NCBI GenBank assembly: GCA_021816935.1
Contig: JAKAWR010000011.1
Coordinates: forward strand, 1-64,000
DNA from: Actinomycetes bacterium
Lineage (GTDB): Bacteria; Actinomycetota; Acidimicrobiia; Acidimicrobiales; JAMCPL01
DNA: 64,000 nucleotides
Direction of reading: 5' to 3'
The notes below the pieces were generated by a model. It was not told where the DNA came from. It saw only the letters and a list, made by a program, of their open reading frames with translations, and did not search any database. Positions 1 through 64,000 of the stretch are shown here, in pieces; position 1 is the first letter of the stretch, and every line of letters starts with the position of its first letter. The position numbers and the translations under genes were made by a program.

Positions 1-1
1 A

Positions 2-2011
2 GGCGTCAGTTGCTCGACTACCTCCTGCAGCGCCACCTCGCCGGCGGGTACCGGCACCGTTGACGTGACCGTAACGACGTCTGCGGGGACCTCCGCCACG
101 TCCTCGGCCGACCAGTTCACCTACACTGCACCGGCCGGTCCGCCGACCGTCACCAAGATCTTCCCGACCACGGGACCACTGCCGGGAGGCTCGGTCGTCA
201 CCATCACCGGCACCAACTTTGCCACGGGAGCCACGGTCGACTTCGGCACCACCGCTGCCACGAAGGTCTCCGTCGTCAGCTCGACCTCGATCACGGCCAC
301 CTCGCCCGCCGAAGCCGCCGGCACCGTTGACGTTACCGTGAAGACCTCTGTGGGAACTTCCACCACGGGCTCCGCCGATAAGTTCACGTACAACGCGAAT
401 GCCCCGACCATCACGAGCATCTCACCCACGTCGGGCCCCGAGAAAGGCGGCACGAATATCACCATCACCGGCACGAACTTCGCCACGGCGACCGGTGCTA
501 CAACGGTGAGCTTCGGCACGCTTGCAGGAACGGGAATTACAGTTACCGCCACGACTTCGCTCGCCGTAACATCGCCTGCCTCATCGCAGGCCGGTACGGT
601 CGAGGTTATGGTCAGCACTACCGTCAGCGGTGTAACGCTGACCTCGAACTCCAGTCCTTTCACGTACATAGCGCCGCTCACGGGGTATGCCTACACCCCG
701 CTGAACCCGTTCAGGGTTGCCGACACGCGCTGCGCCAACTCTTCCGCACACGCCTATTGCGCAGGTGAGAACCTCCCAACGGTGAATTCGACACTTGGCA
801 GTCTCGCTGCAACGCAGACGGAGAACGTAACGATAGACGGCACCGGCACCTCACCCGACTCGGTCCCCTCGTCGGGGGTTGCCGCAGTCGTCGTCAACAT
901 CACCGTCGACGATTTCGGGGGCAACAGTGGCTACCTCACGCTCTATGCGAAAGGCTCCACTCCTCCGAGCGTCTCCGCGATCAACTGGCAGAAGACGTCG
1001 GTCGGGGCGATAGCCAACCTCGCAACAATCCCGGTTTCAACTGGCGGCCACATAACGGTCGAGAACGGCGCCGGTGCCGGAACCGTCGACTACCAACTCG
1101 ACATCCAGGGCTACTACTCTTCCCCGGCGGCAGGCTCCACGGCAGGCCTTTTCAATGCGGTCAGTCCCTTCCGCTTGGCCGATACGCGTTGTGCAACGAA
1201 TACGTCGCTCGCAGACTGCAGCGGCCTTCTGACCGCCAATACGGGGCTTACCACGATAACCGGCGGCGGACACGACAAGGTTACTATCGGAGGCGGCTCG
1301 TCGGGAGTGCCATTGTCCGGCGTCGCGGCTGTCGTACTCAACGTCACCGTTGTAGACACGTCCGCAGGATCGGGTTTCTTCACTGTGTACCCGGCAGGTG
1401 AGACAAAGGGTCCTGTCTCTAATCTGAACTGGACAAAGGGGTCCTCGGCGATACCGAACCGGGTCATAGTCGAGGTACCGACCACGGGATCCGATCAGGG
1501 AGAGATAGACGTGGCCTCCTCGGTGGCCGCTGACATGCTTGTGGACGTCAGCGGCTACTATACCGACGGGTCCAGCGCATCCCAGACGGGATCGCTCTTC
1601 AATCCGATCACGCCGACCCGCTATGCGGACACCCGCTGCTCAGCCAATACCTCGATGTCCGAATGCTCCGGCATCACGACCTTGTCTTCGGCTAATGGCA
1701 ACCTTTCGCCCGTGGGCGCCACCGGCAAGGACACCGTATTGATTGGTGGCATCGGCAGCGTCCCGGCAACCGCGACTGCGTTCGTAGGCAACCTTACGGC
1801 AGCCGCTCCCTCTCTCGGTGGCTTCCTCGCCATCAATCCGACCTCGTCTACGCCATCGACCTCGGACGTGAACTTCAAGAACGGCCTGACGCGGTCGAAC
1901 ATGGCAATCGGCCAGATCGCCAGTGGTGGCAGCGTGGAGATTTTCAATTCCGCGGGATCCTCGACGAACATAATCCTTGATGTGACCGGCTACTTCGGGC
2001 CCGTGTCATAG
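2..2011 (+). CDS. Secreted TIG/IPT and DTR-module surface protein, 5' truncated
   Basis: The reading frame is open from base 2, and the first residues continue a TIG repeat, so the true start lies before the window. About 669 residues are visible. A partial and two complete IPT/TIG immunoglobulin-like domains come first (to about residue 225; motifs ITGTNF and TVDVTV). Three modules of about 145 residues follow, starting near residues 230, 383 and 530. Each opens with a P-x-R-x-A-DTR motif followed by two cysteines about ten residues apart, and ends in D-[IV]-x-GY[YF]. This architecture is typical of extracellular adhesin-like proteins. No anchor is seen at the C-terminus. The protein at 24549 has the same modules. 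Function beyond the cell surface is unknown. Confidence 0.8.
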   Translation, partial: GVSCSTTSCSATSPAGTGTVDVTVTTSAGTSATSSADQFTYTAPAGPPTVTKIFPTTGPLPGGSVVTITGTNFATGATVDFGTTAATKVSVVSSTSITATSPAEAAGTVDVTVKTSVGTSTTGSADKFTYNANAPTITSISPTSGPEKGGTNITITGTNFATATGATTVSFGTLAGTGITVTATTSLAVTSPASSQAGTVEVMVSTTVSGVTLTSNSSPFTYIAPLTGYAYTPLNPFRVADTRCANSSAHAYCAGENLPTVNSTLGSLAATQTENVTIDGTGTSPDSVPSSGVAAVVVNITVDDFGGNSGYLTLYAKGSTPPSVSAINWQKTSVGAIANLATIPVSTGGHITVENGAGAGTVDYQLDIQGYYSSPAAGSTAGLFNAVSPFRLADTRCATNTSLADCSGLLTANTGLTTITGGGHDKVTIGGGSSGVPLSGVAAVVLNVTVVDTSAGSGFFTVYPAGETKGPVSNLNWTKGSSAIPNRVIVEVPTTGSDQGEIDVASSVAADMLVDVSGYYTDGSSASQTGSLFNPITPTRYADTRCSANTSMSECSGITTLSSANGNLSPVGATGKDTVLIGGIGSVPATATAFVGNLTAAAPSLGGFLAINPTSSTPSTSDVNFKNGLTRSNMAIGQIASGGSVEIFNSAGSSTNIILDVTGYFGPVS

Positions 2012-2355
2012 GTATGTGAAGGCCGCGCCACAAGGCCGCGCCGGTCGATTCCGCTCCCGGACGGGCTGTCTGGACGGCGCGTGCGGAGAGGCTGGCAATC
2101 GGTCGGCGGCATTGCTATAGTGCTACGAATCGGTTACGAACAAGATCGGCCCGAACAGTTGATATGGCGAGCTGCACCCTTGAGGCAGGATAAGGATAGC
2201 CCCGTACGGGCGGTAGGAAGCCAGGTCGACCTTGCGATAAATCGAACCCCAGCGGACACTCCGGGGCCGCCTGGATAGCGCGACTCTGCCGGTACCGGAT
2301 CGGACTACCGGTAGGCCTGGCATGTAACGTTGATCAAGAAAAGGAGACAGTCAGA
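2012..2355. other. Intergenic region upstream of the lipoprotein gene
   Basis: This 344-base stretch has no convincing gene; the small open frames lack ribosome sites and family features. It holds a tandem AAGGCCGCGCC direct repeat just after the upstream stop, a possible promoter, the 10-base palindrome CCCGTACGGG near 2198-2210, and further complementary segments around 2289-2315 (GGTACC and ACCGGT). These suggest a structured leader before the lipoprotein gene. No known riboswitch consensus was recognised. Confidence 0.5.
2093..2121 (+). promoter_or_regulatory. Possible sigma-70-type promoter
   Basis: TGGCAA (2093-2098) and TATAGT (2116-2121) are separated by 17 bases and lie upstream of the lipoprotein gene. 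This is a visual match to -35 and -10 consensus boxes only. The leader would be over 200 bases long. Confidence 0.25.
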
Positions 2356-3345
2356 ATGATCGGAATACGTAGCGTGAAGCATTTCGCCTTAGCGGGCATC
2401 ACCTCAGCGGTACTTGCCACGGGTCTTGCAGCCTGCAGCTCGAGTTCTACGCCCAAGACAACACCAACGACTACGACCTCGACACCAACTAGAACTCCGG
2501 TGCAGTCGCCCGCCGCCAAAGCTCTTGCCGCGGCAGCCCAGAAGACAAGTGCGGCGCCGTCCGCCGATCTCTCACTCAACTTCAACATCGTCCAGCCGTC
2601 AGGGTCTGCATCGTCGGGATCAGCCGGCGGTGCCTCGGGCTCCGGATCCCCGGTAGTTATAGCGGGTGCACTGGAGGGTCCGTACGACATCACCGCCACC
2701 AAGGGAAATTTCGCCATCAGGGTCACATCCGGATCGGCGGCCAGCCTCGCTTGCCAGCTCCTTTTCGGCGGGTCGAGCACGACCTGCGCTCTCACTCCGG
2801 TCTACCTGGTCGACGGGATCGCCTACATCCACGTCCCCTCGACCGGGGTCCTCTCGACCGAAGCAAACGGGAAGCCATACCTGAAGGTATCCCTCTCAGC
2901 GCTTCTCGGACTGTTTGCAAGTGGTTTGAGCAGCACCTTCAGCAACCCCGCAGTGCTTTTCGATTTGCTCGAGACTCCTGCGCTCCACGCAACGGAGATC
3001 GGTCCTTCGACCATCGGGACGACACCCACTACCGAGTACAAGGCCACCGTGAACATTGCCGACGCGGTCAGCGCGGGCGGTCCTGCCGCAAGCCTCTACA
3101 AGGGCATCGAGAGTGCGGCTGCGGGAACCAAGACCGAGACCACTACCGTGTTCGTTGGATCCGACGGCAACCTCGCAAGGCTGTCCCTCGCTATTCATGA
3201 CCTTCCTGCGGGCCCGGCCGGCCTCTGGCCCCAAGGTTCGACACTGAACCTGTCGCTGACGCTGACCAACTTTGGGGCACCGGTCGTAGTTACTCCCCCG
3301 CCCGCAAGTGAGTACTACTACCTGTCACACGTTCCGAATCTCTGA
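2356..3345 (+). CDS. Lipoprotein, LppX/LprG-like
   Basis: The 329-residue product starts with a basic n-region and hydrophobic stretch ending in the lipobox LAAC, so it is probably lipid-modified at Cys27 and anchored outside the membrane. A Ser/Thr/Pro-rich spacer follows. The remainder resembles the mycobacterial LppX/LprAFG family: a conserved Y-x-A-x-V-[ND]-I-A strand near the middle and a later strand where a stated variable (GSDGNLARL) precedes the C-terminal sheet. In that family these are hydrophobic-ligand carriers; transfer of that role here is inference. AAAGGAGA lies nine bases before the ATG. It is the only gene between the surface protein and the ABC importer. Confidence 0.65.
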   Translation: MIGIRSVKHFALAGITSAVLATGLAACSSSSTPKTTPTTTTSTPTRTPVQSPAAKALAAAAQKTSAAPSADLSLNFNIVQPSGSASSGSAGGASGSGSPVVIAGALEGPYDITATKGNFAIRVTSGSAASLACQLLFGGSSTTCALTPVYLVDGIAYIHVPSTGVLSTEANGKPYLKVSLSALLGLFASGLSSTFSNPAVLFDLLETPALHATEIGPSTIGTTPTTEYKATVNIADAVSAGGPAASLYKGIESAAAGTKTETTTVFVGSDGNLARLSLAIHDLPAGPAGLWPQGSTLNLSLTLTNFGAPVVVTPPPASEYYYLSHVPNL

Positions 3346-3434
3346 TAGGAATTTCACTTGACTGCAACAGTCGTGGACCCATCGAGCATGAACCGCTTGC
3401 CTGCCGTGAAAAGGCGGGCTAGCGGAGGGTTTGC

Positions 3435-5057
3435 GTGACCGGATCCGATCGCGACGGTACGCTCAGGCTCCTTCTCGAGCCGCCCGGTCCACGACGCGTG
3501 GCAGCCCGGTACCTGCCCGTGGCGGCGTTGGTGATCGCCTTCGCCGCCATCGTGGCAACGATGCCCAGCAAGATTTCGTCCTCGCAGGGCAACGTCCCAA
3601 CCGGGCAGTGGAGCGCCCCGCCCGCCGCCAAGGGGGTTACCGTAGCAGGGGTCAAGTGCAAACCCGGCGTTCGCCAGCTCCCCTTTTCCCACTACGGTCC
3701 GATGTGCACACCGGCCTGGCAGGGGAACAACGGGGGAGCCACGGCCCCCGGTGTGACCGCCAAGACCATCACGATCACCTATCGCTCTGCTATCTCGCCA
3801 TCTGAACAGGAACTCTATTCCCTCGTCGCCCCGTCCGTCGTCGGCACCAATGCTGGAACCATCCAGGCGATGCGGGCATACATCAAGGTATTCAACAAGT
3901 ACTTCGACCTCTATGGCCGCCATGTCGTGCTCAAGCCCTTCAACGGGAAGGGCGACTTCCTCAACGAAGACGAGAACAACGGCGCTCCACAGGCCCAGGC
4001 GGATGCGGCCACGGCCAAGAGCCTCGGGGCGTTCGCCGACATCTCTCTCCTCTCCTCCACCGCGCTCTACGACAAGTACCTGGCCGACAACAAGATCATC
4101 TCGATCAATCCCGTAGGCCTCGTGAACAACTCCTGGTTCGAGAAGTACGCGCCCTACGCGTACTCGACGTCCGCCGACTGCGAGACCCTCGCAGCGGGCG
4201 GAGCAAGCTTCCTCGGGAGAGCCATGGCAGGGATGCCGGCCATTTATGCGGGCTCTGCAACCCTCCGCTCGTCATTACGGAAGATCGCCATCCTCTATCC
4301 CGCGACCCCGCCGACCTACGCAGCGTGCGTCCAGGGCATCGCTTCCGACCTGGAGAACCTTTACCACGTCAAGCCTGCCGCTATCATCGGCTACGCAATC
4401 GACCTGGGTACCCTCACTCAGCAGGCGCAGACCACCATGGAGCATCTGAAGGCAGACGGCGTGACCACGATCCTGTGCGGTTGCGACCCGGTATCGCCGG
4501 TCCTCATGACGGATGCCGCGGCCAATATCGGCTACTACCCTGAATGGTTCTGGTTCGACATCGGCGACGCCTTTGCCCGCCTGATGAACCAGTCCGAATG
4601 GGCACATGCTCTAGGTGCGGGCCAGCAGGACATACCGATTCGCCAGCAGGGTGGGTTCAAGGTCTTCCAGATGGCATACCCGCACCAGTTGCCTACGCCG
4701 ACGTTTGGATTCGTTTATGCCTCTATGCTGCTGTTCTACAGCGCGCTCCAAGAGGCCGGACCCGACCTGACGCCGTACACGTTCGAACAGGGATTCTTCC
4801 ATCTGCCCCCCTCGGCGCCCGGCGGCGAGTTCGGCTACTGGCGCTTCGGCAACGACGTCTTCGCTCCTGCTTCCAGCGATCAGGTACTCTGGTGGGACCC
4901 AAACGCTATAAGCGTCGTCGACGGGAAGAAGGGAGCGTGGAGGGTCTGTAACGGGGGGGCGCAATACGCTGCAACCCCGGGAATCGGCCCTAACGTGCAG
5001 GTGCCACCCTTCCATAAGCAACTCCAATGCTTCTCCAACGCGCCGCCACCCGGCTGA
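3435..5057 (+). CDS. ABC importer substrate-binding protein, branched-chain amino acid type
   Basis: This 540-residue protein has an N-terminal hydrophobic segment (about residues 25-45), which serves as a signal or membrane anchor, and then a type 1 periplasmic-binding fold (Peripla_BP_6/LivK-like). Visible features are the early strand TITITYRS, a conserved tyrosine-rich ligand region and a late FVYASMLLFYSAL helix. It is longer than classic LivK (about 370 residues), as is common for actinobacterial members. The start is GTG with CGGAGG about eight bases upstream. It overlaps the fused transporter gene by 31 bases, so the two are one transcription unit. The substrate cannot be read from sequence; branched-chain amino acids, other amides or aromatic compounds are all possible. 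Confidence 0.8.
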   Translation: MTGSDRDGTLRLLLEPPGPRRVAARYLPVAALVIAFAAIVATMPSKISSSQGNVPTGQWSAPPAAKGVTVAGVKCKPGVRQLPFSHYGPMCTPAWQGNNGGATAPGVTAKTITITYRSAISPSEQELYSLVAPSVVGTNAGTIQAMRAYIKVFNKYFDLYGRHVVLKPFNGKGDFLNEDENNGAPQAQADAATAKSLGAFADISLLSSTALYDKYLADNKIISINPVGLVNNSWFEKYAPYAYSTSADCETLAAGGASFLGRAMAGMPAIYAGSATLRSSLRKIAILYPATPPTYAACVQGIASDLENLYHVKPAAIIGYAIDLGTLTQQAQTTMEHLKADGVTTILCGCDPVSPVLMTDAAANIGYYPEWFWFDIGDAFARLMNQSEWAHALGAGQQDIPIRQQGGFKVFQMAYPHQLPTPTFGFVYASMLLFYSALQEAGPDLTPYTFEQGFFHLPPSAPGGEFGYWRFGNDVFAPASSDQVLWWDPNAISVVDGKKGAWRVCNGGAQYAATPGIGPNVQVPPFHKQLQCFSNAPPPG

Positions 5058-8000
5058 CGCATCACGACAGGGCCGTTTGGGCCGCCGGGTGCCTGATCCT
5101 CCTGGTCGCCATCTGGTCCATCGGCAACGCCCTGCTGCCGAACCAGATCCCGATCGGGGTCGTAGTCCACGGCATAGTGATCGGGAGCCTGTACGCGCTT
5201 ACGGCTATGGGCCTCGTCCTCATCTACCGCACAGCGCGCGCGATCAACTTCGCCCAGGCCGAGATGGGCTCCATCGGAGCATCATCGGCGATCATCGCCG
5301 TCCAGGCCGAGCACTGGAACTTCTTTGTGGCCATTATCGTGGGGATCGCTATCGCCATGCTTACCGGCCTGGTTGCCGACTCGCTGATCTCTTGGCGCTG
5401 GGCACGCGCCCCACGCCTCGTGCTGACAGTCGTCACTATCGGCCTTCAACAGCTCCTGGGCGCTGCTGCTGAAGGGATGGCTCTGCCCTTCCATATCCAG
5501 CTCATACAGAACTTCTCCGTTCCGACCAAAGCCCTCGGATTCAGCATCGGGGCGATCGCCATCACCTCGAACGAGACGCTGGTCCTGATCGTGGTTCCCT
5601 TCGTCCTCGCCGGTGTCTGGCTTTTCCTCGAGAAAACCCTAACGGGGGCCGCTATCCGGGCAAGCGCCGACTCCCCCGAGCGGGCCCTTCTCCTCGGGAT
5701 CCCGGTGCGACGCCTCTCGCGGATCGTCTGGATGATTGCCGCCGGAATTTCCGGAATCGGTGCAATCCTCGCAGCACCAATAACCTTCCCTTCTGTCGGG
5801 GTGGTTGCCGGCCCCTCGGCGCTCCTCATACCACTGGCGGCCGCGATCGTGGGCGGCATGGAGAGCCTCACTACCGCCTTCTTCGCGGCAGTCGTGCTGG
5901 GGATCTTCCAGCAGGCGATGTACTGGTCGTACCCGAAGTCGCCAACTGTCGACCTCGGTATGTTCATCGTCGTCATCGGCGCTCTGATCCTCCAGCCCTT
6001 CACCCCGGCTGCCCGCGCCAGACGTACCCGGCAATCCGACGCCGGTATAGGAGACTACGTTGCCTTCCGGGAAATTCGCCCCATCCCGGAAATCCTGCGC
6101 CGCCTTCCCGAGGTCCGCATATCGAAAGTGGCCATCGCGTTGGCCGCCCTTGCCGCTGCGGTGTTCGTGCCAATGGGGTTGTCAGCAAGCAACCTCGTCC
6201 TTATCACGAATATCGCCATTTTCTCCCTTATAGCCATTTCCCTCGTCGTGCTCGCGGGATGGTCCGGCCAGCTCAGTTTCGGGCAGTTCGCGTTTGTCGG
6301 AGTCGGGGCAGCTGTTACGGGAGCCCTGGTCGTCAGTGCCCACCTGGACCTTCTCGTAGCGCTCGTCGTTTCGGCTGCTGCCGGCGCTGCCGTCGCAATC
6401 GTGATCGGGTTGCCTGCCCTACGGCTCCAGGGATTGTTCCTGGCCGTCGCCACCCTGGCCTTTGCGGTCCCGGTATCCACATGGCTCATGAACCAGTCGA
6501 ACTTCCCAGCACTCAATCCGGACATCAACCACCGTCCCGTTCTCTTCGGGAGAATCCCACTCGACTCCTCGCTGGCGTTCTATGAACTGGCGCTCGTCGT
6601 TCTCGTGCTCGCAATACTGCTCGTACATAATCTTCGCAAGAGCCGGGCCGGGCGCGCCATCATCGCGGTGCGGGAGAACTCCCACGCGGCGGCCTCGTTT
6701 ACGATCTCACCCATACGGACAAAGCTCCTTGCCTTCGCTCTGTCCGGCGCGATTGCCGGTCTCGCCGGGGGCCTGTACTTCATCGGCCTCGAAGGCGGCG
6801 CAGGCTACCCACCTGAACAGAGCCTCATGATCTTCGTCATGGTGGTGTTCGGCGGGCTCGGCAGCGTTGGCGGTGCCGTCCTCGGTGCGGTGTACGTCGA
6901 AGTCGTCCTCACGTACCTCCCATCGGCCTGGCAACTGCTGGCGACGGGCGCAGGCATCCTCTTTGTTCTGGCAATCATTCCGGAGGGACTCGGCAACCTT
7001 GCTTACCGTCTTCGCGACATGCTCGTGAACCTCGCGGCCAGACGTCGCGGCCTGAACCCCACCGACCTCACGCTTGCTCCCGCCGCCGGGCCAGCCGGAG
7101 CGCATCCCGACCAGGCAGAACGCGAGCTGGCTACCCAGAAGGCTGCCATCCGCCTTCAGGCATTGGAACAACTCGAGGAGGCTGAGCGCCAGAGCACTAC
7201 CGACTACGGCCGGCAGGACAGAGCCGACTCGGCGTCCGGTGCAAGCGCCGCAGACCGCGATGGCGCTCCACACCTCGACACACGCACCGGTACTCCCGTC
7301 GGCACGCCTGGCAAGGCAACGGCACAGCATCTGAGAGGCCCTGCGGAAGGCGGTATCGACGGCTCCGGCGGCGGCACGGTTGATGAAGACCATGACGCGT
7401 CCACGCCGCAACCGGCACCTGCCGTCGCGTGCCTCGACTTGGCCGCCTCCTACGGCTCCATGAAGGTCCTCTCCCGCGTGAACGTGACCGTCAACAGCGG
7501 AGAGGTGCTTGCGATACTCGGCACGAACGGTGCCGGCAAGACTACCCTACTCCGCGTCCTTGCCGGACTCACGCCGGCAGCAGCGGGCAGCGTGATGATC
7601 GCCGGCATGGACGCAACGTCCTGGGATCCGATACGCAGGGTGCGGGAGGGCCTTGTCATGGTGCCGGGCGGACACGGTGTATTCCCGTCCCTTACCGTGA
7701 GCGACAACCTCCGGCTCGGTGGGTGGTCCATAACGAAGTCCGGCAAGCAACGCTCCCACCTCGACAACGGCAACGGGCACCTCGAGCCCGCGCCGTCGCG
7801 GGACATCCCGCACTCGCGGGAGGCGAGGGCGGAGCAGCTTTCCGCCCGCCTGGATCAGGTACTTAAGCTCTTTCCTGCCCTGTCGGCCCGAATGGACCTC
7901 CGCGCCGGCCTCCTCTCCGGCGGCGAGCAGCAGATGCTTGCCCTTGCCCAGTCCCTGCTCTGCATGCCTACCCTACTGATGATCGACGAACTCTCTCTCG

Positions 8001-9496
8001 GCCTGGCGCCGACCGTGGTTTCAACGCTCCTCGATGCGCTCCGTGACATGGCTGCCGTTGGCACGACGGTTGTCATAGTGGAACAGTCGGTAAACGTGGC
8101 AAGCGCTATCGCCAGGCGCGCCGTTTTCCTGGAGAGAGGGCGGGTGCAGTTCTCCGGCCCGACACCGGACCTCGGCTCCCAGCCCCAGTTACTCCGGTCC
8201 GTCTTCGTCCGTGCGGCATCACGCGCCACACCGCGCCAACTTGGAGCCGCGGCGAGCAGTCAGGCCCTTGTAACCGGCATACTTTCCGGCACGGGAGGTG
8301 CCATGCCCGGTGATGTCGTCGGCGTACAGGGAACCGCTCCTTCCGTCGGCACCGTCGGTGCAGTGCCCGCACAGGAGGCCACTGCACCGGAAGTGACGGG
8401 CGGCACATCCGGGTTATCCGTGGAAGACATACTCACGGGCAAGGTGGCACCGGCAGGCAGTCGCAGCGCCGCCGCGCCCGGCGTGCCCGCGCAAGATACA
8501 GGCACCGGCACCGGCCTGGCCGGCTCAGCCAGCACCCACGAACCCGACAAGACAGTCCTCGCGCCGCCTGCCGGCGCCCACTCGGCGGTACAGCCCGCCG
8601 GGGAAGCCACCGGGTCGCCCGCTCAGGATGGCAGATCAACTGAACCAACGAACGGTTCCGGCTCCGCACCCGAACCCGCCCTCGAAGCCCGCGGCGTAAG
8701 AATGTCCTATGGGGGCATACGGGTGCTCGAGGGCGTCGACCTCTCGGTTTCGCGGAGCGAGATCGTCGGGATAATTGGCGTCAACGGTTCGGGTAAGACC
8801 ACCCTTTTCGACATCTGCTGCGGCTTTCTCACCCCCACGGCCGGGCAGGTCTTCATGGACGGCCACGACGTAACTGGCGAACCTCCTCACAAGAGAGCAT
8901 CGAGAGGCCTGGGTCGCGTATTCCAGAACGCCGGGGTCTTCCCGTCCATGACAGTGTCCGAAGCGCTCGCCACCGCCGTGGAAAGGTTTGTCGAGGTCCG
9001 AGACCCTCTCCTTGGCGCCCTGTCGACCCTCGCAGCCTCCCGATCGGAAAAGGCAATCCGCCTCCGGGTAGCCGAGCTACTCGAAGAGCTCAACCTGACC
9101 CAGTGGCGAGATACCTTCGTCTCCGAGCTGTCAATGGGTACCCGCCGCATCGTCGAGCTGGCGTCGGTAATGGCCCACCAGCCGAGCCTGCTCCTCTTGG
9201 ACGAACCTTCCTCCGGCATTGCACAGCGGGAGAGCGAGGCTCTGGGAGAGCTGCTTGTCAGCCTCAGGGACCGTACCGGTGCGGCATTCGTCGTCATCGA
9301 GCACGATGTTCCGCTGGTAGCCTCGATCGCTGACCGCTTGGCCTGCCTCCACCTCGGCGGCATCCTCATCGAGGGTACGCCAAGCGAAGTGCTGAACGAT
9401 CAGCGAGTGATCGCCGCCTACCTCGGTCTGGACGAAACAGCCGTCATGACCCCTCCGGCGGACCCGGCAGCACGCCGCTCCCCGGAGCTGGTCTGA
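5027..9496 (+). CDS. Four-domain fused ABC importer (LivH-LivM-LivF-LivG in one chain)
   Basis: One uninterrupted frame of 1489 residues carries the whole membrane and ATPase part of a HAAT-type importer. Residues 1-325 are a LivH-type permease (GLVLIYRTARAINFAQAEMG). Residues about 360-673 are a LivM-type permease (AGWSGQLSFGQFAF). A charged Ala/Gly/Thr-rich linker follows to about 795. Residues 797-1068 are a LivF-type ATPase with Walker A GTNGAGKTT, signature LSGGEQQ, an atypical Walker B IDEL in place of DEP, and the LivF-type switch VEQ. A second linker of about 145 residues leads to a LivG-type ATPase at 1215-1480 with Walker A GVNGSGKTT, signature LSMGTRR, DEPSSG and IEHD. In most bacteria these are four genes. 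No internal stop was found, and the linkers look designed for flexibility rather than like decayed gene junctions. Confidence 0.9.
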   Translation: MLLQRAATRLTHHDRAVWAAGCLILLVAIWSIGNALLPNQIPIGVVVHGIVIGSLYALTAMGLVLIYRTARAINFAQAEMGSIGASSAIIAVQAEHWNFFVAIIVGIAIAMLTGLVADSLISWRWARAPRLVLTVVTIGLQQLLGAAAEGMALPFHIQLIQNFSVPTKALGFSIGAIAITSNETLVLIVVPFVLAGVWLFLEKTLTGAAIRASADSPERALLLGIPVRRLSRIVWMIAAGISGIGAILAAPITFPSVGVVAGPSALLIPLAAAIVGGMESLTTAFFAAVVLGIFQQAMYWSYPKSPTVDLGMFIVVIGALILQPFTPAARARRTRQSDAGIGDYVAFREIRPIPEILRRLPEVRISKVAIALAALAAAVFVPMGLSASNLVLITNIAIFSLIAISLVVLAGWSGQLSFGQFAFVGVGAAVTGALVVSAHLDLLVALVVSAAAGAAVAIVIGLPALRLQGLFLAVATLAFAVPVSTWLMNQSNFPALNPDINHRPVLFGRIPLDSSLAFYELALVVLVLAILLVHNLRKSRAGRAIIAVRENSHAAASFTISPIRTKLLAFALSGAIAGLAGGLYFIGLEGGAGYPPEQSLMIFVMVVFGGLGSVGGAVLGAVYVEVVLTYLPSAWQLLATGAGILFVLAIIPEGLGNLAYRLRDMLVNLAARRRGLNPTDLTLAPAAGPAGAHPDQAERELATQKAAIRLQALEQLEEAERQSTTDYGRQDRADSASGASAADRDGAPHLDTRTGTPVGTPGKATAQHLRGPAEGGIDGSGGGTVDEDHDASTPQPAPAVACLDLAASYGSMKVLSRVNVTVNSGEVLAILGTNGAGKTTLLRVLAGLTPAAAGSVMIAGMDATSWDPIRRVREGLVMVPGGHGVFPSLTVSDNLRLGGWSITKSGKQRSHLDNGNGHLEPAPSRDIPHSREARAEQLSARLDQVLKLFPALSARMDLRAGLLSGGEQQMLALAQSLLCMPTLLMIDELSLGLAPTVVSTLLDALRDMAAVGTTVVIVEQSVNVASAIARRAVFLERGRVQFSGPTPDLGSQPQLLRSVFVRAASRATPRQLGAAASSQALVTGILSGTGGAMPGDVVGVQGTAPSVGTVGAVPAQEATAPEVTGGTSGLSVEDILTGKVAPAGSRSAAAPGVPAQDTGTGTGLAGSASTHEPDKTVLAPPAGAHSAVQPAGEATGSPAQDGRSTEPTNGSGSAPEPALEARGVRMSYGGIRVLEGVDLSVSRSEIVGIIGVNGSGKTTLFDICCGFLTPTAGQVFMDGHDVTGEPPHKRASRGLGRVFQNAGVFPSMTVSEALATAVERFVEVRDPLLGALSTLAASRSEKAIRLRVAELLEELNLTQWRDTFVSELSMGTRRIVELASVMAHQPSLLLLDEPSSGIAQRESEALGELLVSLRDRTGAAFVVIEHDVPLVASIADRLACLHLGGILIEGTPSEVLNDQRVIAAYLGLDETAVMTPPADPAARRSPELV

Positions 9497-9514
9497 CCGC
9501 TACCGTCGGGCTCG

Positions 9515-10573
9515 TCAGGCGATGGTTACGCTGGCGTCCAGGTAGACGTCCTGGATGGCCTGGACCAGGGCCACGCCCTGGTCCATGGGCCGCTGGAACG
9601 CCTTACGCCCGACAATCAGGCCCGTGCCGCCCGCTCGCTTGTTGATCACGGCCGTACGAACAGCCTGCGCCAGGTCGGTCTCCCCCTTGGACTCGCCTCC
9701 GGAATTGATGAGCCCCACCCTCCCCGAGTAACAGTTGAGGACCTGCCAGCGCGTTAGGTCGATCGGGTTGTCCGTTGTCAGCCTGGAATATACGAGTTCG
9801 TCGGTCTTGCCGAACGCCAGCGCCTTGTATCCGCCGTTGACCTCTGCCTGCTTCTGCTTGACAAGATCGGCTTCTATGGTCACACCGAGATGGTTGGCCT
9901 GCCCCGTGAGGTCTGCCGCAACATGGTAGTCCATGCCGCCTTCCTTGAAAGCGTTATTGCGGAGATACGTCCAGAGCACCGTGAACATCCCCAGCGAGTG
10001 AGCCTCCTCAAAGGCTTCAGATACCTCCTGGAGCTGCCTGCCGGACTCCTCCGAGCCGAAGTAGATGGTTGCCCCCACCCCCACGGCTCCGAGCTCGAAC
10101 GCCTGGTGAACAGATCCGAACATAATCTGGTCGTACCTCGGCGGGTAGACCAGGAGGTCATTGTGGTTCAGCTTCACTACGAAGGGTATCTTGTGGGCGA
10201 ACTGCCTGGACACCGATCCAAGCACGCCAAGCGTCGTGGCTATCGCCGAGCAACCCGCCTCCACCGCAAACCTGCACAGGTTAGCCGGATCGAAATAGAG
10301 CGGGTTCTTCGAGAAACTCGCAGCAGCGGAGTGCTCTATCCCCTGGTCCACAGGGAAAATCGAGAGGTAGCCCGTGCCTCTGAGCCTCCCGTGGCCGTAC
10401 AGCGTCCCAAGGTTCCGCACCACCGCCGGCGACCGGTCGCTATAAAGGAACGTCCTGTCGAGGTAATCCGGACCCGGGAGCGTGAGCAATTCCCTGGGCA
10501 CCGCCGTGCAACTGTATTTCAGCAGCTCGGCAGCCTCGTCACCGAGCAGGGATTCTATGTCTGTTCCGGCCAA
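9515..10573 (-). CDS. fbaB: Class I fructose-bisphosphate aldolase
   Basis: The product belongs to the FbaB/DhnA family of class I (Schiff-base) aldolases and matches the usual length of about 350 residues. It should cleave fructose 1,6-bisphosphate to DHAP and glyceraldehyde 3-phosphate in the cytoplasm. Conserved elements include the N-terminal [10 protein letters not shown], the NHNDLL strand, the IEADLVKQK segment expected to carry the Schiff-base lysine, and the phosphate-binding [14 protein letters not shown] at 10573 is preferred because AAGGAGG ends seven bases before it. An in-frame TTG at 10579 would be only one base from that site. It is transcribed alone, divergent from the membrane-protein pair. 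Confidence 0.9.
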
Positions 10574-10788
10574 CTTCAAACCTCCTTAACCATTCCGCAT
10601 CCTCGAGAGCGTCGGCATCCAGCCAGCCGATCAGACCTTAACTCATTTCCGGACGCAATCCCCAATCGCCCCCGGCGGGCGTTGCCGGCCAGCAAGGGCA
10701 GGCTGGACGGGCCTCCCTGCGCGCCGTACGCGTGCTAACATCTCTGCGTACAGTGTTGCGCGGCCAGTTACCGGGCGTTGCGTAAACG

Positions 10789-10798
10789 GGTACGTACC
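10789..10798. promoter_or_regulatory. Perfect 10-bp palindrome in a divergent intergenic region
   Basis: GGTACGTACC lies about 60 bases before the GTG of the gene at 10858 and about 215 bases before fbaB. It could be an operator. Only the palindrome itself is seen; no regulator gene is nearby. Confidence 0.2.
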
Positions 10799-10857
10799 GA
10801 TCGTAACGGGGTTCCGACGCAGGCTGAGTGGTGTGCATCAGGAAAGGAGGATGCCGC

Positions 10858-11511
10858 GTGACAGAAACAAGTATTACGACTATCGGCGGCGGCACCGCTC
10901 CGCGTCCGGACGGTGCAGCTCCTACCGCAGCCGGGCCTCACGGACCACTTCTTGATCGCATCGTACCAACCAAGGGACTCATCGTAGTCGCGGTGGTCTT
11001 GGCCGCCGACGTCACCTGCATCGCCGGTAATTGGCAATGGGGCCTCGACTTCTTCCACGTCGTCTCGGGAGGGATGTGGACGGCTCTGGATCTCTTCATC
11101 GGCCTGATCATCGGCCCGATGGTGCTCGCCCGCCTCTCTATGCCGGCACGGATGGAGTTCGCCGCTCGCTTCATGCCAAAGATGATGCTGATCATGCCGA
11201 CGCTCGTAATCATGACGCTCGCATCCGGTTGGCAGCTCGCCCGAAAGATCGGGGCGCTGAACGTCTCCTATCCTCAACACTGGTGGCTCACCGCGTCCTT
11301 TATCGTCGTTGCCGTCATGATGGTAATCGCCATAGGCATACTGGCACCCGCCAATCTGGGCATCCTCTTCGAACTTCGCAAACCGAAGCCCAGTGGGGAG
11401 TTGATCGGCAAGCTCATGCGGCGCTTCATCTACACTGCAGGGATCACCGGACTCATGCAGGTCGCCACACTCGTCATAATGACCCGCATCGCAACCTCGA
11501 AGTGGGGGTGA
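10858..11511 (+). CDS. Conserved polytopic membrane protein
   Basis: The 217-residue product has a polar N-terminus of about 35 residues and four or five membrane segments. The segment FFHVVSGGMWTALDLFIG and the following GPMV resemble small di-heme-like or DUF2269-like membrane proteins, in which a histidine sits at the membrane edge, but the match is by eye and not secure. AAAGGAGG is seven bases before the GTG at 10858, which is preferred over a start 30 bases upstream. The gene ends four bases before the next membrane-protein gene, so the two probably act together. Function is unknown. Confidence 0.7.
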   Translation: MTETSITTIGGGTAPRPDGAAPTAAGPHGPLLDRIVPTKGLIVVAVVLAADVTCIAGNWQWGLDFFHVVSGGMWTALDLFIGLIIGPMVLARLSMPARMEFAARFMPKMMLIMPTLVIMTLASGWQLARKIGALNVSYPQHWWLTASFIVVAVMMVIAIGILAPANLGILFELRKPKPSGELIGKLMRRFIYTAGITGLMQVATLVIMTRIATSKWG

Positions 11512-11515
11512 ACGG

Positions 11516-11992
11516 ATGATCGGTACAACCGGCTATACGGCAGATACCGCCGCGGGAAATCGGGGGGACCGCTATCACGCAACCGGCACCGAGAGCGAGC
11601 TTCTCGAACGCAGGCTTCCTCCCATAGCGTTGGCCGCTGTCGCGGCGCTGGTTCTCGTGGCAATTGGCGGCGTATATATGGCTGCTCATATGCCCCGCCC
11701 CGTCTCCCTTGCTCCGGTGGTGGGGACGACCGTGGCGGGGTGGGTCCTTTTTGTGTCCTGCGAAGGTATGCTCGCCTCGATCAAGGGATTTGCCTGGAAA
11801 ACCTTCTTCCGGATTTTCCTATGGGCCGTCCTCGCCTACGCAGTCATCGGAGGAATGCTCGAGTACATTTTCATCCTCGATCATGTCCGCGGCACCGTGC
11901 TCGTGATCCTCACGGCTACACTCGTGCTGTTTGCCGTGGACATACCCTTACTCATGGCCTTCTCCGTGGCACGCTACCAGCCGAACGAGTAA
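11516..11992 (+). CDS. Membrane protein of unknown function, paired with the preceding gene
   Basis: The 158-residue protein has a polar N-terminal segment of about 35 residues and four predicted membrane helices, with few charged residues between them. The conserved-looking FRIFLWAVLAYAVIGGMLEY segment contains a Glu and a Tyr at a helix end. A GGGGGTG stretch precedes the ATG. The four-base spacing to the gene upstream argues for co-translation and perhaps a heteromeric membrane complex. No family is recognised. Confidence 0.65.
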   Translation: MIGTTGYTADTAAGNRGDRYHATGTESELLERRLPPIALAAVAALVLVAIGGVYMAAHMPRPVSLAPVVGTTVAGWVLFVSCEGMLASIKGFAWKTFFRIFLWAVLAYAVIGGMLEYIFILDHVRGTVLVILTATLVLFAVDIPLLMAFSVARYQPNE

Positions 11993-12002
11993 AGCCTCGG
12001 CG

Positions 12003-12674
12003 TCAGCCGCCTCCGATCGACTTCAACCTCTGGCGTACGTCCCCGACTTCCGGGTCCGCGTCACGCACCCGTTTGAAAAGCTCACGCGCTAGCCCCACCT
12101 CTCCCGCCCTCTCGTAAAGGTCCGCAAGGACATACCATTGGCGCAAATGCCGATCCTTCGGCCGCCTCACCGGCCGCCTCGCACCGGTAGCTTCCAGTAG
12201 AGCGATCGCATCATCGAGCCGTCCGGAGTCGGCCAGCGCTCCGGCGGCCACCATTCTCCCCTCCGCCAGCACGTCGGCCTCAGGAGAAGCCCTTCGTAGC
12301 TGCTCATACAACCTCTCGACCGCCCGGAAGTGCCCCAGCGCCCGTTCCGCATCCATGATGACCGGAATCTGAGCCGGATCACCGGTCCGGTCAACGTGAG
12401 CGGTGAGGATCTTTGCCGCCTCCTGCCACTTGCCCAACTCGTACTCCGAGAGGCCCAGCAGCTCTACAATGCTGGGTGCCCCGGGAGCCAGCCCGAGCAC
12501 TTCGCGGCAGAGTTTCGCTGCCTCCCGGTAGCGAGCCCCCGCGAACGCCTCCATCGCGCGTCCCGCCAAGTCTCCGGCCTCATTCCGGGCTGGCCTTCCG
12601 TCGACACGGTCGCGAGCCGACTCCAGCTCCGCTTCCACCGCACCCGGCAACGCAAGACTATGGGGAGCCGTCAA
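12003..12674 (-). CDS. TPR-repeat protein
   Basis: This 223-residue soluble protein consists mainly of helical repeats with tetratricopeptide character: A-x-[RY]-[RE]-A-x-[KQ]-L near residue 45, then LGLSEYELGKWQEAAKIL, a repeat near 150 (ALADSGRLDDAIALLE) and VLADLYERAGEVGLARELF near 190. TPR proteins act as protein-protein scaffolds. It begins with a TTG overlapping the ribF stop codon (TTGA), so it is translationally coupled to ribF. The gene ends 11 bases from the convergent membrane-protein gene. The partner is unknown. Confidence 0.75.
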   Translation of the reverse strand: MTAPHSLALPGAVEAELESARDRVDGRPARNEAGDLAGRAMEAFAGARYREAAKLCREVLGLAPGAPSIVELLGLSEYELGKWQEAAKILTAHVDRTGDPAQIPVIMDAERALGHFRAVERLYEQLRRASPEADVLAEGRMVAAGALADSGRLDDAIALLEATGARRPVRRPKDRHLRQWYVLADLYERAGEVGLARELFKRVRDADPEVGDVRQRLKSIGGG

Positions 12675-13606
12675 GAAAGCAACCCCCTGACGGTCGCCAC
12701 GTCACTATCCATCTGCTCCACCAGCTCGCCGGTCGAGCCAAAAGCTCTCTGATCCCTCAACCTGCGAACGAACCTGAGGGTACCGACGTCGCCATAGAGA
12801 TCGCCCCTGAAGTCGATGAGGTAAGCCTCTACGGTCCTCGCCTCACCGCCGGCGAACATAGGCGGCGCGCCCAAGGCGACTGCTGCCGCGTGCGCCGAAC
12901 CGCTACCCGTCGTATACCAGCAAGCATAAACCCCGTCCGACGGAAGCGCGATCTCACCTGCGACAGCAAGGTTCGCAGTCGGAAAACCCAAGAGCGAGCC
13001 ACCTCGCCCGTGACCCTTCTCGACCACGCCACTGACCTCGTAATACCTCCCGAGTAGCGCGGCGGCGCGCGTGACGTCTCCGGTGGCGAGCATCTGGCGA
13101 ATCCGCGTAGAGGAAATCGTCTCTCCACTATCATCGGGCTCCAGCTCCACGCCGACGACGTCAAACCCGTCCTCCACACCAAGCTCCGACAGGCGATCCA
13201 CGTCGCCGGCCCTCTTGTGCCCGAAGCGGAAATCGGCACCTACCACTACGACCGCAGTGTGCAACGAGTCCGCCAGAACGAGCCGCGCGAACTCGTCAGG
13301 CCCCTCGCTGGCCAGTTCCTTGTCGAAATGGAGGATCACCGTCGTATCCACCCCTGCCGCCGCTAGCAGGTTGAGCCTCGCCTCCAGACTGCACAGCAGC
13401 AGGGGCCCCGATCCCGGCCGTACCACCGAGTCGGGATGGGGATCGAAGGTCAGCGCTACGCTGGGAACACCTCTCGCCTCGCCCTGGCGGTGAAGCTCCT
13501 CCAGGATCTTACGATGCCCCGCATGGAGGCCATCGTATACGCCAATCGTGACCACGGAACCGCCCTCGAAGCCATCCAGCTTCTCAATATTCCTGCAAAC
13601 TCTCAC
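12671..13606 (-). CDS. ribF: Bifunctional riboflavin kinase/FAD synthetase
   Basis: The 311-residue protein fits the usual RibF length. The N-terminal FAD synthetase (FMN adenylyltransferase) domain shows GVYDGLHAGHR, a nucleotidyltransferase HxGH motif, and TFDPHP. The C-terminal flavokinase domain shows LLGFPTANLAV and a late VEAYLIDFRGDLYG. It converts riboflavin to FMN and then FAD in the cytoplasm. No FMN riboswitch was recognised in the 114 bases upstream, which it shares with the divergent NUDIX gene. In many actinobacteria ribF follows truB; here it does not. Confidence 0.93.
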   Translation of the reverse strand: MRVCRNIEKLDGFEGGSVVTIGVYDGLHAGHRKILEELHRQGEARGVPSVALTFDPHPDSVVRPGSGPLLLCSLEARLNLLAAAGVDTTVILHFDKELASEGPDEFARLVLADSLHTAVVVVGADFRFGHKRAGDVDRLSELGVEDGFDVVGVELEPDDSGETISSTRIRQMLATGDVTRAAALLGRYYEVSGVVEKGHGRGGSLLGFPTANLAVAGEIALPSDGVYACWYTTGSGSAHAAAVALGAPPMFAGGEARTVEAYLIDFRGDLYGDVGTLRFVRRLRDQRAFGSTGELVEQMDSDVATVRGLLS

Positions 13607-13720
13607 CGGGCCGCTCCGCGCATTCGACTTGCCTCCATTGATGGATAATACACGCCAACGTCCCCGCTCCTGCCGCCACTCCGGCCGATCGCACCGCCGG
13701 CCTGCAGGTAGGATGGTCCG

Positions 13721-14677
13721 GTGGCCGCCGATGTTCCCTCAAGCTCATCCACTGAACTTGGGACAAGCGGCCAACCGAGCGGGCAGCCCGTGGTGCCTCG
13801 CGATGCGTCTACGCTGATCCTCGTACGGGATCGCCTCTCTACGGGCGAGAGCGACCTCGGCAATCCCGGCAGCATCGAAGTCTGCATGGTTCTCAGGAGG
13901 GCAAGCCTGGAATTTGCCGCGGGTGCATACGTCTTTCCCGGAGGAAAGGTAGAAGCCGCGGACGCATCAGAGGAGATCCTCGCCCAATCGGTCCAGCAAA
14001 ACGAAGCTTCACCCGGAGCGTTGACGCGGGATGCACCGGGCGCCCCGTATCCGGGCCCGCCATCCGGAGAGGCGCAACGTTCCCCACTCGAGGCTCGACC
14101 GGAGCCGTTGCCGGGAATTGCCTTCTTCGTGGCCGCCCTACGTGAGTGCTTCGAGGAGACCGGAATCCTTCTCGCATCGCAGCGGCTCGACCGCGACCGG
14201 CTTGCTGCCGCCCGCCAGTGTCGCCGCGACCTGCTACTGCAAAGAGTCACGTTTGCGCAACTGCTCAAGAACCTCGATGTCACGCTCGCCCTGGACGCCC
14301 TCCACTACTACAGCCGCTGGATCACCCCGGCATTTTCTCCGCAGCGTTTCGACACCAGGTTCTTTGTTGCCGTGACGCCTGAAGCCCATACGGCACCCGA
14401 GGCTCATGAGGTCAGCCCCGACAGGGGCGAGACGGTCGCCGGCATCTGGATCACGCCCGCCGAGGCCGCAAGAAGGCATCGGGCGGGTGAGATCGAGCTT
14501 CTACTGCCCACCGTGAAGCACCTGGAGTACATGGCCGAGTACCGCTCCATCGCCGAGCTGGAGCATGAGCTGGCCCGCCCCCGTGACGTCGCTCCCGTCG
14601 AACCACGCGTCACTTTCGCTGGCGACGACGTGACGGTCCTTCTACCTGGCGAACCCGGCTTCGACACGCAGCCCTGA
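13721..14677 (+). CDS. NUDIX hydrolase, NUDT19-like with split Nudix box
   Basis: The 318-residue protein contains a Nudix box interrupted by an insert: FPGGKVEAAD near residue 72 and AALRECFEETGILL near residue 138, with about 55 residues between. Long inserts at this position are known for NUDT19-type hydrolases, which act on CoA esters or related dinucleotides. A metal-binding RECFEET is complete. The central part (about 95-125) is Pro/Gly/Ala-rich. The C-terminal half has the ITPAEAARRHRAGEI and LPTVKHLEYMA features of this subfamily. The start is GTG. It is divergent from ribF. The substrate is unknown. Confidence 0.8.
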   Translation: MAADVPSSSSTELGTSGQPSGQPVVPRDASTLILVRDRLSTGESDLGNPGSIEVCMVLRRASLEFAAGAYVFPGGKVEAADASEEILAQSVQQNEASPGALTRDAPGAPYPGPPSGEAQRSPLEARPEPLPGIAFFVAALRECFEETGILLASQRLDRDRLAAARQCRRDLLLQRVTFAQLLKNLDVTLALDALHYYSRWITPAFSPQRFDTRFFVAVTPEAHTAPEAHEVSPDRGETVAGIWITPAEAARRHRAGEIELLLPTVKHLEYMAEYRSIAELEHELARPRDVAPVEPRVTFAGDDVTVLLPGEPGFDTQP

Positions 14678-14911
14678 ACCCCTACCGGACCCCACCGGAA
14701 CCCTACACAAGCCACGGGCGCCTCGGGTCCGTTCACTGCCGACATGTCACCCCCCTAACAACACTTCCACCGGAACAGCCAGAACTACCGAATCCGCACT
14801 CTGCACTACGCCGGCAAACCCAACTGGCGGGTTCTCGGGTCGATCGTCCTCCGATGACTGGCGCGACCCCGCTAGGATCCGAAGAGCCACTGAGGCCGAG
14901 GACCGATCCCG

Positions 14912-14984
14912 AGCGGACGACGGGATTCGAACCCGCGACCCTCACCTTGGCAAGGTGATGCTCTACCAACTGAGCCACGTCCGC
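14912..14984 (-). tRNA. tRNA-Gly (anticodon GCC)
   Basis: The reverse strand folds as a complete cloverleaf: acceptor GCGGACG with CGTCCGC, anticodon stem CACCT with AGGTG around the loop TTGCCAA, and a T-arm containing GGTTCGAATCC. The anticodon is GCC, and the discriminator base is U, as expected for glycine. CCA is not encoded. Confidence 0.95.
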
Positions 14985-15094
14985 GTGCGCCACTCATTCT
15001 AGCGCCGGCGTGAACGCTGCGCACGACCCGTGGGTCGAACTCGACTCCAGCCTCGAGCGATCCACTGAGTCGAAGCGCTCTTGCTCGGCCCTAC

Positions 15095-16597
15095 TTACCG
15101 CACCCCGTCCAGCACAGCCTTCTTCAGAACGGTCCACTCGTCGACGAGGTAGTCTGCGAAATCCTCGAGCTCCGGCACCATATCGCGGCACGCAAGCATA
15201 CCGATGCCCAGTACGTCCACGTAGCTCATCACGGTCACGTTCAGCCCGACTCCCTCGACAATGTTCCCGATCGGATACAGCCCCTCCATGCGGCTCCCGC
15301 AGCACCAGAGGGGTAGCACCGGCCCCCTTACGTTCGAGACGATCACGTTGAAAGGCGGCCTCGTCCGCGACAGCAACTTCGACGCCGTCACCAACCTGGC
15401 AAGCCCCTGCGATACGCCCGGCAGCGCGATACGCACGTACCACCGAAGGATCTCGTCGTATAGAGACGCCGACCTTGCCATCGACTCGCGTGAGGTTCCG
15501 GCGATCGCTGCCAGCCTCTCCTCCGGCCGCTTGACATGAGTCGCCAGCGAGAGAACCGCTCCCGATACCTGGTTGGCAGAGGAGCGCGCACTTCCGGCGG
15601 TTGCGACACTTCCGCCGATACCGGCAACTCCGCTGCCGGCTGTGGCGCCAGCCGCGCCGGCCGCTACAGCGGCAACGCGCCGCGAGACAGGGACCAACGC
15701 CAAGAGCGACCTCTCGGGCCTCTCGTCCCGCCCATCTAATAGCCTCCTCAGCGCTCCCGACACCACCGCCATCACCACATGGTTGACAGTGGCTCCCGCG
15801 GCCCGGGCAACGATCTTCGCGTCCACGAGCGGCACTTCCCTGAAGGCGAACCTCCGGTGCGCGGAGATGTGGCCGTTGATCGAGGTTTGCGGAGCCAGAT
15901 ATGGCGCCAGCGGCGATAGGAACCCGCCGGACGAGCCGCCATTCTCACCCCCGCCCATCTCCGCGGCCGCCCGCCTGAATGCGGCCAGCATCCGCTGAGT
16001 CATCCTGGCACCTGCTTCGATCCTCTGAGTCGCCCGGGCGAGCGAGTACACCGCCAGCTCGGCTCTCGTCGGAACGGGATCGGGTATCCACGGGGCGACA
16101 GGTGGCGAGATCTCCCTCCCCTCCGGCCCGGCATCAAGAAAAGCGCGGAGCACCGCGGCCCCGGCCTCGCCATCCAGCACGCTGTGATGACACTTCACTG
16201 CAAGGGCTCCCCGCCCGCCCGCCAGTCCCTCGATAGCATGCATCTCCCATAGCGGCCTCTCCAGATCCAGCTTCTGACCTACGATCTCACCTACGCACCT
16301 GGACAGCTCCTCCTCGCCGCCGGGAGCAGGTAGGCTCCTCGCTCGAAGGTGGTAGTCGAGATCGAAGTTGGGATCCTCCAGCCAGACGCCGTCACCCAAG
16401 CCCATCGGCACCTGCGCCGGCCTCCTGCGCAACCACTCCGCTAGATGGATCCTCTCGCCGACCAACCTCGCGAGAGCGGCGACGCTCCGCTCTCCGGCAA
16501 ATGTCGAGTCGAACACCGCCAACGCTCCGACGTGCATGTGCATGGTCGGCGACTCGAGGGACAAGAAGGCCGCATCCTCCGGCTGTATAGGCTTCAT
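15095..16597 (-). CDS. Wax ester synthase/diacylglycerol acyltransferase (WS/DGAT)
   Basis: A 500-residue member of the WS/DGAT family, which makes wax esters or triacylglycerol from acyl-CoA. The catalytic HHxxxDG motif appears as HHSVLDG near residue 137. The C-terminal half has the conserved FNVIVSNVRGP (usually NVPGP) and a late GIGMLACRD. Between them, near residues 315-350, lies an Ala/Gly/Ser-rich insert not expected for the family. The ATG at 16597 follows the dut stop by four bases and has GGGAGA upstream, so it is preferred over an upstream in-frame start inside dut. The gene shares an operon with dut. Lipid storage is the likely role. Confidence 0.88.
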   Translation of the reverse strand: MKPIQPEDAAFLSLESPTMHMHVGALAVFDSTFAGERSVAALARLVGERIHLAEWLRRRPAQVPMGLGDGVWLEDPNFDLDYHLRARSLPAPGGEEELSRCVGEIVGQKLDLERPLWEMHAIEGLAGGRGALAVKCHHSVLDGEAGAAVLRAFLDAGPEGREISPPVAPWIPDPVPTRAELAVYSLARATQRIEAGARMTQRMLAAFRRAAAEMGGGENGGSSGGFLSPLAPYLAPQTSINGHISAHRRFAFREVPLVDAKIVARAAGATVNHVVMAVVSGALRRLLDGRDERPERSLLALVPVSRRVAAVAAGAAGATAGSGVAGIGGSVATAGSARSSANQVSGAVLSLATHVKRPEERLAAIAGTSRESMARSASLYDEILRWYVRIALPGVSQGLARLVTASKLLSRTRPPFNVIVSNVRGPVLPLWCCGSRMEGLYPIGNIVEGVGLNVTVMSYVDVLGIGMLACRDMVPELEDFADYLVDEWTVLKKAVLDGVR

Positions 16598-16601
16598 CGT
16601 C

Positions 16602-17087
16602 TCATCTCCCGGTATGGCCAAACCCGCCCTCACCCCTCGTAGAGGGGAGATACCCGGGTTCGGTCACCGTCAGCTTCACGGACTCGACTCGCTGGACCAC
16701 GAGTTGTGCCACGCGATCGCCCCTCTTCACGTCGTAGCCCTCCAAGGGATCCGTGTTGACGAGAACCACCTTGATCTCCCCCCTGTAGCCCGAATCGATA
16801 AGTCCGGGTGAGTTGAGGCAGGTCACACCGTGCCTCGCCGCAAGCCCGCTCCTGGGTTGGACAAACGCAGCGTACCCCTCCGGCAACGCCAGCGCGATGC
16901 CCGTTGCCACAATTGCCCTACCTCCCGACGCTTCGAGGCGGGTGTCCTCCCTCGCGTAAAGATCCATACCCGCGTCACCGGACATCGCATACGATGGCAA
17001 CGGCAGGTTCTGGTCGAGGACCATCACGGGAACGTCGATCACCGTCACGAGGCTACCAGATGGCGACCTCGGTGCACCCTCGCTCAT
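16602..17087 (-). CDS. dut: dUTP diphosphatase (dUTPase)
   Basis: The trimeric dUTPase family is recognised from its ordered motifs: AGMDLYA (motif 1), PRSGLAARHGV (motif 2), GLIDSGYRGEIKVVL (motif 3, with the catalytic Asp and the Tyr that gates the uracil pocket), RGDRVAQLV (motif 4) and GEGGFGHTGR (motif 5). It hydrolyses dUTP to dUMP, keeping uracil out of DNA. The ATG at 17087 gives a normal-length protein of about 161 residues. A longer frame would run into the divergent orn gene. dut leads the WS/DGAT gene. Confidence 0.93.
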   Translation of the reverse strand: MSEGAPRSPSGSLVTVIDVPVMVLDQNLPLPSYAMSGDAGMDLYAREDTRLEASGGRAIVATGIALALPEGYAAFVQPRSGLAARHGVTCLNSPGLIDSGYRGEIKVVLVNTDPLEGYDVKRGDRVAQLVVQRVESVKLTVTEPGYLPSTRGEGGFGHTGR

Positions 17088-17134
17088 GGCGCCCCACACC
17101 CGGTGCAATGGCGCCTCTCTGGTAGCATCGTTCC

Positions 17135-17680
17135 ATGCTCGCATGGATGGACCTGGAGATGACGGGCCTCGATCCGCTGAAGGACACGATCGTCGAAATT
17201 GCCACGATCATCACAGACGACGATCTGGCGATCATTGGTGAAGGTCCCGACCTGGTTATACACGCGGGAGACGACTACCTGGATTCGATGGAAGAAGTAG
17301 TACGGAAGATGCACGAGCACTCGGGGCTCCTCGACGAGATCCGCAGGTCCACCATCACCCTCGAGCAGGCCGGCGCCGAGACACTTGAGTTCCTCCGAAG
17401 GTTCGTGCCAGAACCTCGTACCGTACCTCTCTGTGGCAACAGTATCGGCACGGATCGTCGCTTTCTCGCCGTCCAACTCCCGGAGATCGACGACTGGCTC
17501 CACTACCGCTGTATCGACGTTTCAACGCTCAAGGAGCTTGCCCGCCGCTGGCACCCGCGTGTCCTGTCCGCAGCACCCCGCAAGAAGCTGGCCCACCGGG
17601 CTCTCGGCGACATCAAGGAATCCATCGCCGAGCTCGATTACTATCGGCGCAGCTTGTTCCAGAACCCTCACCGGTCGTGA
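17135..17680 (+). CDS. orn: Oligoribonuclease
   Basis: A 181-residue DEDDh exonuclease of the Orn family, which degrades two- to five-nucleotide RNA to mononucleotides, including pGpG from c-di-GMP. The ExoI motif is WMDLEMTGLDP, ExoII is LCGNSIGTDRRFL, and ExoIII includes HRALGDIKESIAEL. The length matches the E. coli enzyme. It starts 47 bases from divergent dut, so the two share a short promoter region. Confidence 0.95.
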   Translation: MLAWMDLEMTGLDPLKDTIVEIATIITDDDLAIIGEGPDLVIHAGDDYLDSMEEVVRKMHEHSGLLDEIRRSTITLEQAGAETLEFLRRFVPEPRTVPLCGNSIGTDRRFLAVQLPEIDDWLHYRCIDVSTLKELARRWHPRVLSAAPRKKLAHRALGDIKESIAELDYYRRSLFQNPHRS

Positions 17681-17734
17681 CCGCCCACCTGCGATGGCGC
17701 GGCGCTCAGTAGGTGCCCGGTCCGCGGTACCGCC

Positions 17735-18820
17735 GTGCCCGACGTTCCCCAGCCGATAGTTGCAGTACCCGGCGCTGTCGAACCGAAGGTCGCCGTGCCG
17801 GCGATTTCAACGCAGAAGGTTCCGGAGCTGACGGTTGCCGCATTCGACTTCGATGGCACCATCACCAGGGGTGGTAGCACCTTCAAGTTCCTGGTCGCAG
17901 CTGCGGGCCGTAGCCGTGCCGTGGCCGTCTCGATCCGGTTGCTACCCCTCCTTGCCACCGCCCGCCTCCGCGGTGGTGCCGCCGTGGACCGTGCCAAGGA
18001 GGCCCTGATCAGCCGCACACTCGCCGGAATCCATCCCGCTCGCCTGAGGCAAGCCGGTGAACAGTTCGCGGCCCTTCATCTGGCCAGGCATACTCGCTCC
18101 GATACGCTCACCCGGCTGGACTGGCACAAGACCAAGGGCCACCGGATTGTCGTCGTCTCGGCGTCGCTGGACTGCTACGTCCGGCCTGCGGCGGCAATCC
18201 TCGGCGCCGACGATGCCATCGCCACGCGCCTGAAGTTCTCGGAACCACCGGAGTCACCGGAGTCACCGGCAATGAACGCCACAGTCCAAGAACGAGGCCC
18301 GGGGGCCGAGATCACCGGCTCCAGTACTACCAGTTGCGTTGCCGCCAGCACCGGGGCTGGAAGTGTCTCAAGTATAGGTGCAACCGGTTTTGACGGCCCC
18401 AACTGCCGCGGCGCAGAGAAGGCGCGCCGGCTACAGGTTTGGATGGCTGGCCTTCGGAGCGCACCCGGGCGCCCGAACAACACGACCCATCCAGGTCGCG
18501 AGCCTGATCCGCCAGCGACGGCCACCGGACCTTCAGATTTTCCCGGTCCGGCGGGCATCGCCGGCAATCAACACGGTACGCCCGGGCACAAGGACGCCTA
18601 CCTCTGGGCATACGGCAACAGTGCCGGCGACCGGGAGATGCTCGAAATGGCCGACGTGGCCGTTGACATGGGTAGGTTCGCCGTCCTCCGTAGATTCCTA
18701 CGACTGGGCAGCCTGAGTCATTTCCCCCCCATGCCCGCGCTACGGAGCCCCGAGGGGCCTGCACCCGCTGGCGGCACCTCGCGACGAGCTGAACCCCGAT
18801 TGCCCTCGGACCGCCGGTAA
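17735..18820 (+). CDS. HAD superfamily IB phosphatase-like protein with two long inserts
   Basis: The N-terminus holds HAD motif I (FDFDGTITRGG) near residue 35 and motif II (VVVSASLD) near 143. Motif IV appears only near residue 290 (YGNSAGDREMLEMAD). Between them the expected GxxCRGxEKxRRL segment is present, but it is flanked by two low-complexity stretches (about residues 167-215 and 240-285). The first begins with a duplicated Ser-Pro-Glu triplet encoded by tandem GGAGTCACC. Typical relatives are about 220-280 residues; this one is 361. Catalytic residues look intact, so it is probably an active phosphoserine-phosphatase-like enzyme of unknown substrate. It follows orn on the same strand. 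Confidence 0.75.
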   Translation: MPDVPQPIVAVPGAVEPKVAVPAISTQKVPELTVAAFDFDGTITRGGSTFKFLVAAAGRSRAVAVSIRLLPLLATARLRGGAAVDRAKEALISRTLAGIHPARLRQAGEQFAALHLARHTRSDTLTRLDWHKTKGHRIVVVSASLDCYVRPAAAILGADDAIATRLKFSEPPESPESPAMNATVQERGPGAEITGSSTTSCVAASTGAGSVSSIGATGFDGPNCRGAEKARRLQVWMAGLRSAPGRPNNTTHPGREPDPPATATGPSDFPGPAGIAGNQHGTPGHKDAYLWAYGNSAGDREMLEMADVAVDMGRFAVLRRFLRLGSLSHFPPMPALRSPEGPAPAGGTSRRAEPRLPSDRR

Positions 18821-18889
18821 GCCCCTGAACCCAACGGCAGGCCCGAGCCCGCCCCTGACCTGGCCCCGTCCGGCTACCCAGCGCCACAC

Positions 18890-20737
18890 TCACCCGGGCG
18901 ATGCCCCGGTCACCCCGCCAGGTTCGCCGGGCTCTCCATCGCCTGACCCCGTGTACGCCAGATCCGGCGCGTCTCCGTAAGCGAAAGACGCTCCCGACAC
19001 CGTTACCAGCACGTAACCCGATCCGCCGGCCTCAGACGCGGAGAGGATCACCCGAACGGGATCTGACGCCGCCACCATCCCTCTTGCATCTCCGGCATAA
19101 CGGCCGTCCCCGAAGGGATAGACCGCACCGTCAGCGCCGGCAAGCCAGTAGCCCTTGCCGTCTGGCGTGGCAGCGATGGCGACCACCGGTGCCGACGGAA
19201 CAACCCCCTCCGAGCGGAGCGATCCGTAGTAGACGGCGTCCCCGAAGGGATAGACCGCACCGTCAGCGCCGGCAAGCCAGTAGCCCTTGCCGTCTGGCGT
19301 GGCAGCGATAGCGACCACCGGTGCCGACGGAACAACCCCCTCCGAGCGGAGCGATCCGTAGTAGACGGCGTCCCCGAAGGGATAGACCGCACCGTCAGCG
19401 CCGGCAAGCCAGTAGCCCGCCAGGCCGCCCGACGGGGTTCCGGTAACCTCGAACCAGTTCGACTGCACCCCATAGCCGGAGAAGGCCGACTCGAAGGAGT
19501 CTCCGCTTACGGTAACACTCCCCGCGCTCCCGGCCAGTACCATCGACTCGACCCGCCCTCCCATGTCGCCATAGCCGTTGCGCTTCGTAACCGTCACAGT
19601 GGACAGGGTCCCGATGGCCGGGTACTCAACCTCGATCGCTCTGACCGGTATGCTCGCCGACCACGTATGATGCGAATTGCAGGCCTGCGGCGCGCACACA
19701 CTGTCGCCCTCGTCCGCAACGGCCGCAAAATCCCCACCGGCAGTGTACCCACCAGTTGACGATGAGTACTGCGTATCGGCTACCGCACCGGTCGCCGTCT
19801 TGACCACCTCTCCTGCGGTATCCTCCACGGCCATGTCCGAGAGCGCGGTCTGGTTCCCCAGGCCCCTGTAAACCTGGCAGTCCGTATCGCAGATGTCCGC
19901 GTATCCTCCCCACCCCCCCAGATTCGACATCACATACGATCGGGCTGCCACCGCCTGCACCTCCAGTTCCTGAAAACCGCGGGGCTCGCCCTGGCCCGCC
20001 GCTCCGCCCGAGCCACCGAGGCTGCCCCAGTAGGCCGGCGACTCGTTTGGCACCACCCCGGCGACGTAGTCTTCCAGCGGAAGCACGTTCACGGTACGGG
20101 CGCTCCCGTTGCTGTTGTAGGTGGCTAGAACGGAGCCCTGCACCTGGATCGCCCCACCCGGAAGGCATACCGAGAGAGCGTACTGCGAATCGAGCGGTGA
20201 CCCCAGAGGGGGCCTCGTTGACGGCACCACCTCAGGATCGACAAGACCCGAGGCGGCCGGTGAGGCGGCCCACGGCCCGGCGCAACTCTTGCCCGTGAAG
20301 ACATTCCACTTCCTACCCGCCACGGGGACCAGTTCCGCCGCGCCGCCTCCCGCTACATGTACCCCACCGGCAGCAAAGGCTGATGTCGACGAGACGAGTA
20401 CGCTGTTGCCGTCGTTGCCTACCAACGCCACCCTGACCTGAGTGGCCTCCTGCGACGGCGATAGGGAGCCGACGCCTGCCGGACCCGAAGCCGCGACCCC
20501 GTAGTAGTGAGACAGGATCTCCGTATAGGTCCAACCGGCCAGAGCGTAGCCCAGGGCACCCCACTGACCCATCCCCACTCCTGGACCCCAACCGTGGCCG
20601 GAGAGCGTAACCGTCGAAGACGGGTACGGATTCGTTGCCGCAGTGACGCTGCTGGAGACGACCCCTCCCGCAATCATTGCCAACCCTGCCAGGGCGGCGA
20701 CACCGCTGCGAATCGATACTTGCCGTAGCCGGCTCAA
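18890..20737 (-). CDS. Secreted SpoIID/LytB-domain protein with C-terminal FGDA repeats
   Basis: The 615-residue product has a signal peptide of about 35 residues, then a SpoIID/LytB domain (about 45-430). Its core motifs are GHGWGPGVGMGQWGA, VLPLEDYVAGVVPNE, AVAARSY and TQYSSSTGGYT. SpoIID proteins are lytic transglycosylases or amidase enhancers acting on peptidoglycan. The C-terminus carries repeats of 44 residues (GYWLAGADGAVYPFGDA and SLRSEGVVPSAPVVA), related to those in the protein at 43950. Two are identical in sequence. The TTG start overlaps the stop of the ATPase gene (TTGA), so this wall protein is translationally coupled to the polysaccharide exporter. Confidence 0.82.
   Translation of the reverse strand: MSRLRQVSIRSGVAALAGLAMIAGGVVSSSVTAATNPYPSSTVTLSGHGWGPGVGMGQWGALGYALAGWTYTEILSHYYGVAASGPAGVGSLSPSQEATQVRVALVGNDGNSVLVSSTSAFAAGGVHVAGGGAAELVPVAGRKWNVFTGKSCAGPWAASPAASGLVDPEVVPSTRPPLGSPLDSQYALSVCLPGGAIQVQGSVLATYNSNGSARTVNVLPLEDYVAGVVPNESPAYWGSLGGSGGAAGQGEPRGFQELEVQAVAARSYVMSNLGGWGGYADICDTDCQVYRGLGNQTALSDMAVEDTAGEVVKTATGAVADTQYSSSTGGYTAGGDFAAVADEGDSVCAPQACNSHHTWSASIPVRAIEVEYPAIGTLSTVTVTKRNGYGDMGGRVESMVLAGSAGSVTVSGDSFESAFSGYGVQSNWFEVTGTPSGGLAGYWLAGADGAVYPFGDAVYYGSLRSEGVVPSAPVVAIAATPDGKGYWLAGADGAVYPFGDAVYYGSLRSEGVVPSAPVVAIAATPDGKGYWLAGADGAVYPFGDGRYAGDARGMVAASDPVRVILSASEAGGSGYVLVTVSGASFAYGDAPDLAYTGSGDGEPGEPGGVTGASPG
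19105..19418. repeat. 132-bp tandem repeat, about 2.4 copies
   Basis: Units start at 19105, 19237 and 19369. The first two are 132 bp each and differ by one visible base (GCGATGGCG against GCGATAGCG). The third is identical for its first 50 bases and then diverges. Each unit encodes one 44-residue C-terminal repeat of the SpoIID/LytB protein. The near-perfect identity at silent positions points to recent duplication. Confidence 0.95.
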
Positions 20738-22056
20738 CGGCCCCCGGCTTTGGCGACGGGAACCGGGCCGCTTGTAACCGCGCCGGGGACGGTCTCGACG
20801 GTCGAGACTCCACCCGCTGGACCAGGCGCATCACGCCCGCCCATGTCCACTGCCACCGGAACCGAAAGAACGCCGAACGGGGTCGACGGTGCCGCCACGC
20901 TGAAGCTCGCAAGCTGCTCACGGGCGTCGTAACGCCTGTCCGTCGTTCTTTTCTGTATGGCGACGCTGACCGAATACGCATCCTGGGCAAGGGGAAGGCT
21001 CTCGAAGGTGAAGCCGACACGGCCCACTCCTTCTGCGCATTCGGGAAAGAAGCCGAGCAGATCCGTATTCGTGTTGAGCACGGTGACGTTGTCGTGATTG
21101 CGAATATCGAGCACGAACACCGCATCGTCGAGGCTTTGCGCAGCTTCGTATTCCACAGCGATCCTGCAGGTACCTCCCGACATCATAGCCTGTGATGTCT
21201 CAGACCCCGGGTACTCCACGGCCGCGCCTGCAATCCTGATCGGAGTCACCCCCGGCGAGCCGCTTCCGTCGCCACCAGCCTGAGCCGCGGCCAGGCGGGC
21301 CGACTCCATTTCCTCTTCTCTCAGACGCTCGTGATAGGCGAGCATTACCTCGCCAGCCGGGCCGTCGAACGTCATGCTACCCCCCTCCAGCAGGATTGCA
21401 CGCTCGCACACCTTCTGAGCCAGATCGGGGGAATGGGTCACGAACAGGAGAGTTACCCCCTCTTCCTGCATAGCCTTGATCGCGTCGAGGCACTTGTGCT
21501 GGAAGCTTTCGTCACCGACCGCCAGCACCTCGTCAACTATGAGTATGTCGGGGCTCACGTTGATCGCGACAGCGAAGCCCAGCCGCACGTACATCCCCGA
21601 CGAGTAGTACTTCACCTGATTGTCTATGAACTGCTCGAGCTCAGCGAACGCTACTATGTCGTCGAAACGCCTGGTTACCTCTCTCTGGGAGAGGCCGAGC
21701 AGGGAGGCGTTAAGGAAGATGTTCTCCCTTCCCGTCAGCTCCGGCTGGAACCCTGCGCCCAACTCGAGGAGCGACGAGACGCTGCCCCGCAGACGGACCT
21801 CGCCTTCGGTCGGTCGCAGGATCCCAGCTATGCACTTGAGAAGCGTCGACTTACCCGACCCGTTCTTGCCGACGACGGCCACCTGATCGCCCTGTTCCAC
21901 CACGAACTCGATTCCCTGTAGCGCCCAGAACTCCCGGTAGGGACGGCGACCCGGGTGTACGAAGCGGTCCATGATGGTGGTGCTCTTCTCGCTGAATAGC
22001 TTGAACTTCTTGGACACGCCGGCAACTTCGATCGCGTGATAGGCGTCCACCGTCAC
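20734..22056 (-). CDS. Polysaccharide ABC exporter ATPase, Wzt-like
   Basis: A 440-residue ATPase of the O-antigen/teichoic-acid export type. Walker A is GKNGSGKSTLL, the Q-loop region is GAGFQPELTGREN, the signature is YSSGMYVRLGFA, Walker B is ILIVDEVLAVGD, and the switch is FVTHS. Beyond about residue 270 is a Wzt-type C-terminal domain (IAVEYEAA and VAIQKR), which in Wzt recognises the glycan end. The GTG at 22056 overlaps the permease stop (GTGA), with GGAGGA just upstream. It lies between the permease and SpoIID genes in one operon. The glycan is not known from sequence. Confidence 0.88.
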   Translation of the reverse strand: MTVDAYHAIEVAGVSKKFKLFSEKSTTIMDRFVHPGRRPYREFWALQGIEFVVEQGDQVAVVGKNGSGKSTLLKCIAGILRPTEGEVRLRGSVSSLLELGAGFQPELTGRENIFLNASLLGLSQREVTRRFDDIVAFAELEQFIDNQVKYYSSGMYVRLGFAVAINVSPDILIVDEVLAVGDESFQHKCLDAIKAMQEEGVTLLFVTHSPDLAQKVCERAILLEGGSMTFDGPAGEVMLAYHERLREEEMESARLAAAQAGGDGSGSPGVTPIRIAGAAVEYPGSETSQAMMSGGTCRIAVEYEAAQSLDDAVFVLDIRNHDNVTVLNTNTDLLGFFPECAEGVGRVGFTFESLPLAQDAYSVSVAIQKRTTDRRYDAREQLASFSVAAPSTPFGVLSVPVAVDMGGRDAPGPAGGVSTVETVPGAVTSGPVPVAKAGGR

Positions 22057-23069
22057 AATTCCTCCGCAAAGTCGCCCTCGATGCGGCCGAACACGTACAG
22101 TCCGATGAAGAACAGAACAAGTGAGCCAGCCAGCGCACCGAGGTCCAGGGAGCAGTACCAAAGCGGGCCGTGGACAGGGAGAAGTGCGACAGGCTTGGCA
22201 CTGCCTTTGGGCACGTATTTCACGATCGCGTACAGCACCCGTTGGAATGTGAGCACGATCGGTACGACGGGGTCCATGAGGTACGGGATCTGGATGTGAT
22301 AGCGCTCGAATACCGCGACATGCGCCTCGTAGGGATAGATGATCGGAACGAGCCACATCCAGAGAAAGATGAACACCTCGACCAGATGCTGCACATCTCG
22401 CAGGTAGACATTCACGGCAGAGAGCAGTAGCGACAGCGCCGCCGACAGCACGAGTAGCGCCGCCAGCGCCGGGATAAGGACCCAGACATAGCCCCATGCC
22501 GGCGAGTGGCGCATCGCCGCCTCCACGATGAGCACGACGATGAACTGGAAGAAGAAGAAGACCAGGCTCGCTCCTACCGCCGAGATCGGCAGGACCTCGC
22601 GGGAGAACGCCACTTTCTTCACGATGCCGGCGTTACTCACCATCGCCGAGGTACCCGTCATGATCGCCGTCGAGAAAAGGTTCCACACGACCAGGCCCGA
22701 GAAGAGGTAAACCGCGAACAGGGGGACTCCGGACGGCAGGATCACGGCGAATACCAGGTAGTAGATCCCGATCATCATCGCAGGATTGAGCATCGACCAC
22801 AGGATGCCGAGAACCGAGTTCTTGTACCTGACCTTCACCTGGGTGCGAACGAGGAAGGAGACGAGCTCGCGCGACCGCAGCAGTCTTCTCGTGCGCTGCC
22901 AGAGGCCAACATTAGCCGCGACGACCCTTACCGGCGGCATTGCGCGAGCAGCAACGTGAGCGCTCTGACCTGATGCGACCGGTCCCGAACCGTCCTCTCC
23001 TGCGGCGATACTGTCCGCAGCAGCAACGTCCACCCGACTCGCTGTATCGGAAGGCAATGTATCCGTCAA
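22053..23069 (-). CDS. Polysaccharide ABC exporter permease, Wzm-like
   Basis: An ABC-2-type permease with a cytoplasmic N-terminus of about 70 residues, then six membrane segments. Family features are the amphipathic RELVSFLVRTQVKVRYK entry region, SVLGILWSMLNP and KKVAFSREVLP. The start is uncertain: the longest frame begins with TTG at 23069, while an ATG at 22943 would give a shorter, more typical N-terminus. With the downstream ATPase it should export a surface glycan or wall polymer. The operon lies 28 bases after clpP on the same strand. Confidence 0.85.
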   Translation of the reverse strand: MTDTLPSDTASRVDVAAADSIAAGEDGSGPVASGQSAHVAARAMPPVRVVAANVGLWQRTRRLLRSRELVSFLVRTQVKVRYKNSVLGILWSMLNPAMMIGIYYLVFAVILPSGVPLFAVYLFSGLVVWNLFSTAIMTGTSAMVSNAGIVKKVAFSREVLPISAVGASLVFFFFQFIVVLIVEAAMRHSPAWGYVWVLIPALAALLVLSAALSLLLSAVNVYLRDVQHLVEVFIFLWMWLVPIIYPYEAHVAVFERYHIQIPYLMDPVVPIVLTFQRVLYAIVKYVPKGSAKPVALLPVHGPLWYCSLDLGALAGSLVLFFIGLYVFGRIEGDFAEEL

Positions 23070-23097
23070 GATTCTGTTACGCCCGGAAGTACGCCTG

Positions 23098-23742
23098 TTA
23101 ACTCGCGCTCACCTTCGTGCGCTCGATGACCTCGTCGATGAACCCGTACTCCTTCGCCTCCTCCGCCGTGAACCACCGGTCGCGGTCCGAGTCGGTCTCG
23201 ATCCGCTCGACCGGCTGGCCCGTGTGAAATGCGATGCGCTCTGCCATCATACGCTTCAGGTAGACGATCTGCTCCGCCTGGATAGCGATATCGGCTGCCT
23301 GGCCTTCCATCTGACCGGAGGGTTGGTGCATGAGGATCCTGCTGTGGGGAAGTGCGAAACGCTTGCCGGGCGTGCCGGCGCACAGCAGGAACTGCCCCAT
23401 CGACGCAGCCAGGCCAATGCACGTGGTTACGACATCGCAGCGCACGTACTGCATCGTGTCGTAGATAGCGAGACCGTCGGTGACCGATCCCCCGGGAGAA
23501 TTGATGTAGATGGAAATGTCTCTCTCCGGGTCCTCCGCATCGAGCAACAGCATCTGTGCGCAAACGAGATTCGCCACCTCCTGGGTTATGGTGCTCCCGA
23601 GGAAGACGATCCTCTCCTTGAGCAGCCGCCGGTAGATCTCGCCGCTGGGGTCCGGGAGAGACAGCCCCGACCCGTGGCCCTGACCGCTCAAGTCACCGCC
23701 GCCCTGGCTCTCCCCTCTTTCAGAGTCTTGTCCAATAGTCAT
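23098..23742 (-). CDS. clpP: ATP-dependent Clp protease proteolytic subunit
   Basis: The 214-residue product is Clp[19 protein letters not shown], catalytic Ser114 in [10 protein letters not shown], catalytic His139 in ILMHQPSG and the catalytic Asp in the [11 protein letters not shown] region. It forms the degradation chamber for Clp ATPases. The ATG at 23742 has AAGGAG upstream at a somewhat long spacing; longer in-frame starts add an unconserved arginine-rich tail. Neither tig nor clpX is adjacent, unlike the common order. Downstream is the exporter operon. Confidence 0.93.
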
Positions 23743-24105
23743 CGACCAACACGCTCCTTGACGCACAATGCAAACCTCTCCGGATGGCGACCGACGCCGA
23801 GACCCGCCAGCCTGTCCTCCCGCCACTGGCTGACCCGGCGCCCCCCGGCGACACATTTTCCATGCCAACCAGCGGCTCGCGACCCACCGAGCTATTTCCA
23901 ATGCATGTTATCGTACCCGGCGGGCGGCATGGCCGCCTCCCACCAACTCTTCCTACGGAAACTCGCCAGCGCACCGTTGCGTAGGCCATGCGATGCTATC
24001 GGTGAGTCGGGGTCTTCATCTGGCAAGGCGGAGGAGCGAGAACGTCCGGTGCGAGGCGGAGACTCGCTACAATGGCGCGAGTCCCAACCCGCGAGGGTTG
24101 GCGGA
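23743..24105. other. Intergenic region between clpP and tRNA-Leu
   Basis: This 363-base stretch should hold the clpP promoter (reverse strand) and the tRNA-Leu promoter (forward strand, possibly near CTACAATGG at 24068). It also contains family M element copy 3 at 23970-24053. No gene is supported. Confidence 0.5.
23970..24053. repeat. Family M palindromic element, copy 3
   Basis: The ends CGCACCG (23970-23976) and CGGTGCG (24047-24053) are exact complements. Between them lies the family core: GCGATGCTATC, GAGTCGGGG and TTCATCTGGC. The core aligns with the elements at 50560 and 57556, at a nearly equal offset from the left end (46 against 48 bases). Confidence 0.6.
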
Positions 24106-24187
24106 GCGGGCGTGGCGGAATTGGCAGACGCGCCGGGTTTAGGTCCCGGTCCCCTCGGGGGTGGAGGTTCGAGTCCTCTCGCCCGCA
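24106..24187 (+). tRNA. tRNA-Leu (anticodon TAG)
   Basis: A class II tRNA of 82 bases with acceptor GCGGGCG and CGCCCGC, anticodon stem CCGGG with CCCGG around TTTAGGT (anticodon TAG), a long variable arm (TCCCCTCGGGGGT), and a T-arm with GGTTCGAGTCC. The discriminator is A, as expected for leucine. CCA is not encoded. Confidence 0.95.
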
Positions 24188-24548
24188 CCGCCCTGCCATG
24201 GCGTTCCCCAAACGCTTCGGCTCTGCACTACTCCTGCCCCTCGACGGTCCGTCGACCGACTCAGTCACCGGGCTGCCGCACGCCTGGATGAAACTGGTCG
24301 CGGCTGTGCCGCTGCCCTTCCTTTCGGCGGTACGGCGCACCGATGCTGGCCGTCGCTGCACCGCTGTTGTTCCTTTCGGCAGTGCAGCGGACCGCCTCAT
24401 CCAACCTCCCTATACGCCGGGGCTCTTGGTGCAGCCGGTTCATGCCCGTGCTAACCTCGCGTACGTAGACAAACGAGGCACGACGTGAATCGCCTGGCAG
24501 AAGACCCCAGTTGTAGCGTCTCGCTCTATCCGGATAGGAGGTTCATCG
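24188..24548. other. Intergenic region upstream of the surface protein gene
   Basis: This 361-base stretch contains no supported gene. It holds family A copy 1 (24312-24427) and the leader of the surface protein gene. TAGGAGG at 24535-24541 is the ribosome site for the GTG at 24549. Confidence 0.5.
24312..24427. repeat. Family A dispersed element, copy 1 (tandem hairpins)
   Basis: Two copies of the TTCCTTTCGGC-hairpin unit lie in tandem. The first stem is CGGT/ACCG around ACGGCGC. The second is GGCAGT/ACCGCC around GCAGCGG. The sequence then runs through TCATCCAACCTCCCTAT to a degenerate terminal repeat ending GGCTCTT. The same two-hairpin arrangement recurs at 45801. Confidence 0.65.
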
Positions 24549-27236
24549 GTGAAGTCAACGGCTGTTCTGAGGTTCATCTGCAAGAGTCATGCCGGCAAAC
24601 TAGCAAGTGCGGGCGGCGCCGTCCTGGCACTTACCGGATTCGCAACCATCGCGCCGGCCCTGGCTCCGGTTCCGGGAATCAGTCCGGCAGCCGTCGCCGC
24701 CAGCGCTACCCCGTCATGGTCGGTCGTTCCGAGCCTTAATCGTACGCCTGGCGGGACCCAACTCAGTGGCGTCTCGTGCGTGAGTACCTCGTTTTGCATG
24801 GCGGCCGGCTCGAGCGGTAGCGGCACAGCCAGTCTCGTCGAGTCATGGAAGGGAAGCTCGTGGTCTATCGTACCGAGCACGAACCCGGGCGGAAGCAACC
24901 CGTCACTGTCAACGATGTCGTGCCCATCCACATCGTTCTGCGTGGCCGGCGGTTCCTTCGGCGGAGCCGAACGGTGGAACGGCAGCGGCTGGTCGACCAT
25001 GTCAACGCCAAGCCTCCCCACTGGTGGTACTCGCTACGTAAGCGGCCTGTCCTGCGCAAGCACCTCATTCTGCATCGCAGACGGCGACACCTACACGAAT
25101 TCAGGCCCCGGCAGCCCATTCATCTGGACTTGGAACGGCTCTTCATGGTCAACCATGTCAACGCCAAGCGTTCCCAGTAGCAATAACGTATCGCCGGGCG
25201 CAGTGTCATGCGCGGCTGCTTCGTCCTGCGTCTTGGTGGGAACCTCGTACGACCCGACATCCGGCACGGGCGCTCTGCTCGTGTGGTTCTGGAACGGCTC
25301 TAGATGGTCGACCGGGGCTGCTCCCACCCCTCCGGCAGGCACCTCTGCCTATCTGTCGGGAGTGTCATGTGCCAGCACGTCGTATTGCATGGCCGTCGGA
25401 TACGCCTTCACCCAAACGGCCCAACCTCCCACGCCATTGGCCTCAGCCTGGAACGGCAGCGCGTGGTCGACCGAGTCAACCTCAAATCTTACCGGGCTGC
25501 AGGCTCTCTCGGAGGTGTCGTGCCCCTCAACGGGCACCTGCGCGGCCACAGCCGGCGGCGGCCTAGTGGCTTGGAACGGCTCTACATGGTCGACCGTTGC
25601 CACCCCGGCCGCTCCGACCGGCTCCAACTATTTCTTCGCCGGCGTATCGTGTGCGAGCGTAAACTTCTGCGTAGCCGTCGGAAGTCGCCAAGTCGTGAGC
25701 CCCACACCTCAGTCGGGGCAGACCCTCGTCGAATCGGGAAGCATCCCATCCGGCCCGCCCGTACCCGAGATCTCCGGTGTCAGTCCCGACGTCGGCTCCA
25801 CCTCAGGCGGCACTCCCATCACGATCACGGGTGCGAACCTCTCGGGCGCCACAGCAGTCGACTTCGGAAACGTCGCCGCCACCAACGTAAAGCCCGTGTC
25901 TTCGAGTGAGGTTACCGCCACGAGCCCGGCCGGCAGTGCAGGGGACGTCGCTGTGACCGTGACGACTCCGAACGGCACGAGCTCTTCTGGGCTTACCTGC
26001 TCCGACATCTTCAGCTACGGCACTCAGGGCCCTTCACCCCAGGGCGGCTCCTACAACCCTGTCACCCCCTTCCGCCTCGCAGACACGAGGCCAGGCTCAG
26101 GTGAGGGCTACGCCGGTAAGACCCTTTCTTCATGTGGAACGCTTGTTGTCCAGGCAATAGGCGTTTCCGGAAGTAACGTGCCCTCGAGTGGGGTATCGGC
26201 AGTTGTCGTAAACGTGACGGCGGTTACCCCTCAGGCTTCGGGTTATCTCACGATCTATCCGGCCGGATCCATACGCCCGGTGGCGTCCAGCCTGAACTTC
26301 TTACCAGGCCATACGGTTGCTAACCTCGTTGAGGTCCCCGTCTCGCAGACAGGCGAGATCGCCATCTTCAACGGCTCCGGCTCTTCGACTAACGTGATCG
26401 TAGACGTCGCTGGATACGTGAGCGCAACAGGTGAGCTATACAATCCCATCTCGCCTCTCCGGGTATGCGATACGAGAGCGGGGAACCCCTCGAAGCTCAG
26501 CGGGCCCGAACTCCAGTGCAACGGTGACAGGCTCTCTGCCAATACGCCCATGGCAGTAGAGATTGGAGGCCTTGGGAGTGTGCCGAGCTCTGCAAGCGCA
26601 GCCGTTGTGAACTTGACGGTCATCTCCCCGTCGGGTGGTGGCTACCTGACCGCCTATCCGGCCTCGCCGTCCACCCCACCCACCGCATCGAACGTGAACT
26701 TCCAAAAGGGAGAGCTCATCTCGAACAGGGCAACAGTCGAGCTTTCCTCCACCGGGAAGATAGATGTCGTGTCGAACACCTCGACAGATGTGGTCGTCGA
26801 CGTGGCAGGCTATTACTCGTCCTCGGGCACTACCTATACGCCGCTTTCTCCTTCACGGATCGCAGACAGCCGCTGTGCGGTAGCCACTCCGCCAGCATTC
26901 TGCACGCAAGAGGCCATCCCCTCTGGCAATGCCGGCTTTTCCGCCCTAGGGCCGGGGGGCATTGCAACACTTACCGTTGCGGGCATCGACTCTGTCCCAA
27001 TCACCGCTACGGCGGTTGTCCTCAACGTGACCGTGACCTCCACCTCGAAGGGGTCTTTCCTCACGGTATGGCCCGACGGGAAGCCGCAGCCCACGGCATC
27101 GGATCTCAACTGGAGCGCGGGTACTACCATCCCGAACGCTGTCGTCGTAGAGGTGGGCACGAACGGCAAGGTCTCCCTTTACAACAATGCGGGCTCTGTC
27201 CAGGTGATCTGCGACATCGAGGGCTACTATGGTTAA
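24549..27236 (+). CDS. Secreted surface protein: Cys-paired repeats, TIG domain, three DTR modules
   Basis: An 895-residue protein with a signal peptide of about 55 residues. Residues about 55-395 hold seven repeats of about 45-55 residues with the pattern VSC-x-ST-x-FC-x-A-x-G and W-N-GS-x-WS; each repeat has a cysteine pair. A TIG/IPT domain follows (PEISGVSP to TPNGTSS, about 395-485). Three DTR modules then start near 505, 640 and 760, each ending in D-[IV]-x-GYY or GYV. This suggests an extracellular, disulfide-stabilised rod. The GTG start has TAGGAGG seven bases upstream. The next gene, O-antigen-ligase-like, begins four bases after the stop, so they are probably cotranscribed. Confidence 0.82.
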   Translation: MKSTAVLRFICKSHAGKLASAGGAVLALTGFATIAPALAPVPGISPAAVAASATPSWSVVPSLNRTPGGTQLSGVSCVSTSFCMAAGSSGSGTASLVESWKGSSWSIVPSTNPGGSNPSLSTMSCPSTSFCVAGGSFGGAERWNGSGWSTMSTPSLPTGGTRYVSGLSCASTSFCIADGDTYTNSGPGSPFIWTWNGSSWSTMSTPSVPSSNNVSPGAVSCAAASSCVLVGTSYDPTSGTGALLVWFWNGSRWSTGAAPTPPAGTSAYLSGVSCASTSYCMAVGYAFTQTAQPPTPLASAWNGSAWSTESTSNLTGLQALSEVSCPSTGTCAATAGGGLVAWNGSTWSTVATPAAPTGSNYFFAGVSCASVNFCVAVGSRQVVSPTPQSGQTLVESGSIPSGPPVPEISGVSPDVGSTSGGTPITITGANLSGATAVDFGNVAATNVKPVSSSEVTATSPAGSAGDVAVTVTTPNGTSSSGLTCSDIFSYGTQGPSPQGGSYNPVTPFRLADTRPGSGEGYAGKTLSSCGTLVVQAIGVSGSNVPSSGVSAVVVNVTAVTPQASGYLTIYPAGSIRPVASSLNFLPGHTVANLVEVPVSQTGEIAIFNGSGSSTNVIVDVAGYVSATGELYNPISPLRVCDTRAGNPSKLSGPELQCNGDRLSANTPMAVEIGGLGSVPSSASAAVVNLTVISPSGGGYLTAYPASPSTPPTASNVNFQKGELISNRATVELSSTGKIDVVSNTSTDVVVDVAGYYSSSGTTYTPLSPSRIADSRCAVATPPAFCTQEAIPSGNAGFSALGPGGIATLTVAGIDSVPITATAVVLNVTVTSTSKGSFLTVWPDGKPQPTASDLNWSAGTTIPNAVVVEVGTNGKVSLYNNAGSVQVICDIEGYYG

Positions 27237-27239
27237 AGC

Positions 27240-29807
27240 GTGGCCCATCCAGGATCGCCACACACTCGACCCCAGTTAAGGCAAAGGAAGCCGTCCCGGC
27301 GCTCCTTTGAGAGTCGCTCGGCCTTCAAGCGGCAGAGCGCGGCCGGCCCGGACCTGGATTCGATTCTGACCCGTGCCGTTATCTCGGCGTGGCTGATCAT
27401 CTTCGTCACCTACGAGACCGGTGGTGTAACGTCATGGTCTTTTGCGCTATTCCTCGCCGTTCTCGTTGCAGCCGCCGCAGGGACCGCGCGGGCCGTGGCC
27501 GCCGTGGCCAAGGGAAAAGAGGCGTTCAGGGCTGCCCGAGCAGGCGTGCTCATGGCCCTCGCTCTCACCATCCCCGTTCTGTTCGACCCGCACACTCACG
27601 AGGCGTTCGACCTGCCGAAGTACACCGTCCTCGTAATCGGTACGCTCGTCATAACAGGGCTGGAGGTGGCCGGAGCCGTCCGCACGGGCCGTCTCCCGCA
27701 CGTGCGCCCTGGCTTGGCCGCGCTCATCACTGCCTGGGCCGCCTGGACTGCCGTATCGACCTTCGCAAGCGTCGACATGCGCCTGAGCCTACTGGGGTAC
27801 CGGGGCTCCTACGACGGTCTCTACGCTACGCTCGCCTTTTCCGTAATTGCACTCTCCACCGCTGAGGCCTTCGACGTGGGCGACATACCCCGTGTCATGG
27901 GCGTACTCGCCATCGCCGCTGGAAGCGTGGTTGCAACCTACGGCCTGGTACAGCTCCATGACTTCACGGTACATGGGGCCCCGTGGGACTTCGTCCACTG
28001 GAAGGTCGGCGCGCCCAATGTGTTCTCCACTCTCGGCAATCCGAACCACCTGGGTGGTTATGTCGCTATTGCTCTACCGATCTGCTTGCTCAGCGGGATG
28101 GCGTCGCCGGCGAAATGGGCCCGGCGTGGCTTGTTTCTCCTTTGCGCAACTATGTTGCTCCTGCTGCTCCAGAGCGGTGCGCGGGGGGGCTGGGCGGCAA
28201 CGATTGCGGCCGCCGCTGTCCTGGCCGCGGGGATGTGGCCTGAAATCCGCCGTCGCCCCCGTGTCCCGGCCATCGCAGGTCTTGCGGCGGTCGCCGTGGG
28301 GATCGCTCTTGTCGCTGACGGCGGCAGGCACTTCATGGGTGCCAAGTTCTCTCGCCTCATCACATTCCATGGAACCGCGAGCGGCCGGCTGGATCTATGG
28401 GATGCGAGCCTGCGTATCGGTGCAGCGCACCCCCTCACGGGTACCGGCCCGGATACCTTCGCATATGTCTTTCCCCGCTACGAGACTGCCGCCTGGGCAC
28501 ACCATCTCGGCTTCCAGTACACCTCTAACGGCGCTCACGACATCTTCATGAACGTGCTCGCCGATCGCGGCGCGGTCGGCCTGGCCATCCTCCTGGGCGT
28601 AGTCGCCTGGGCTGCGATAGCCGCCATCCGGACCTTCCGGGGCCTGCGTGCTTGGGCAACCTCCGCGGAGGCACTCCCCCGTCGGGTGTCCTCACCGAAA
28701 CAGCCCCGGCCTGAGCCTGCGCTTGACGTGGCGGGGCATGGTCCCGCCCGGCGTGACCCGGTACGGCGTGACCCGGCGATCCGAAGGCGCTCGGAGAACG
28801 CGAGGCTCCAATGTAATGGAGCCGGACTGGAGGCAGACCGCTTGATGCTGGTGGCCCTTGTAGCGGGCCTCGCCGCATTCCTCGTTCAGGACCTCTTCAA
28901 CACCGAGCAGATTGCGTTGGCTTTCTCGTGGTGGCTACTCCTCGGATGCCTCTCGGTGCTGGCGGGGTCCTCGGGAGCCTCCAGGAAGTGGGCGCTCCCT
29001 GCGCGCTTCCGCAAGACTACGTTCTCGGGCGATTCCGGCAACGGGAACCTTCCCCAGGGCTCGGGCCAGCCGGATGCTCTAGAGGTCTCGGCAGATCCGG
29101 CCTCGGGAGCGGCCTCCGGCAAAGAGCATCCGGGACCTACCGCTGAGAAACGGTACGCAACCCGAACTCGAAGCAGGCGCTCCAAGCCGCCACGGGCCGG
29201 CGGCAACACGGGATCCCCCCACAAGAACTGGCGTTTACGCGGTCCCTTGGTTCTCGCCTGCACGTGCCTGGCAATGGCTACGGCCGTTACATTCCTGGCT
29301 TACGGTACCGACGGACCCTGGCGGGCGGACCACAACTACTGGGCTGCAACCACGGCACAGTCCCTCTATTCCAGGGCTGCCCGGGCCGGAGCAACGACGA
29401 CGCAGCTCTCCTCTCTCGCTAGCGCCTTCTTCACCGCCGTCAACCGCGCGGCAGCGCTCGACCCCTGGGAAGGCACCTATCCGGCACGGGCGGGTATCAC
29501 CCTGGCCGCAGCAGGCACGGCACCGAGCGCTGCCGGCACTACCGCCTCAGCGAAGAAGCATGACCTCGTCCAGGCCCGTTCCTTCTTCGAGCGCGCCGTC
29601 CGTGCGGTCCCGCTCTCCAGCCCCTACCACTACGAGCTAGCCGAGGTCCTCGTCGACCTCGCGCCTCTCGAACCGGGAAATGCCCGTGGCATGCTTCTGA
29701 ATGCGGAGGCACAGGAGCGCCTGGCCGTCCATTGGACCCCGGAGAACCCGGTATACAGCCGCTACCTTGCCACCATCCGCCGCAAACTGCAAGCGGCAGT
29801 ACAATGA
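27240..29807 (+). CDS. O-antigen ligase/polymerase-like membrane protein with TPR-like tail
   Basis: An 855-residue protein with about twelve membrane segments. The Wzy_C/O-antigen-ligase signature region includes STLGNPNHLGGY (about residue 265), the LLLLQSGARGGW stretch, and the large loop GTGPDTFAYVFPRYE (about 400). Members attach or polymerise glycans at the outer membrane face. A polar linker (about 470-520 and 580-670) separates the last membrane segments. The C-terminal 170 residues contain helical repeats (ARSFFERAVRAVPLSSPYHYELAEVL) of TPR type. Its neighbours on both sides suggest cell-surface assembly, with the downstream gene ten bases away. Substrate is unknown. Confidence 0.75.
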   Translation: MAHPGSPHTRPQLRQRKPSRRSFESRSAFKRQSAAGPDLDSILTRAVISAWLIIFVTYETGGVTSWSFALFLAVLVAAAAGTARAVAAVAKGKEAFRAARAGVLMALALTIPVLFDPHTHEAFDLPKYTVLVIGTLVITGLEVAGAVRTGRLPHVRPGLAALITAWAAWTAVSTFASVDMRLSLLGYRGSYDGLYATLAFSVIALSTAEAFDVGDIPRVMGVLAIAAGSVVATYGLVQLHDFTVHGAPWDFVHWKVGAPNVFSTLGNPNHLGGYVAIALPICLLSGMASPAKWARRGLFLLCATMLLLLLQSGARGGWAATIAAAAVLAAGMWPEIRRRPRVPAIAGLAAVAVGIALVADGGRHFMGAKFSRLITFHGTASGRLDLWDASLRIGAAHPLTGTGPDTFAYVFPRYETAAWAHHLGFQYTSNGAHDIFMNVLADRGAVGLAILLGVVAWAAIAAIRTFRGLRAWATSAEALPRRVSSPKQPRPEPALDVAGHGPARRDPVRRDPAIRRRSENARLQCNGAGLEADRLMLVALVAGLAAFLVQDLFNTEQIALAFSWWLLLGCLSVLAGSSGASRKWALPARFRKTTFSGDSGNGNLPQGSGQPDALEVSADPASGAASGKEHPGPTAEKRYATRTRSRRSKPPRAGGNTGSPHKNWRLRGPLVLACTCLAMATAVTFLAYGTDGPWRADHNYWAATTAQSLYSRAARAGATTTQLSSLASAFFTAVNRAAALDPWEGTYPARAGITLAAAGTAPSAAGTTASAKKHDLVQARSFFERAVRAVPLSSPYHYELAEVLVDLAPLEPGNARGMLLNAEAQERLAVHWTPENPVYSRYLATIRRKLQAAVQ

Positions 29808-29816
29808 TCATCACAG

Positions 29817-31259
29817 ATGCACAATCCAGCACCGCACGGCCCCGTACCGGCTAACTCCGCATCGGCCCCCGCCGGACCGGCGACGCCTACGCCAAGCGCA
29901 CCACACCCACCAGCCGCCACCAAGTTGCCCATGCCAACCACGCAGCCCCTTGCCGGCGCTCCCAATGCCACGATGCCGACCACATCACGCTTTCCTGCCA
30001 CCCGCAAGGCGTACACACCCTTTGTCGTCATGGCAAAACCGACCGGCCCGATCTGCAACCTCCGGTGCAGCTACTGTTACTACCTCGACAAGACCAGTAT
30101 CTACGAGCGACCGCATTCGTTCAAGATGTCCGGCGACACCCTCGAGAACTACATACGTAGCTACATAGAGGTGTCGCCGGGTCCCGCCGTCCATTTCGTC
30201 TGGCACGGCGGTGAACCGGCACTAGCGGGACTCGCTTTCTTCCGGCGAGTCGTCGAACTCCAGCAGCGCTACCTCCCTCCCGGGCTCGCCTGCTGGAACA
30301 ACCTCCAGACGAACGGAACCCTGATCGACAAGAAGTGGGCGGACTTTCTCTCCGCCGAGCGCTTCGAGGTTGGGCTCAGCGTCGACGGTACCCAAGCCGC
30401 TCACGACGCGAACCGCCAGAACCGCAAAGGTGCGGGCAGCTGGGCGAGGGCCACTCGAGCGGCCCGGCTTCTTATCGCCCGCGGCCTCGAACCCGATCTC
30501 CTCTGCACTGTGAACCCCGTGACCGCTGGGGACCCTCTCGGGGTGTACAACGCTCTCAAGGACCTCGGGAGTACCTTCATCCAGTTCCTCCCCGTCGTCC
30601 GCCGGCCTGCTGGATCTACCCGTCCCTCTGCCGGGCCTGTCCGGCATTCCGGGGAAGCGACCCACCCACCCACCGGGTCAGTCGACCCTGCGGCATACGG
30701 CCACTTCCTCAACACGATCTTCGACGAATGGTCCGCGCACGACCTCGGCCGGGTAATGGTGCAGACCTTCGGCGAGACCATGCGTGCGCTTTCGGGGGCG
30801 GTACCGGCCCTTTGCACCATGGCGCCTACCTGCGGGAGGGCGCTCGTCCTGGAACACGACGGCAGTGTCTTTTCGTGCGACCACTTCGTCGACACAGGCC
30901 ACCTCCTTGGTAACGTGAACGACGCATCCCTTGCCGAGCTTGCCGACTCTCCTGCCCAGCGGGTATTCGGAAACACCAAGAGCGTGCTACCCCGCAAGTG
31001 CCTCGAATGCCCCTGGCTAGCGGCCTGCAACGGAGGCTGCCCGAAGGACCGCCTCGTCGAATCCCCCAATGGCGAGCCGCCCCTCAACTACCTCTGCGAA
31101 GGGCTCAAGATCTTCTTCCAGCACTCCGTGCCGGTCATGAAACGAATTCTCGGCGGCGAGCCGGTGAGCCCGCAAGCGCCTCCACGCAGGCCCGGTCGCA
31201 ACGACCCCTGCCCCTGTGGGAGCGGCAAGTTGGCCAAGCAATGCTGCTTCCGCCTCTGA
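29817..31259 (+). CDS. Radical SAM/SPASM maturase (anaerobic sulfatase maturase-like) with SEC-C tail
   Basis: A 480-residue enzyme. After a Pro/Ala-rich leader of about 60 residues comes CNLRCSYCYYL, the CX3CX2C site for the radical SAM 4Fe-4S cluster, then HGGEPALAG and TNGTLID. The SPASM region holds several auxiliary-cluster cysteines (CTMAPTCGR, FSCDH, CLECPWLAACNGGCPKD). This order matches anSME proteins, which oxidise a sulfatase Cys or Ser to formylglycine. The C-terminus RNDPCPCGSGKLAKQCC is a zinc-binding SEC-C motif. An insert near 265-285 is Pro/Ser/Thr-rich. No sulfatase is in the window, so the target may be another protein. The start is unsure; an ATG near residue 52 is possible. 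Confidence 0.82.
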   Translation: MHNPAPHGPVPANSASAPAGPATPTPSAPHPPAATKLPMPTTQPLAGAPNATMPTTSRFPATRKAYTPFVVMAKPTGPICNLRCSYCYYLDKTSIYERPHSFKMSGDTLENYIRSYIEVSPGPAVHFVWHGGEPALAGLAFFRRVVELQQRYLPPGLACWNNLQTNGTLIDKKWADFLSAERFEVGLSVDGTQAAHDANRQNRKGAGSWARATRAARLLIARGLEPDLLCTVNPVTAGDPLGVYNALKDLGSTFIQFLPVVRRPAGSTRPSAGPVRHSGEATHPPTGSVDPAAYGHFLNTIFDEWSAHDLGRVMVQTFGETMRALSGAVPALCTMAPTCGRALVLEHDGSVFSCDHFVDTGHLLGNVNDASLAELADSPAQRVFGNTKSVLPRKCLECPWLAACNGGCPKDRLVESPNGEPPLNYLCEGLKIFFQHSVPVMKRILGGEPVSPQAPPRRPGRNDPCPCGSGKLAKQCCFRL

Positions 31260-31421
31260 GCCGGTACCGGTCACGATGGGGCTCCGACCGGGCCGGGAGC
31301 GAACGGCAAGCGGGGACATTCCCGTGCCAGCGCCGGGGTTCACGAAGTAGCGAGGGCCGGAAATCGGGGGCAGGAGGCAGGCAATCCAGCGCCGGAGACA
31401 GCCACCTGGCCGGCCCGGGTA

Positions 31422-33062
31422 TCAACCCTCGCGGTCGTCTTCCGTCAAGATCGGACGGCGCGCCGCAGTTGCCTCGTCGACGCGCCCCACCGGCGTTCGC
31501 TGCGGCGAATCTGCCGAAATCCCGCTACCGTGGCATTGCGCGTCGCCAGCTATCTCCACCAGCGTGGTGGCCAGTGCCGCCAGCGTCTGGGGGCTCTCGG
31601 TCTCGGTAGGCTCCAGCATGAGCGCTTCGTCCACCACAAGCGGAAACGAGATGGTCGGCGCATGGAACCCCCGGTCGAGTAGGAGCTTGCCCACGTCTGT
31701 AGCCCGCACTCCGGCTGCCTTCTTCAAATTGGCCACTGAGACGACACATTCGTGCATGCAGGGGCGTCCATACGGCGCGTCGTAGGCTCCCTCGATCGCC
31801 CGCAGAAGCCAGTTCGCGTTCAGGACAGCCGTCTCGGCGACGCGCCTGAGGCCTGGCGAACCATGCACGAGAATATAGGCAAGTGCCCGTGCCAGCACCA
31901 GCGCGTTGCCGTGAAAGCTGTGGGCCCGCCCGATCGACTGCTCGGGCCACCACCATTCAAGAGGCGCCGCGCCGACCTCATCTCGCGCCCGCCCGGTTCC
32001 TTCCGCAGTACCCGCAGCGGCGATATCTTCCGACCCCCCCCAGCCCAGGTTCCCCACGCTGCCCTCGGTCCCGATAACACCCTCGGCCTTGACGCCCCCC
32101 GCCGGTCGCGGGATGGGACCGGGAAGGAACTGCGCAAGGAAGTCCTTCACGCCCACAGGTCCTGCTCCCGGCCCACCCCCCCCGTGCGGCGTGGCGAAAG
32201 TCTTGTGAAGGTTCACGTGCATAACATCGAAGCCCATATCACCCGGCCGCGACAGCCCGACTATCGCATTCAGGTTGGCACCGTCGTAGTATGCGAGCGC
32301 TCCCGCGTCGTGCGCCATGCGGCAGATCCGCTCGACGTCTTCCTCGAACAGACCGAGCGTGTTCGGATTCGTGAGCATGATCGCCGCCACGGTACTGTCC
32401 AGCTCGGCCTCGAGCGCGTCGACGTCGACGAGCCCTCGATCCGTCGACCTCACCGTCCTGGCTGCAAGGCCGGCAACCTTGGCCGATGCCGGATTGGTGC
32501 CGTGTGCTGAATCAGGGACGATCACGACCTTTCGGTCGAGGTCGCCCGTGCTGCGGTGGTACGCGTTCACGATGAGCAGCCCAACGAGCTCGCCTGCGGC
32601 CCCGGCCGGCGGCTGTAGGGTGAACGCGTCCATGCCTGCTATCCCGCAGAGCGACCACTCGAGCTCCAGTAACAGCCTCATCCAGCCCCGAGAACGGCTC
32701 ACAGGCAGATGGGGCGACGCACTTGCCAGCGCCGGCATCCCGGCAAGCTGGTCGAACCCCTTCGGGTTGTACTTCATCGTGCAGGACCCGAGCGGGTACG
32801 CCCCGGTATCCACCGAATACTGCCGCTCGCTCAGCCGCGTGTAATGAGCGACGAGGTCTCGCTCCGACACCTCCGGCAGCGCAGGCAGCCCGGAGGCAAG
32901 GAGGTCCGCGGGCAACCAATCCTCGGGCACCATGTCCGCCACCCCGGTCGCGGGAAGCTGTGCGCACTTGCGTCCCGGAAACGACAACTCGAAGATCGTC
33001 GGCTCGGCCCCACCTCCCATGACCGGAGCCGACGACGCCCGCCCGCCCGCAGCCTGCTTCAC
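31422..33062 (-). CDS. gcvPB: Glycine dehydrogenase (decarboxylating) subunit 2
   Basis: The 546-residue C-terminal half of the glycine cleavage P-protein. PLP binding is shown by NLHKTFATPHGGGGPG, which contains the Schiff-base lysine; SAHGTNPASA and YYDGANLNAI are also conserved. The QYSVDTGAYPLGSCTMKYNP segment is diagnostic for subunit 2. With GcvPA it decarboxylates glycine and passes aminomethyl to the H-protein. An insert of about 45 Gly/Ala/Glu-rich residues after PGPIPRP is unusual. The start overlaps the gcvPA stop by four bases. gcvH and gcvT are not in the window. Confidence 0.95.
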   Translation of the reverse strand: MKQAAGGRASSAPVMGGGAEPTIFELSFPGRKCAQLPATGVADMVPEDWLPADLLASGLPALPEVSERDLVAHYTRLSERQYSVDTGAYPLGSCTMKYNPKGFDQLAGMPALASASPHLPVSRSRGWMRLLLELEWSLCGIAGMDAFTLQPPAGAAGELVGLLIVNAYHRSTGDLDRKVVIVPDSAHGTNPASAKVAGLAARTVRSTDRGLVDVDALEAELDSTVAAIMLTNPNTLGLFEEDVERICRMAHDAGALAYYDGANLNAIVGLSRPGDMGFDVMHVNLHKTFATPHGGGGPGAGPVGVKDFLAQFLPGPIPRPAGGVKAEGVIGTEGSVGNLGWGGSEDIAAAGTAEGTGRARDEVGAAPLEWWWPEQSIGRAHSFHGNALVLARALAYILVHGSPGLRRVAETAVLNANWLLRAIEGAYDAPYGRPCMHECVVSVANLKKAAGVRATDVGKLLLDRGFHAPTISFPLVVDEALMLEPTETESPQTLAALATTLVEIAGDAQCHGSGISADSPQRTPVGRVDEATAARRPILTEDDREG

Positions 33063-34474
33063 TTGACCGCCCGCCCGAAAGCTTCGGCGAACGCCTCGAT
33101 CTCGCCCGCTGTCCTCCGCTCTGTCACCGCTACGATCAGGCCCTCCTTGTAATCAGCGGCACCGCCCCGGCCGCCCCGGCTCGCCGCCGCCGGCCCGATC
33201 GCCACCCCCCCGAGAAAACCCTCTTCCGCCAACCTCTCCAGCAATACGGCTGGCTCCGGAGGAACCTCCAACGAGAACTCCGCGAAGAACGGCCCGGAAT
33301 ACAGCGGCTCCACTCCGGGCGCACTGCACAGCAGCCGATGCAGCAGGTGCGCCCCCGCAGCAGAGCGCCTCGCCACTTCCGAAAGGCCCTTCGGCCCCAA
33401 CCAAGCCATGTGAACGGTGGCCATCACAGCCATGAGTGTTTCGTTTGTGCAGACGTTCGAGGTGGCACGCTCCCGCCGGATGTCCTGCTCCCGTGCGCGC
33501 AGGGTGGACACGAAAGCTTGCCTCCCGGCCACATCCGTCGTCATGCCGACAATCCGCCCCGGCATGAGCCGCATGAGACCCCTCGTCGCCGAAAGCATCC
33601 CCAGGTAGGGCCCGCCGAACGAGAGCGGGATCCCGAGAGACTGCCCTTCTGCGACGGCCACATCGGCGCCGTACGAACCCGGGTTCCTGAGCAAACCCAT
33701 AGCCACAGGGTCGTAGTCCGCAACCAGTTTCGCCCCCAAGCGCTCGCAGATCGCCTTCACCGCCCCGAGATCCTCGACGACACCGAGGTAGTTGGGATAA
33801 GCCACAGCCAGGCAAGCCGGTCTTGATGTGCTGGCTCTCCCATCGCCGCGGGCCTCCCCTCCCTCGACCGCTCCGGCTACGTCCCACAGCGTGGCGCCGC
33901 TAGCCGGATGCAGCGGTACCGTTGTCACCCTCACCTCCCGACCCGACAGTAAGGTCGAGAGCAGATCCCTCCACGCCGGGTTCACCCCGGCAGACACCCA
34001 CACCTCGTCCCTCCCCGTCGCCGCAAGCGCCATGTTGACCGCCTCGAACATTGCCCAGGCCCCGTCGTACAACGATGCATTTGACACAGGAAGCCCTGAC
34101 AGCCGGCTCACCATGCTCTGGAACTCGAAAAGCGCCTGCAGCACCCCTTGCGCCACCTCTGCCTGGTAAGGAGTGTAGGAAGTCACGAACTCCGCTCGCC
34201 CGGCGAGCGCTGTCACGGCAGGCGGCACGTAACGGTCGTAAGCACCCCCTCCTGCGAAACAACACAGTCCTCGCGCTCCGGATCCCCCCTCCTCCACGAG
34301 TCCCGCAAGATACGAGACGGCATCAGGCTCCGACATTCCGGCGCCGAGCGGCAGGCCCGCGCCGATACGAAGCGCCTCCGGGATCGACCGGAATAGCTCG
34401 CCGACACTCTCCAAGCCAAGAAACGTGAGCATGTCACGCACCTCGGCGTCCGTATGGGGTATGTAGTCTCCCAT
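33059..34474 (-). CDS. gcvPA: Glycine dehydrogenase (decarboxylating) subunit 1
   Basis: The 471-residue N-terminal half of the P-protein. Conserved features are the opening YIPHT (GcvPA proteins begin almost invariably this way), FAGGGAYDRYVPPAV, TSYTPYQAEVAQGVLQ and SFGGPYLG. It forms the heterotetrameric P-protein with GcvPB. A short Gly/Arg-rich stretch near residues 195-210 looks inserted. Its start lies 115 bases from divergent ispH. No glycine riboswitch was recognised in that space, so regulation is not evident. Confidence 0.95.
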   Translation of the reverse strand: MGDYIPHTDAEVRDMLTFLGLESVGELFRSIPEALRIGAGLPLGAGMSEPDAVSYLAGLVEEGGSGARGLCCFAGGGAYDRYVPPAVTALAGRAEFVTSYTPYQAEVAQGVLQALFEFQSMVSRLSGLPVSNASLYDGAWAMFEAVNMALAATGRDEVWVSAGVNPAWRDLLSTLLSGREVRVTTVPLHPASGATLWDVAGAVEGGEARGDGRASTSRPACLAVAYPNYLGVVEDLGAVKAICERLGAKLVADYDPVAMGLLRNPGSYGADVAVAEGQSLGIPLSFGGPYLGMLSATRGLMRLMPGRIVGMTTDVAGRQAFVSTLRAREQDIRRERATSNVCTNETLMAVMATVHMAWLGPKGLSEVARRSAAGAHLLHRLLCSAPGVEPLYSGPFFAEFSLEVPPEPAVLLERLAEEGFLGGVAIGPAAASRGGRGGAADYKEGLIVAVTERRTAGEIEAFAEAFGRAVK

Positions 34475-34589
34475 GATGCAAAGACACTACCCCGCCGGCG
34501 ATTGTCGGGCAACGAACGCAGAAACCCCACCCAGGCCGGCAAACCGGTGACGCACCGGAGCGGGCAGCCAGTGCCGTTAGTATGGGTTC

Positions 34590-35891
34590 ATGAAGGTAAG
34601 AGCCTCAGCGGATACGGATCTCGGGCGAAGTAGTGCTTCGCCATGCCTTCCTTTCGACGGTACAGCGGACCGTCTCACCCCTCGAGGCGACCTCGAGAAC
34701 TTGCCACGATCGCACGCATCCTCGCCCCCGACTACTAACGGTCGCAACCAGATAGAGAAGGTCCTCGTGGCCACCCCTCGGGGTTTCTGTGCCGGGGTAG
34801 ACAAGGCTATCGACGCCCTCGCCTGGATGGTGAAGATCTTCGATCCACCGATCTACTGCTACCACGAAATAGTCCACAACCGCCCGGTCGTCGAGGAATT
34901 CCGGCGCAAGGGCGTAATCTTCGTCGACTCGGTGGACTCGGTACCGGCAGGCGCACCGCTTGTACTCTCTGCTCACGGCACGTCCCCTCAGATCGTAGCT
35001 CAGGCCAGGACGGCTGGCAGCGTGGTCGTCGACGCGGTATGCCCCCTCGTCACCAAGGTGCATCATGAAGTCAAGACTCGCGCGGCGCGAGGATACGACA
35101 TCATCTACATAGGCCATGCCGGCCACGAGGAGGTCGTCGGCACGAGCGCTATAGCGCCCGCGGTAGTTCATCTCGTCCAATCAAATGCCGATGTCGATGC
35201 CCTGGCGACGCGTCTTGACCCCCGTACCCCTGTCGCCCTGATCGCCCAGACAACTCTTGCGGAGAGCGAATGGCGAGGCATAATGGACCACGTGTGCTCC
35301 CGCTTCGATAATGTCTGGACACCCTCCCGCGCAGATCTCTGCTTCGCCACGACCAACAGGCAGGCAGCCGTTCGCGCCGTCGCTAGAGCGAGCGACGCTG
35401 TCGTCGTCATCGGCTCGCAGAACTCCTCCAACACGCTTTCTCTCGCTCAGGTCGCACGTGACGCAGGCTGCAATAAGGTTGTCAGGATCAATGACGCGTC
35501 CGAACTACCCTCCGGGCTGTCAGGGGTGATCGGTGTGACGGCAGGGGCATCCGCTCCTGAGCGCCTCGTCAGTGAGATCGTAGAGGCACTCGCCCCCGCA
35601 GGCCCCGTCGAGGAGGTCCGCGTCACCGACGAGGGCGAGTACTTCCCTCCCCCACCCGAGCTGCGCGAGATGCTGTCGTCTCTCGAGACTTTCCTGGCCA
35701 CGACTTTTTCAGCAGGAGCCACGGCCGGTGTCACGGCCAGCGCCAACGCACCACGGACTCTTCGCCGACACCGGGCTCCGGCAACAGCCAACCCTGCTGT
35801 TTCGCACGAACCGGCGGTGCCACAGAGCCCCGTTCCCCCACAAAGCCTGGCGGCGCCACAGAGCGTCGCGAGGAGAGTGGCCGCAGGATGA
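34590..35891 (+). CDS. ispH: 4-hydroxy-3-methylbut-2-enyl diphosphate reductase, extended at both ends
   Basis: IspH performs the last step of the MEP isoprenoid pathway. The three cluster cysteines are visible in PRGFCAGVDKA, VDAVCPLVTKVH and DLCFATTNRQ; the catalytic-region HAGHEE and C-terminal ITVGASAPE-like GVTAGASAPERL are present. The usual protein is about 310-330 residues; this frame gives 433. The first 50 residues lie over a dispersed family A repeat and match no IspH. The last 70 are Ala/Pro/Ser-rich. The real start is therefore uncertain: TTG near 34698 or GTG at 34767 are alternatives, both with weak ribosome sites. It overlaps the GT2 gene by four bases. Confidence 0.88.
   Translation: MKVRASADTDLGRSSASPCLPFDGTADRLTPRGDLENLPRSHASSPPTTNGRNQIEKVLVATPRGFCAGVDKAIDALAWMVKIFDPPIYCYHEIVHNRPVVEEFRRKGVIFVDSVDSVPAGAPLVLSAHGTSPQIVAQARTAGSVVVDAVCPLVTKVHHEVKTRAARGYDIIYIGHAGHEEVVGTSAIAPAVVHLVQSNADVDALATRLDPRTPVALIAQTTLAESEWRGIMDHVCSRFDNVWTPSRADLCFATTNRQAAVRAVARASDAVVVIGSQNSSNTLSLAQVARDAGCNKVVRINDASELPSGLSGVIGVTAGASAPERLVSEIVEALAPAGPVEEVRVTDEGEYFPPPPELREMLSSLETFLATTFSAGATAGVTASANAPRTLRRHRAPATANPAVSHEPAVPQSPVPPQSLAAPQSVARRVAAG
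34597..34685. repeat. Family A dispersed element, copy 2
   Basis: It starts with the terminal sequence TAAGAGCCTCAGCGGATA. A perfect hairpin follows, GGCGAAG-TAGTG-CTTCGCC, then CTTCCTTTC, a second perfect hairpin GACGGT (34656-34661) / ACCGTC (34669-34674) around ACAGCGG, and CTCACCCCTCG. It overlaps the predicted ispH N-terminus. Confidence 0.8.
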
Positions 35892-36817
35892 ACGACGCCA
35901 CGCCGCCCGCGGACAGCCCCCGAGTACCCCGCGGCAAGCCGCGAAATCCTGCCGAGCTGGTTAGGAGCCTCGCTCGCAAGGACTTTTTCGAGCAGTACCC
36001 CGCGGTTGACTTCGGCCCCGTCGTTGCGCTCATAGCTGCCTACGAGGAGGAAGCCAACATCGGAGAGGTCCTCGACAAAATGCCATCCGATGTTGATGGA
36101 CTCCGTGTCACCCCTCTCGTTGTCGTCGACGGAGGTGAGGACGGCACCGAGGTGGAGGTCCGGAGGCGCGGCGTATACTGCTGCGCCCTGCCGATCAACA
36201 TGGGCCACGGGGTCGCCCTGAAGATCGGCTACGAGCTCGCCGTCGACAGCGGGGCCTGGTACATCGTGACCCTTGACGCCGACGGCCAGAACGATCCGCA
36301 GGAGATGAAAGCTCTCTTGGAGCCACTCATCAGCGGCGAAGCCGATTTCGTCATCGGCTCGCGCACCCTCGGTGTCGACCACACGACTGACAGGATGCGC
36401 AAAGCAGGCGTCAGGTTTTTCGGGCTGGTGATCTCCAAGTTGATCCACAACCGCCTGACCGACACGTCCAACGGTTACAGGGCGCTCAAGTCCCAGGTGC
36501 TCCGCGACGTGACGCTCGAGCAGACCCAGTACCAGACGGCTGAGCTGATCATTTCCGCCGGGATGCACGGCTGGCGCATCGTGGACCGGCCGATTACCTG
36601 GTACCCTCGCGCCTCGGGTATCACCAAGAAGGGCACCAACCTGTTATTCGGGGTCAACTATGCCCGGGTCGTGCTCGGCACCTGGCGGCGGGAACGCCGC
36701 CGTCAAGGCACACGCTCGATTGCTCCGGTAAATCGGGTCAGCCATCCCCGGCCAGAGCGCCAGTTTCCCCCGCGAGGGCACGGGCTTCGTCGAAGGCGTC
36801 CTGAAGGGACCGTCTGA
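35888..36817 (+). CDS. GT2 family glycosyltransferase, polyprenyl-phosphate type
   Basis: A 309-residue GT-A enzyme: nucleotide-binding VALIAAYEEEANIGEVL, a DGGEDGT segment, LDADGQNDP (DXD motif) and an FVIGSR region followed by SNGYRALKS. This resembles dolichyl/undecaprenyl-phosphate sugar transferases, without membrane helices. It is translationally coupled to ispH (ATGA overlap), an isoprenoid-lipid link that fits a polyprenyl acceptor. The last 40 residues are Arg/Pro-rich and encoded antisense to plsC: the two convergent genes overlap by 80 bases. The conserved protein seems to end near GTWRRE. Confidence 0.82.
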   Translation: MNDATPPADSPRVPRGKPRNPAELVRSLARKDFFEQYPAVDFGPVVALIAAYEEEANIGEVLDKMPSDVDGLRVTPLVVVDGGEDGTEVEVRRRGVYCCALPINMGHGVALKIGYELAVDSGAWYIVTLDADGQNDPQEMKALLEPLISGEADFVIGSRTLGVDHTTDRMRKAGVRFFGLVISKLIHNRLTDTSNGYRALKSQVLRDVTLEQTQYQTAELIISAGMHGWRIVDRPITWYPRASGITKKGTNLLFGVNYARVVLGTWRRERRRQGTRSIAPVNRVSHPRPERQFPPRGHGLRRRRPEGTV

Positions 36818-37454
36818 GTAGCGCTGTCTTTTGCAGGATCTCGGCCCTCCTGACCCGTGCTCCGCCCGATCCGTCCCTACCGTCGAGGCACCTGCCCAGC
36901 ACGAGCTGGACCGGCATTCGCTTCGGCAGCTTTGTCCCCTTGGGCATGACCCGTTCTGTCGGAGCAAGTCCTATGGGTACGATCGCCGCTCCCGTGCGTG
37001 TGGCGAGGAAAACAACGCCGTCGAGGAGTTTCTCGATTTCCGGCCCGGTCTTGCGCTCCCCCTCCGGGAACACGACAAGAACAGCACCCGCAGACAGCAC
37101 CTCCTCTGACCGTTCCAGGGCCTTGCGATCCACGCCGCTGCGGTTCACCGGAAAGGCACCGAACGCAGCTAGGAACCTGCCGAGCAGCTTCGAGCGCCAA
37201 AGCTCGCTCTTCGCCATGAATGCCACCGGACGGGCCGTTGCCTCCGACGCCACGAAGAAGTCCAGGAAGCTGCGGTGCACCGGCGCCAGGATAACTGGCC
37301 CGTGCTCCGGTACCTCCCATGGAGCAGTGATCTCGACGTGCCACATGAAGCGGTTGATCGCGTGAGCAAGCCACCTCATGGCGGCATACAGCACCGGCGG
37401 CGCCTTGATGCCGGCGGCCACCAACTCCCGCCTCGACGCTCTGTAACGCAACAA
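36738..37454 (-). CDS. plsC: 1-acyl-sn-glycerol-3-phosphate acyltransferase
   Basis: A 238-residue PlsC-family acyltransferase. Motif I HRSFLD (HX4D), motif II-like GAFPVNR, motif III FPEGERK and motif IV AIVPIGLAPTE are all visible, so it should acylate lysophosphatidate to phosphatidate at the membrane. It starts with TTG, with an AGGAGG eight bases upstream lying next to the cmk stop. It follows cmk in the run aroH-aroA-cmk-plsC, a common actinobacterial arrangement. The 3' end overlaps the convergent GT2 gene. Confidence 0.9.
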   Translation of the reverse strand: MLRYRASRRELVAAGIKAPPVLYAAMRWLAHAINRFMWHVEITAPWEVPEHGPVILAPVHRSFLDFFVASEATARPVAFMAKSELWRSKLLGRFLAAFGAFPVNRSGVDRKALERSEEVLSAGAVLVVFPEGERKTGPEIEKLLDGVVFLATRTGAAIVPIGLAPTERVMPKGTKLPKRMPVQLVLGRCLDGRDGSGGARVRRAEILQKTALLRRSLQDAFDEARALAGETGALAGDG

Positions 37455-37459
37455 GCCAC

Positions 37460-38191
37460 CTACCTCCTTGCTATCACGCCCAGATCGGTGAGCCTCTCGA
37501 GCACCACCGCGAGCACGTCCTCACTTGTCACGCTCGTGGTGTCCACAACCATGACCGACGGGTCCGTCCCTATCGCAGTCAGTGCCTCCGCGCTGCGCAT
37601 CGGATCCGTCGCCCGCGAGGAGTCTATCCTGTCCCTACGTGCGATTTCCCCCTCGACGTCACTCAGCGCATGGACCTGCCTCCTCTCTCCAGCACGCCGC
37701 GTCGCCCTGACCCGTGGCTCCGCCACAAGGAAGACCTTCAGTACCGCATCGGGTGCCACAACGGTCCCGATGTCGCGCCCCTCGACCACCCCGCCTCCGT
37801 GCGCACGTATCCATTGCTGCTGGCGACCAACGAGGTCGCGCCTGACCTCGGGTAACGCAGCGACATCCGATACAAGAGCCTCCACCTCCGGTGTTCGTAT
37901 CAACTCGGTCACGTCCTTGCCATCCAGCAAGACCCGCTCCCCCACATCGATGGCCGATCCCGCCACAACGGAGGATACCTCACCCTCCTCGTTTACGACC
38001 ACACCCTTTGCCAGCACCGCCGCGGCTGCCGCACGGTACATCGCCCCCGTGTCCAGCGACGGAACGCCGAGCGCTCCGGCCAGGTTTCTCGCAAGGGTCG
38101 ACTTACCGGATCCCGCCGGCCCGTCAATCGCCACTACGAACGGCCCCTTCGTGGCCGGCCCCTTCATGGCCGGTTCCACTCGATCGGCCAT
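37460..38191 (-). CDS. cmk: Cytidylate kinase
   Basis: A 243-residue CMP/dCMP kinase. The P-loop is IDGPAGSGKSTLARNLA, followed by LDTGAMYRA, the NMP-binding EGRDIGTVVAPDA and the lid-like RVRATRRAGERR. The SSRATDPMRSAEALTAIGTD segment is typical of bacterial Cmk. It phosphorylates CMP to CDP. The ATG is separated from the aroA stop by a single base. Confidence 0.95.
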   Translation of the reverse strand: MADRVEPAMKGPATKGPFVVAIDGPAGSGKSTLARNLAGALGVPSLDTGAMYRAAAAAVLAKGVVVNEEGEVSSVVAGSAIDVGERVLLDGKDVTELIRTPEVEALVSDVAALPEVRRDLVGRQQQWIRAHGGGVVEGRDIGTVVAPDAVLKVFLVAEPRVRATRRAGERRQVHALSDVEGEIARRDRIDSSRATDPMRSAEALTAIGTDPSVMVVDTTSVTSEDVLAVVLERLTDLGVIARR

Positions 38192-38192
38192 G

Positions 38193-39986
38193 TCACGACC
38201 GGCCCCCGAGAAGCATGTTTACGTCCGCCTGGAACCCCGGGTAGCTAGTGGCGACCGAATCGAAACCCTTTATCGTCGTGTGACCTTCCCCGGTTGCGGC
38301 CAACCCGGCAATCGCCGCGGACATTGCGATCCGGTGATCCCACCCGCAGTCGACAGTCGCCGGATGCAGGGGCCGGCCTCCCTCGACTACCAGGTTGTCG
38401 CCTTCCATCCGGCAGCCAGCGCCAAAGGCCCGCAGCATCGCGACAATCCCGGTCGCCCTGTCCGACTCCTTTACCCTCAGCTCCGCCACCCCCTCGAAAA
38501 CGCTTATCCCCGTTGCGAAGGTCGCAGCCACCGCCAGCACCGGTATCTCGTCGATAATGCCGGCAACTTCCGATGCCGCCACGGTGACCCCTTCAAGCGA
38601 GCTGTAGCGAGCCGTCACGTAACCCGATGTCACCGTATGAATCGCCGCCGCGAGTCTGCAGAGGCCCATGTTCACTCCACGCTCTCGCTCCCGGTGCTCC
38701 CGCTCTGCCGGCACCTCCACGCGACGTTCGAGTGGTACCGTTGCGACCCTGCCGGTTGCATGCTCATGAAACGCCGACTTGCTCGACCCGGACCGCGTGG
38801 CAACCTCCAGGTCCTGGATAGCGATTTCAGCCCCCATTCTCTCCAGCACAGAAAGGAAGCCGTCCCGGGATGGACCGAGATAGACAGGACCGGTACACAC
38901 CTCGCTTCCGGGAAGGATAAGTGCCCCCACAAGGAGGAACGCCGCCTGCGACGGGTCTCCGGGGACGTCGAGCTCGAATGGAGACAGGTCCGAAGCCATA
39001 ACAGTGGCGCTATAGGGTGCCCCCTTCGCCGCAGCACCGGGACTGGACAACATAGCACCCGCGAGGGCAAGAATCTCTTCCGTATGCACTCTGGTGAGAA
39101 CCGGCTCATGCACCACCGTCGTGCCTGTGGCAGAGAGACCCGCCAGAAGCACGGCCGACTTTACCTGCGCACTTGCCTGCGCCGGCGTGAAGTCTATCCC
39201 GTGAAGCGAGCCGCCCTCGACCGTGATCGGCGGGTAGGCTCGCCCGGCGGCACCACTCTCGCCCTCTCGAAGTTCGCCTGCTTCCGGTTTCCCGCTGCCA
39301 CTCCCGACCAGTCCACTCCCGACCAGTCCACTCCCGGGCAGTTCGCTCCCGGGCAGTTCGCTCCTGCCGCTCACCTTTGCACCCATCATCCGCAGCGGGA
39401 CCGCGATCCGGTCCATGGGCCGTCTAGATAGCGACTCATCGCCTGACAGGGTGACACTCCACGGAAACCCTGCCACGAGACCCGCAGCGAGCCGCATCCC
39501 CGTCCCCGAGTTACCCATGTACAGCTCGCCCGCTGGTTGGCGCAGCAAATGCCGCCCGCCGCTTACAATCACCTCGCGCCCCGATGCGCTCTGCCCGCCC
39601 GAGGCTTCTGCCGGCTGCTTCCCGGCAGCGGTCGCCCCTGCGCCAAACCCTCCCACCGCCCCGGATACCACGGCGCCCAGCGCCTGAACCGCACGCACAG
39701 TGTTAGCCACATCTTCTCCCCATGACAAGCCGCTCAGGTGCGACTCGCCTTCTGCCAGTGCCGCTATCAGGACTGCTCTGTGGGAAATCGATTTATCACC
39801 GGGCACGCGGAGCTTGCCGGCGAACGGACCGCCAGGCCGTACCGATGCGGTCCCGCCACGGACCTCTAGAGCCACGTCCGCCACACTGGCGGCACATGCG
39901 GCATAGGCGGCGCTGCTACCCTTGTCGCTGCCTTCACCCCCGATGGCGTGCGCGCCCTCAAAGGTCCTCTCGCAGCACGGTAGCAC
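38193..39986 (-). CDS. aroA: 3-phosphoshikimate 1-carboxyvinyltransferase (EPSP synthase)
   Basis: A 597-residue EPSP synthase, far longer than the usual 430. Conserved segments are LRVPGDKSISHRAVL, MGNSGTGMRLAAG, GDESLSRRPM and a C-terminal KESDRATGI. It joins shikimate 3-phosphate and PEP. Three parts account for the extra length: an N-terminal extension of about 45 residues, an Ala/Gly/Ser-rich insert near residues 110-130, and a repetitive insert near 210-250 built from a five-residue GS[GE]LX unit. The GTG start lies inside aroH (29-base overlap); a start nearer the conserved region cannot be excluded. Confidence 0.92.
   Translation of the reverse strand: MLPCCERTFEGAHAIGGEGSDKGSSAAYAACAASVADVALEVRGGTASVRPGGPFAGKLRVPGDKSISHRAVLIAALAEGESHLSGLSWGEDVANTVRAVQALGAVVSGAVGGFGAGATAAGKQPAEASGGQSASGREVIVSGGRHLLRQPAGELYMGNSGTGMRLAAGLVAGFPWSVTLSGDESLSRRPMDRIAVPLRMMGAKVSGRSELPGSELPGSGLVGSGLVGSGSGKPEAGELREGESGAAGRAYPPITVEGGSLHGIDFTPAQASAQVKSAVLLAGLSATGTTVVHEPVLTRVHTEEILALAGAMLSSPGAAAKGAPYSATVMASDLSPFELDVPGDPSQAAFLLVGALILPGSEVCTGPVYLGPSRDGFLSVLERMGAEIAIQDLEVATRSGSSKSAFHEHATGRVATVPLERRVEVPAEREHRERERGVNMGLCRLAAAIHTVTSGYVTARYSSLEGVTVAASEVAGIIDEIPVLAVAATFATGISVFEGVAELRVKESDRATGIVAMLRAFGAGCRMEGDNLVVEGGRPLHPATVDCGWDHRIAMSAAIAGLAATGEGHTTIKGFDSVATSYPGFQADVNMLLGGRS
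39296..39366. repeat. 15-bp tandem repeat within aroA
   Basis: CCACTCCCGACCAGT-like units of about 15 bp are repeated four to five times, drifting to CCGGGCAGTTCGCT. The reverse strand encodes tandem Gly-Ser-[Gly/Glu]-Leu-[Val/Pro] peptides. Such in-frame repeats change length readily by slippage. Confidence 0.8.
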
Positions 39987-40326
39987 CCCGCAGATAAACC
40001 CATCGCGCCGGTCCGGCTCCGTTCTCGCGGGACACGTGCATCAGCACCCTCACGCACAGGGGAAGGGAGCCTTCGACGTCCATCTCTCTCGCGCACATGA
40101 GCGGCACCTCCTCGAAGCCTATCGACCTGGCTGCAGCCGCCGGAAAGGTCGACTTGATGTCCTCTGTAGCGGTGAAGACGATACTGATGACATCAGCCAC
40201 CCCGAGCCCGTTCGCGTCGAGCATGGCCGGAAGCAGCTCCTGCGTAGCTTGGAACACCTCTTCGGGCGTGTCCCTAGCGACGGTTGTAGCCCCTCTGATG
40301 GCCCAGACGGATCGTCCCACCTCCAC
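39958..40326 (-). CDS. aroH: Chorismate mutase, AroH class
   Basis: A 122-residue monofunctional chorismate mutase of the trimeric Bacillus AroH type, which converts chorismate to prephenate. The N-terminus WAIRGATTV, the LGVADVISIVFTATEDI segment, and the C-terminal YLRGATVLREDL are characteristic. It starts with GTG and overlaps aroA, so the two shikimate/aromatic enzymes are co-expressed. Confidence 0.92.
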   Translation of the reverse strand: MEVGRSVWAIRGATTVARDTPEEVFQATQELLPAMLDANGLGVADVISIVFTATEDIKSTFPAAAARSIGFEEVPLMCAREMDVEGSLPLCVRVLMHVSRENGAGPARWVYLRGATVLREDL

Positions 40327-40393
40327 ACCCTACCAAAACGCGCCCCGCGCCCCGCTCTCGATCGGGCGGTTCCTCCTCGCCGAGGATCGCCGG

Positions 40394-41233
40394 TCAAGTT
40401 CCCCAGTCGGAATGCCGGCTCGCGGTTCCACGGCTGGTACCGCCGCGGATACGTCGCACACCCTTCCCCCACCCTTCTGCCTCCGAGATCAGCGCCCGGA
40501 CCTCCTCCGGCCTCAGCTCCCGGAAGGCGCCCGGAGCCAACCTGCTGTCGGAAAGCAAACCGATCCTGACCCTCACCAGGCGTATCACCGGGCAGCCCAC
40601 GGCATCGCACATACGCCTCACCAGCCTGTTGCGCCCTTCATGCACGGTTATTGAAAGAACCCTCTCGCCAAGACGGCCGACCCTCGCAGGTGCCGTCATC
40701 CCATCCTCCAGCATAATTCCCTGCCTGAGCTGCGACAGTGCGTGGCCATTGGGAACCCGCTGCACCTCCACCAAGTACTCCTTCTCCAGCTCGTAGGAGG
40801 GATGAGTCAGCTCCTGGGCAAGGTTGCCGTCGTTCGTCAGGATCAGCAAGCCCTCACTGTCGGCGTCGAGCCGCCCGACCGGAAAAATCCTGACGGGGCT
40901 GGGCACGAGATCGACCACCGTCCGGCGCCCCACTTCGTCATCAGCGGTAGTGACGACGGCCTTCGGCTTATTCACCAGGAAGTAGACGAGCCGCGGATCC
41001 ACCGGGATTCTCCTCCCGTCGATCCGGATATCGTCGCGGCTACGTTCCACCCGCATGCCCACACGGGCCGGTTCACCGTTCACCGTAACGTGACCCCCGG
41101 CTATCAGCTCTTCACATCTGCGCCGGCTGGCGATACCTGCCCGGGCGAGGACCTTCTGCAACTTCTCTCCGCTTGCCTCGTCGCCATCCCAGCGACCAGC
41201 CCGAGCCTCCCCATCTTCACCGGAATCATTCAT
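40394..41233 (-). CDS. rluB: Ribosomal large-subunit pseudouridine synthase, RluB type
   Basis: A 279-residue protein with an N-terminal S4 RNA-binding domain (LQKVLARAGIASRRRCEELI) and an RsuA/RluB catalytic domain. The catalytic aspartate lies in VGRLDADSEGLLILTND, and the C-terminal HEGRNRLVRRMCDAVG is conserved. It should make pseudouridine in 23S rRNA. The gene follows scpB in the widespread scpA-scpB-rluB order, with a 100-base gap. Confidence 0.93.
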   Translation of the reverse strand: MNDSGEDGEARAGRWDGDEASGEKLQKVLARAGIASRRRCEELIAGGHVTVNGEPARVGMRVERSRDDIRIDGRRIPVDPRLVYFLVNKPKAVVTTADDEVGRRTVVDLVPSPVRIFPVGRLDADSEGLLILTNDGNLAQELTHPSYELEKEYLVEVQRVPNGHALSQLRQGIMLEDGMTAPARVGRLGERVLSITVHEGRNRLVRRMCDAVGCPVIRLVRVRIGLLSDSRLAPGAFRELRPEEVRALISEAEGWGKGVRRIRGGTSRGTASRHSDWGT

Positions 41234-41333
41234 TGACGCCGCGATCCGTGCCCTGCCAACCTGTCGCCATCGGTTACGCCCCGTACCGCTCGCCGATGGT
41301 ATTCGCCTCCGGATCGGAGCCCAACGCTCTTCC

Positions 41334-41906
41334 TTAGTCTCCCGGTCCGGCCGCCCTGAACATGCCCTCTACCTCACCAAGTGCCTCCGATCCCGGAAGT
41401 GCTTCGTATGCGGGCGGCAGGTCGTCAAGGCTGTTGATGCCGAGCCTTTCCAGGAACGTAGGCGTAGTCCCGTAAAGCGAGGGCTTGCCCGGGCCGTCGG
41501 CAGTACCAACCACCTCTATGTAGCCGCGCTGCTCGAGCAGCCTCGCGACGCCATCGCAGTTGACACCCCTCAGCGCCGAGATCTGCCCTCTCGTCACCGG
41601 CTGCTTGTAGGCGATAATCGCAAGCGTCTCGAGTGCCGCAGCGGACAGCCGCTGCGATACTCCTTCCAGTGCGAAGCGCTCGACGTAGGGAGCCATCTCC
41701 TTCGCCGTGTGCAACCGGTAGCCGCCGGCTACCTTTGTCAGCCTGAACCCGCGACCCTCCTCCTGGTACGAAGCGGCAAGGTGCGCGCAAAGCTCCTCAA
41801 CTGCACCCGCAGGCTTCTCGAGCAACTCTCCAAGGAGGCCGGGTGGAACCGGCTCCACGGCCGAGAGCAGGACCGCCTCTACGGCGGCCTCCTCCTCGCT
41901 GATCAT
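41334..41906 (-). CDS. scpB: Segregation and condensation protein B
   Basis: A 190-residue winged-helix protein with ScpB features: an early AAVEAVLLSA helix, the GGYRLHT turn, LSAAALETLAIIAYKQPVTRGQI and a final LYGTTPTFLERLGI. It binds ScpA to form the SMC-kleisin condensin complex that organises the chromosome. The ATG at 41906 overlaps the scpA stop (ATGA), which decides the start over a longer frame. Confidence 0.95.
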   Translation of the reverse strand: MISEEEAAVEAVLLSAVEPVPPGLLGELLEKPAGAVEELCAHLAASYQEEGRGFRLTKVAGGYRLHTAKEMAPYVERFALEGVSQRLSAAALETLAIIAYKQPVTRGQISALRGVNCDGVARLLEQRGYIEVVGTADGPGKPSLYGTTPTFLERLGINSLDDLPPAYEALPGSEALGEVEGMFRAAGPGD

Positions 41907-42769
41907 CGCGCTCCCAGGGAGGCGCCGACCCATTTCACCGTCACGTCCCCAAAGATCTCGTTCTGCGCAAGTGTCACGTCACCCCGCTTGAACAACTCCA
42001 GAATGGCGAGGAACCTCACGATCACTTCGAGTTTCGTGACGGCATCCGATACAAGGTACCCAAAGGTCACCTCCTTCAAGGAGGCCAGACGTGTCTCGAC
42101 AATCACCAGAGCCTCCGGCAACGAAACGCTGTCGACGGTCACATGACCAAGATCGACTTCAGCAGCTTTGCGCGCTCCTTCCCGCTCGACCACCCTCATC
42201 CAGGCCGAGTGCAACTTCGCCGTATCCACGCCGGCAAGCAGGTCGGGTGCCAGATCCGTGAACTGCTCCTCCAGACCGGCACGTCGTGGTACGCACAAGG
42301 CCTGCGCCTCGAGCATCTGCGAGATCGCCTGTGCCGATCTGGCGTAGGCCTGCAGCTCGATGAACCTGCCCACCAGCTTGTCCCGTTGCTCCATGCCATA
42401 CAGCTCCTCGTCGGTCTCCCGCTCATCGTCGGCGGGCAGCATCGACGCCACCTTCCAGTGGATGAGAAGCGACAAGAGCAGGACGAACTGCGACAGGAGC
42501 TCCATAAGAGCCTCAGCGTCTCCTTCGCGCAGGCCGTCGATGTTACCGAGAAAGCACGACACGATCTCGCCGAGGTGCACCCCGAGCACATCGAGCTTCC
42601 TTTCCGAGACGAGCTGGACTAGCTCGGCCAGGGAGCCTTCGAATCCTCCTGCGTCAACTCTGACCGCAGCCTCGTAACCGTCAAACTCCTCCCTTGACGC
42701 GGGGGGTACGTCTTCCCGGGCGACAACCCGGCGGACGGCGCCCCCGGCCAACGAGGAGAGTCTGTACAC
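41903..42769 (-). CDS. scpA: Segregation and condensation protein A (kleisin)
   Basis: A ScpA kleisin with the N-terminal FEGSLAELVQLVSERKLDVLGVHLGEI region that contacts SMC and a C-terminal winged helix (VIVRFLAILELFKRGDVTLAQNEIFGDV). The start is uncertain: GTG at 42769 gives about 288 residues, with about 35 residues before the conserved core. The longest frame would run into trpS on the other strand. It is translationally coupled to scpB. parA and smc are not in the window. Confidence 0.88.
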   Translation of the reverse strand: MYRLSSLAGGAVRRVVAREDVPPASREEFDGYEAAVRVDAGGFEGSLAELVQLVSERKLDVLGVHLGEIVSCFLGNIDGLREGDAEALMELLSQFVLLLSLLIHWKVASMLPADDERETDEELYGMEQRDKLVGRFIELQAYARSAQAISQMLEAQALCVPRRAGLEEQFTDLAPDLLAGVDTAKLHSAWMRVVEREGARKAAEVDLGHVTVDSVSLPEALVIVETRLASLKEVTFGYLVSDAVTKLEVIVRFLAILELFKRGDVTLAQNEIFGDVTVKWVGASLGAR

Positions 42770-42816
42770 AAGATTCAGGATAACCGCGGATCGCCCCGGA
42801 TTGGTGGACCGGCGGG

Positions 42817-42850
42817 GGTAAGTAGTGCTTCGCCACTTATTTCTCTCGAA
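42817..42850. repeat. Family A fragment, copy 3
   Basis: GTAAGTAGTGCTTCGCCAC then TTATTTCTCTCG matches hairpin 1 and its spacer in copy 2 at 34597, but the second hairpin is not evident. It lies in the divergent region between scpA and trpS. Confidence 0.5.
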
Positions 42851-42881
42851 CGTCCTCGCCTCGCTGGTAGGATGTGGCGCC

Positions 42882-43862
42882 ATGGAAAGGATCTTCTCGG
42901 GCATCCAACCCACCAACGATCTCCACCTCGGCAACTACTTCGGCGCCCTGCGGAACTGGGTTACACTCCAGGAGAGTGCCGAGTGCACCTACTGCATAGT
43001 CGATCTTCACTCCCTGACTGCGTCCATCGAGCCCGCTGAACTGCCGGAACGCACCCTTCGCCTTGCCGTCATGCTCCTCGCTATCGGTCTGGACCCCCCC
43101 CGTACTACGATCTTCGTTCAGTCGCATGTCCCCGCCCACGCGGAGCTGGCCTGGCTCCTCCAGTGCGTCACGCCTGTTGGCGAGCTCAACAGGATGACGC
43201 AGTTCAAGGAGAAGAGCCACGGGCGCGAGTCTGTCAGCACCGGGCTTTTCACCTATCCCGTCCTGCAGGCGGCCGATATCCTCCTTTACGATGCCGCGGC
43301 CGTGCCCATCGGCGAGGACCAGAAGCAGCATCTTGAGCTCTCCCGCGACATAGCTCAACGATTCAACAACCGCTTTGGCGATACTTTCGTCATCCCCGAA
43401 CCGCTGATCCCTGGCGTCGCCGCCCGGGTAATGGACCTCCAGCACCCCGAGCGCAAGATGTCCAAGTCCGCCGATTCCGCTCTCGGGACCATTTTCCTGC
43501 TCGACTCCTCCGATGACATCGCTGCCAAGGTGAAACGGGCGGTGACCGACTCCGAACCGGCAGTCTCCTACGACCCGCAGCAACGCCCAGGCGTATCCAA
43601 CCTCATCGAGATACTCGCCGCATCCACGGAAGGAAGGCCCGATGATATCGCTTCTCGATATAGCACTTGTGCCCAGCTCAAGGCTGACACCGCCGATGCG
43701 GTTAACGCCGCGATCGAGCCTGTGAGGGCCCGGTATGCCAGCCTTTCAGCCGACCTCGGCGAGGTTGCAGCGGTACTCCGCAACGGGGCCGACCAAGCCG
43801 TACTGGTCGCGTCCGCTACCCTGCGACGCGCGTATACTGCGGTCGGCCTCTACCGTTCCTGA
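42882..43862 (+). CDS. trpS: Tryptophanyl-tRNA synthetase
   Basis: A 326-residue class I aminoacyl-tRNA synthetase. Motifs are FSGIQPTNDLHLGNYFGAL (with the HIGH-like sequence replaced by HLGN), MTQFKEKS, the tryptophan-pocket GLFTYPVLQAADILLY, the VPIGEDQKQHLELSRDIA signature and the KMSKS loop. The ATG at 42882 starts directly at the conserved MERIFSG. An upstream in-frame start would lie in a family A fragment. It is convergent with the repeat-protein gene at 43950. Confidence 0.95.
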   Translation: MERIFSGIQPTNDLHLGNYFGALRNWVTLQESAECTYCIVDLHSLTASIEPAELPERTLRLAVMLLAIGLDPPRTTIFVQSHVPAHAELAWLLQCVTPVGELNRMTQFKEKSHGRESVSTGLFTYPVLQAADILLYDAAAVPIGEDQKQHLELSRDIAQRFNNRFGDTFVIPEPLIPGVAARVMDLQHPERKMSKSADSALGTIFLLDSSDDIAAKVKRAVTDSEPAVSYDPQQRPGVSNLIEILAASTEGRPDDIASRYSTCAQLKADTADAVNAAIEPVRARYASLSADLGEVAAVLRNGADQAVLVASATLRRAYTAVGLYRS

Positions 43863-43898
43863 ACAGGCAGACGGCCTCGACGACCCTCGGGCGCAGCA

Positions 43899-43953
43899 CG
43901 GCGGCAGTACAGCGGACCGTCTCATTCAACCTCCCTATCGGCTGAGGCTTTAA
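43899..43953. repeat. Family A right end, copy 4
   Basis: GGCAGTACAGCGGACCGTCTC is followed by ATTCAACCTCC and CCTATCGGCTGAGGCTTT. The last part is the inverted complement of the AAGAGCCTCAGCCGATAGG left end at 50314. The element runs up to the stop codon (TAA, reverse strand) of the gene at 43950, between convergent genes. Confidence 0.7.
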
Positions 43954-44798
43954 GCGCTGATCGCCTTCACAAGCTCGCCCGCAACATTCCCGTACCCGAA
44001 AAGCCGCCCATCGCCGGCAAGCAGCCAGTACCCGTCTCCGGTAAGCGGATCAGCCTCGGATGCCACGAGGGCCTCTCCATCGAGACGATCGGTGGGCGAA
44101 CCGTAGGCCGGAGCAAGGAAGGAATAGACCTCTCCGTCGCCGCAGACTATCCAGTACCCCCCGGAAAGCGACGGTTGGCGACGTAACAACCCGATCGCTG
44201 GCCGTTCGGGCACTACGCCAGCAGGTGGCAGCGATCCACGGTACCAGGCTTCTCCGAACGTGTACACCTCGCCCCTGCCATCGACAAGTAGATAACCCTT
44301 CTCCTCCTTGCCTTCCGGCAGAAGCCCGGCCACCCCCGTCACCATCTTGAACCCCTTCTCCCGCAGGGTCCCGAGGTAGTGTGCGGTTCCGAAGGTGTAA
44401 ACGTCGCCCTGTTCACTGACCATCCAGTAGCCGGCTCCACCGGCGTTCGCCACCAGTACCACGACCGGCGCCGCAGGAATGATGCCCATCTCGGGAAGAG
44501 TGCCCAAATGCGGTGCATCGCCAAACGAGTAGACGTCGCCGTTCTTGGTTACGATCCAGTAACCCCTCCCCGACCGGGTAGACGCTATCCCCGCTACAGC
44601 ACTCCCGGGAGCGACACCGATGGCCGGGAGCGAACCGAGGAAGAGCGCATCGCCGACCGTATGCACTTCACCCGTTGCGTCAACAAGCCAGATCCCGCTT
44701 CCGTCGGGCGCGATGGCAATGTCGACGATGTCGCTCAGACCGAGATCGACAAGAACTGCGGGTTCGCCCGGCAGCGTCATCCCGGCACCACCTGGCAC
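43950..44798 (-). CDS. FGDA-repeat protein, propeller-like
   Basis: A 282-residue protein made entirely of about six repeats of 44-47 residues. Each follows the plan [GA]YW[LIV]V-x-x-GDVY-x-FG-x-A and then LGTLPEMGI and AAPVV. The same repeat forms the C-terminus of the SpoIID protein at 18890. Its regular strand-turn pattern suggests a beta-propeller. Unlike that protein it has no signal peptide in the GTG-started frame, so export is uncertain. No catalytic motif is seen. Confidence 0.65.
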   Translation of the reverse strand: MPGGAGMTLPGEPAVLVDLGLSDIVDIAIAPDGSGIWLVDATGEVHTVGDALFLGSLPAIGVAPGSAVAGIASTRSGRGYWIVTKNGDVYSFGDAPHLGTLPEMGIIPAAPVVVLVANAGGAGYWMVSEQGDVYTFGTAHYLGTLREKGFKMVTGVAGLLPEGKEEKGYLLVDGRGEVYTFGEAWYRGSLPPAGVVPERPAIGLLRRQPSLSGGYWIVCGDGEVYSFLAPAYGSPTDRLDGEALVASEADPLTGDGYWLLAGDGRLFGYGNVAGELVKAISA

Positions 44799-44932
44799 TG
44801 CATTGATCCCGGCTTCATCAATCGTCCACCTTAGCCGTTAAGTCCGGGCTGGTGTAGGGCCGGACCGGTACGGGGACAGACTACTACCGCGAGCTCACGG
44901 ACGCGCATCGTCATAACGCTGCGAGCTCACTC

Positions 44933-45718
44933 TCAGAGCCCGACCAGGCGGCCCCAGAAGGAGAATATCGGGTTGACCACCGAATCGATCACACCCGGGA
45001 ACACCAGCACCACGACAATCAGCGGCACCAGCATCAACATCCTTATCCGGTAGTAGCCGGCGAGAAGGTGTCCCGGCAGCAACCTCTCGATGACGGCCGA
45101 GCCGTCAAGCGGCGGGATCGGGATCAGGTTGAACACACCCAGCAGCACGTTTGCAAACCCGCCCATCAGGCAAAACTGGCTCACGACGGAGAACGCCGAA
45201 ACCGACCCCGTATGCATGAACAGCTCCTTTGTGACCGCCGGAGTCACGAACACGAATACGGCCCCGAACACGGCAGCGAGCAGAGCATTCGTCGCAGGGC
45301 CCGCCAGCCCCACCAGGACAACATGATTACGCGGGCTTCGAAGCCTGTTCACGGCCACAGGTACCGGCTTCGCCCACCCGAAGGCCACTCCTGCAGTGGC
45401 AATCATGATTGCGGGCAGGATCAGACTGCCCAGGAGATCGATATGTGCAAGCGGGTTGAGCGTCAACCTCCCGGCGCGCTTGGCCGTGTCGTCACCGAGA
45501 GCGAGCGCAACGACGCCATGGCTCACCTCGTGAAGGATAATCGACGGTACTAAGGCGGCGAAGAACAGGACCTCGTCGTAGGTGATCCTGTGAACCTTCA
45601 CCAGCACCACCAGGACCACCAGCACTACGCCGGCAATAACCGCAATCTGGCGCTCCGTGGGGCTCCAGGGTGGGCGCCCCTCCTGGCCCGGGCCTAACGG
45701 CAGCCGGCCCGGCCCCAT
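44933..45718 (-). CDS. Site-2-protease-like M50 membrane metalloprotease
   Basis: An integral membrane protease of about 261 residues. The zinc site is HEVSH in a membrane segment, and the third ligand lies in NLIPIPPLDGS. Further features are an LTLNPLAHIDLLGSLILP stretch typical of the SREBP protease/SpoIVFB group and a GPATN loop. Family members cut membrane-embedded regulators within the bilayer. The ATG at 45718 has GAGGT six bases upstream; the longer frame begins inside a family A repeat. No anti-sigma factor is nearby, so its substrate is unknown. Confidence 0.88.
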   Translation of the reverse strand: MGPGRLPLGPGQEGRPPWSPTERQIAVIAGVVLVVLVVLVKVHRITYDEVLFFAALVPSIILHEVSHGVVALALGDDTAKRAGRLTLNPLAHIDLLGSLILPAIMIATAGVAFGWAKPVPVAVNRLRSPRNHVVLVGLAGPATNALLAAVFGAVFVFVTPAVTKELFMHTGSVSAFSVVSQFCLMGGFANVLLGVFNLIPIPPLDGSAVIERLLPGHLLAGYYRIRMLMLVPLIVVVLVFPGVIDSVVNPIFSFWGRLVGL

Positions 45719-45800
45719 CAGGACACCTCGACCAGCCGTACCGTTACGGCTCCCAGTGGCATCATGAAAACCGGATCGGGCACTCCACTGCCCTTCCACG

Positions 45801-45930
45801 ACCGAAAGTGGTGCTTCGTCATGCCTTCCTCTCGGCAGTACAGCGGACTGCATCACACTGGACCATTGCGGGTCGTGGCTGCGCCGCTACCTTCCCCTCG
45901 GACGTCCACCGGACGTCCTCACTCAACAGG
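45801..45930. repeat. Family A dispersed element, copy 5 (two hairpins)
   Basis: GTGGTGCTTCGTCATGCC and TTCCTCTCG lead to a perfect hairpin GCAGT (45835-45839) / ACTGC (45847-45851) around ACAGCGG. About 50 bases on, TTCCCCTCG leads to a second perfect hairpin GGACGT (45900-45905) / ACGTCC (45913-45918) around CCACCGG. The stems differ from copy 2 yet remain fully paired. Confidence 0.75.
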
Positions 45931-45965
45931 AACGCCCCGGGCCCTTGCGAGCCCCGCACCCTCGC

Positions 45966-46361
45966 TTAGCTCTTCGCTGCTGATGCGCAGTTAATGCAAA
46001 GCCTTGCAGCGGGATTGGCCTCGAGGCGCGCGACCCCGATACGTCCGCCGCACGACTCGCAGACACCGTAGTTGCCCTTTTCGAGCTTCCCGAGCGCCTC
46101 CTCCACCTGATCGAGGCCATCCTGCAACTTCTGCACAAGGGCTTCCACCTCGCCCCGTTCGGCCGTCACCTGACTGGTGTCGGCGAAGTTCGTGTCATAG
46201 ACGAGCCTGCCCTCCTCGCCGTAGCCCAGCTCGGACAGTCGGTCCAGAAGCTCCTGCTTCTCTATGAAGAGAAGGCCGAAAAAGTCAACCGCCTCCTCAG
46301 CCTGCGAGTCTTCGACTACCGGATCTTCGACTTGAACATCAATCCCGTCGGGCACGCCCAT
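45966..46361 (-). CDS. DksA/TraR-family zinc-finger protein
   Basis: The 131-residue protein has a coiled-coil region (about residues 20-90) with DTSQVTAERGEVEAL and LEEALGKLEKGNYG-like spacing. It ends in a C4 zinc finger with CESCGG and CINCAS. DksA-type proteins reach into the RNA polymerase secondary channel; actinobacterial members of this size may instead be sporulation- or stress-type relatives. The family is secure, the function less so. It lies downstream of xerD on the same strand. Confidence 0.82.
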   Translation of the reverse strand: MGVPDGIDVQVEDPVVEDSQAEEAVDFFGLLFIEKQELLDRLSELGYGEEGRLVYDTNFADTSQVTAERGEVEALVQKLQDGLDQVEEALGKLEKGNYGVCESCGGRIGVARLEANPAARLCINCASAAKS

Positions 46362-46411
46362 ATCCTACAACCTGCGGGCGGTCTGTGTCGCCAGCGCACC
46401 GGTTGCGCGCC

Positions 46412-47644
46412 CTACCTGCTATTTCGCATCCTCGCTACCGCAGCCCGCGGGTGAGCTAGCTCGTACTCCTCCCTCAAATGCTCGATGGACACCTTCGTAT
46501 ATATCTGGGTGGTCGAGATCGAGGCGTGTCCGAGAAGCTCCTGGACCACCCTGATATCTGCACCCCCTTCCAGCATGTGGGTCGCAAAACAGTGCCGGAG
46601 CACGTGCGGATGCACCCTTCCGGCGAGCCCTGTCTCCGCTGCTCGCCGCTGAATGACCAGCCACACCCCTTGCCGAGTCAGGCGCATTCCCCTTGCATTG
46701 AGAAAGAGGGCCTCCAGCGAGTCCGCACTGCCGTACCTGCGGGCCCGGTTGGCTATGGCAGGCCTCCCACCTACAGAAAGCCACCTCGCGACCGCTCCAA
46801 GTGCAATCTCTCCAACCGGGACGATCCTCTCTTTCCGGCCTTTGCCCATCACACGTATCGTACCGATCCGATCCGCCGTCGCCGGTCGCGATCCATGCAG
46901 GTTGCCGGATCCCGAACCGGACCCTCCCGTGGCTGACGACTCCCCGCTACTCAGCCCCCGGCCGAACTCAATACCTCTGATACTTGCTACCGACAGCCCT
47001 ACGAGCTCCGACACCCTCATTCCCGTCCCGTAAAGCGTCTCGAGAATAGCCTGATCGCGCCTGGCAAGAGGACTGTAATCCCCAGGGGCTTCGAGAAGGC
47101 GCTGCACCTCCGCAACCGACAAGGCTTTGGGCAGCCTGCGGTCGGCACGCCCGCCCGACACGAGGCGAGCCGGATTCCCGTTCACAACCCCTTCCTCCTC
47201 GAGAAATACATAAAGACCCCGCAAGCACGACAGTGCCCTCGCCATAGACGCCCCCGAAGCACCGCCGCCACGTTTTCCCGCGAGGTAGGCCTCGATCAGC
47301 CCGGTAGTGCACTGGTCGACACGGATACCTGCAGCCTCGAGATACCCCTCGAATCCGGCGAGGTCGCTCCTATACGCCGCCATGGTATTGCGCGACCGGC
47401 CCTTCTCGGCCACCAGGTATGCCAGGTACTCCTCCGAGGCACGCGTCAGCTCGGCACGGCGTAGCTTCGGCTCGCTCCCGCGGTCGCGGCGACGGGCGTC
47501 CCCGCGTTTACCGGGTTGGGCCATCGGGCGGGTGCCGGGGCCCGATGTAACGGCCTTGCCTCGCAAGTCAGGATCGGAAGGACGCGGGCGGTCGCGCCGG
47601 ACCTCGACTCCTGGACCGGCTGATGACCCTGCGCTACCGACCAC
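46412..47644 (-). CDS. xerD: Tyrosine recombinase XerD
   Basis: The catalytic set is complete: Arg in [12 protein letters not shown], Lys in [12 protein letters not shown], HxxR in [14 protein letters not shown], His in [13 protein letters not shown], and the nucleophile Tyr in QIYT. The N-terminal SAM-like core-binding domain begins near residue 65 ([19 protein letters not shown]). XerD with XerC resolves chromosome dimers at dif. At 410 residues it is about 100 longer than usual, from an Arg/Pro-rich N-terminus and a Gly/Ser-rich insert (about 225-255) before the beta-hairpin carrying the Lys. An ATG at 47521 is an alternative start. It starts 11 bases after the NUDIX stop. Confidence 0.9.
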
Positions 47645-47655
47645 TATTTCCTCGG

Positions 47656-50559
<2,904 letters not shown>

Positions 50560-50650
50560 GGGCCCGTGTCATAATTAGTGGGATGATATCCGGCGAGTCA
50601 GGGGCGTCATCTGGCCGTCGGGATCGCTCAATTAATTATGACACGGGCCC
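50560..50650. repeat. Family M palindromic element, copy 1 (MITE-like)
   Basis: The 91-bp element has perfect 18-bp terminal inverted repeats: GGGCCCGTGTCATAATTA at 50560-50577 and its complement at 50633-50650. It is flanked on both sides by TTA, a possible 3-bp target duplication. The core GATGATATCC, GCGAGTCAGGGG and TCATCTGGCC is shared with the elements at 23970 and 57556. The right-hand TTA is the stop codon of recN (TAA, reverse strand). Confidence 0.85.
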
Positions 50651-52348
50651 TTAGGCCCTTTTCATGGCCAGTAGCTCCTCAGCGTGCCGGCGAGCTGCCT
50701 CGAGCGACGGCTGCCCGGAAAGCATCCTCGCCACCTCCTGGACCCGCCTTGAACCCTCGACCTGCTCGAAAACCGCAACGGTTCGGTCGCCCGCCATCTC
50801 CTTCGATACTGCGATCTGCCGGTCTGCCCAGGCAGCAATCTGGGGCAAGTGAGTCACTACTATCACCTGGCGTCCGCGCGAGAGCTCGAAGAGCGCCCGG
50901 CCCACTGCCATCCCCGCCTCGCCTCCGATCCCCGCGTCCACCTCGTCAAACACCATCGTCTCGGGACCTTCCCCTCTCCGGGATCCCCGCCTGTCGGAAT
51001 CTCTCTCAGCACTGCCCGAAGCGTTGGTGCCTCCCGAAAGTGCCAGTCTCAGTGCGAGCATCGTGCGGGACAGCTCCCCCCCGGAGGCCACCTTCTGCAG
51101 CGGCAACGCCGGCTCGCCAGGATTGGCACCGAGAAGGATTGCCACGGGATCCCCGGTGGGGCTAGGAGCAACATCCACCTCGATACTCGCCTTCTCCATA
51201 GCCAGGGGCCGAAGCCGCTCGAGCACGCGTTCCGCCAGTCGGGGTGCAGCTCGCCGCCGCGACTCCCCGACAAGGCGTTCCTCTTCCCCTATCTCCCGGC
51301 ACAGCTGAGCTCGCTGCGAATCCAGCTCTCTTGCCCCTCGAGCCGCACCGGTCAGGTCGGCAAGACGGACACGAAGCTTCTCCCGCTCCTCGATGGCCGC
51401 CGCCAGGGTCCCATCGCCGGAGTACCTCCGCTCGATATCCTTTAGCAGCCTTATCCGCCGGCGTACCTCGCCAAGTCGATCCGGGTCATCCTCCGCAGCC
51501 GCCAGGCGTCCCCCCAATTCGGAAACCAGATCCTGCATGTCGGCCTGCAGGGAGCCGAGACGCTCGCGAACTGGCTCGAAACCCGGGAGTCCTGCGAGAG
51601 TCCTGCGGCTCAATCCGATCAGCTCCAGTGCCCCCCCGACGCTAGCGTCACCGCCGGGCGGGCGGGCGCTTCCGGCAGGATCAGACGCGACATCGGAAAG
51701 CAGAGCGACCGCCTCGCTCACGGCATCCCGGTAGATCTCGATAGCAGTAAGCCTCTCCTCCTCCTCGTGCAGCGTATCGTACTCGTTCGGATCACTGAGC
51801 GACGCCCTGTCCAGCTCGGCCAGCTTCTCCCCCGCAACCGCCTGCTCCTTTGCTATCGCCTCCGGATCCCCACCGAGTGAAGCCAGCCGCTCGTCAATCT
51901 CCCGTAACGCAGCCTTCATCCCGGAAAGCCTCGAGAGATCCGTACCCGCGAACGAGTCCAGAACATCCCGGTGCGTCCCTGTGCTGCGGAGTACTTGATG
52001 GCCGTGCTGGCCGTATATGTCCACCAGACTTGCGCCAAGTTCCACTAACGCCTGCGCTGCAGCCATACGGCCATCCACCCAGGCCCGCGAGCGTCCACCC
52101 GAAGCGATTTCCCTTGCGATGACTACCTCGTCCCCTCCGGCGAGAAACCGGCCCTCCACGAGCGCCGCGCCCGCTCCCGCCCTCACCATGGCAGGATCCG
52201 CCCGAGCGCCGCAAAGGAGTCCAAGGGCCTCCACGACAAGCGTCTTGCCTGCGCCCGTCTCACCGGTCACCGCCGTCATGCCCGCCGGGATCTCCAGCGT
52301 CACGTCCTCGATAACGCCCAGGTCCCGTACTCTGATCTCTTCGAGCAT
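50651..52348 (-). CDS. recN: DNA repair protein RecN
   Basis: A 565-residue SMC-like ATPase. It begins MLEEIRVRDLGVIEDVTLE, with Walker A GETGAGKTLVVEAL, DIYGQHGHQVL, and a central coiled coil (about 160-380). The C-terminal half has the signature KVASGGELSRTMLAL, Walker B TMVFDEVDAGIGG and VTHLPQIAA. RecN joins broken DNA ends in recombinational repair. A short Gly/Ser/Arg-rich insert (about residues 435-460) sits between signature and Walker B. The gene stops at the edge of the family M element. nadK and tlyA lie upstream on the same strand, in a common order. Confidence 0.93.
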   Translation of the reverse strand: MLEEIRVRDLGVIEDVTLEIPAGMTAVTGETGAGKTLVVEALGLLCGARADPAMVRAGAGAALVEGRFLAGGDEVVIAREIASGGRSRAWVDGRMAAAQALVELGASLVDIYGQHGHQVLRSTGTHRDVLDSFAGTDLSRLSGMKAALREIDERLASLGGDPEAIAKEQAVAGEKLAELDRASLSDPNEYDTLHEEEERLTAIEIYRDAVSEAVALLSDVASDPAGSARPPGGDASVGGALELIGLSRRTLAGLPGFEPVRERLGSLQADMQDLVSELGGRLAAAEDDPDRLGEVRRRIRLLKDIERRYSGDGTLAAAIEEREKLRVRLADLTGAARGARELDSQRAQLCREIGEEERLVGESRRRAAPRLAERVLERLRPLAMEKASIEVDVAPSPTGDPVAILLGANPGEPALPLQKVASGGELSRTMLALRLALSGGTNASGSAERDSDRRGSRRGEGPETMVFDEVDAGIGGEAGMAVGRALFELSRGRQVIVVTHLPQIAAWADRQIAVSKEMAGDRTVAVFEQVEGSRRVQEVARMLSGQPSLEAARRHAEELLAMKRA

Positions 52349-52361
52349 CAGACGCTCCCCG

Positions 52362-53189
52362 TCAACGATCCGCCAGCCCGAACTTGCCCTTCAGAACCGA
52401 CCTGAGATCCGTGCCGTCCAGCTTCACCAGCTTTACCGGAGCATCCGACGCTTCGCAATGTACCTCTCCGCCCGGGTGTACGAACCCGATCTCCACCCCA
52501 TCGACTACGCACACCGCAGCTCGTTCGCCCTCCATGCGCAGCACTACCCCCTCCTCCGGCCGGAGTACCAGGGAGCGATCGAAAAGCATGTGAGGCGAGA
52601 TGGGGCTCAATACCATCGCCTGCACCGTAGGCGACAGGATCGGCCCGCGAAGCGAAAGGTTGTAGGCAGTCGACCCGGTGGGTGTGCACACCACCAAACC
52701 GTCGGCCTCGTATGTCAGGAAACGCCTTCCTTCAATTGATGCCGAGATTGTCACTGTGTGCCCGGGAAGAGTCTTCTCCAGAACGACCTCGTTCAACGCC
52801 AGGCCCGAGCGGCTCGTATCCTCCCCGGGCAGCACCAACCTGTACGAAAGGGTCATACGATCCTCGATCGTGCAGCGCCCGGAAAGGAAACGCTCCAGCG
52901 CATCCTCCAACCCTCCCGGCTCGATCTCGGTGAGGTACCCGAGCCGGCCGAGGTTCACGCCCATGACCGGCACTGCCAGCGACGCAGCCAGCTCCATCGC
53001 CCGCAACATCGTACCGTCCCCGCCAAGTCCCACGATCAGGTCCGGCACCTCTTGGAGGCCAGTCGCTTCGGGGACGGCCTCTAGGACAAGCGGCTCCATC
53101 CCCCTCTCCGCGAGCCACCCCTTCCCCCTCTCCGCCAAGCCCTTCGCGGCTTCATTCCTCTTGTGCAGGATGAACAGGACAGACGCCAT
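52362..53189 (-). CDS. nadK: NAD kinase
   Basis: About 275 residues. The catalytic GGDGT motif lies in VGLGGDGTMLRAME. MGVNLGRLGYLTE, the NEVVLEK strand, and TPTGSTAYNLSLRGPI (which binds the nicotinamide ribose) are conserved. It phosphorylates NAD to NADP using ATP or polyphosphate. The ATG at 53189 begins at the first beta strand (ASVLFILHKR); an upstream ATG at 53225 adds 12 residues. Neither has a clear ribosome site. It lies in the tlyA-nadK-recN run. Confidence 0.93.
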   Translation of the reverse strand: MASVLFILHKRNEAAKGLAERGKGWLAERGMEPLVLEAVPEATGLQEVPDLIVGLGGDGTMLRAMELAASLAVPVMGVNLGRLGYLTEIEPGGLEDALERFLSGRCTIEDRMTLSYRLVLPGEDTSRSGLALNEVVLEKTLPGHTVTISASIEGRRFLTYEADGLVVCTPTGSTAYNLSLRGPILSPTVQAMVLSPISPHMLFDRSLVLRPEEGVVLRMEGERAAVCVVDGVEIGFVHPGGEVHCEASDAPVKLVKLDGTDLRSVLKGKFGLADR

Positions 53190-53252
53190 CACGGGTATCT
53201 TACCGCCACCCTGTTCCACAATCATCTGGCGCGCGCCAGGCGAGCCCCGCCG

Positions 53253-54110
53253 TTACCGCAGGCGTCCAGCCTCCTCGAGTGCTTCTTCGACAAGTGCGCC
53301 CAGCGGCAAGACCGGAATCCCGCCCGAGCGACCGGGAGTGGGAGCCTGGCTCCCCGGGATATCGGGGCTATCCGCCTGGCTCCCCGGGCTACCGGGGACG
53401 CGCAGCCACGCGAGGTATTCAACATTCCCTTTTGCTCCACGAACCGGAGACGGCATGAGGCCCATCACCTCCGCGCCGACATCCGAATAGCTGCGTAGCG
53501 TTTCATCGAGAACGCGTCGATGAAGGGAGGGATCACTGACCACGCCGCGACCCCTGGACGCCTCGACACGCCCCACCTCGAACTGGGGCTTTACCAGCAA
53601 CACCATATTCGCCCCCGGTGCGGCCAGCTCCCTTACCAGAACGGCCCCGACAGCCCTCAGCGAGATGAACGACAGGTCCGCAACGACAACACCGAAAGGG
53701 GTGCCGCCAGCCATCGCGAGGTCCAGGTGCCTCACGTTCGTTCTCTCCAGAACCGTGACCTTCGGGTCCCGCGCCAAGCGCATGTCCAGCTGCCCATAAC
53801 CGACGTCAACCGCGACGACGTGAGCCGCTCCAGCCTTCAGTAGGCAGTCCGTGAATCCCCCCGTCGAAGCCCCAGCATCCAGGCAGAGCCTGCCGTTCAC
53901 GTCAAGAGCGAACCTCTCCAGTGCCGCTTCGAGCTTCAGACCTCCCCGGGAAACAAACGTCTTACCCGGCGCAGGCAGGATTTCGAGGCTTTCGCCCGGA
54001 AGGACCCACCGGGACGGCTTGGCGGCGACTGCACCGGCTACCAGTACGCGCCCATTTTCGACGAGTGTCGCAGCCTGCGCCCTCGATCGCGCCAAGCCAC
54101 GGCGCGCCAA
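53253..54110 (-). CDS. tlyA: TlyA-type rRNA 2'-O-methyltransferase
   Basis: A 285-residue protein with an N-terminal S4 domain (RRGLARSRAQAATLVENG) and an FtsJ-like SAM methyltransferase fold (LCLDAGASTGGFTDCLL and VDVGYGQLD). The catalytic Lys lies in VLLVKPQFEVG. TlyA methylates 2'-OH groups in 16S and 23S rRNA. TTG at 54110 is the only canonical start, yet five to six residues upstream (RLDLE) still fit the S4 domain, so a rare initiation codon is possible. The C-terminal 45 residues carry a duplicated PGS-rich stretch and GIPVLPLG. Confidence 0.9.
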   Translation of the reverse strand: MARRGLARSRAQAATLVENGRVLVAGAVAAKPSRWVLPGESLEILPAPGKTFVSRGGLKLEAALERFALDVNGRLCLDAGASTGGFTDCLLKAGAAHVVAVDVGYGQLDMRLARDPKVTVLERTNVRHLDLAMAGGTPFGVVVADLSFISLRAVGAVLVRELAAPGANMVLLVKPQFEVGRVEASRGRGVVSDPSLHRRVLDETLRSYSDVGAEVMGLMPSPVRGAKGNVEYLAWLRVPGSPGSQADSPDIPGSQAPTPGRSGGIPVLPLGALVEEALEEAGRLR

Positions 54111-54139
54111 TTCGAGATCGAGCCTACGGCGGGGTCGCG

Positions 54140-54880
54140 CTACTTTGCGCTCTTCGAAGCCGTCTTGCCGGCGGGCGCGGAACGGGACGTCGAACCACTC
54201 CGGGCCCTGGTTGCAGCAGTGGTCTTCGTCGTCCTGCTCGCAGGAGCCGCCTTGCGCGCGCTGGCCGGTTTCGCCGCCGAGGCCTTCGGCGCTCCCGCCC
54301 GTGTGGAGGCACGCCGGGTGGTCGAAGCCTTGGTCGTGGTCTTGGCCGTGGTCTTGGCCGTGGTCTTGGCCGTGGTCTTGCCGGCCGGGGCGTCGTGGCC
54401 GGCAGGTGCGACTACCCCGGCCTGCTTCCGAGTTCCTCCGGACTTGGCGCCACCCGCCGCCGGGCGGATCCGCCCCAGCTGGTCTGTCAATGCCTTCTTG
54501 CCCACGTCACGTATCGTGCTAAGACGCTCATCGCCTATCAGCAGGCTCGCCACTCGCTTTGCAAAGTCCCGGTCGCCTAAGAGATCGTCCCGAAGATGGC
54601 CGGCGAGAAGATTCGCCACCCGCTTCGCAACATCTTCCAGGTTGTCCAGCTTCAGCTCGGATACCTGCTTTCTCACCTCGGAGCGAACCTGACTCGCCAA
54701 CGCCTCCGATCTCCGGCGACTCTCACTCACAAGTTGATCGGCCCATACACGGGCCTTGTTGCGTTCTACCTCGCCGGTCGCCGCAAGATCTTTCGCAAGG
54801 CTTTCGGCCCGGGATCGCGTAATCTCCGAGAACGACGCCGCCGCGTCTATGTACCGCCGTAAATTGTCAATCCTGGACAT
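54140..54880 (-). CDS. Helical protein with Lys/Ala/Thr-rich histone-like tail
   Basis: The 246-residue product has a mostly helical N-terminal half (about 1-135) with heptad-like spacing (SEITRSRAESLAKDLAATGE), phasin- or apolipoprotein-like. The C-terminal half is almost entirely Lys, Ala, Thr, Arg, Ser and Pro, with a four-residue Thr-Thr-Ala-Lys repeat. Such tails bind DNA in actinobacterial histone-like proteins, or glycans in adhesins. It lies just upstream of tlyA. Polyhydroxyalkanoate granule association is another possibility. No family could be assigned. Confidence 0.65.
   Translation of the reverse strand: MSRIDNLRRYIDAAASFSEITRSRAESLAKDLAATGEVERNKARVWADQLVSESRRRSEALASQVRSEVRKQVSELKLDNLEDVAKRVANLLAGHLRDDLLGDRDFAKRVASLLIGDERLSTIRDVGKKALTDQLGRIRPAAGGAKSGGTRKQAGVVAPAGHDAPAGKTTAKTTAKTTAKTTTKASTTRRASTRAGAPKASAAKPASARKAAPASRTTKTTAATRARSGSTSRSAPAGKTASKSAK
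54336..54380. repeat. 12-bp tandem repeat
   Basis: GTGGTCTTGGCC is repeated exactly three times, with a fourth partial copy. On the reverse strand it encodes the Thr-Thr-Ala-Lys repeat in the basic tail of the gene at 54140. Confidence 0.9.
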
Positions 54881-55080
54881 GCGGCAAGGTTACCCCCTGC
54901 CGCCAGCCAGCGCAAACTGGCAGATGAGCCTTAGGCCTCGTCGCTGCGGCGTGCCCAGCTTGGCAATACCCAGACCCGCATGCCCATGTAACGATGCCGC
55001 TGCAACCGGCCGCCCGGGAGCCAGCGCCAGTGACTGACCCGGGACGCAGCTCGACATCGCCTGCCAAGCAGTTGCGGCTC

Positions 55081-55095
55081 AAAGCCTCAGCCGAT
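55081..55095. repeat. Family A terminal sequence only
   Basis: AAAGCCTCAGCCGAT matches 15 bases of the family A terminal repeat (complement of ATCGGCTGAGGCTTT at 43937-43951). No hairpin region adjoins it. It overlaps the last codons and TGA stop of the HAD gene at 55087. Confidence 0.4.
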
Positions 55096-55860
55096 TGCCT
55101 CGCAAACCACGTCCATCAACGTCCCAGGCCCGAAGGCGTATGCAGCATCGCCCGCGACTCCCTCCAGTTTCGTTGCATCCGACACGACCAGCCCGAATGG
55201 GACCGAGAGGGCCTTCGCCAGCGAGCCGTCGGTCGAGGGTCGATCCCCCACTACAGCTTCTATGGCCTCTCCGGGGTCTAGCCTTGCCTGCACCAGGGTA
55301 ACCAGCGCTTCATGTGGCTTCCCGGCGACGACGGGCTCCGCATGAGCTGCCGTAGCTATAGCCGCAACCAGCGAGCCGGTCCCGGGAAGGATGCCGAAGG
55401 GGGACGGGTGCGTAGGATCCTCGTTCGTGGCAACAAAGCGCGCTCCCAACCTTATGGCCGACGACGCACTTGCGATAGTGCGGAAATCGAAGTTACTATC
55501 CCATCCGACGACGACAGTCGAGGCCTCCTCCGGCCCACACAACACCGCTCCCGCTGCCAGTAGCGCTTCCTCGAGCCCGCCTTCCCCGATCATGAACACC
55601 TTCTCGCCGGCCTGCACCAGGCCGGCGGCGGCCATAGCCGCCGTCACCAGGTCACCGGCCGCGGCGTCGATCCCGGCTCTACCCAACCGCCCGAGAAGAG
55701 CATCAATCGTCGGACCGGCGTTGTTGGTAACGAAAAGCACGCGCCGGCCTGCCGACCGGAGACGACCCACCGCCTCCGTAGCTCCCGGAAGCGGCTGGCC
55801 CGACAGCCACACTACGCCGTCAAGGTCCACCAACCACACTCGTCCCGGCTTTTCGCTCAT
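55087..55860 (-). CDS. HAD-superfamily IIA phosphatase, NagD-like
   Basis: A 257-residue enzyme. Motif I is WLVDLDGVVWLSG, followed by the substrate-specificity LFVTNNAG, VVAGKPHEAL (motif III lysine) and VVGDRPSTDGSLAKAL (motif IV). NagD/p-nitrophenyl-phosphatase relatives dephosphorylate sugar phosphates or nucleotides; glycerol 3-phosphatase is another member. It lies downstream of the MFS gene and upstream of the helical protein on the same strand, an arrangement seen near tlyA in actinobacteria. Its stop codon lies in a family A terminal sequence. Confidence 0.85.
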   Translation of the reverse strand: MSEKPGRVWLVDLDGVVWLSGQPLPGATEAVGRLRSAGRRVLFVTNNAGPTIDALLGRLGRAGIDAAAGDLVTAAMAAAGLVQAGEKVFMIGEGGLEEALLAAGAVLCGPEEASTVVVGWDSNFDFRTIASASSAIRLGARFVATNEDPTHPSPFGILPGTGSLVAAIATAAHAEPVVAGKPHEALVTLVQARLDPGEAIEAVVGDRPSTDGSLAKALSVPFGLVVSDATKLEGVAGDAAYAFGPGTLMDVVCEAIG

Positions 55861-55909
55861 TTTCCACCTCTACTCACGGTCCCACCCCACGACAGCGGGT
55901 TCGTTCCGC

Positions 55910-57511
55910 TCACTCGCCCCACAACTCCTCCATCTCCGTCGCTCGGGTTTCCGGCAACAAGAAGACCAGCAACGAGGCGAGCGCTGTAACGGGAAACAGG
56001 ATCAGCGCTGCCTGAAAGAAGTGATGAGCCTGCTGCGCGACAACGCCGAATGCGAGAATGCCGACCGCTGCGCCCACTACCCCCGCCGCTACGTACCAAC
56101 CCGTTGCCGAGGACCTGATCGACGTCGGGAATTGCTCCTCGACTAGGGAACCGGCGGGGGCGGCCAGACCACCCGCCGCGAAAAGGCCCGCTTCATACCC
56201 CACGACGAGTCCTACCTTCGAGCCCGAATAGAGCAGGATCGCGCAGGCCACCATTGTCACGATAGCCGCCGCCGTACCTGATCGCCTGCCAACCCTGTCC
56301 GCTACCCACCGCCCGGCAAGCAGCCCCGCGAGACCGGTCACGCCCGCCACCAGAACAAGCAGGGCTGCACTGCTCTTGGCCATGTGTAGGAAGCTCTCGG
56401 CATACAGGAAGACAAATGTATTGGCGGGACCTGTAAGGAACGAAAGGAAGAAGGCCCACACGATAACCACAATCATCCTGCTCCGGTGCCGCCGGGAGAA
56501 GCACCGGAGTCCCGGAAGCCGGGCCTGGCCGGAGGCTAGGCCCGCACGCTGCGCCGTGGCCGATCCGACGCCCTCAGCGGCGCCCTCCCCGACATACTCC
56601 GTAACGCGCACCGGCGAGCTACGTGCCGCACTGGCCGCCGCCCGTTCTCCCATACCGGTTGCCGCCCGCTCCCCCGTTCCCACCCCGGCGTGCTCGACCG
56701 TGGTCAACGATTCGAACCGTTGTGGCTCGCGGAGCACCTTCAACAGCTTCGGAGTAAACAGCAGCGGCACGGCCGATAGGGCGAAAATCCCCCGAAACCC
56801 GATATAACGCGACAATGCAGCGTTCGCGATCGCAATGATACCGGCACCGATCGAATAGCCCGCGGCCACGAGGCCAACCGCTCTGGCCCTTCGCTCCTTC
56901 GATGACTCCTCAGCCGCCATCACCGTCGCCACCGCTGTCGTCGTCGAGAGGAACGGCCTACCCAGAGCGAAGACCGCCACGAAAAACCAGTAGTTGGGAG
57001 ATGCACCGGCGATCGCCGTAAGAAGGAGACCCGCCACGGTCACGGCTATTATGACTCTGCGCCTCCCGGCACTGTCAGCAAGCGAGGCGAATACGAGGCT
57101 CCCGAGGCTTGCAAGCCGGATCACAGCCAGACCGATGCCGAGCTTGGAACCCGACAAGCCGGCCACCGCCTGAATCGAATGCCCGTTGAAGGTCGTGCCG
57201 AAACCCTTGGCTACTGCCGCAAGTGCAGTGATGATCCCGAACTGGCCGATTCCGGCAGCCATCGCGGCAAGCGTCGGAGCTACGACAAGTGCCCGGCGCC
57301 AGGAGCGTAACGACGCATACAACCTGGCTCGCGGCAATGCCCTCCCCATGCCGGGCGGAGGGCCCTCTGATACGGACGCTACTGGATCCCCCGCGGTGCC
57401 CGAACGGGCCGGCAACCGGGATTCCGCAGTGTCGCGCGGTCCGGGATCGGAAGTGCGCACATCCAGACTGTATTCCAGGTGGAGGCCGGCCAGTGTGGAG
57501 CAGTCCCCCAT
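55910..57511 (-). CDS. MFS transporter
   Basis: About 533 residues with twelve predicted membrane helices in two halves. The loop 2-3 motif appears as SLADSAGRRRVI and a second copy as WVADRVGRRSG. A long N-terminal cytoplasmic tail (about 70 residues) and a central loop (about 260-340) are Gly/Ala/Arg-rich, the latter with GxGERAA repeats. The C-terminal half holds the LVEEQFPTSIRSSATGW motif of sugar- or organic-acid-type MFS carriers. The substrate is unknown. ATG at 57511 and GTG at 57514 are equally plausible starts. Confidence 0.82.
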   Translation of the reverse strand: MGDCSTLAGLHLEYSLDVRTSDPGPRDTAESRLPARSGTAGDPVASVSEGPPPGMGRALPRARLYASLRSWRRALVVAPTLAAMAAGIGQFGIITALAAVAKGFGTTFNGHSIQAVAGLSGSKLGIGLAVIRLASLGSLVFASLADSAGRRRVIIAVTVAGLLLTAIAGASPNYWFFVAVFALGRPFLSTTTAVATVMAAEESSKERRARAVGLVAAGYSIGAGIIAIANAALSRYIGFRGIFALSAVPLLFTPKLLKVLREPQRFESLTTVEHAGVGTGERAATGMGERAAASAARSSPVRVTEYVGEGAAEGVGSATAQRAGLASGQARLPGLRCFSRRHRSRMIVVIVWAFFLSFLTGPANTFVFLYAESFLHMAKSSAALLVLVAGVTGLAGLLAGRWVADRVGRRSGTAAAIVTMVACAILLYSGSKVGLVVGYEAGLFAAGGLAAPAGSLVEEQFPTSIRSSATGWYVAAGVVGAAVGILAFGVVAQQAHHFFQAALILFPVTALASLLVFLLPETRATEMEELWGE

Positions 57512-57555
57512 CACCCCGTCGTGACGATCTCCAGTTTCCGAGCCTCGAAGAACTC

Positions 57556-57648
57556 GTGCGCCCTCGCGTAAGTGGTGCGATGCTATTCAGCGAACCAGGG
57601 GTCTCATCTGGCCAGCGAGAGCGCGCTTGTTACTTGAGCGACGCTGCA
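57556..57648. repeat. Family M palindromic element, copy 2
   Basis: A 93-bp element with imperfect terminal inverted repeats (13 of 20 positions: GTGCGCCCTCGCGTAAGTGG against the complement of the right end). The core GCGATGCTATTC, AGCGAACCAGGGG and TCATCTGGCC lies 48 bases from the left end, exactly as in copy 1 at 50560. It sits between the divergent MFS and RAM genes. Confidence 0.65.
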
Positions 57649-57662
57649 CTACCGTAGAGATC

Positions 57663-57899
57663 GTGAGTGTAGCTGCTTATGTCCTCATCCAGACCGAAGT
57701 CGGGCAGGCCGCTCAGGTGGCCTCCGCTATCAGAAAGCTACCGGGCGTAACGGTTGCCGATGATGTCACCGGCCCCTACGATGTCGTCGTGCGCACCGAG
57801 TCGGAGAGCATGGACAACCTTGGTCGCATGGTGGTCGGGAAGATCCAGCTGATCGAAGGGATCACCCGCACCGTCACCTGTCCCGTCGTCAACCTCTGA
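57663..57899 (+). CDS. Stand-alone Lrp/AsnC ligand-binding (RAM) domain protein
   Basis: A 78-residue protein consisting only of the effector domain of Lrp/AsnC regulators: AAYVLIQTEVGQAAQVASAI, LPGVTVADDVTGPYDVVVRTES and a C-terminal ITRTVTCPVVNL strand. It lacks the helix-turn-helix. Stand-alone RAM proteins assemble as octamers and bind amino acids; their targets are mostly unknown. GTG at 57663 begins at the first strand. There is no strong ribosome site, and family M copy 2 ends 15 bases upstream. Confidence 0.82.
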   Translation: MSVAAYVLIQTEVGQAAQVASAIRKLPGVTVADDVTGPYDVVVRTESESMDNLGRMVVGKIQLIEGITRTVTCPVVNL

Positions 57900-58010
57900 C
57901 CGCACCTCCGCCGGCTGGCGGCAGCGCTCTACACCCGACGCACCCGGAGCACATGCTGGCGCCGACCTGGGCCCTGCACGCAAGACCGTCTCGCGACACG
58001 ACCCGTCCGG

Positions 58011-58160
58011 TCACAGGTGGTGCACCAGCCAGCTGATGCCCTGATATATGCGGTAGACGATATAGCAGGCTGTCCCGACAAGGAGGATCTTGAACTGAAC
58101 GGGAACGTGGCGGCGCCTGCTGTCGGGGGCGTCCGCACTTTCAGCACTGCTGCCGCTCAT
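58011..58160 (-). CDS. Small single-pass membrane protein, 49 residues
   Basis: An open frame of 49 codons starts with ATG at 58160, overlapping the TGA of the upstream MFS gene (ATGA), which is good evidence for translational coupling. The first 20 residues are polar (MSGSSAESADAPDSRRR). Residues about 22-45 are hydrophobic and aromatic (FKILLVGTACYIVYRIYQ), ending GISWLVHHL. The topology suggests one helix with the N-terminus inside. It may be an accessory subunit of the transporter. No relative is known to me. Confidence 0.6.
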   Translation of the reverse strand: MSGSSAESADAPDSRRRHVPVQFKILLVGTACYIVYRIYQGISWLVHHL

Positions 58161-59611
58161 TGTGGCGTTCCACCGCTACCGGGAACTCGTGGCTGCGAAG
58201 CTGCGCCCCGCGGGGACCCTCCCGGTGCAGTCAGCCCCTCGTGCCAAGAAGGAGCTCCCTGGTAGGCCGCCTGGGGACGTTGCTTGACGGCATGGCGCCC
58301 CGCCAGATAGAAGACCCCACTCACGCCCGCTACCGCGGCAACGGTCATGTCCCCATCTGCGAAATGGATCGACAGGATAACCGGTATGATGCTCCCGGCC
58401 ACCCAGCTCAGCTGCAGCCTGGTCTGGAACCTCGCGAACGCCCTGCCCTGTAGTACCTGAGGTACGTATCGCTGGACAACGGCGTCGAAGACCGGCTGCG
58501 CCCCCGAGGCACCGATACCGACGACGAAGGCGAGAAGCGCCTGCGCCGCTCGCCCGCCGATCGCTGCGCTGGAAACGCCTCCGATCAGAACAAGCCATAC
58601 CGCTGCCGCAATGAGGGCCTGCTCCGACACGTGGCGCCTCAACCTCGGAACGAGGATCACGCCTGCAAACGCCCCGACGCCCGAAGCCAGGAGAGCGAAA
58701 CCATACCAGAGAGTCGACGCGTGGCCCCGCCTCAAGTCGAATGCCACCATGAACGTGAAGAAGCCGACCGTGCCGCGAAGAACGGACATAACGTTCAGCG
58801 CCAACGTGACCTCGGGATCAACGAAGGCCCGCATCCACAGTGCGTGCCGCGGCCCGCCCGGGCGCAGGAGTCCACCGGCCGGTTGCGCCGAACCCTGCGG
58901 CGTCCCGTCTATCACCGGCGCCAAGCGAGGGCCCCGCGAAGCACCCCGGAAACGCGGCAACCGAAAACCCGCGGCCAAGGCGCAGATATAGACGATCATC
59001 GCGACCCTCAACACCCAGGACGCGCCAAGTCCCTTCAGCAGGGCCACGCCGAGGCCCGAGCCGAGAGCGCCTCCAACCGACGCAAGCACCGCCAGCCTTG
59101 CGTTGCCATTCGCCAGGCTCGACTCCGGATGGTCCGCTCCCTCCTCTCTTGCCACGATCAACGGCACGAGCGTCGCCCTCGACAGAGCATAGAGCCGCGA
59201 CAGGACGAGCAGGGTGAACGCCTCCGGGAACAGGACGAGGCCGCGGAGGCTGCCGGCCATCAGTAACGCCAGGAGGGCCCGCCCGCCCGTGGACACGGCC
59301 ACCATCACGCGCCTCATCGCAGCCGAGCGATCGACGAGCGGACCGAGTACGGGAGCCACCACCGCGAACGGCGCCATTGTGACCAGGAGGTAGAGCAGAA
59401 CTTTGCTCTTCGCCGCATCCGGCGAAATCGAGAAGAAGAGAGAGCCGGCGAGCGATATCGTAACCAGGCCGTCGCCGATCACCGATAGAATATGAACGGC
59501 CGCCAGCCTGCCCATTGGCTTTCGCTGGTCGAACAAGACCGCCACCGCATCCCTCGCACGACGCACCAACCTGCCCGCCTGCAGGCGGATACCGGGTCGG
59601 TGGCGACTCAC
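58157..59611 (-). CDS. MFS-type membrane transporter
   Basis: The 484-residue protein has about ten to twelve membrane helices after a basic N-terminal tail. It has the MFS-like loop GPLVDRSAAMRRVM after helix 2 and a helix-4 region with LSRLYALSRATLVPLIV. The pattern is that of actinobacterial major-facilitator proteins of unknown substrate, and it differs from the neighbour at 55910. A Pro/Gly-rich loop near residue 230 joins the halves. GTG start. The small protein at 58011 is coupled to its 3' end. Confidence 0.75.
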   Translation of the reverse strand: MSRHRPGIRLQAGRLVRRARDAVAVLFDQRKPMGRLAAVHILSVIGDGLVTISLAGSLFFSISPDAAKSKVLLYLLVTMAPFAVVAPVLGPLVDRSAAMRRVMVAVSTGGRALLALLMAGSLRGLVLFPEAFTLLVLSRLYALSRATLVPLIVAREEGADHPESSLANGNARLAVLASVGGALGSGLGVALLKGLGASWVLRVAMIVYICALAAGFRLPRFRGASRGPRLAPVIDGTPQGSAQPAGGLLRPGGPRHALWMRAFVDPEVTLALNVMSVLRGTVGFFTFMVAFDLRRGHASTLWYGFALLASGVGAFAGVILVPRLRRHVSEQALIAAAVWLVLIGGVSSAAIGGRAAQALLAFVVGIGASGAQPVFDAVVQRYVPQVLQGRAFARFQTRLQLSWVAGSIIPVILSIHFADGDMTVAAVAGVSGVFYLAGRHAVKQRPQAAYQGAPSWHEGLTAPGGSPRGAASQPRVPGSGGTPQ

Positions 59612-59635
59612 GTCATCATGGTAACAGGAGCCTAC

Positions 59636-60127
59636 CTACAGAACTGGCGGGGGCGGCCGGCGTACCATTGCAACCTCCTCGATTCGCCCTCCCGCCGTAG
59701 GGTTAGCGGCAACGGCATCCCGCACCCCCTCGATATCGTCGCTTGCGAGCATTCGGAGCGAGAGCAGGGGCGTGGCAGGATTTGCAGCGACGGCTTTTCT
59801 CACTTTCCACTCCTCGTCGCCAGCGAGCCTGGAAAGAATGCTGGCCGTCACCTTGGGGTGAGTGACGACTCGCTCCCGGATCCACGGGCTCGGGTCGTGC
59901 GCCAGCTGCTCTACGATCGCGTCGGGAATCGCCGGGTTGTTGACGAGTATCCCGCGGTAATCAGCGTTCTTCGCGAGCTCTTCGAGCAGCTCCGGAGGCA
60001 TCCGCCTGTTCGCTGCCAGGACCCTCCGGATTTCTTCGTCGTTCTCGCGATAGAGCCTGTACAGGATTGTAACGGTCGCCCTGGGATCAGCAGCCCAGCG
60101 GAGCATCTCGCCACTGCTCCACACCAT
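59636..60127 (-). CDS. Leucine-rich repeat variant (LRV)-like protein
   Basis: The 163-residue soluble protein contains about five helical repeats of 23-25 residues with the LRV/HEAT-like pattern [AV]AANPATPLLSLRMLASDD and [VI]RxAVAANP. Examples are NNPAIPDAIVEQLAHDPSPW and AANRRMPPELLEELAKNA. LRV proteins serve as protein-binding scaffolds. There is no signal peptide and no iron-sulfur cysteine cluster like that of the Azotobacter LRV. It is the last gene before tRNA-His on the reverse strand. Confidence 0.72.
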   Translation of the reverse strand: MVWSSGEMLRWAADPRATVTILYRLYRENDEEIRRVLAANRRMPPELLEELAKNADYRGILVNNPAIPDAIVEQLAHDPSPWIRERVVTHPKVTASILSRLAGDEEWKVRKAVAANPATPLLSLRMLASDDIEGVRDAVAANPTAGGRIEEVAMVRRPPPPVL

Positions 60128-60300
60128 GCACCCAGTTTACTTCCCGCCAGCGTGGCCCACCGCGTACATGGACTGGATGGGCTGGAACTACCCCACATAC
60201 AGCGAAATCCGACATCCCCCTTGCCACGATCGCCCACCCCGCGCTCGCATCGAGGTCGACGTCACATGCCGACCCGCGATGTACCTGTCTCTATCCGCGG

Positions 60301-60374
60301 GTGGCCGGGGGGACTTGAACCCCTGACCTCGAGGGCCACAACCTCGCGCTCTAACCACCTGAGCTACGGCCACC
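60301..60374 (-). tRNA. tRNA-His (anticodon GTG)
   Basis: The reverse strand folds with acceptor GTGGCCG and CGGCCAC, anticodon stem CGAGG with CCTCG around TTGTGGC (anticodon GTG), and a T-arm with GGTTCAAGTCC. The base before the acceptor is G and the discriminator is C. That gives the extra G-1:C73 pair specific to tRNA-His, encoded in the DNA. Confidence 0.95.
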
Positions 60375-60440
60375 ATGAATCCGCCGCCCTGCACCGGCTG
60401 CGAAGACGGCCCAGCCCGAAACGCAATGCTCCCCCGACGC

Positions 60441-60490
60441 AAGCGGCGGTGCTTCGCCAATCTTTCACTCAGACGTGCACCGGACGCCTT
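60441..60490. repeat. Family A degenerate copy 7
   Basis: GGCGGTGCTTCGCCAATC, a TTTCACTC spacer, and hairpin AGACGT/ACGCCT around GCACCGG (five of six pairs) follow the family order. The match is weaker than in copies 1-6. Confidence 0.35.
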
Positions 60491-60598
60491 CGCCGCCGCC
60501 TGTGGGCGTCATCGCCTCCCGGAGTCTCCTACCGGATTTCCGGACTACTCTAGTCTAGCAGAGCGCCCGGCAAGCGCACGCCTGAAGGGCGCCATCCA

Positions 60599-60672
60599 GC
60601 CCTCGTAGCTCAATTGGATAGAGCAGATGACTTCTAATCATCAGGCTGCAGGTTCGAGTCCTGCCGAGGGCG
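60599..60672 (+). tRNA. tRNA-Arg (anticodon TCT)
   Basis: A 74-base cloverleaf with acceptor GCCCTCG and CGAGGGC, anticodon stem GATGA with TCATC around CTTCTAA (anticodon TCT, reading AGA/AGG), and a T-arm with GGTTCGAGTCC. The discriminator is G. CCA is not encoded. Confidence 0.95.
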
Positions 60673-60836
60673 CTGCGTAGGGCCAGGTCGCATGACACGT
60701 CGCGAGACGGCCGCACCTCGCTGAGATCCCAAGAGCCGCTATACTCCTTTGCCCAACAACATGTGCAACTCGAAAGACCGCATCACCCTCCAAATGGTGG
60801 CATCTTGTAGCTGTCAGGAGCCCAGCATAACATCGA

Positions 60837-61256
60837 TCAAGGCGCCTCGGGAAGCAATGTGAACGCTCTGCCGGTCACCGTACGGAGAACGCGAAAACGA
60901 CGGTGATCCAGCGTGAGCAGGCGATCCGACCCGTAACGATGCGCAAGCACCACCAACGATGCGTCGGCGACACCGATATCCTGATCCTGATACCGGTCGG
61001 CCAGTGTGCAGATCTCGTCGAGATCGGCAGCATCGATAGCTGGAAGCTCCCAAGCACCGCCGGCGAGCTCTCTCAGCACGGCAAGCTCGGCATCCACGCC
61101 ACGGCGGGTGGCCACCAGGTAATCGAGCTCCGCAACAACAAAGGGTGACACGACAAACGGCCCCGCATCCCCGTCGATAACCGTGGTCACCTGGCTGACG
61201 TACCTGTCTGCCGCATCGAAATACGCCAAGAGCCCGCTGGTATCGCAAATCAGCAC
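60837..61256 (-). CDS. vapC: PIN-domain ribonuclease toxin, VapC-like
   Basis: A 139-residue PIN-domain protein. Acidic metal-binding residues appear in LICDTSGLLAYFD, VVAELDYLV and IGVADASLVVLA, with a terminal LLTLDHRRFRVL typical of the family. VapC toxins cut tRNA or rRNA. The GTG at 61256 begins two bases after the antitoxin stop, so the pair is one operon. It lies next to two tRNA genes, a common site for mobile modules, although no attachment repeats were found. Confidence 0.85.
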   Translation of the reverse strand: MLICDTSGLLAYFDAADRYVSQVTTVIDGDAGPFVVSPFVVAELDYLVATRRGVDAELAVLRELAGGAWELPAIDAADLDEICTLADRYQDQDIGVADASLVVLAHRYGSDRLLTLDHRRFRVLRTVTGRAFTLLPEAP

Positions 61257-61258
61257 GT

Positions 61259-61480
61259 TCAGCGATCTCCGAAGCCGGCAAGCGCCTCGTCGACATTCTC
61301 GGAGAGCGACGTCTCGCCGCCGGCAAACAGCTGGCCCCGCGGCCGGGGCTTCTCGAGCCCCCACGCCTGAACTGCTATTGCTTGTCTGATGAGCTCGGCC
61401 TCCGAACGGCCGGACGCCGCCGCCATCAACCGCAGTGACTTCTTCAGATTCTCGGGAAGGTAGACAGTGGTCTTGTGCAT
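61259..61480 (-). CDS. vapB: Ribbon-helix-helix antitoxin, VapB-like
   Basis: A 73-residue protein starting MHKTTVYLPENLKKSLRLMA, the beta strand and first helix of a CopG-type ribbon-helix-helix fold, then GRSEAELIRQAI for helix 2. The C-terminal half (about 45-73) is the likely toxin-binding part. It should neutralise the downstream PIN toxin and repress the operon. No ribosome site precedes the ATG at 61480. A palindrome lies directly upstream, so the message may be leaderless. Confidence 0.82.
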   Translation of the reverse strand: MHKTTVYLPENLKKSLRLMAAASGRSEAELIRQAIAVQAWGLEKPRPRGQLFAGGETSLSENVDEALAGFGDR

Positions 61481-61485
61481 GATGG

Positions 61486-61497
61486 TATGGTACCATA
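61486..61497. promoter_or_regulatory. Palindromic operator of the VapBC-type operon
   Basis: TATGGTACCATA is a perfect 12-bp palindrome five bases before the antitoxin ATG, within TATAT-rich sequence that may also supply a -10 box. Ribbon-helix-helix antitoxins usually bind such sites to autoregulate. Confidence 0.55.
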
Positions 61498-61685
61498 TAT
61501 TGCGCCATCGGTACATCGGCCGCGACGCTGGCAAGAAAACCGTTGCAGCTACGGCCCGGCTGTGCTAAGGTCCTGTGACCTGGAGGCCACGAACTGTGGC
61601 ATTCAGTCGGTGTGGCAGGGTAGGTCCGGCGATGACGGCCAGGTGGGCTCGGCGCTGCGATGAACAAGCGAAGTGGGAGGTAGTA

Positions 61686-63596
61686 ATGGTAAAGCATGAA
61701 GAAGAGGTGCGACCGGGTTTCGCGCTGACAGGAAAGAGGCACCTCGCCAGATCGGCTTCCGGCGCTCTCTTGGCGTTGCTCGCATCGACGGTCGCGCCGC
61801 TCGCCTTCGCAGCCGTAACCGGCACGCCAGCGTACGCTGGGACCCAGATACCCGCCGATCCCTCCAGTGTGCAGCCGGGAACATGGATCAACGACTACAA
61901 CGAAGCTGCCGTCCAGTTCATAGAGACGAACTTCTCAGCTACGCTGGCCGTCCCGGTCCCCACCGTCAACCAGGCTGCGCTTGGTAGCCTGGAGAACACC
62001 CTTGCCGCCGAGGTCGCGAACGGGACCATCGGCAGTGACCAGGCAAGCATCCTTAATGCCATGTCGGACGCGATCGCCAACAACCCCCTTGGCTATCTCG
62101 TTTCAAGCGGCCAGGTCCAGACCGAGAGTGCCACCATCCAGGCCTACGGAACCGGATGGGTCATAAGCCCCAACGGTTACATCGTCACAGCAGACCACGT
62201 CGTCGACCCGGCCAATCCGGAGATCAAGCAGACCTTCGCAAGCACGGGCCTCGCCTCCTTCGACAAGCAGGCTGCCCAGCAGCTTATTCAAGGCCTGCAG
62301 TCGAGTGGGGTAACGCCGACAGATCACGCAATCTCGCATCTGACGAGCGCTGTGGCAGCATTCCTGGCTCAGAACCTGACCTTGCAGAATGTCACCTCGA
62401 CCATAACGGCACAGCTCGGCACAGCCGTAACAGGAGTGGGGCTCGGCACGAAACCCATCGCGGCCGAATGGGTGTCGAACAACGACGGGGGTGCACCCTA
62501 TCCGGGTCATGATGTTGCGATCCTGAAGGTGGAGGGTCAGGGCAACATGCCGACCGTCTCTCTCGGCAACGATTCAGACGTAACCACTGGCGACTCGATC
62601 TACGTGCTCGGCTACCCAGCAGCCTCCACCTTCGAGGCCGGGGCGTCAGCAAGCTCCCAGCTCGTTCCCACCCTGACCATCGGCACTCTGACCGCCCAGA
62701 AGCAGGCTGCGAACACGGCAATGCCCGTAGACCAGATCTCGGCCGCCATCAGCCCCGGCAGCTCGGGCAGCCCAGTCTTCGACGGCGCAGGCAACGTCGT
62801 CGCAATGGCCGTCGCCGGCAGCGTCGATTCCAACGGCTCGCAGATTCCGGGCCAGTATTACGCTATCCCGATCAGCATCGTAAGGGAGTTCCTCCAGCGC
62901 AGCAACGTCTCCCCATCAGTATCCGACACGACCACCATCTATGACCAGGCCATGGACGACATGTACCAGCATTTCGACAAGCGGGCGCTACCACTACTGC
63001 GGCAGGTGCAGAACCTCTATCCCCGCCAACCCTTCGTCGGCGGCATGCTCCAGACGGCCCAGACGTGCATTAGCACCTCCGGCTGCGACAAGACTCCCAG
63101 CTTTCCGTGGGTAATCTTGATAGTCATCATCGCGGTGATCGTGGTCGCGGGCGGCGGCGGGGGCGGCTTCCTTGTCATGCGCAGGAAGCGGCCTGCTATC
63201 GCCGCGGCGCCAACTGGAGGCTACGGCGCGCCGCCTGTCGGCGAAGCTTACCCAGGCGAATGGCAGCCGAGCCCGGCGGCGGCCTACCGGCCGGAGCCGC
63301 CTCCGTTCGGAACGGCACCGCCTCGGGTACCCACCCCCGGAGCCGAAACGCCGGCCTCGGTAATGCAACCTATCGAAGCGCCCGAAACGGCTGGTAGACC
63401 AACCGTCCCGGTCGGCACCCCATCGGGTAGTCCGGAGATCGCCGGTCAGGCTCCAGAGGAAGCCCCGGCCACCAGCGAGCCATCGAAACCAGCGGCCGCT
63501 GGAAAGGCCCCATCGAAGTTCTGTTCCGAGTGCGGTGCTGCCTTCTCCGAGACCGCTAAATTCTGCCCGGAATGCGGGCACACAAGGGGATCCTGA
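61686..63596 (+). CDS. Membrane-anchored trypsin-like serine protease with C-terminal zinc ribbon
   Basis: About 636 residues. A long signal peptide (about 1-50) precedes a trypsin-like domain: His in IVTADHVV (near 175), Asp in GHDVAILKVEG (near 280), and Ser in PGSSGSPVFDG (near 360). It contains two Ala/Gln-rich helical inserts. A helix pair follows to about 470, then a membrane helix (WVILIVIIAVIVVAGGG, about 478-498), a Pro/Gly-rich cytoplasmic tail, and FCSECGAAF and FCPECGHTRGS, a C4 zinc ribbon. The protease faces outside and the ribbon inside. GGAGGT lies four bases before the ATG. HtrA-like quality control or signalling is plausible. Confidence 0.8.
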   Translation: MVKHEEEVRPGFALTGKRHLARSASGALLALLASTVAPLAFAAVTGTPAYAGTQIPADPSSVQPGTWINDYNEAAVQFIETNFSATLAVPVPTVNQAALGSLENTLAAEVANGTIGSDQASILNAMSDAIANNPLGYLVSSGQVQTESATIQAYGTGWVISPNGYIVTADHVVDPANPEIKQTFASTGLASFDKQAAQQLIQGLQSSGVTPTDHAISHLTSAVAAFLAQNLTLQNVTSTITAQLGTAVTGVGLGTKPIAAEWVSNNDGGAPYPGHDVAILKVEGQGNMPTVSLGNDSDVTTGDSIYVLGYPAASTFEAGASASSQLVPTLTIGTLTAQKQAANTAMPVDQISAAISPGSSGSPVFDGAGNVVAMAVAGSVDSNGSQIPGQYYAIPISIVREFLQRSNVSPSVSDTTTIYDQAMDDMYQHFDKRALPLLRQVQNLYPRQPFVGGMLQTAQTCISTSGCDKTPSFPWVILIVIIAVIVVAGGGGGGFLVMRRKRPAIAAAPTGGYGAPPVGEAYPGEWQPSPAAAYRPEPPPFGTAPPRVPTPGAETPASVMQPIEAPETAGRPTVPVGTPSGSPEIAGQAPEEAPATSEPSKPAAAGKAPSKFCSECGAAFSETAKFCPECGHTRGS

Positions 63597-63621
63597 CAAG
63601 GCTTTAGAGGCAGGGCACTGG

Positions 63622-63635
63622 GCGCCGCAAGGCGC
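63622..63635 (+). terminator. Weak GC hairpin after the protease gene
   Basis: GCGCC-GCAA-GGCGC forms a five-pair stem with a GNRA tetraloop 25 bases after the stop codon. There is no run of T, so it may be a terminator or only a stabilising hairpin. Confidence 0.3.
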
Positions 63636-63739
63636 TCGCGCGCGGTAAAGGGGGGCAACAAAGTGTGGGGGAGGGCGACTATGGTTGAGTGCGGGTACCT
63701 CGGCATCGAGGCCCGGGTTGCCGCGCGATACTGAGAGCT

Positions 63740-64000
63740 ATGACCGAAGACGCCGCCGCACTGGAGTATCTGCGGAACATGACCGACAGCCAGCTCGCCG
63801 GGCTTGCGCGCGCGATCGAACTGATCGATGCGGAGCGCCATCCCTCCTCCAGCGGCCGTGACGAGCGGCTGCGCTACGGCTTCGTCGCCGGAATGGCCAT
63901 AGCCTGCCTGATCTTGATTGTGTGGATAGCCTTCCTCGCAATCAAGCTGCCGCGCCATTACGTCGCCGGGCACTGGGATGTCGCCTGGACCGGCTTCGAC
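63740..64000 (+). CDS. Membrane protein, 3' truncated by the window end
   Basis: The frame from ATG at 63740 is open to the last base (87 codons). It encodes a polar N-terminus (MTEDAAALEYLRNMTD), then RLRYGFVAGMAIACLILIVW, a membrane helix, and LPRHYVAGHWDVAWTGFD. The last motif resembles small actinobacterial membrane proteins with a second helix after a conserved W-x-GFD, but the rest lies outside the window. Function is unknown. Confidence 0.65.
   Translation, partial: MTEDAAALEYLRNMTDSQLAGLARAIELIDAERHPSSSGRDERLRYGFVAGMAIACLILIVWIAFLAIKLPRHYVAGHWDVAWTGFD

Follow-up and report, generated by a model that had tools for sequence, protein, structure and literature searches.

Matched terminal arms on one shared core: a probable family of palindromic MITEs in uncultured actinobacteria

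The element at 50560-50650 and two related loci

The window, i.e. the whole 64,000-nucleotide stretch of DNA that was analysed, carries a 91-bp palindromic element that directly adjoins the stop codon of a minus-strand gene encoding a RecN/SMC-like protein (Table 1). The coordinates in the initial annotation of this element were exact, and its 18-bp arms are indeed perfect. The same annotation proposed a core shared with two other loci, and this homology was upheld: a profile of the left half of the family detected all three loci (E 9e-13, 2e-10 and 9e-5), while the best match of the same profile in 30 dinucleotide shuffles of the window reached E 0.03, a somewhat generous comparison given that the three loci were among the copies from which the profile was built.

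Table 1. Coordinates of the element, its parts and its two relatives in the window.
Feature	Coordinates	Strand	Remarks
Probable MITE of sub-family A, 91-bp one-core form	50560..50650	+	24 dispersed copies; shorter than the 160-bp form by 69 bp, the distance between its two core repeats
Left terminal inverted repeat GGGCCCGTGTCATAATTA	50560..50577	+	
Right terminal inverted repeat	50633..50650	-	perfect complement of the left one
Target-site duplication TTA, left	50557..50559	.	direct TAA/TTA repeats in 21/23 sub-family A copies
Target-site duplication TTA, right	50651..50653	.	coincides with the TAA stop codon of minus-strand gene 50651-52348
Conserved core GATGATATCCGGCGAGTCAGGGGCGTCATCTGGCC	50583..50616	+	central part of the hairpin
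Old, decayed family member	57554..57652	+	end type D (GTGCACCGTCGCGTAAGTA-like)
Old, decayed and internally rearranged family member	23968..24057	+	right half like the linker of the two-core form

The arms had also been described as complementary in every copy. This did not hold: only the element at 50560 folds beyond chance (RNA z -9.2, DNA z -6.8), whereas the hairpins at 57554 and 23968 do not (RNA z about -1.0 and about +0.6, respectively, with DNA parameters in agreement). Copies without arm complementarity, which were to have spoken against the family, were found among its old members only. The loci at 57554 and 23968 are decayed copies, and their ends can be recognised only when other copies are set beside them. 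The latter precedes a tRNA-Leu gene by about 50 bp.

Sub-family A in the host genome

Judged by one protein, the host is an actinobacterium close to drafts of Acidimicrobiaceae. The core pattern, allowing up to 2 mismatches, occurred at 70 places in the 2.32-Mb assembly of the host genome, compared with 2 for the reversed control. A search for the GGGCCCGTGTCATAATTA end with up to 3 mismatches returned 49 matches, 48 of which formed 24 pairs, and none with the reversed control pattern. The genome thus contains 24 complete, near-identical copies of sub-family A, each with both GGGCCCGTGTCATAATTA arms at the expected spacing and with perfect 18-bp terminal inverted repeats. Arms differing from copy to copy, as first suggested, are therefore not what is seen; the arms are specific to the sub-family. 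In the window, a lone match to this end with two mismatches lies at 1997-2014, where a 648-aa reading frame ends, and is probably due to chance.

Sub-family A comes in length classes of 91 bp (the window copy only), 160/161 bp and 205 bp. Since the two cores of the 160-bp form lie 69 bp apart, and 160 - 69 = 91, the window copy is most simply read as a deletion between these two direct repeats. A direct 3-bp repeat, TAA or TTA (TWA), flanks 21 of 23 copies; the two copies without a matching duplication differ at the middle base. According to a simple reading-frame survey, most insertion sites are intergenic or at stop codons (a stop codon is touched by 4/24 copies, the window copy included), and the sites and their flanking genes are unrelated to each other.

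Among 397 genomes of the order, the ends of sub-family A were present in the host genome and absent from all others. A plasmid search yielded no match, a phage search a single chance-like match of 45 bp inside a coding gene, and a search of viral contigs six single core-like matches. The window copy is part of a young, intact burst; the initial description of a degraded MITE family with changing ends was essentially right for the family, although not for this copy.

Related sub-families, arm pairing and decay after insertion

A covariance model of the unit, used to search the host genome and its relatives, detected older relatives in the host genome, in five genomes of the same family and in one genome of another family (G047), with one further weak match in G281. 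Besides sub-family A, the host genome contains the matched end types GTGCACCGTCTCATAAATA, GTGTAGTGTCCACCAAGTA and GTGCACCGTCGCGTAAGTA; the sister genus carries GTGTAGTGTCTCGTAAATA and GTGGTCTGTCCCGTAAATA, and G047 carries GTGCTCCGTCCCGGAAGTA and GTGGTCCGTCCCGCAAATG. At least six matched end types thus sit on one homologous core, with two kinds of target site. Each end type is common to many copies, and the architecture is the same across sub-families. Sub-family A and type B have their interior and the long 205/212-bp insert in common, and reading by eye revealed that end positions 4, 6, 7, 12 and 19 changed complementarily in both arms. Beside elements outside sub-family A, the sequence CTAG was found on the left in 60/89 and on the right in 50/89; the duplication in these CTAG-type sub-families is CTAG or TA, the two being inseparable. 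These data show that the family predates the host genome and comprises several sub-families, which have a homologous core in common but differ in their matched ends.

Further features were noted among the relatives. In several genomes, CCAG often stands in place of the left CTAG flank, or CTGG in place of the right one, a pattern that looks like very-short-patch-type conversion at CTAG. Long forms from different sub-families and genomes (L012, L014, L017, L026, L027, L037, L235, L236) carry an inserted hairpin, CAACAGTCCGGTGGACTGTTG, together with GGCATGGCGAAGCAC. Two loci, L271 (G005:C19:18305-18405) and L286 (G005:C111:22786 onwards), combine the terminal repeats of the family with unrelated interiors and are apparently separate MITEs using a common mobilising system. 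One-ended and truncated remnants are common, and G003 and G005 contain numerous solitary decayed ends, which frequently lie upstream of genes (L247, L255, L260, L262, L263, L264, L274 and others).

Intact elements fold into a single long hairpin over their full length. In 57 one-core copies, left and right arms of the same copy matched better than permuted arms (mean 10.9, compared with a null mean of 7.4 and a null maximum of 8.8 in 5000 permutations), while the own partner was the best or tied best in just 14/57, indicating that arm matching is by sub-family. Among 17 representatives, 93% of cells pair and double changes occur in 20/36 pairs. The covariation score was 0.459, compared with 0.218 for a shuffled control that leaves relatedness in (0/500 shuffles reached the observed value) and at most 0.143 for a slid control that removes relatedness but gives an advantage to a structure that was itself taken from this alignment. 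Covariation extends beyond the terminal ends into the core. Between sub-families, both arms change together.

If the stem were held in each copy, one-sided changes should give G-U rather than A-C pairs. Private one-sided changes in one-core copies gave G-U to A-C counts of 9 to 7 (arms) and 3 to 3 (inner stem) in the sister genus, and of 3 to 6 and 7 to 6, respectively, in the host genome. The arms of extracted elements, with one fixed position (15) left out, gave 85 to 76, and the terminal branches of the tree 52 to 64 and 42 to 37. Given this even split, inserted copies appear to decay neutrally, with no structural bias. Covariation between sub-families combined with unbiased decay within copies is in keeping with transposon ends and not with an RNA under constraint in situ.

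Mobilisation in trans, alternative readings and known systems

Features characteristic of a miniature inverted-repeat transposable element (MITE) are present throughout: the elements are short, dispersed, non-coding and multi-copy (91/160/205 bp; 24 copies of sub-family A plus older relatives), they have terminal inverted repeats (perfect over 18 bp in sub-family A, matched end types in the others), and sub-family A has a target-site duplication (TWA). We therefore consider it very probable that the element is a MITE, i.e. a short non-coding transposon mobilised in trans by a transposase encoded elsewhere. Each end type would fit a particular DDE transposase, and because both ends must fit the same enzyme, a sub-family would remain mobile only if the two changed together. 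A change in one arm of a palindrome could plausibly be carried over to the other by template switching, which is described as homogenising inverted-repeat arms (PMC8604942). Once inserted, a copy would be inert and then decay neutrally. Movement in trans would explain the dispersal, the matched ends, the duplications, the intergenic sites, the identical young copies and the neutral decay.

A search of the seven draft carrier genomes with five Pfam transposase families found no autonomous parent with these ends. PF13358, PF13359, PF13586 and PF13546 gave no match in these drafts, from which the gene may be missing; PF01609 matched in G003 and G047 only, at loci none of which has the ends of the family. 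The host genome is itself a draft, 85.5% complete, and its own insertion sequences may be missing from it. The solitary ends in G003 and G005 were considered as parts of a parent transposon and rejected: they resemble truncated remnants of MITEs, and the 0.8-5 kb examined showed no nearby partner end that led to a transposase. The TWA target and the GGG ends, and these two features alone, tentatively suggest that the transposase of sub-family A was of IS5/PIF-Harbinger type. A 3-bp TWA/TNA duplication of this kind was found in sub-family A only, and PF13359 and PF13586, which would represent a cognate transposase with the same ends, had no match in the seven draft genomes.

Some properties of the family are strand-specific. 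In 102/107 elements the more stable fold is that of the plus strand, and on this strand the family consensus strongly favours G-U (strand-symmetric count for sub-family A, 185 G-U to 4 A-C). It is possible, if rather doubtful, that the master lineage, as opposed to each inserted copy, was selected to fold as a plus-strand hairpin, e.g. for mobility or control via single-stranded DNA or RNA; such selection would supplement the MITE reading rather than compete with it. Consistent with such selection, wobble-type mismatches are nearly all G-U on one strand (10 G-U and 0 A-C in the sub-family A copy L003), tandem GA steps occur in the linker, and the covariation reaches past the ends into the core. 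However, few of the sites are independent, since much of the G-U excess goes back to a single ancestor and the two cores form a direct repeat; the internal branches of the tree gave G-U to A-C counts of 18 to 11 (inner stem) and 21 to 21 (arms); and the tandem GA steps derive from two purine-rich direct repeats. A further speculation, to which we give little weight, is that one MITE core passed from transposase to transposase through concerted end turnover, from CTAG-type to TWA-type in sub-family A, with the plus-strand hairpin needed for movement or for homogenising the arms.

The initial annotation had also offered a structured element in which only the pairing of the arms matters. A structured non-coding RNA or regulatory element, with pairing selected in place, copy by copy, would account for the covarying stems, core included, and for the stable, G-U-rich plus strand. 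Pairing does covary strongly between sub-families, but within copies G-U and A-C are about equal, in the arms and in the inner stem, which counts strongly against selection in place. The G-U excess as proof of an RNA is likewise weakened by the counts on the tree. Moreover, the fold is lost in old copies, insertion sites and flanking genes are unrelated, and in the window Rfam gave only tRNAs at the gathering score and, at E up to 10, only sub-threshold microRNA models. We regard this alternative as very improbable. Independent elements having the core in common by chance or as an ordinary promoter, an idea to which the intergenic position of the loci lends itself, can be dismissed, as homology spans the full 91-165 bp with precise boundaries and target duplications, and core similarity far exceeds that of shuffled sequence.

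As a palindromic MITE, the element can be compared with several known systems. REP/REPIN sequences, described as tagged palindromes of 20-40 bp that are linked to REP transposases (PMC3733652, PMC8266576), are likewise short dispersed palindromes with coordinated arm sequence; unlike them, the family has long terminal repeats and a target duplication. PIF/Harbinger and the bacterial IS5 superfamily comprise transposases that are related yet use different targets (TWA, AT, C|TNA|G) (PMC4482050). Sub-family A resembles the Tourist-like MITEs of PIF/Harbinger and IS5 in its 5'-TWA-3' duplication and GGG ends, but with no such transposase found in the host genome it is a candidate member only.

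The closest known kinds are ERIC, Correia/NEMIS and RUP, small elements with terminal repeats, target duplication and a transcript folding as a stem-loop (PMC2229807; reviewed in PMC10969869), and the element is an ERIC/Correia-like palindromic MITE. Like these, the family is about 100-200 bp long, non-autonomous and mostly intergenic, with terminal repeats, a target duplication and a whole transcript predicted to form a long stem-loop. They occur in other hosts and are likened here by architecture, not by sequence. Their termini are 5'-TA-3' (PMC2229807), compared with TWA in one sub-family here and CTAG in the others; and, unlike them, the present family has several matched end types on one core. 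The kind of element is thus well known, and our data add a family of palindromic MITEs from an actinobacterial lineage that has not been cultured. Its interest lies in the concerted turnover of both ends and in the change of target from CTAG to TWA in the newest sub-family. Its six or more matched end types on a single core, together with the two kinds of target site, make it a compact natural series for asking how a transposon's two ends come to change in concert, and, if the same core truly switched transposases, a tractable record of end evolution.
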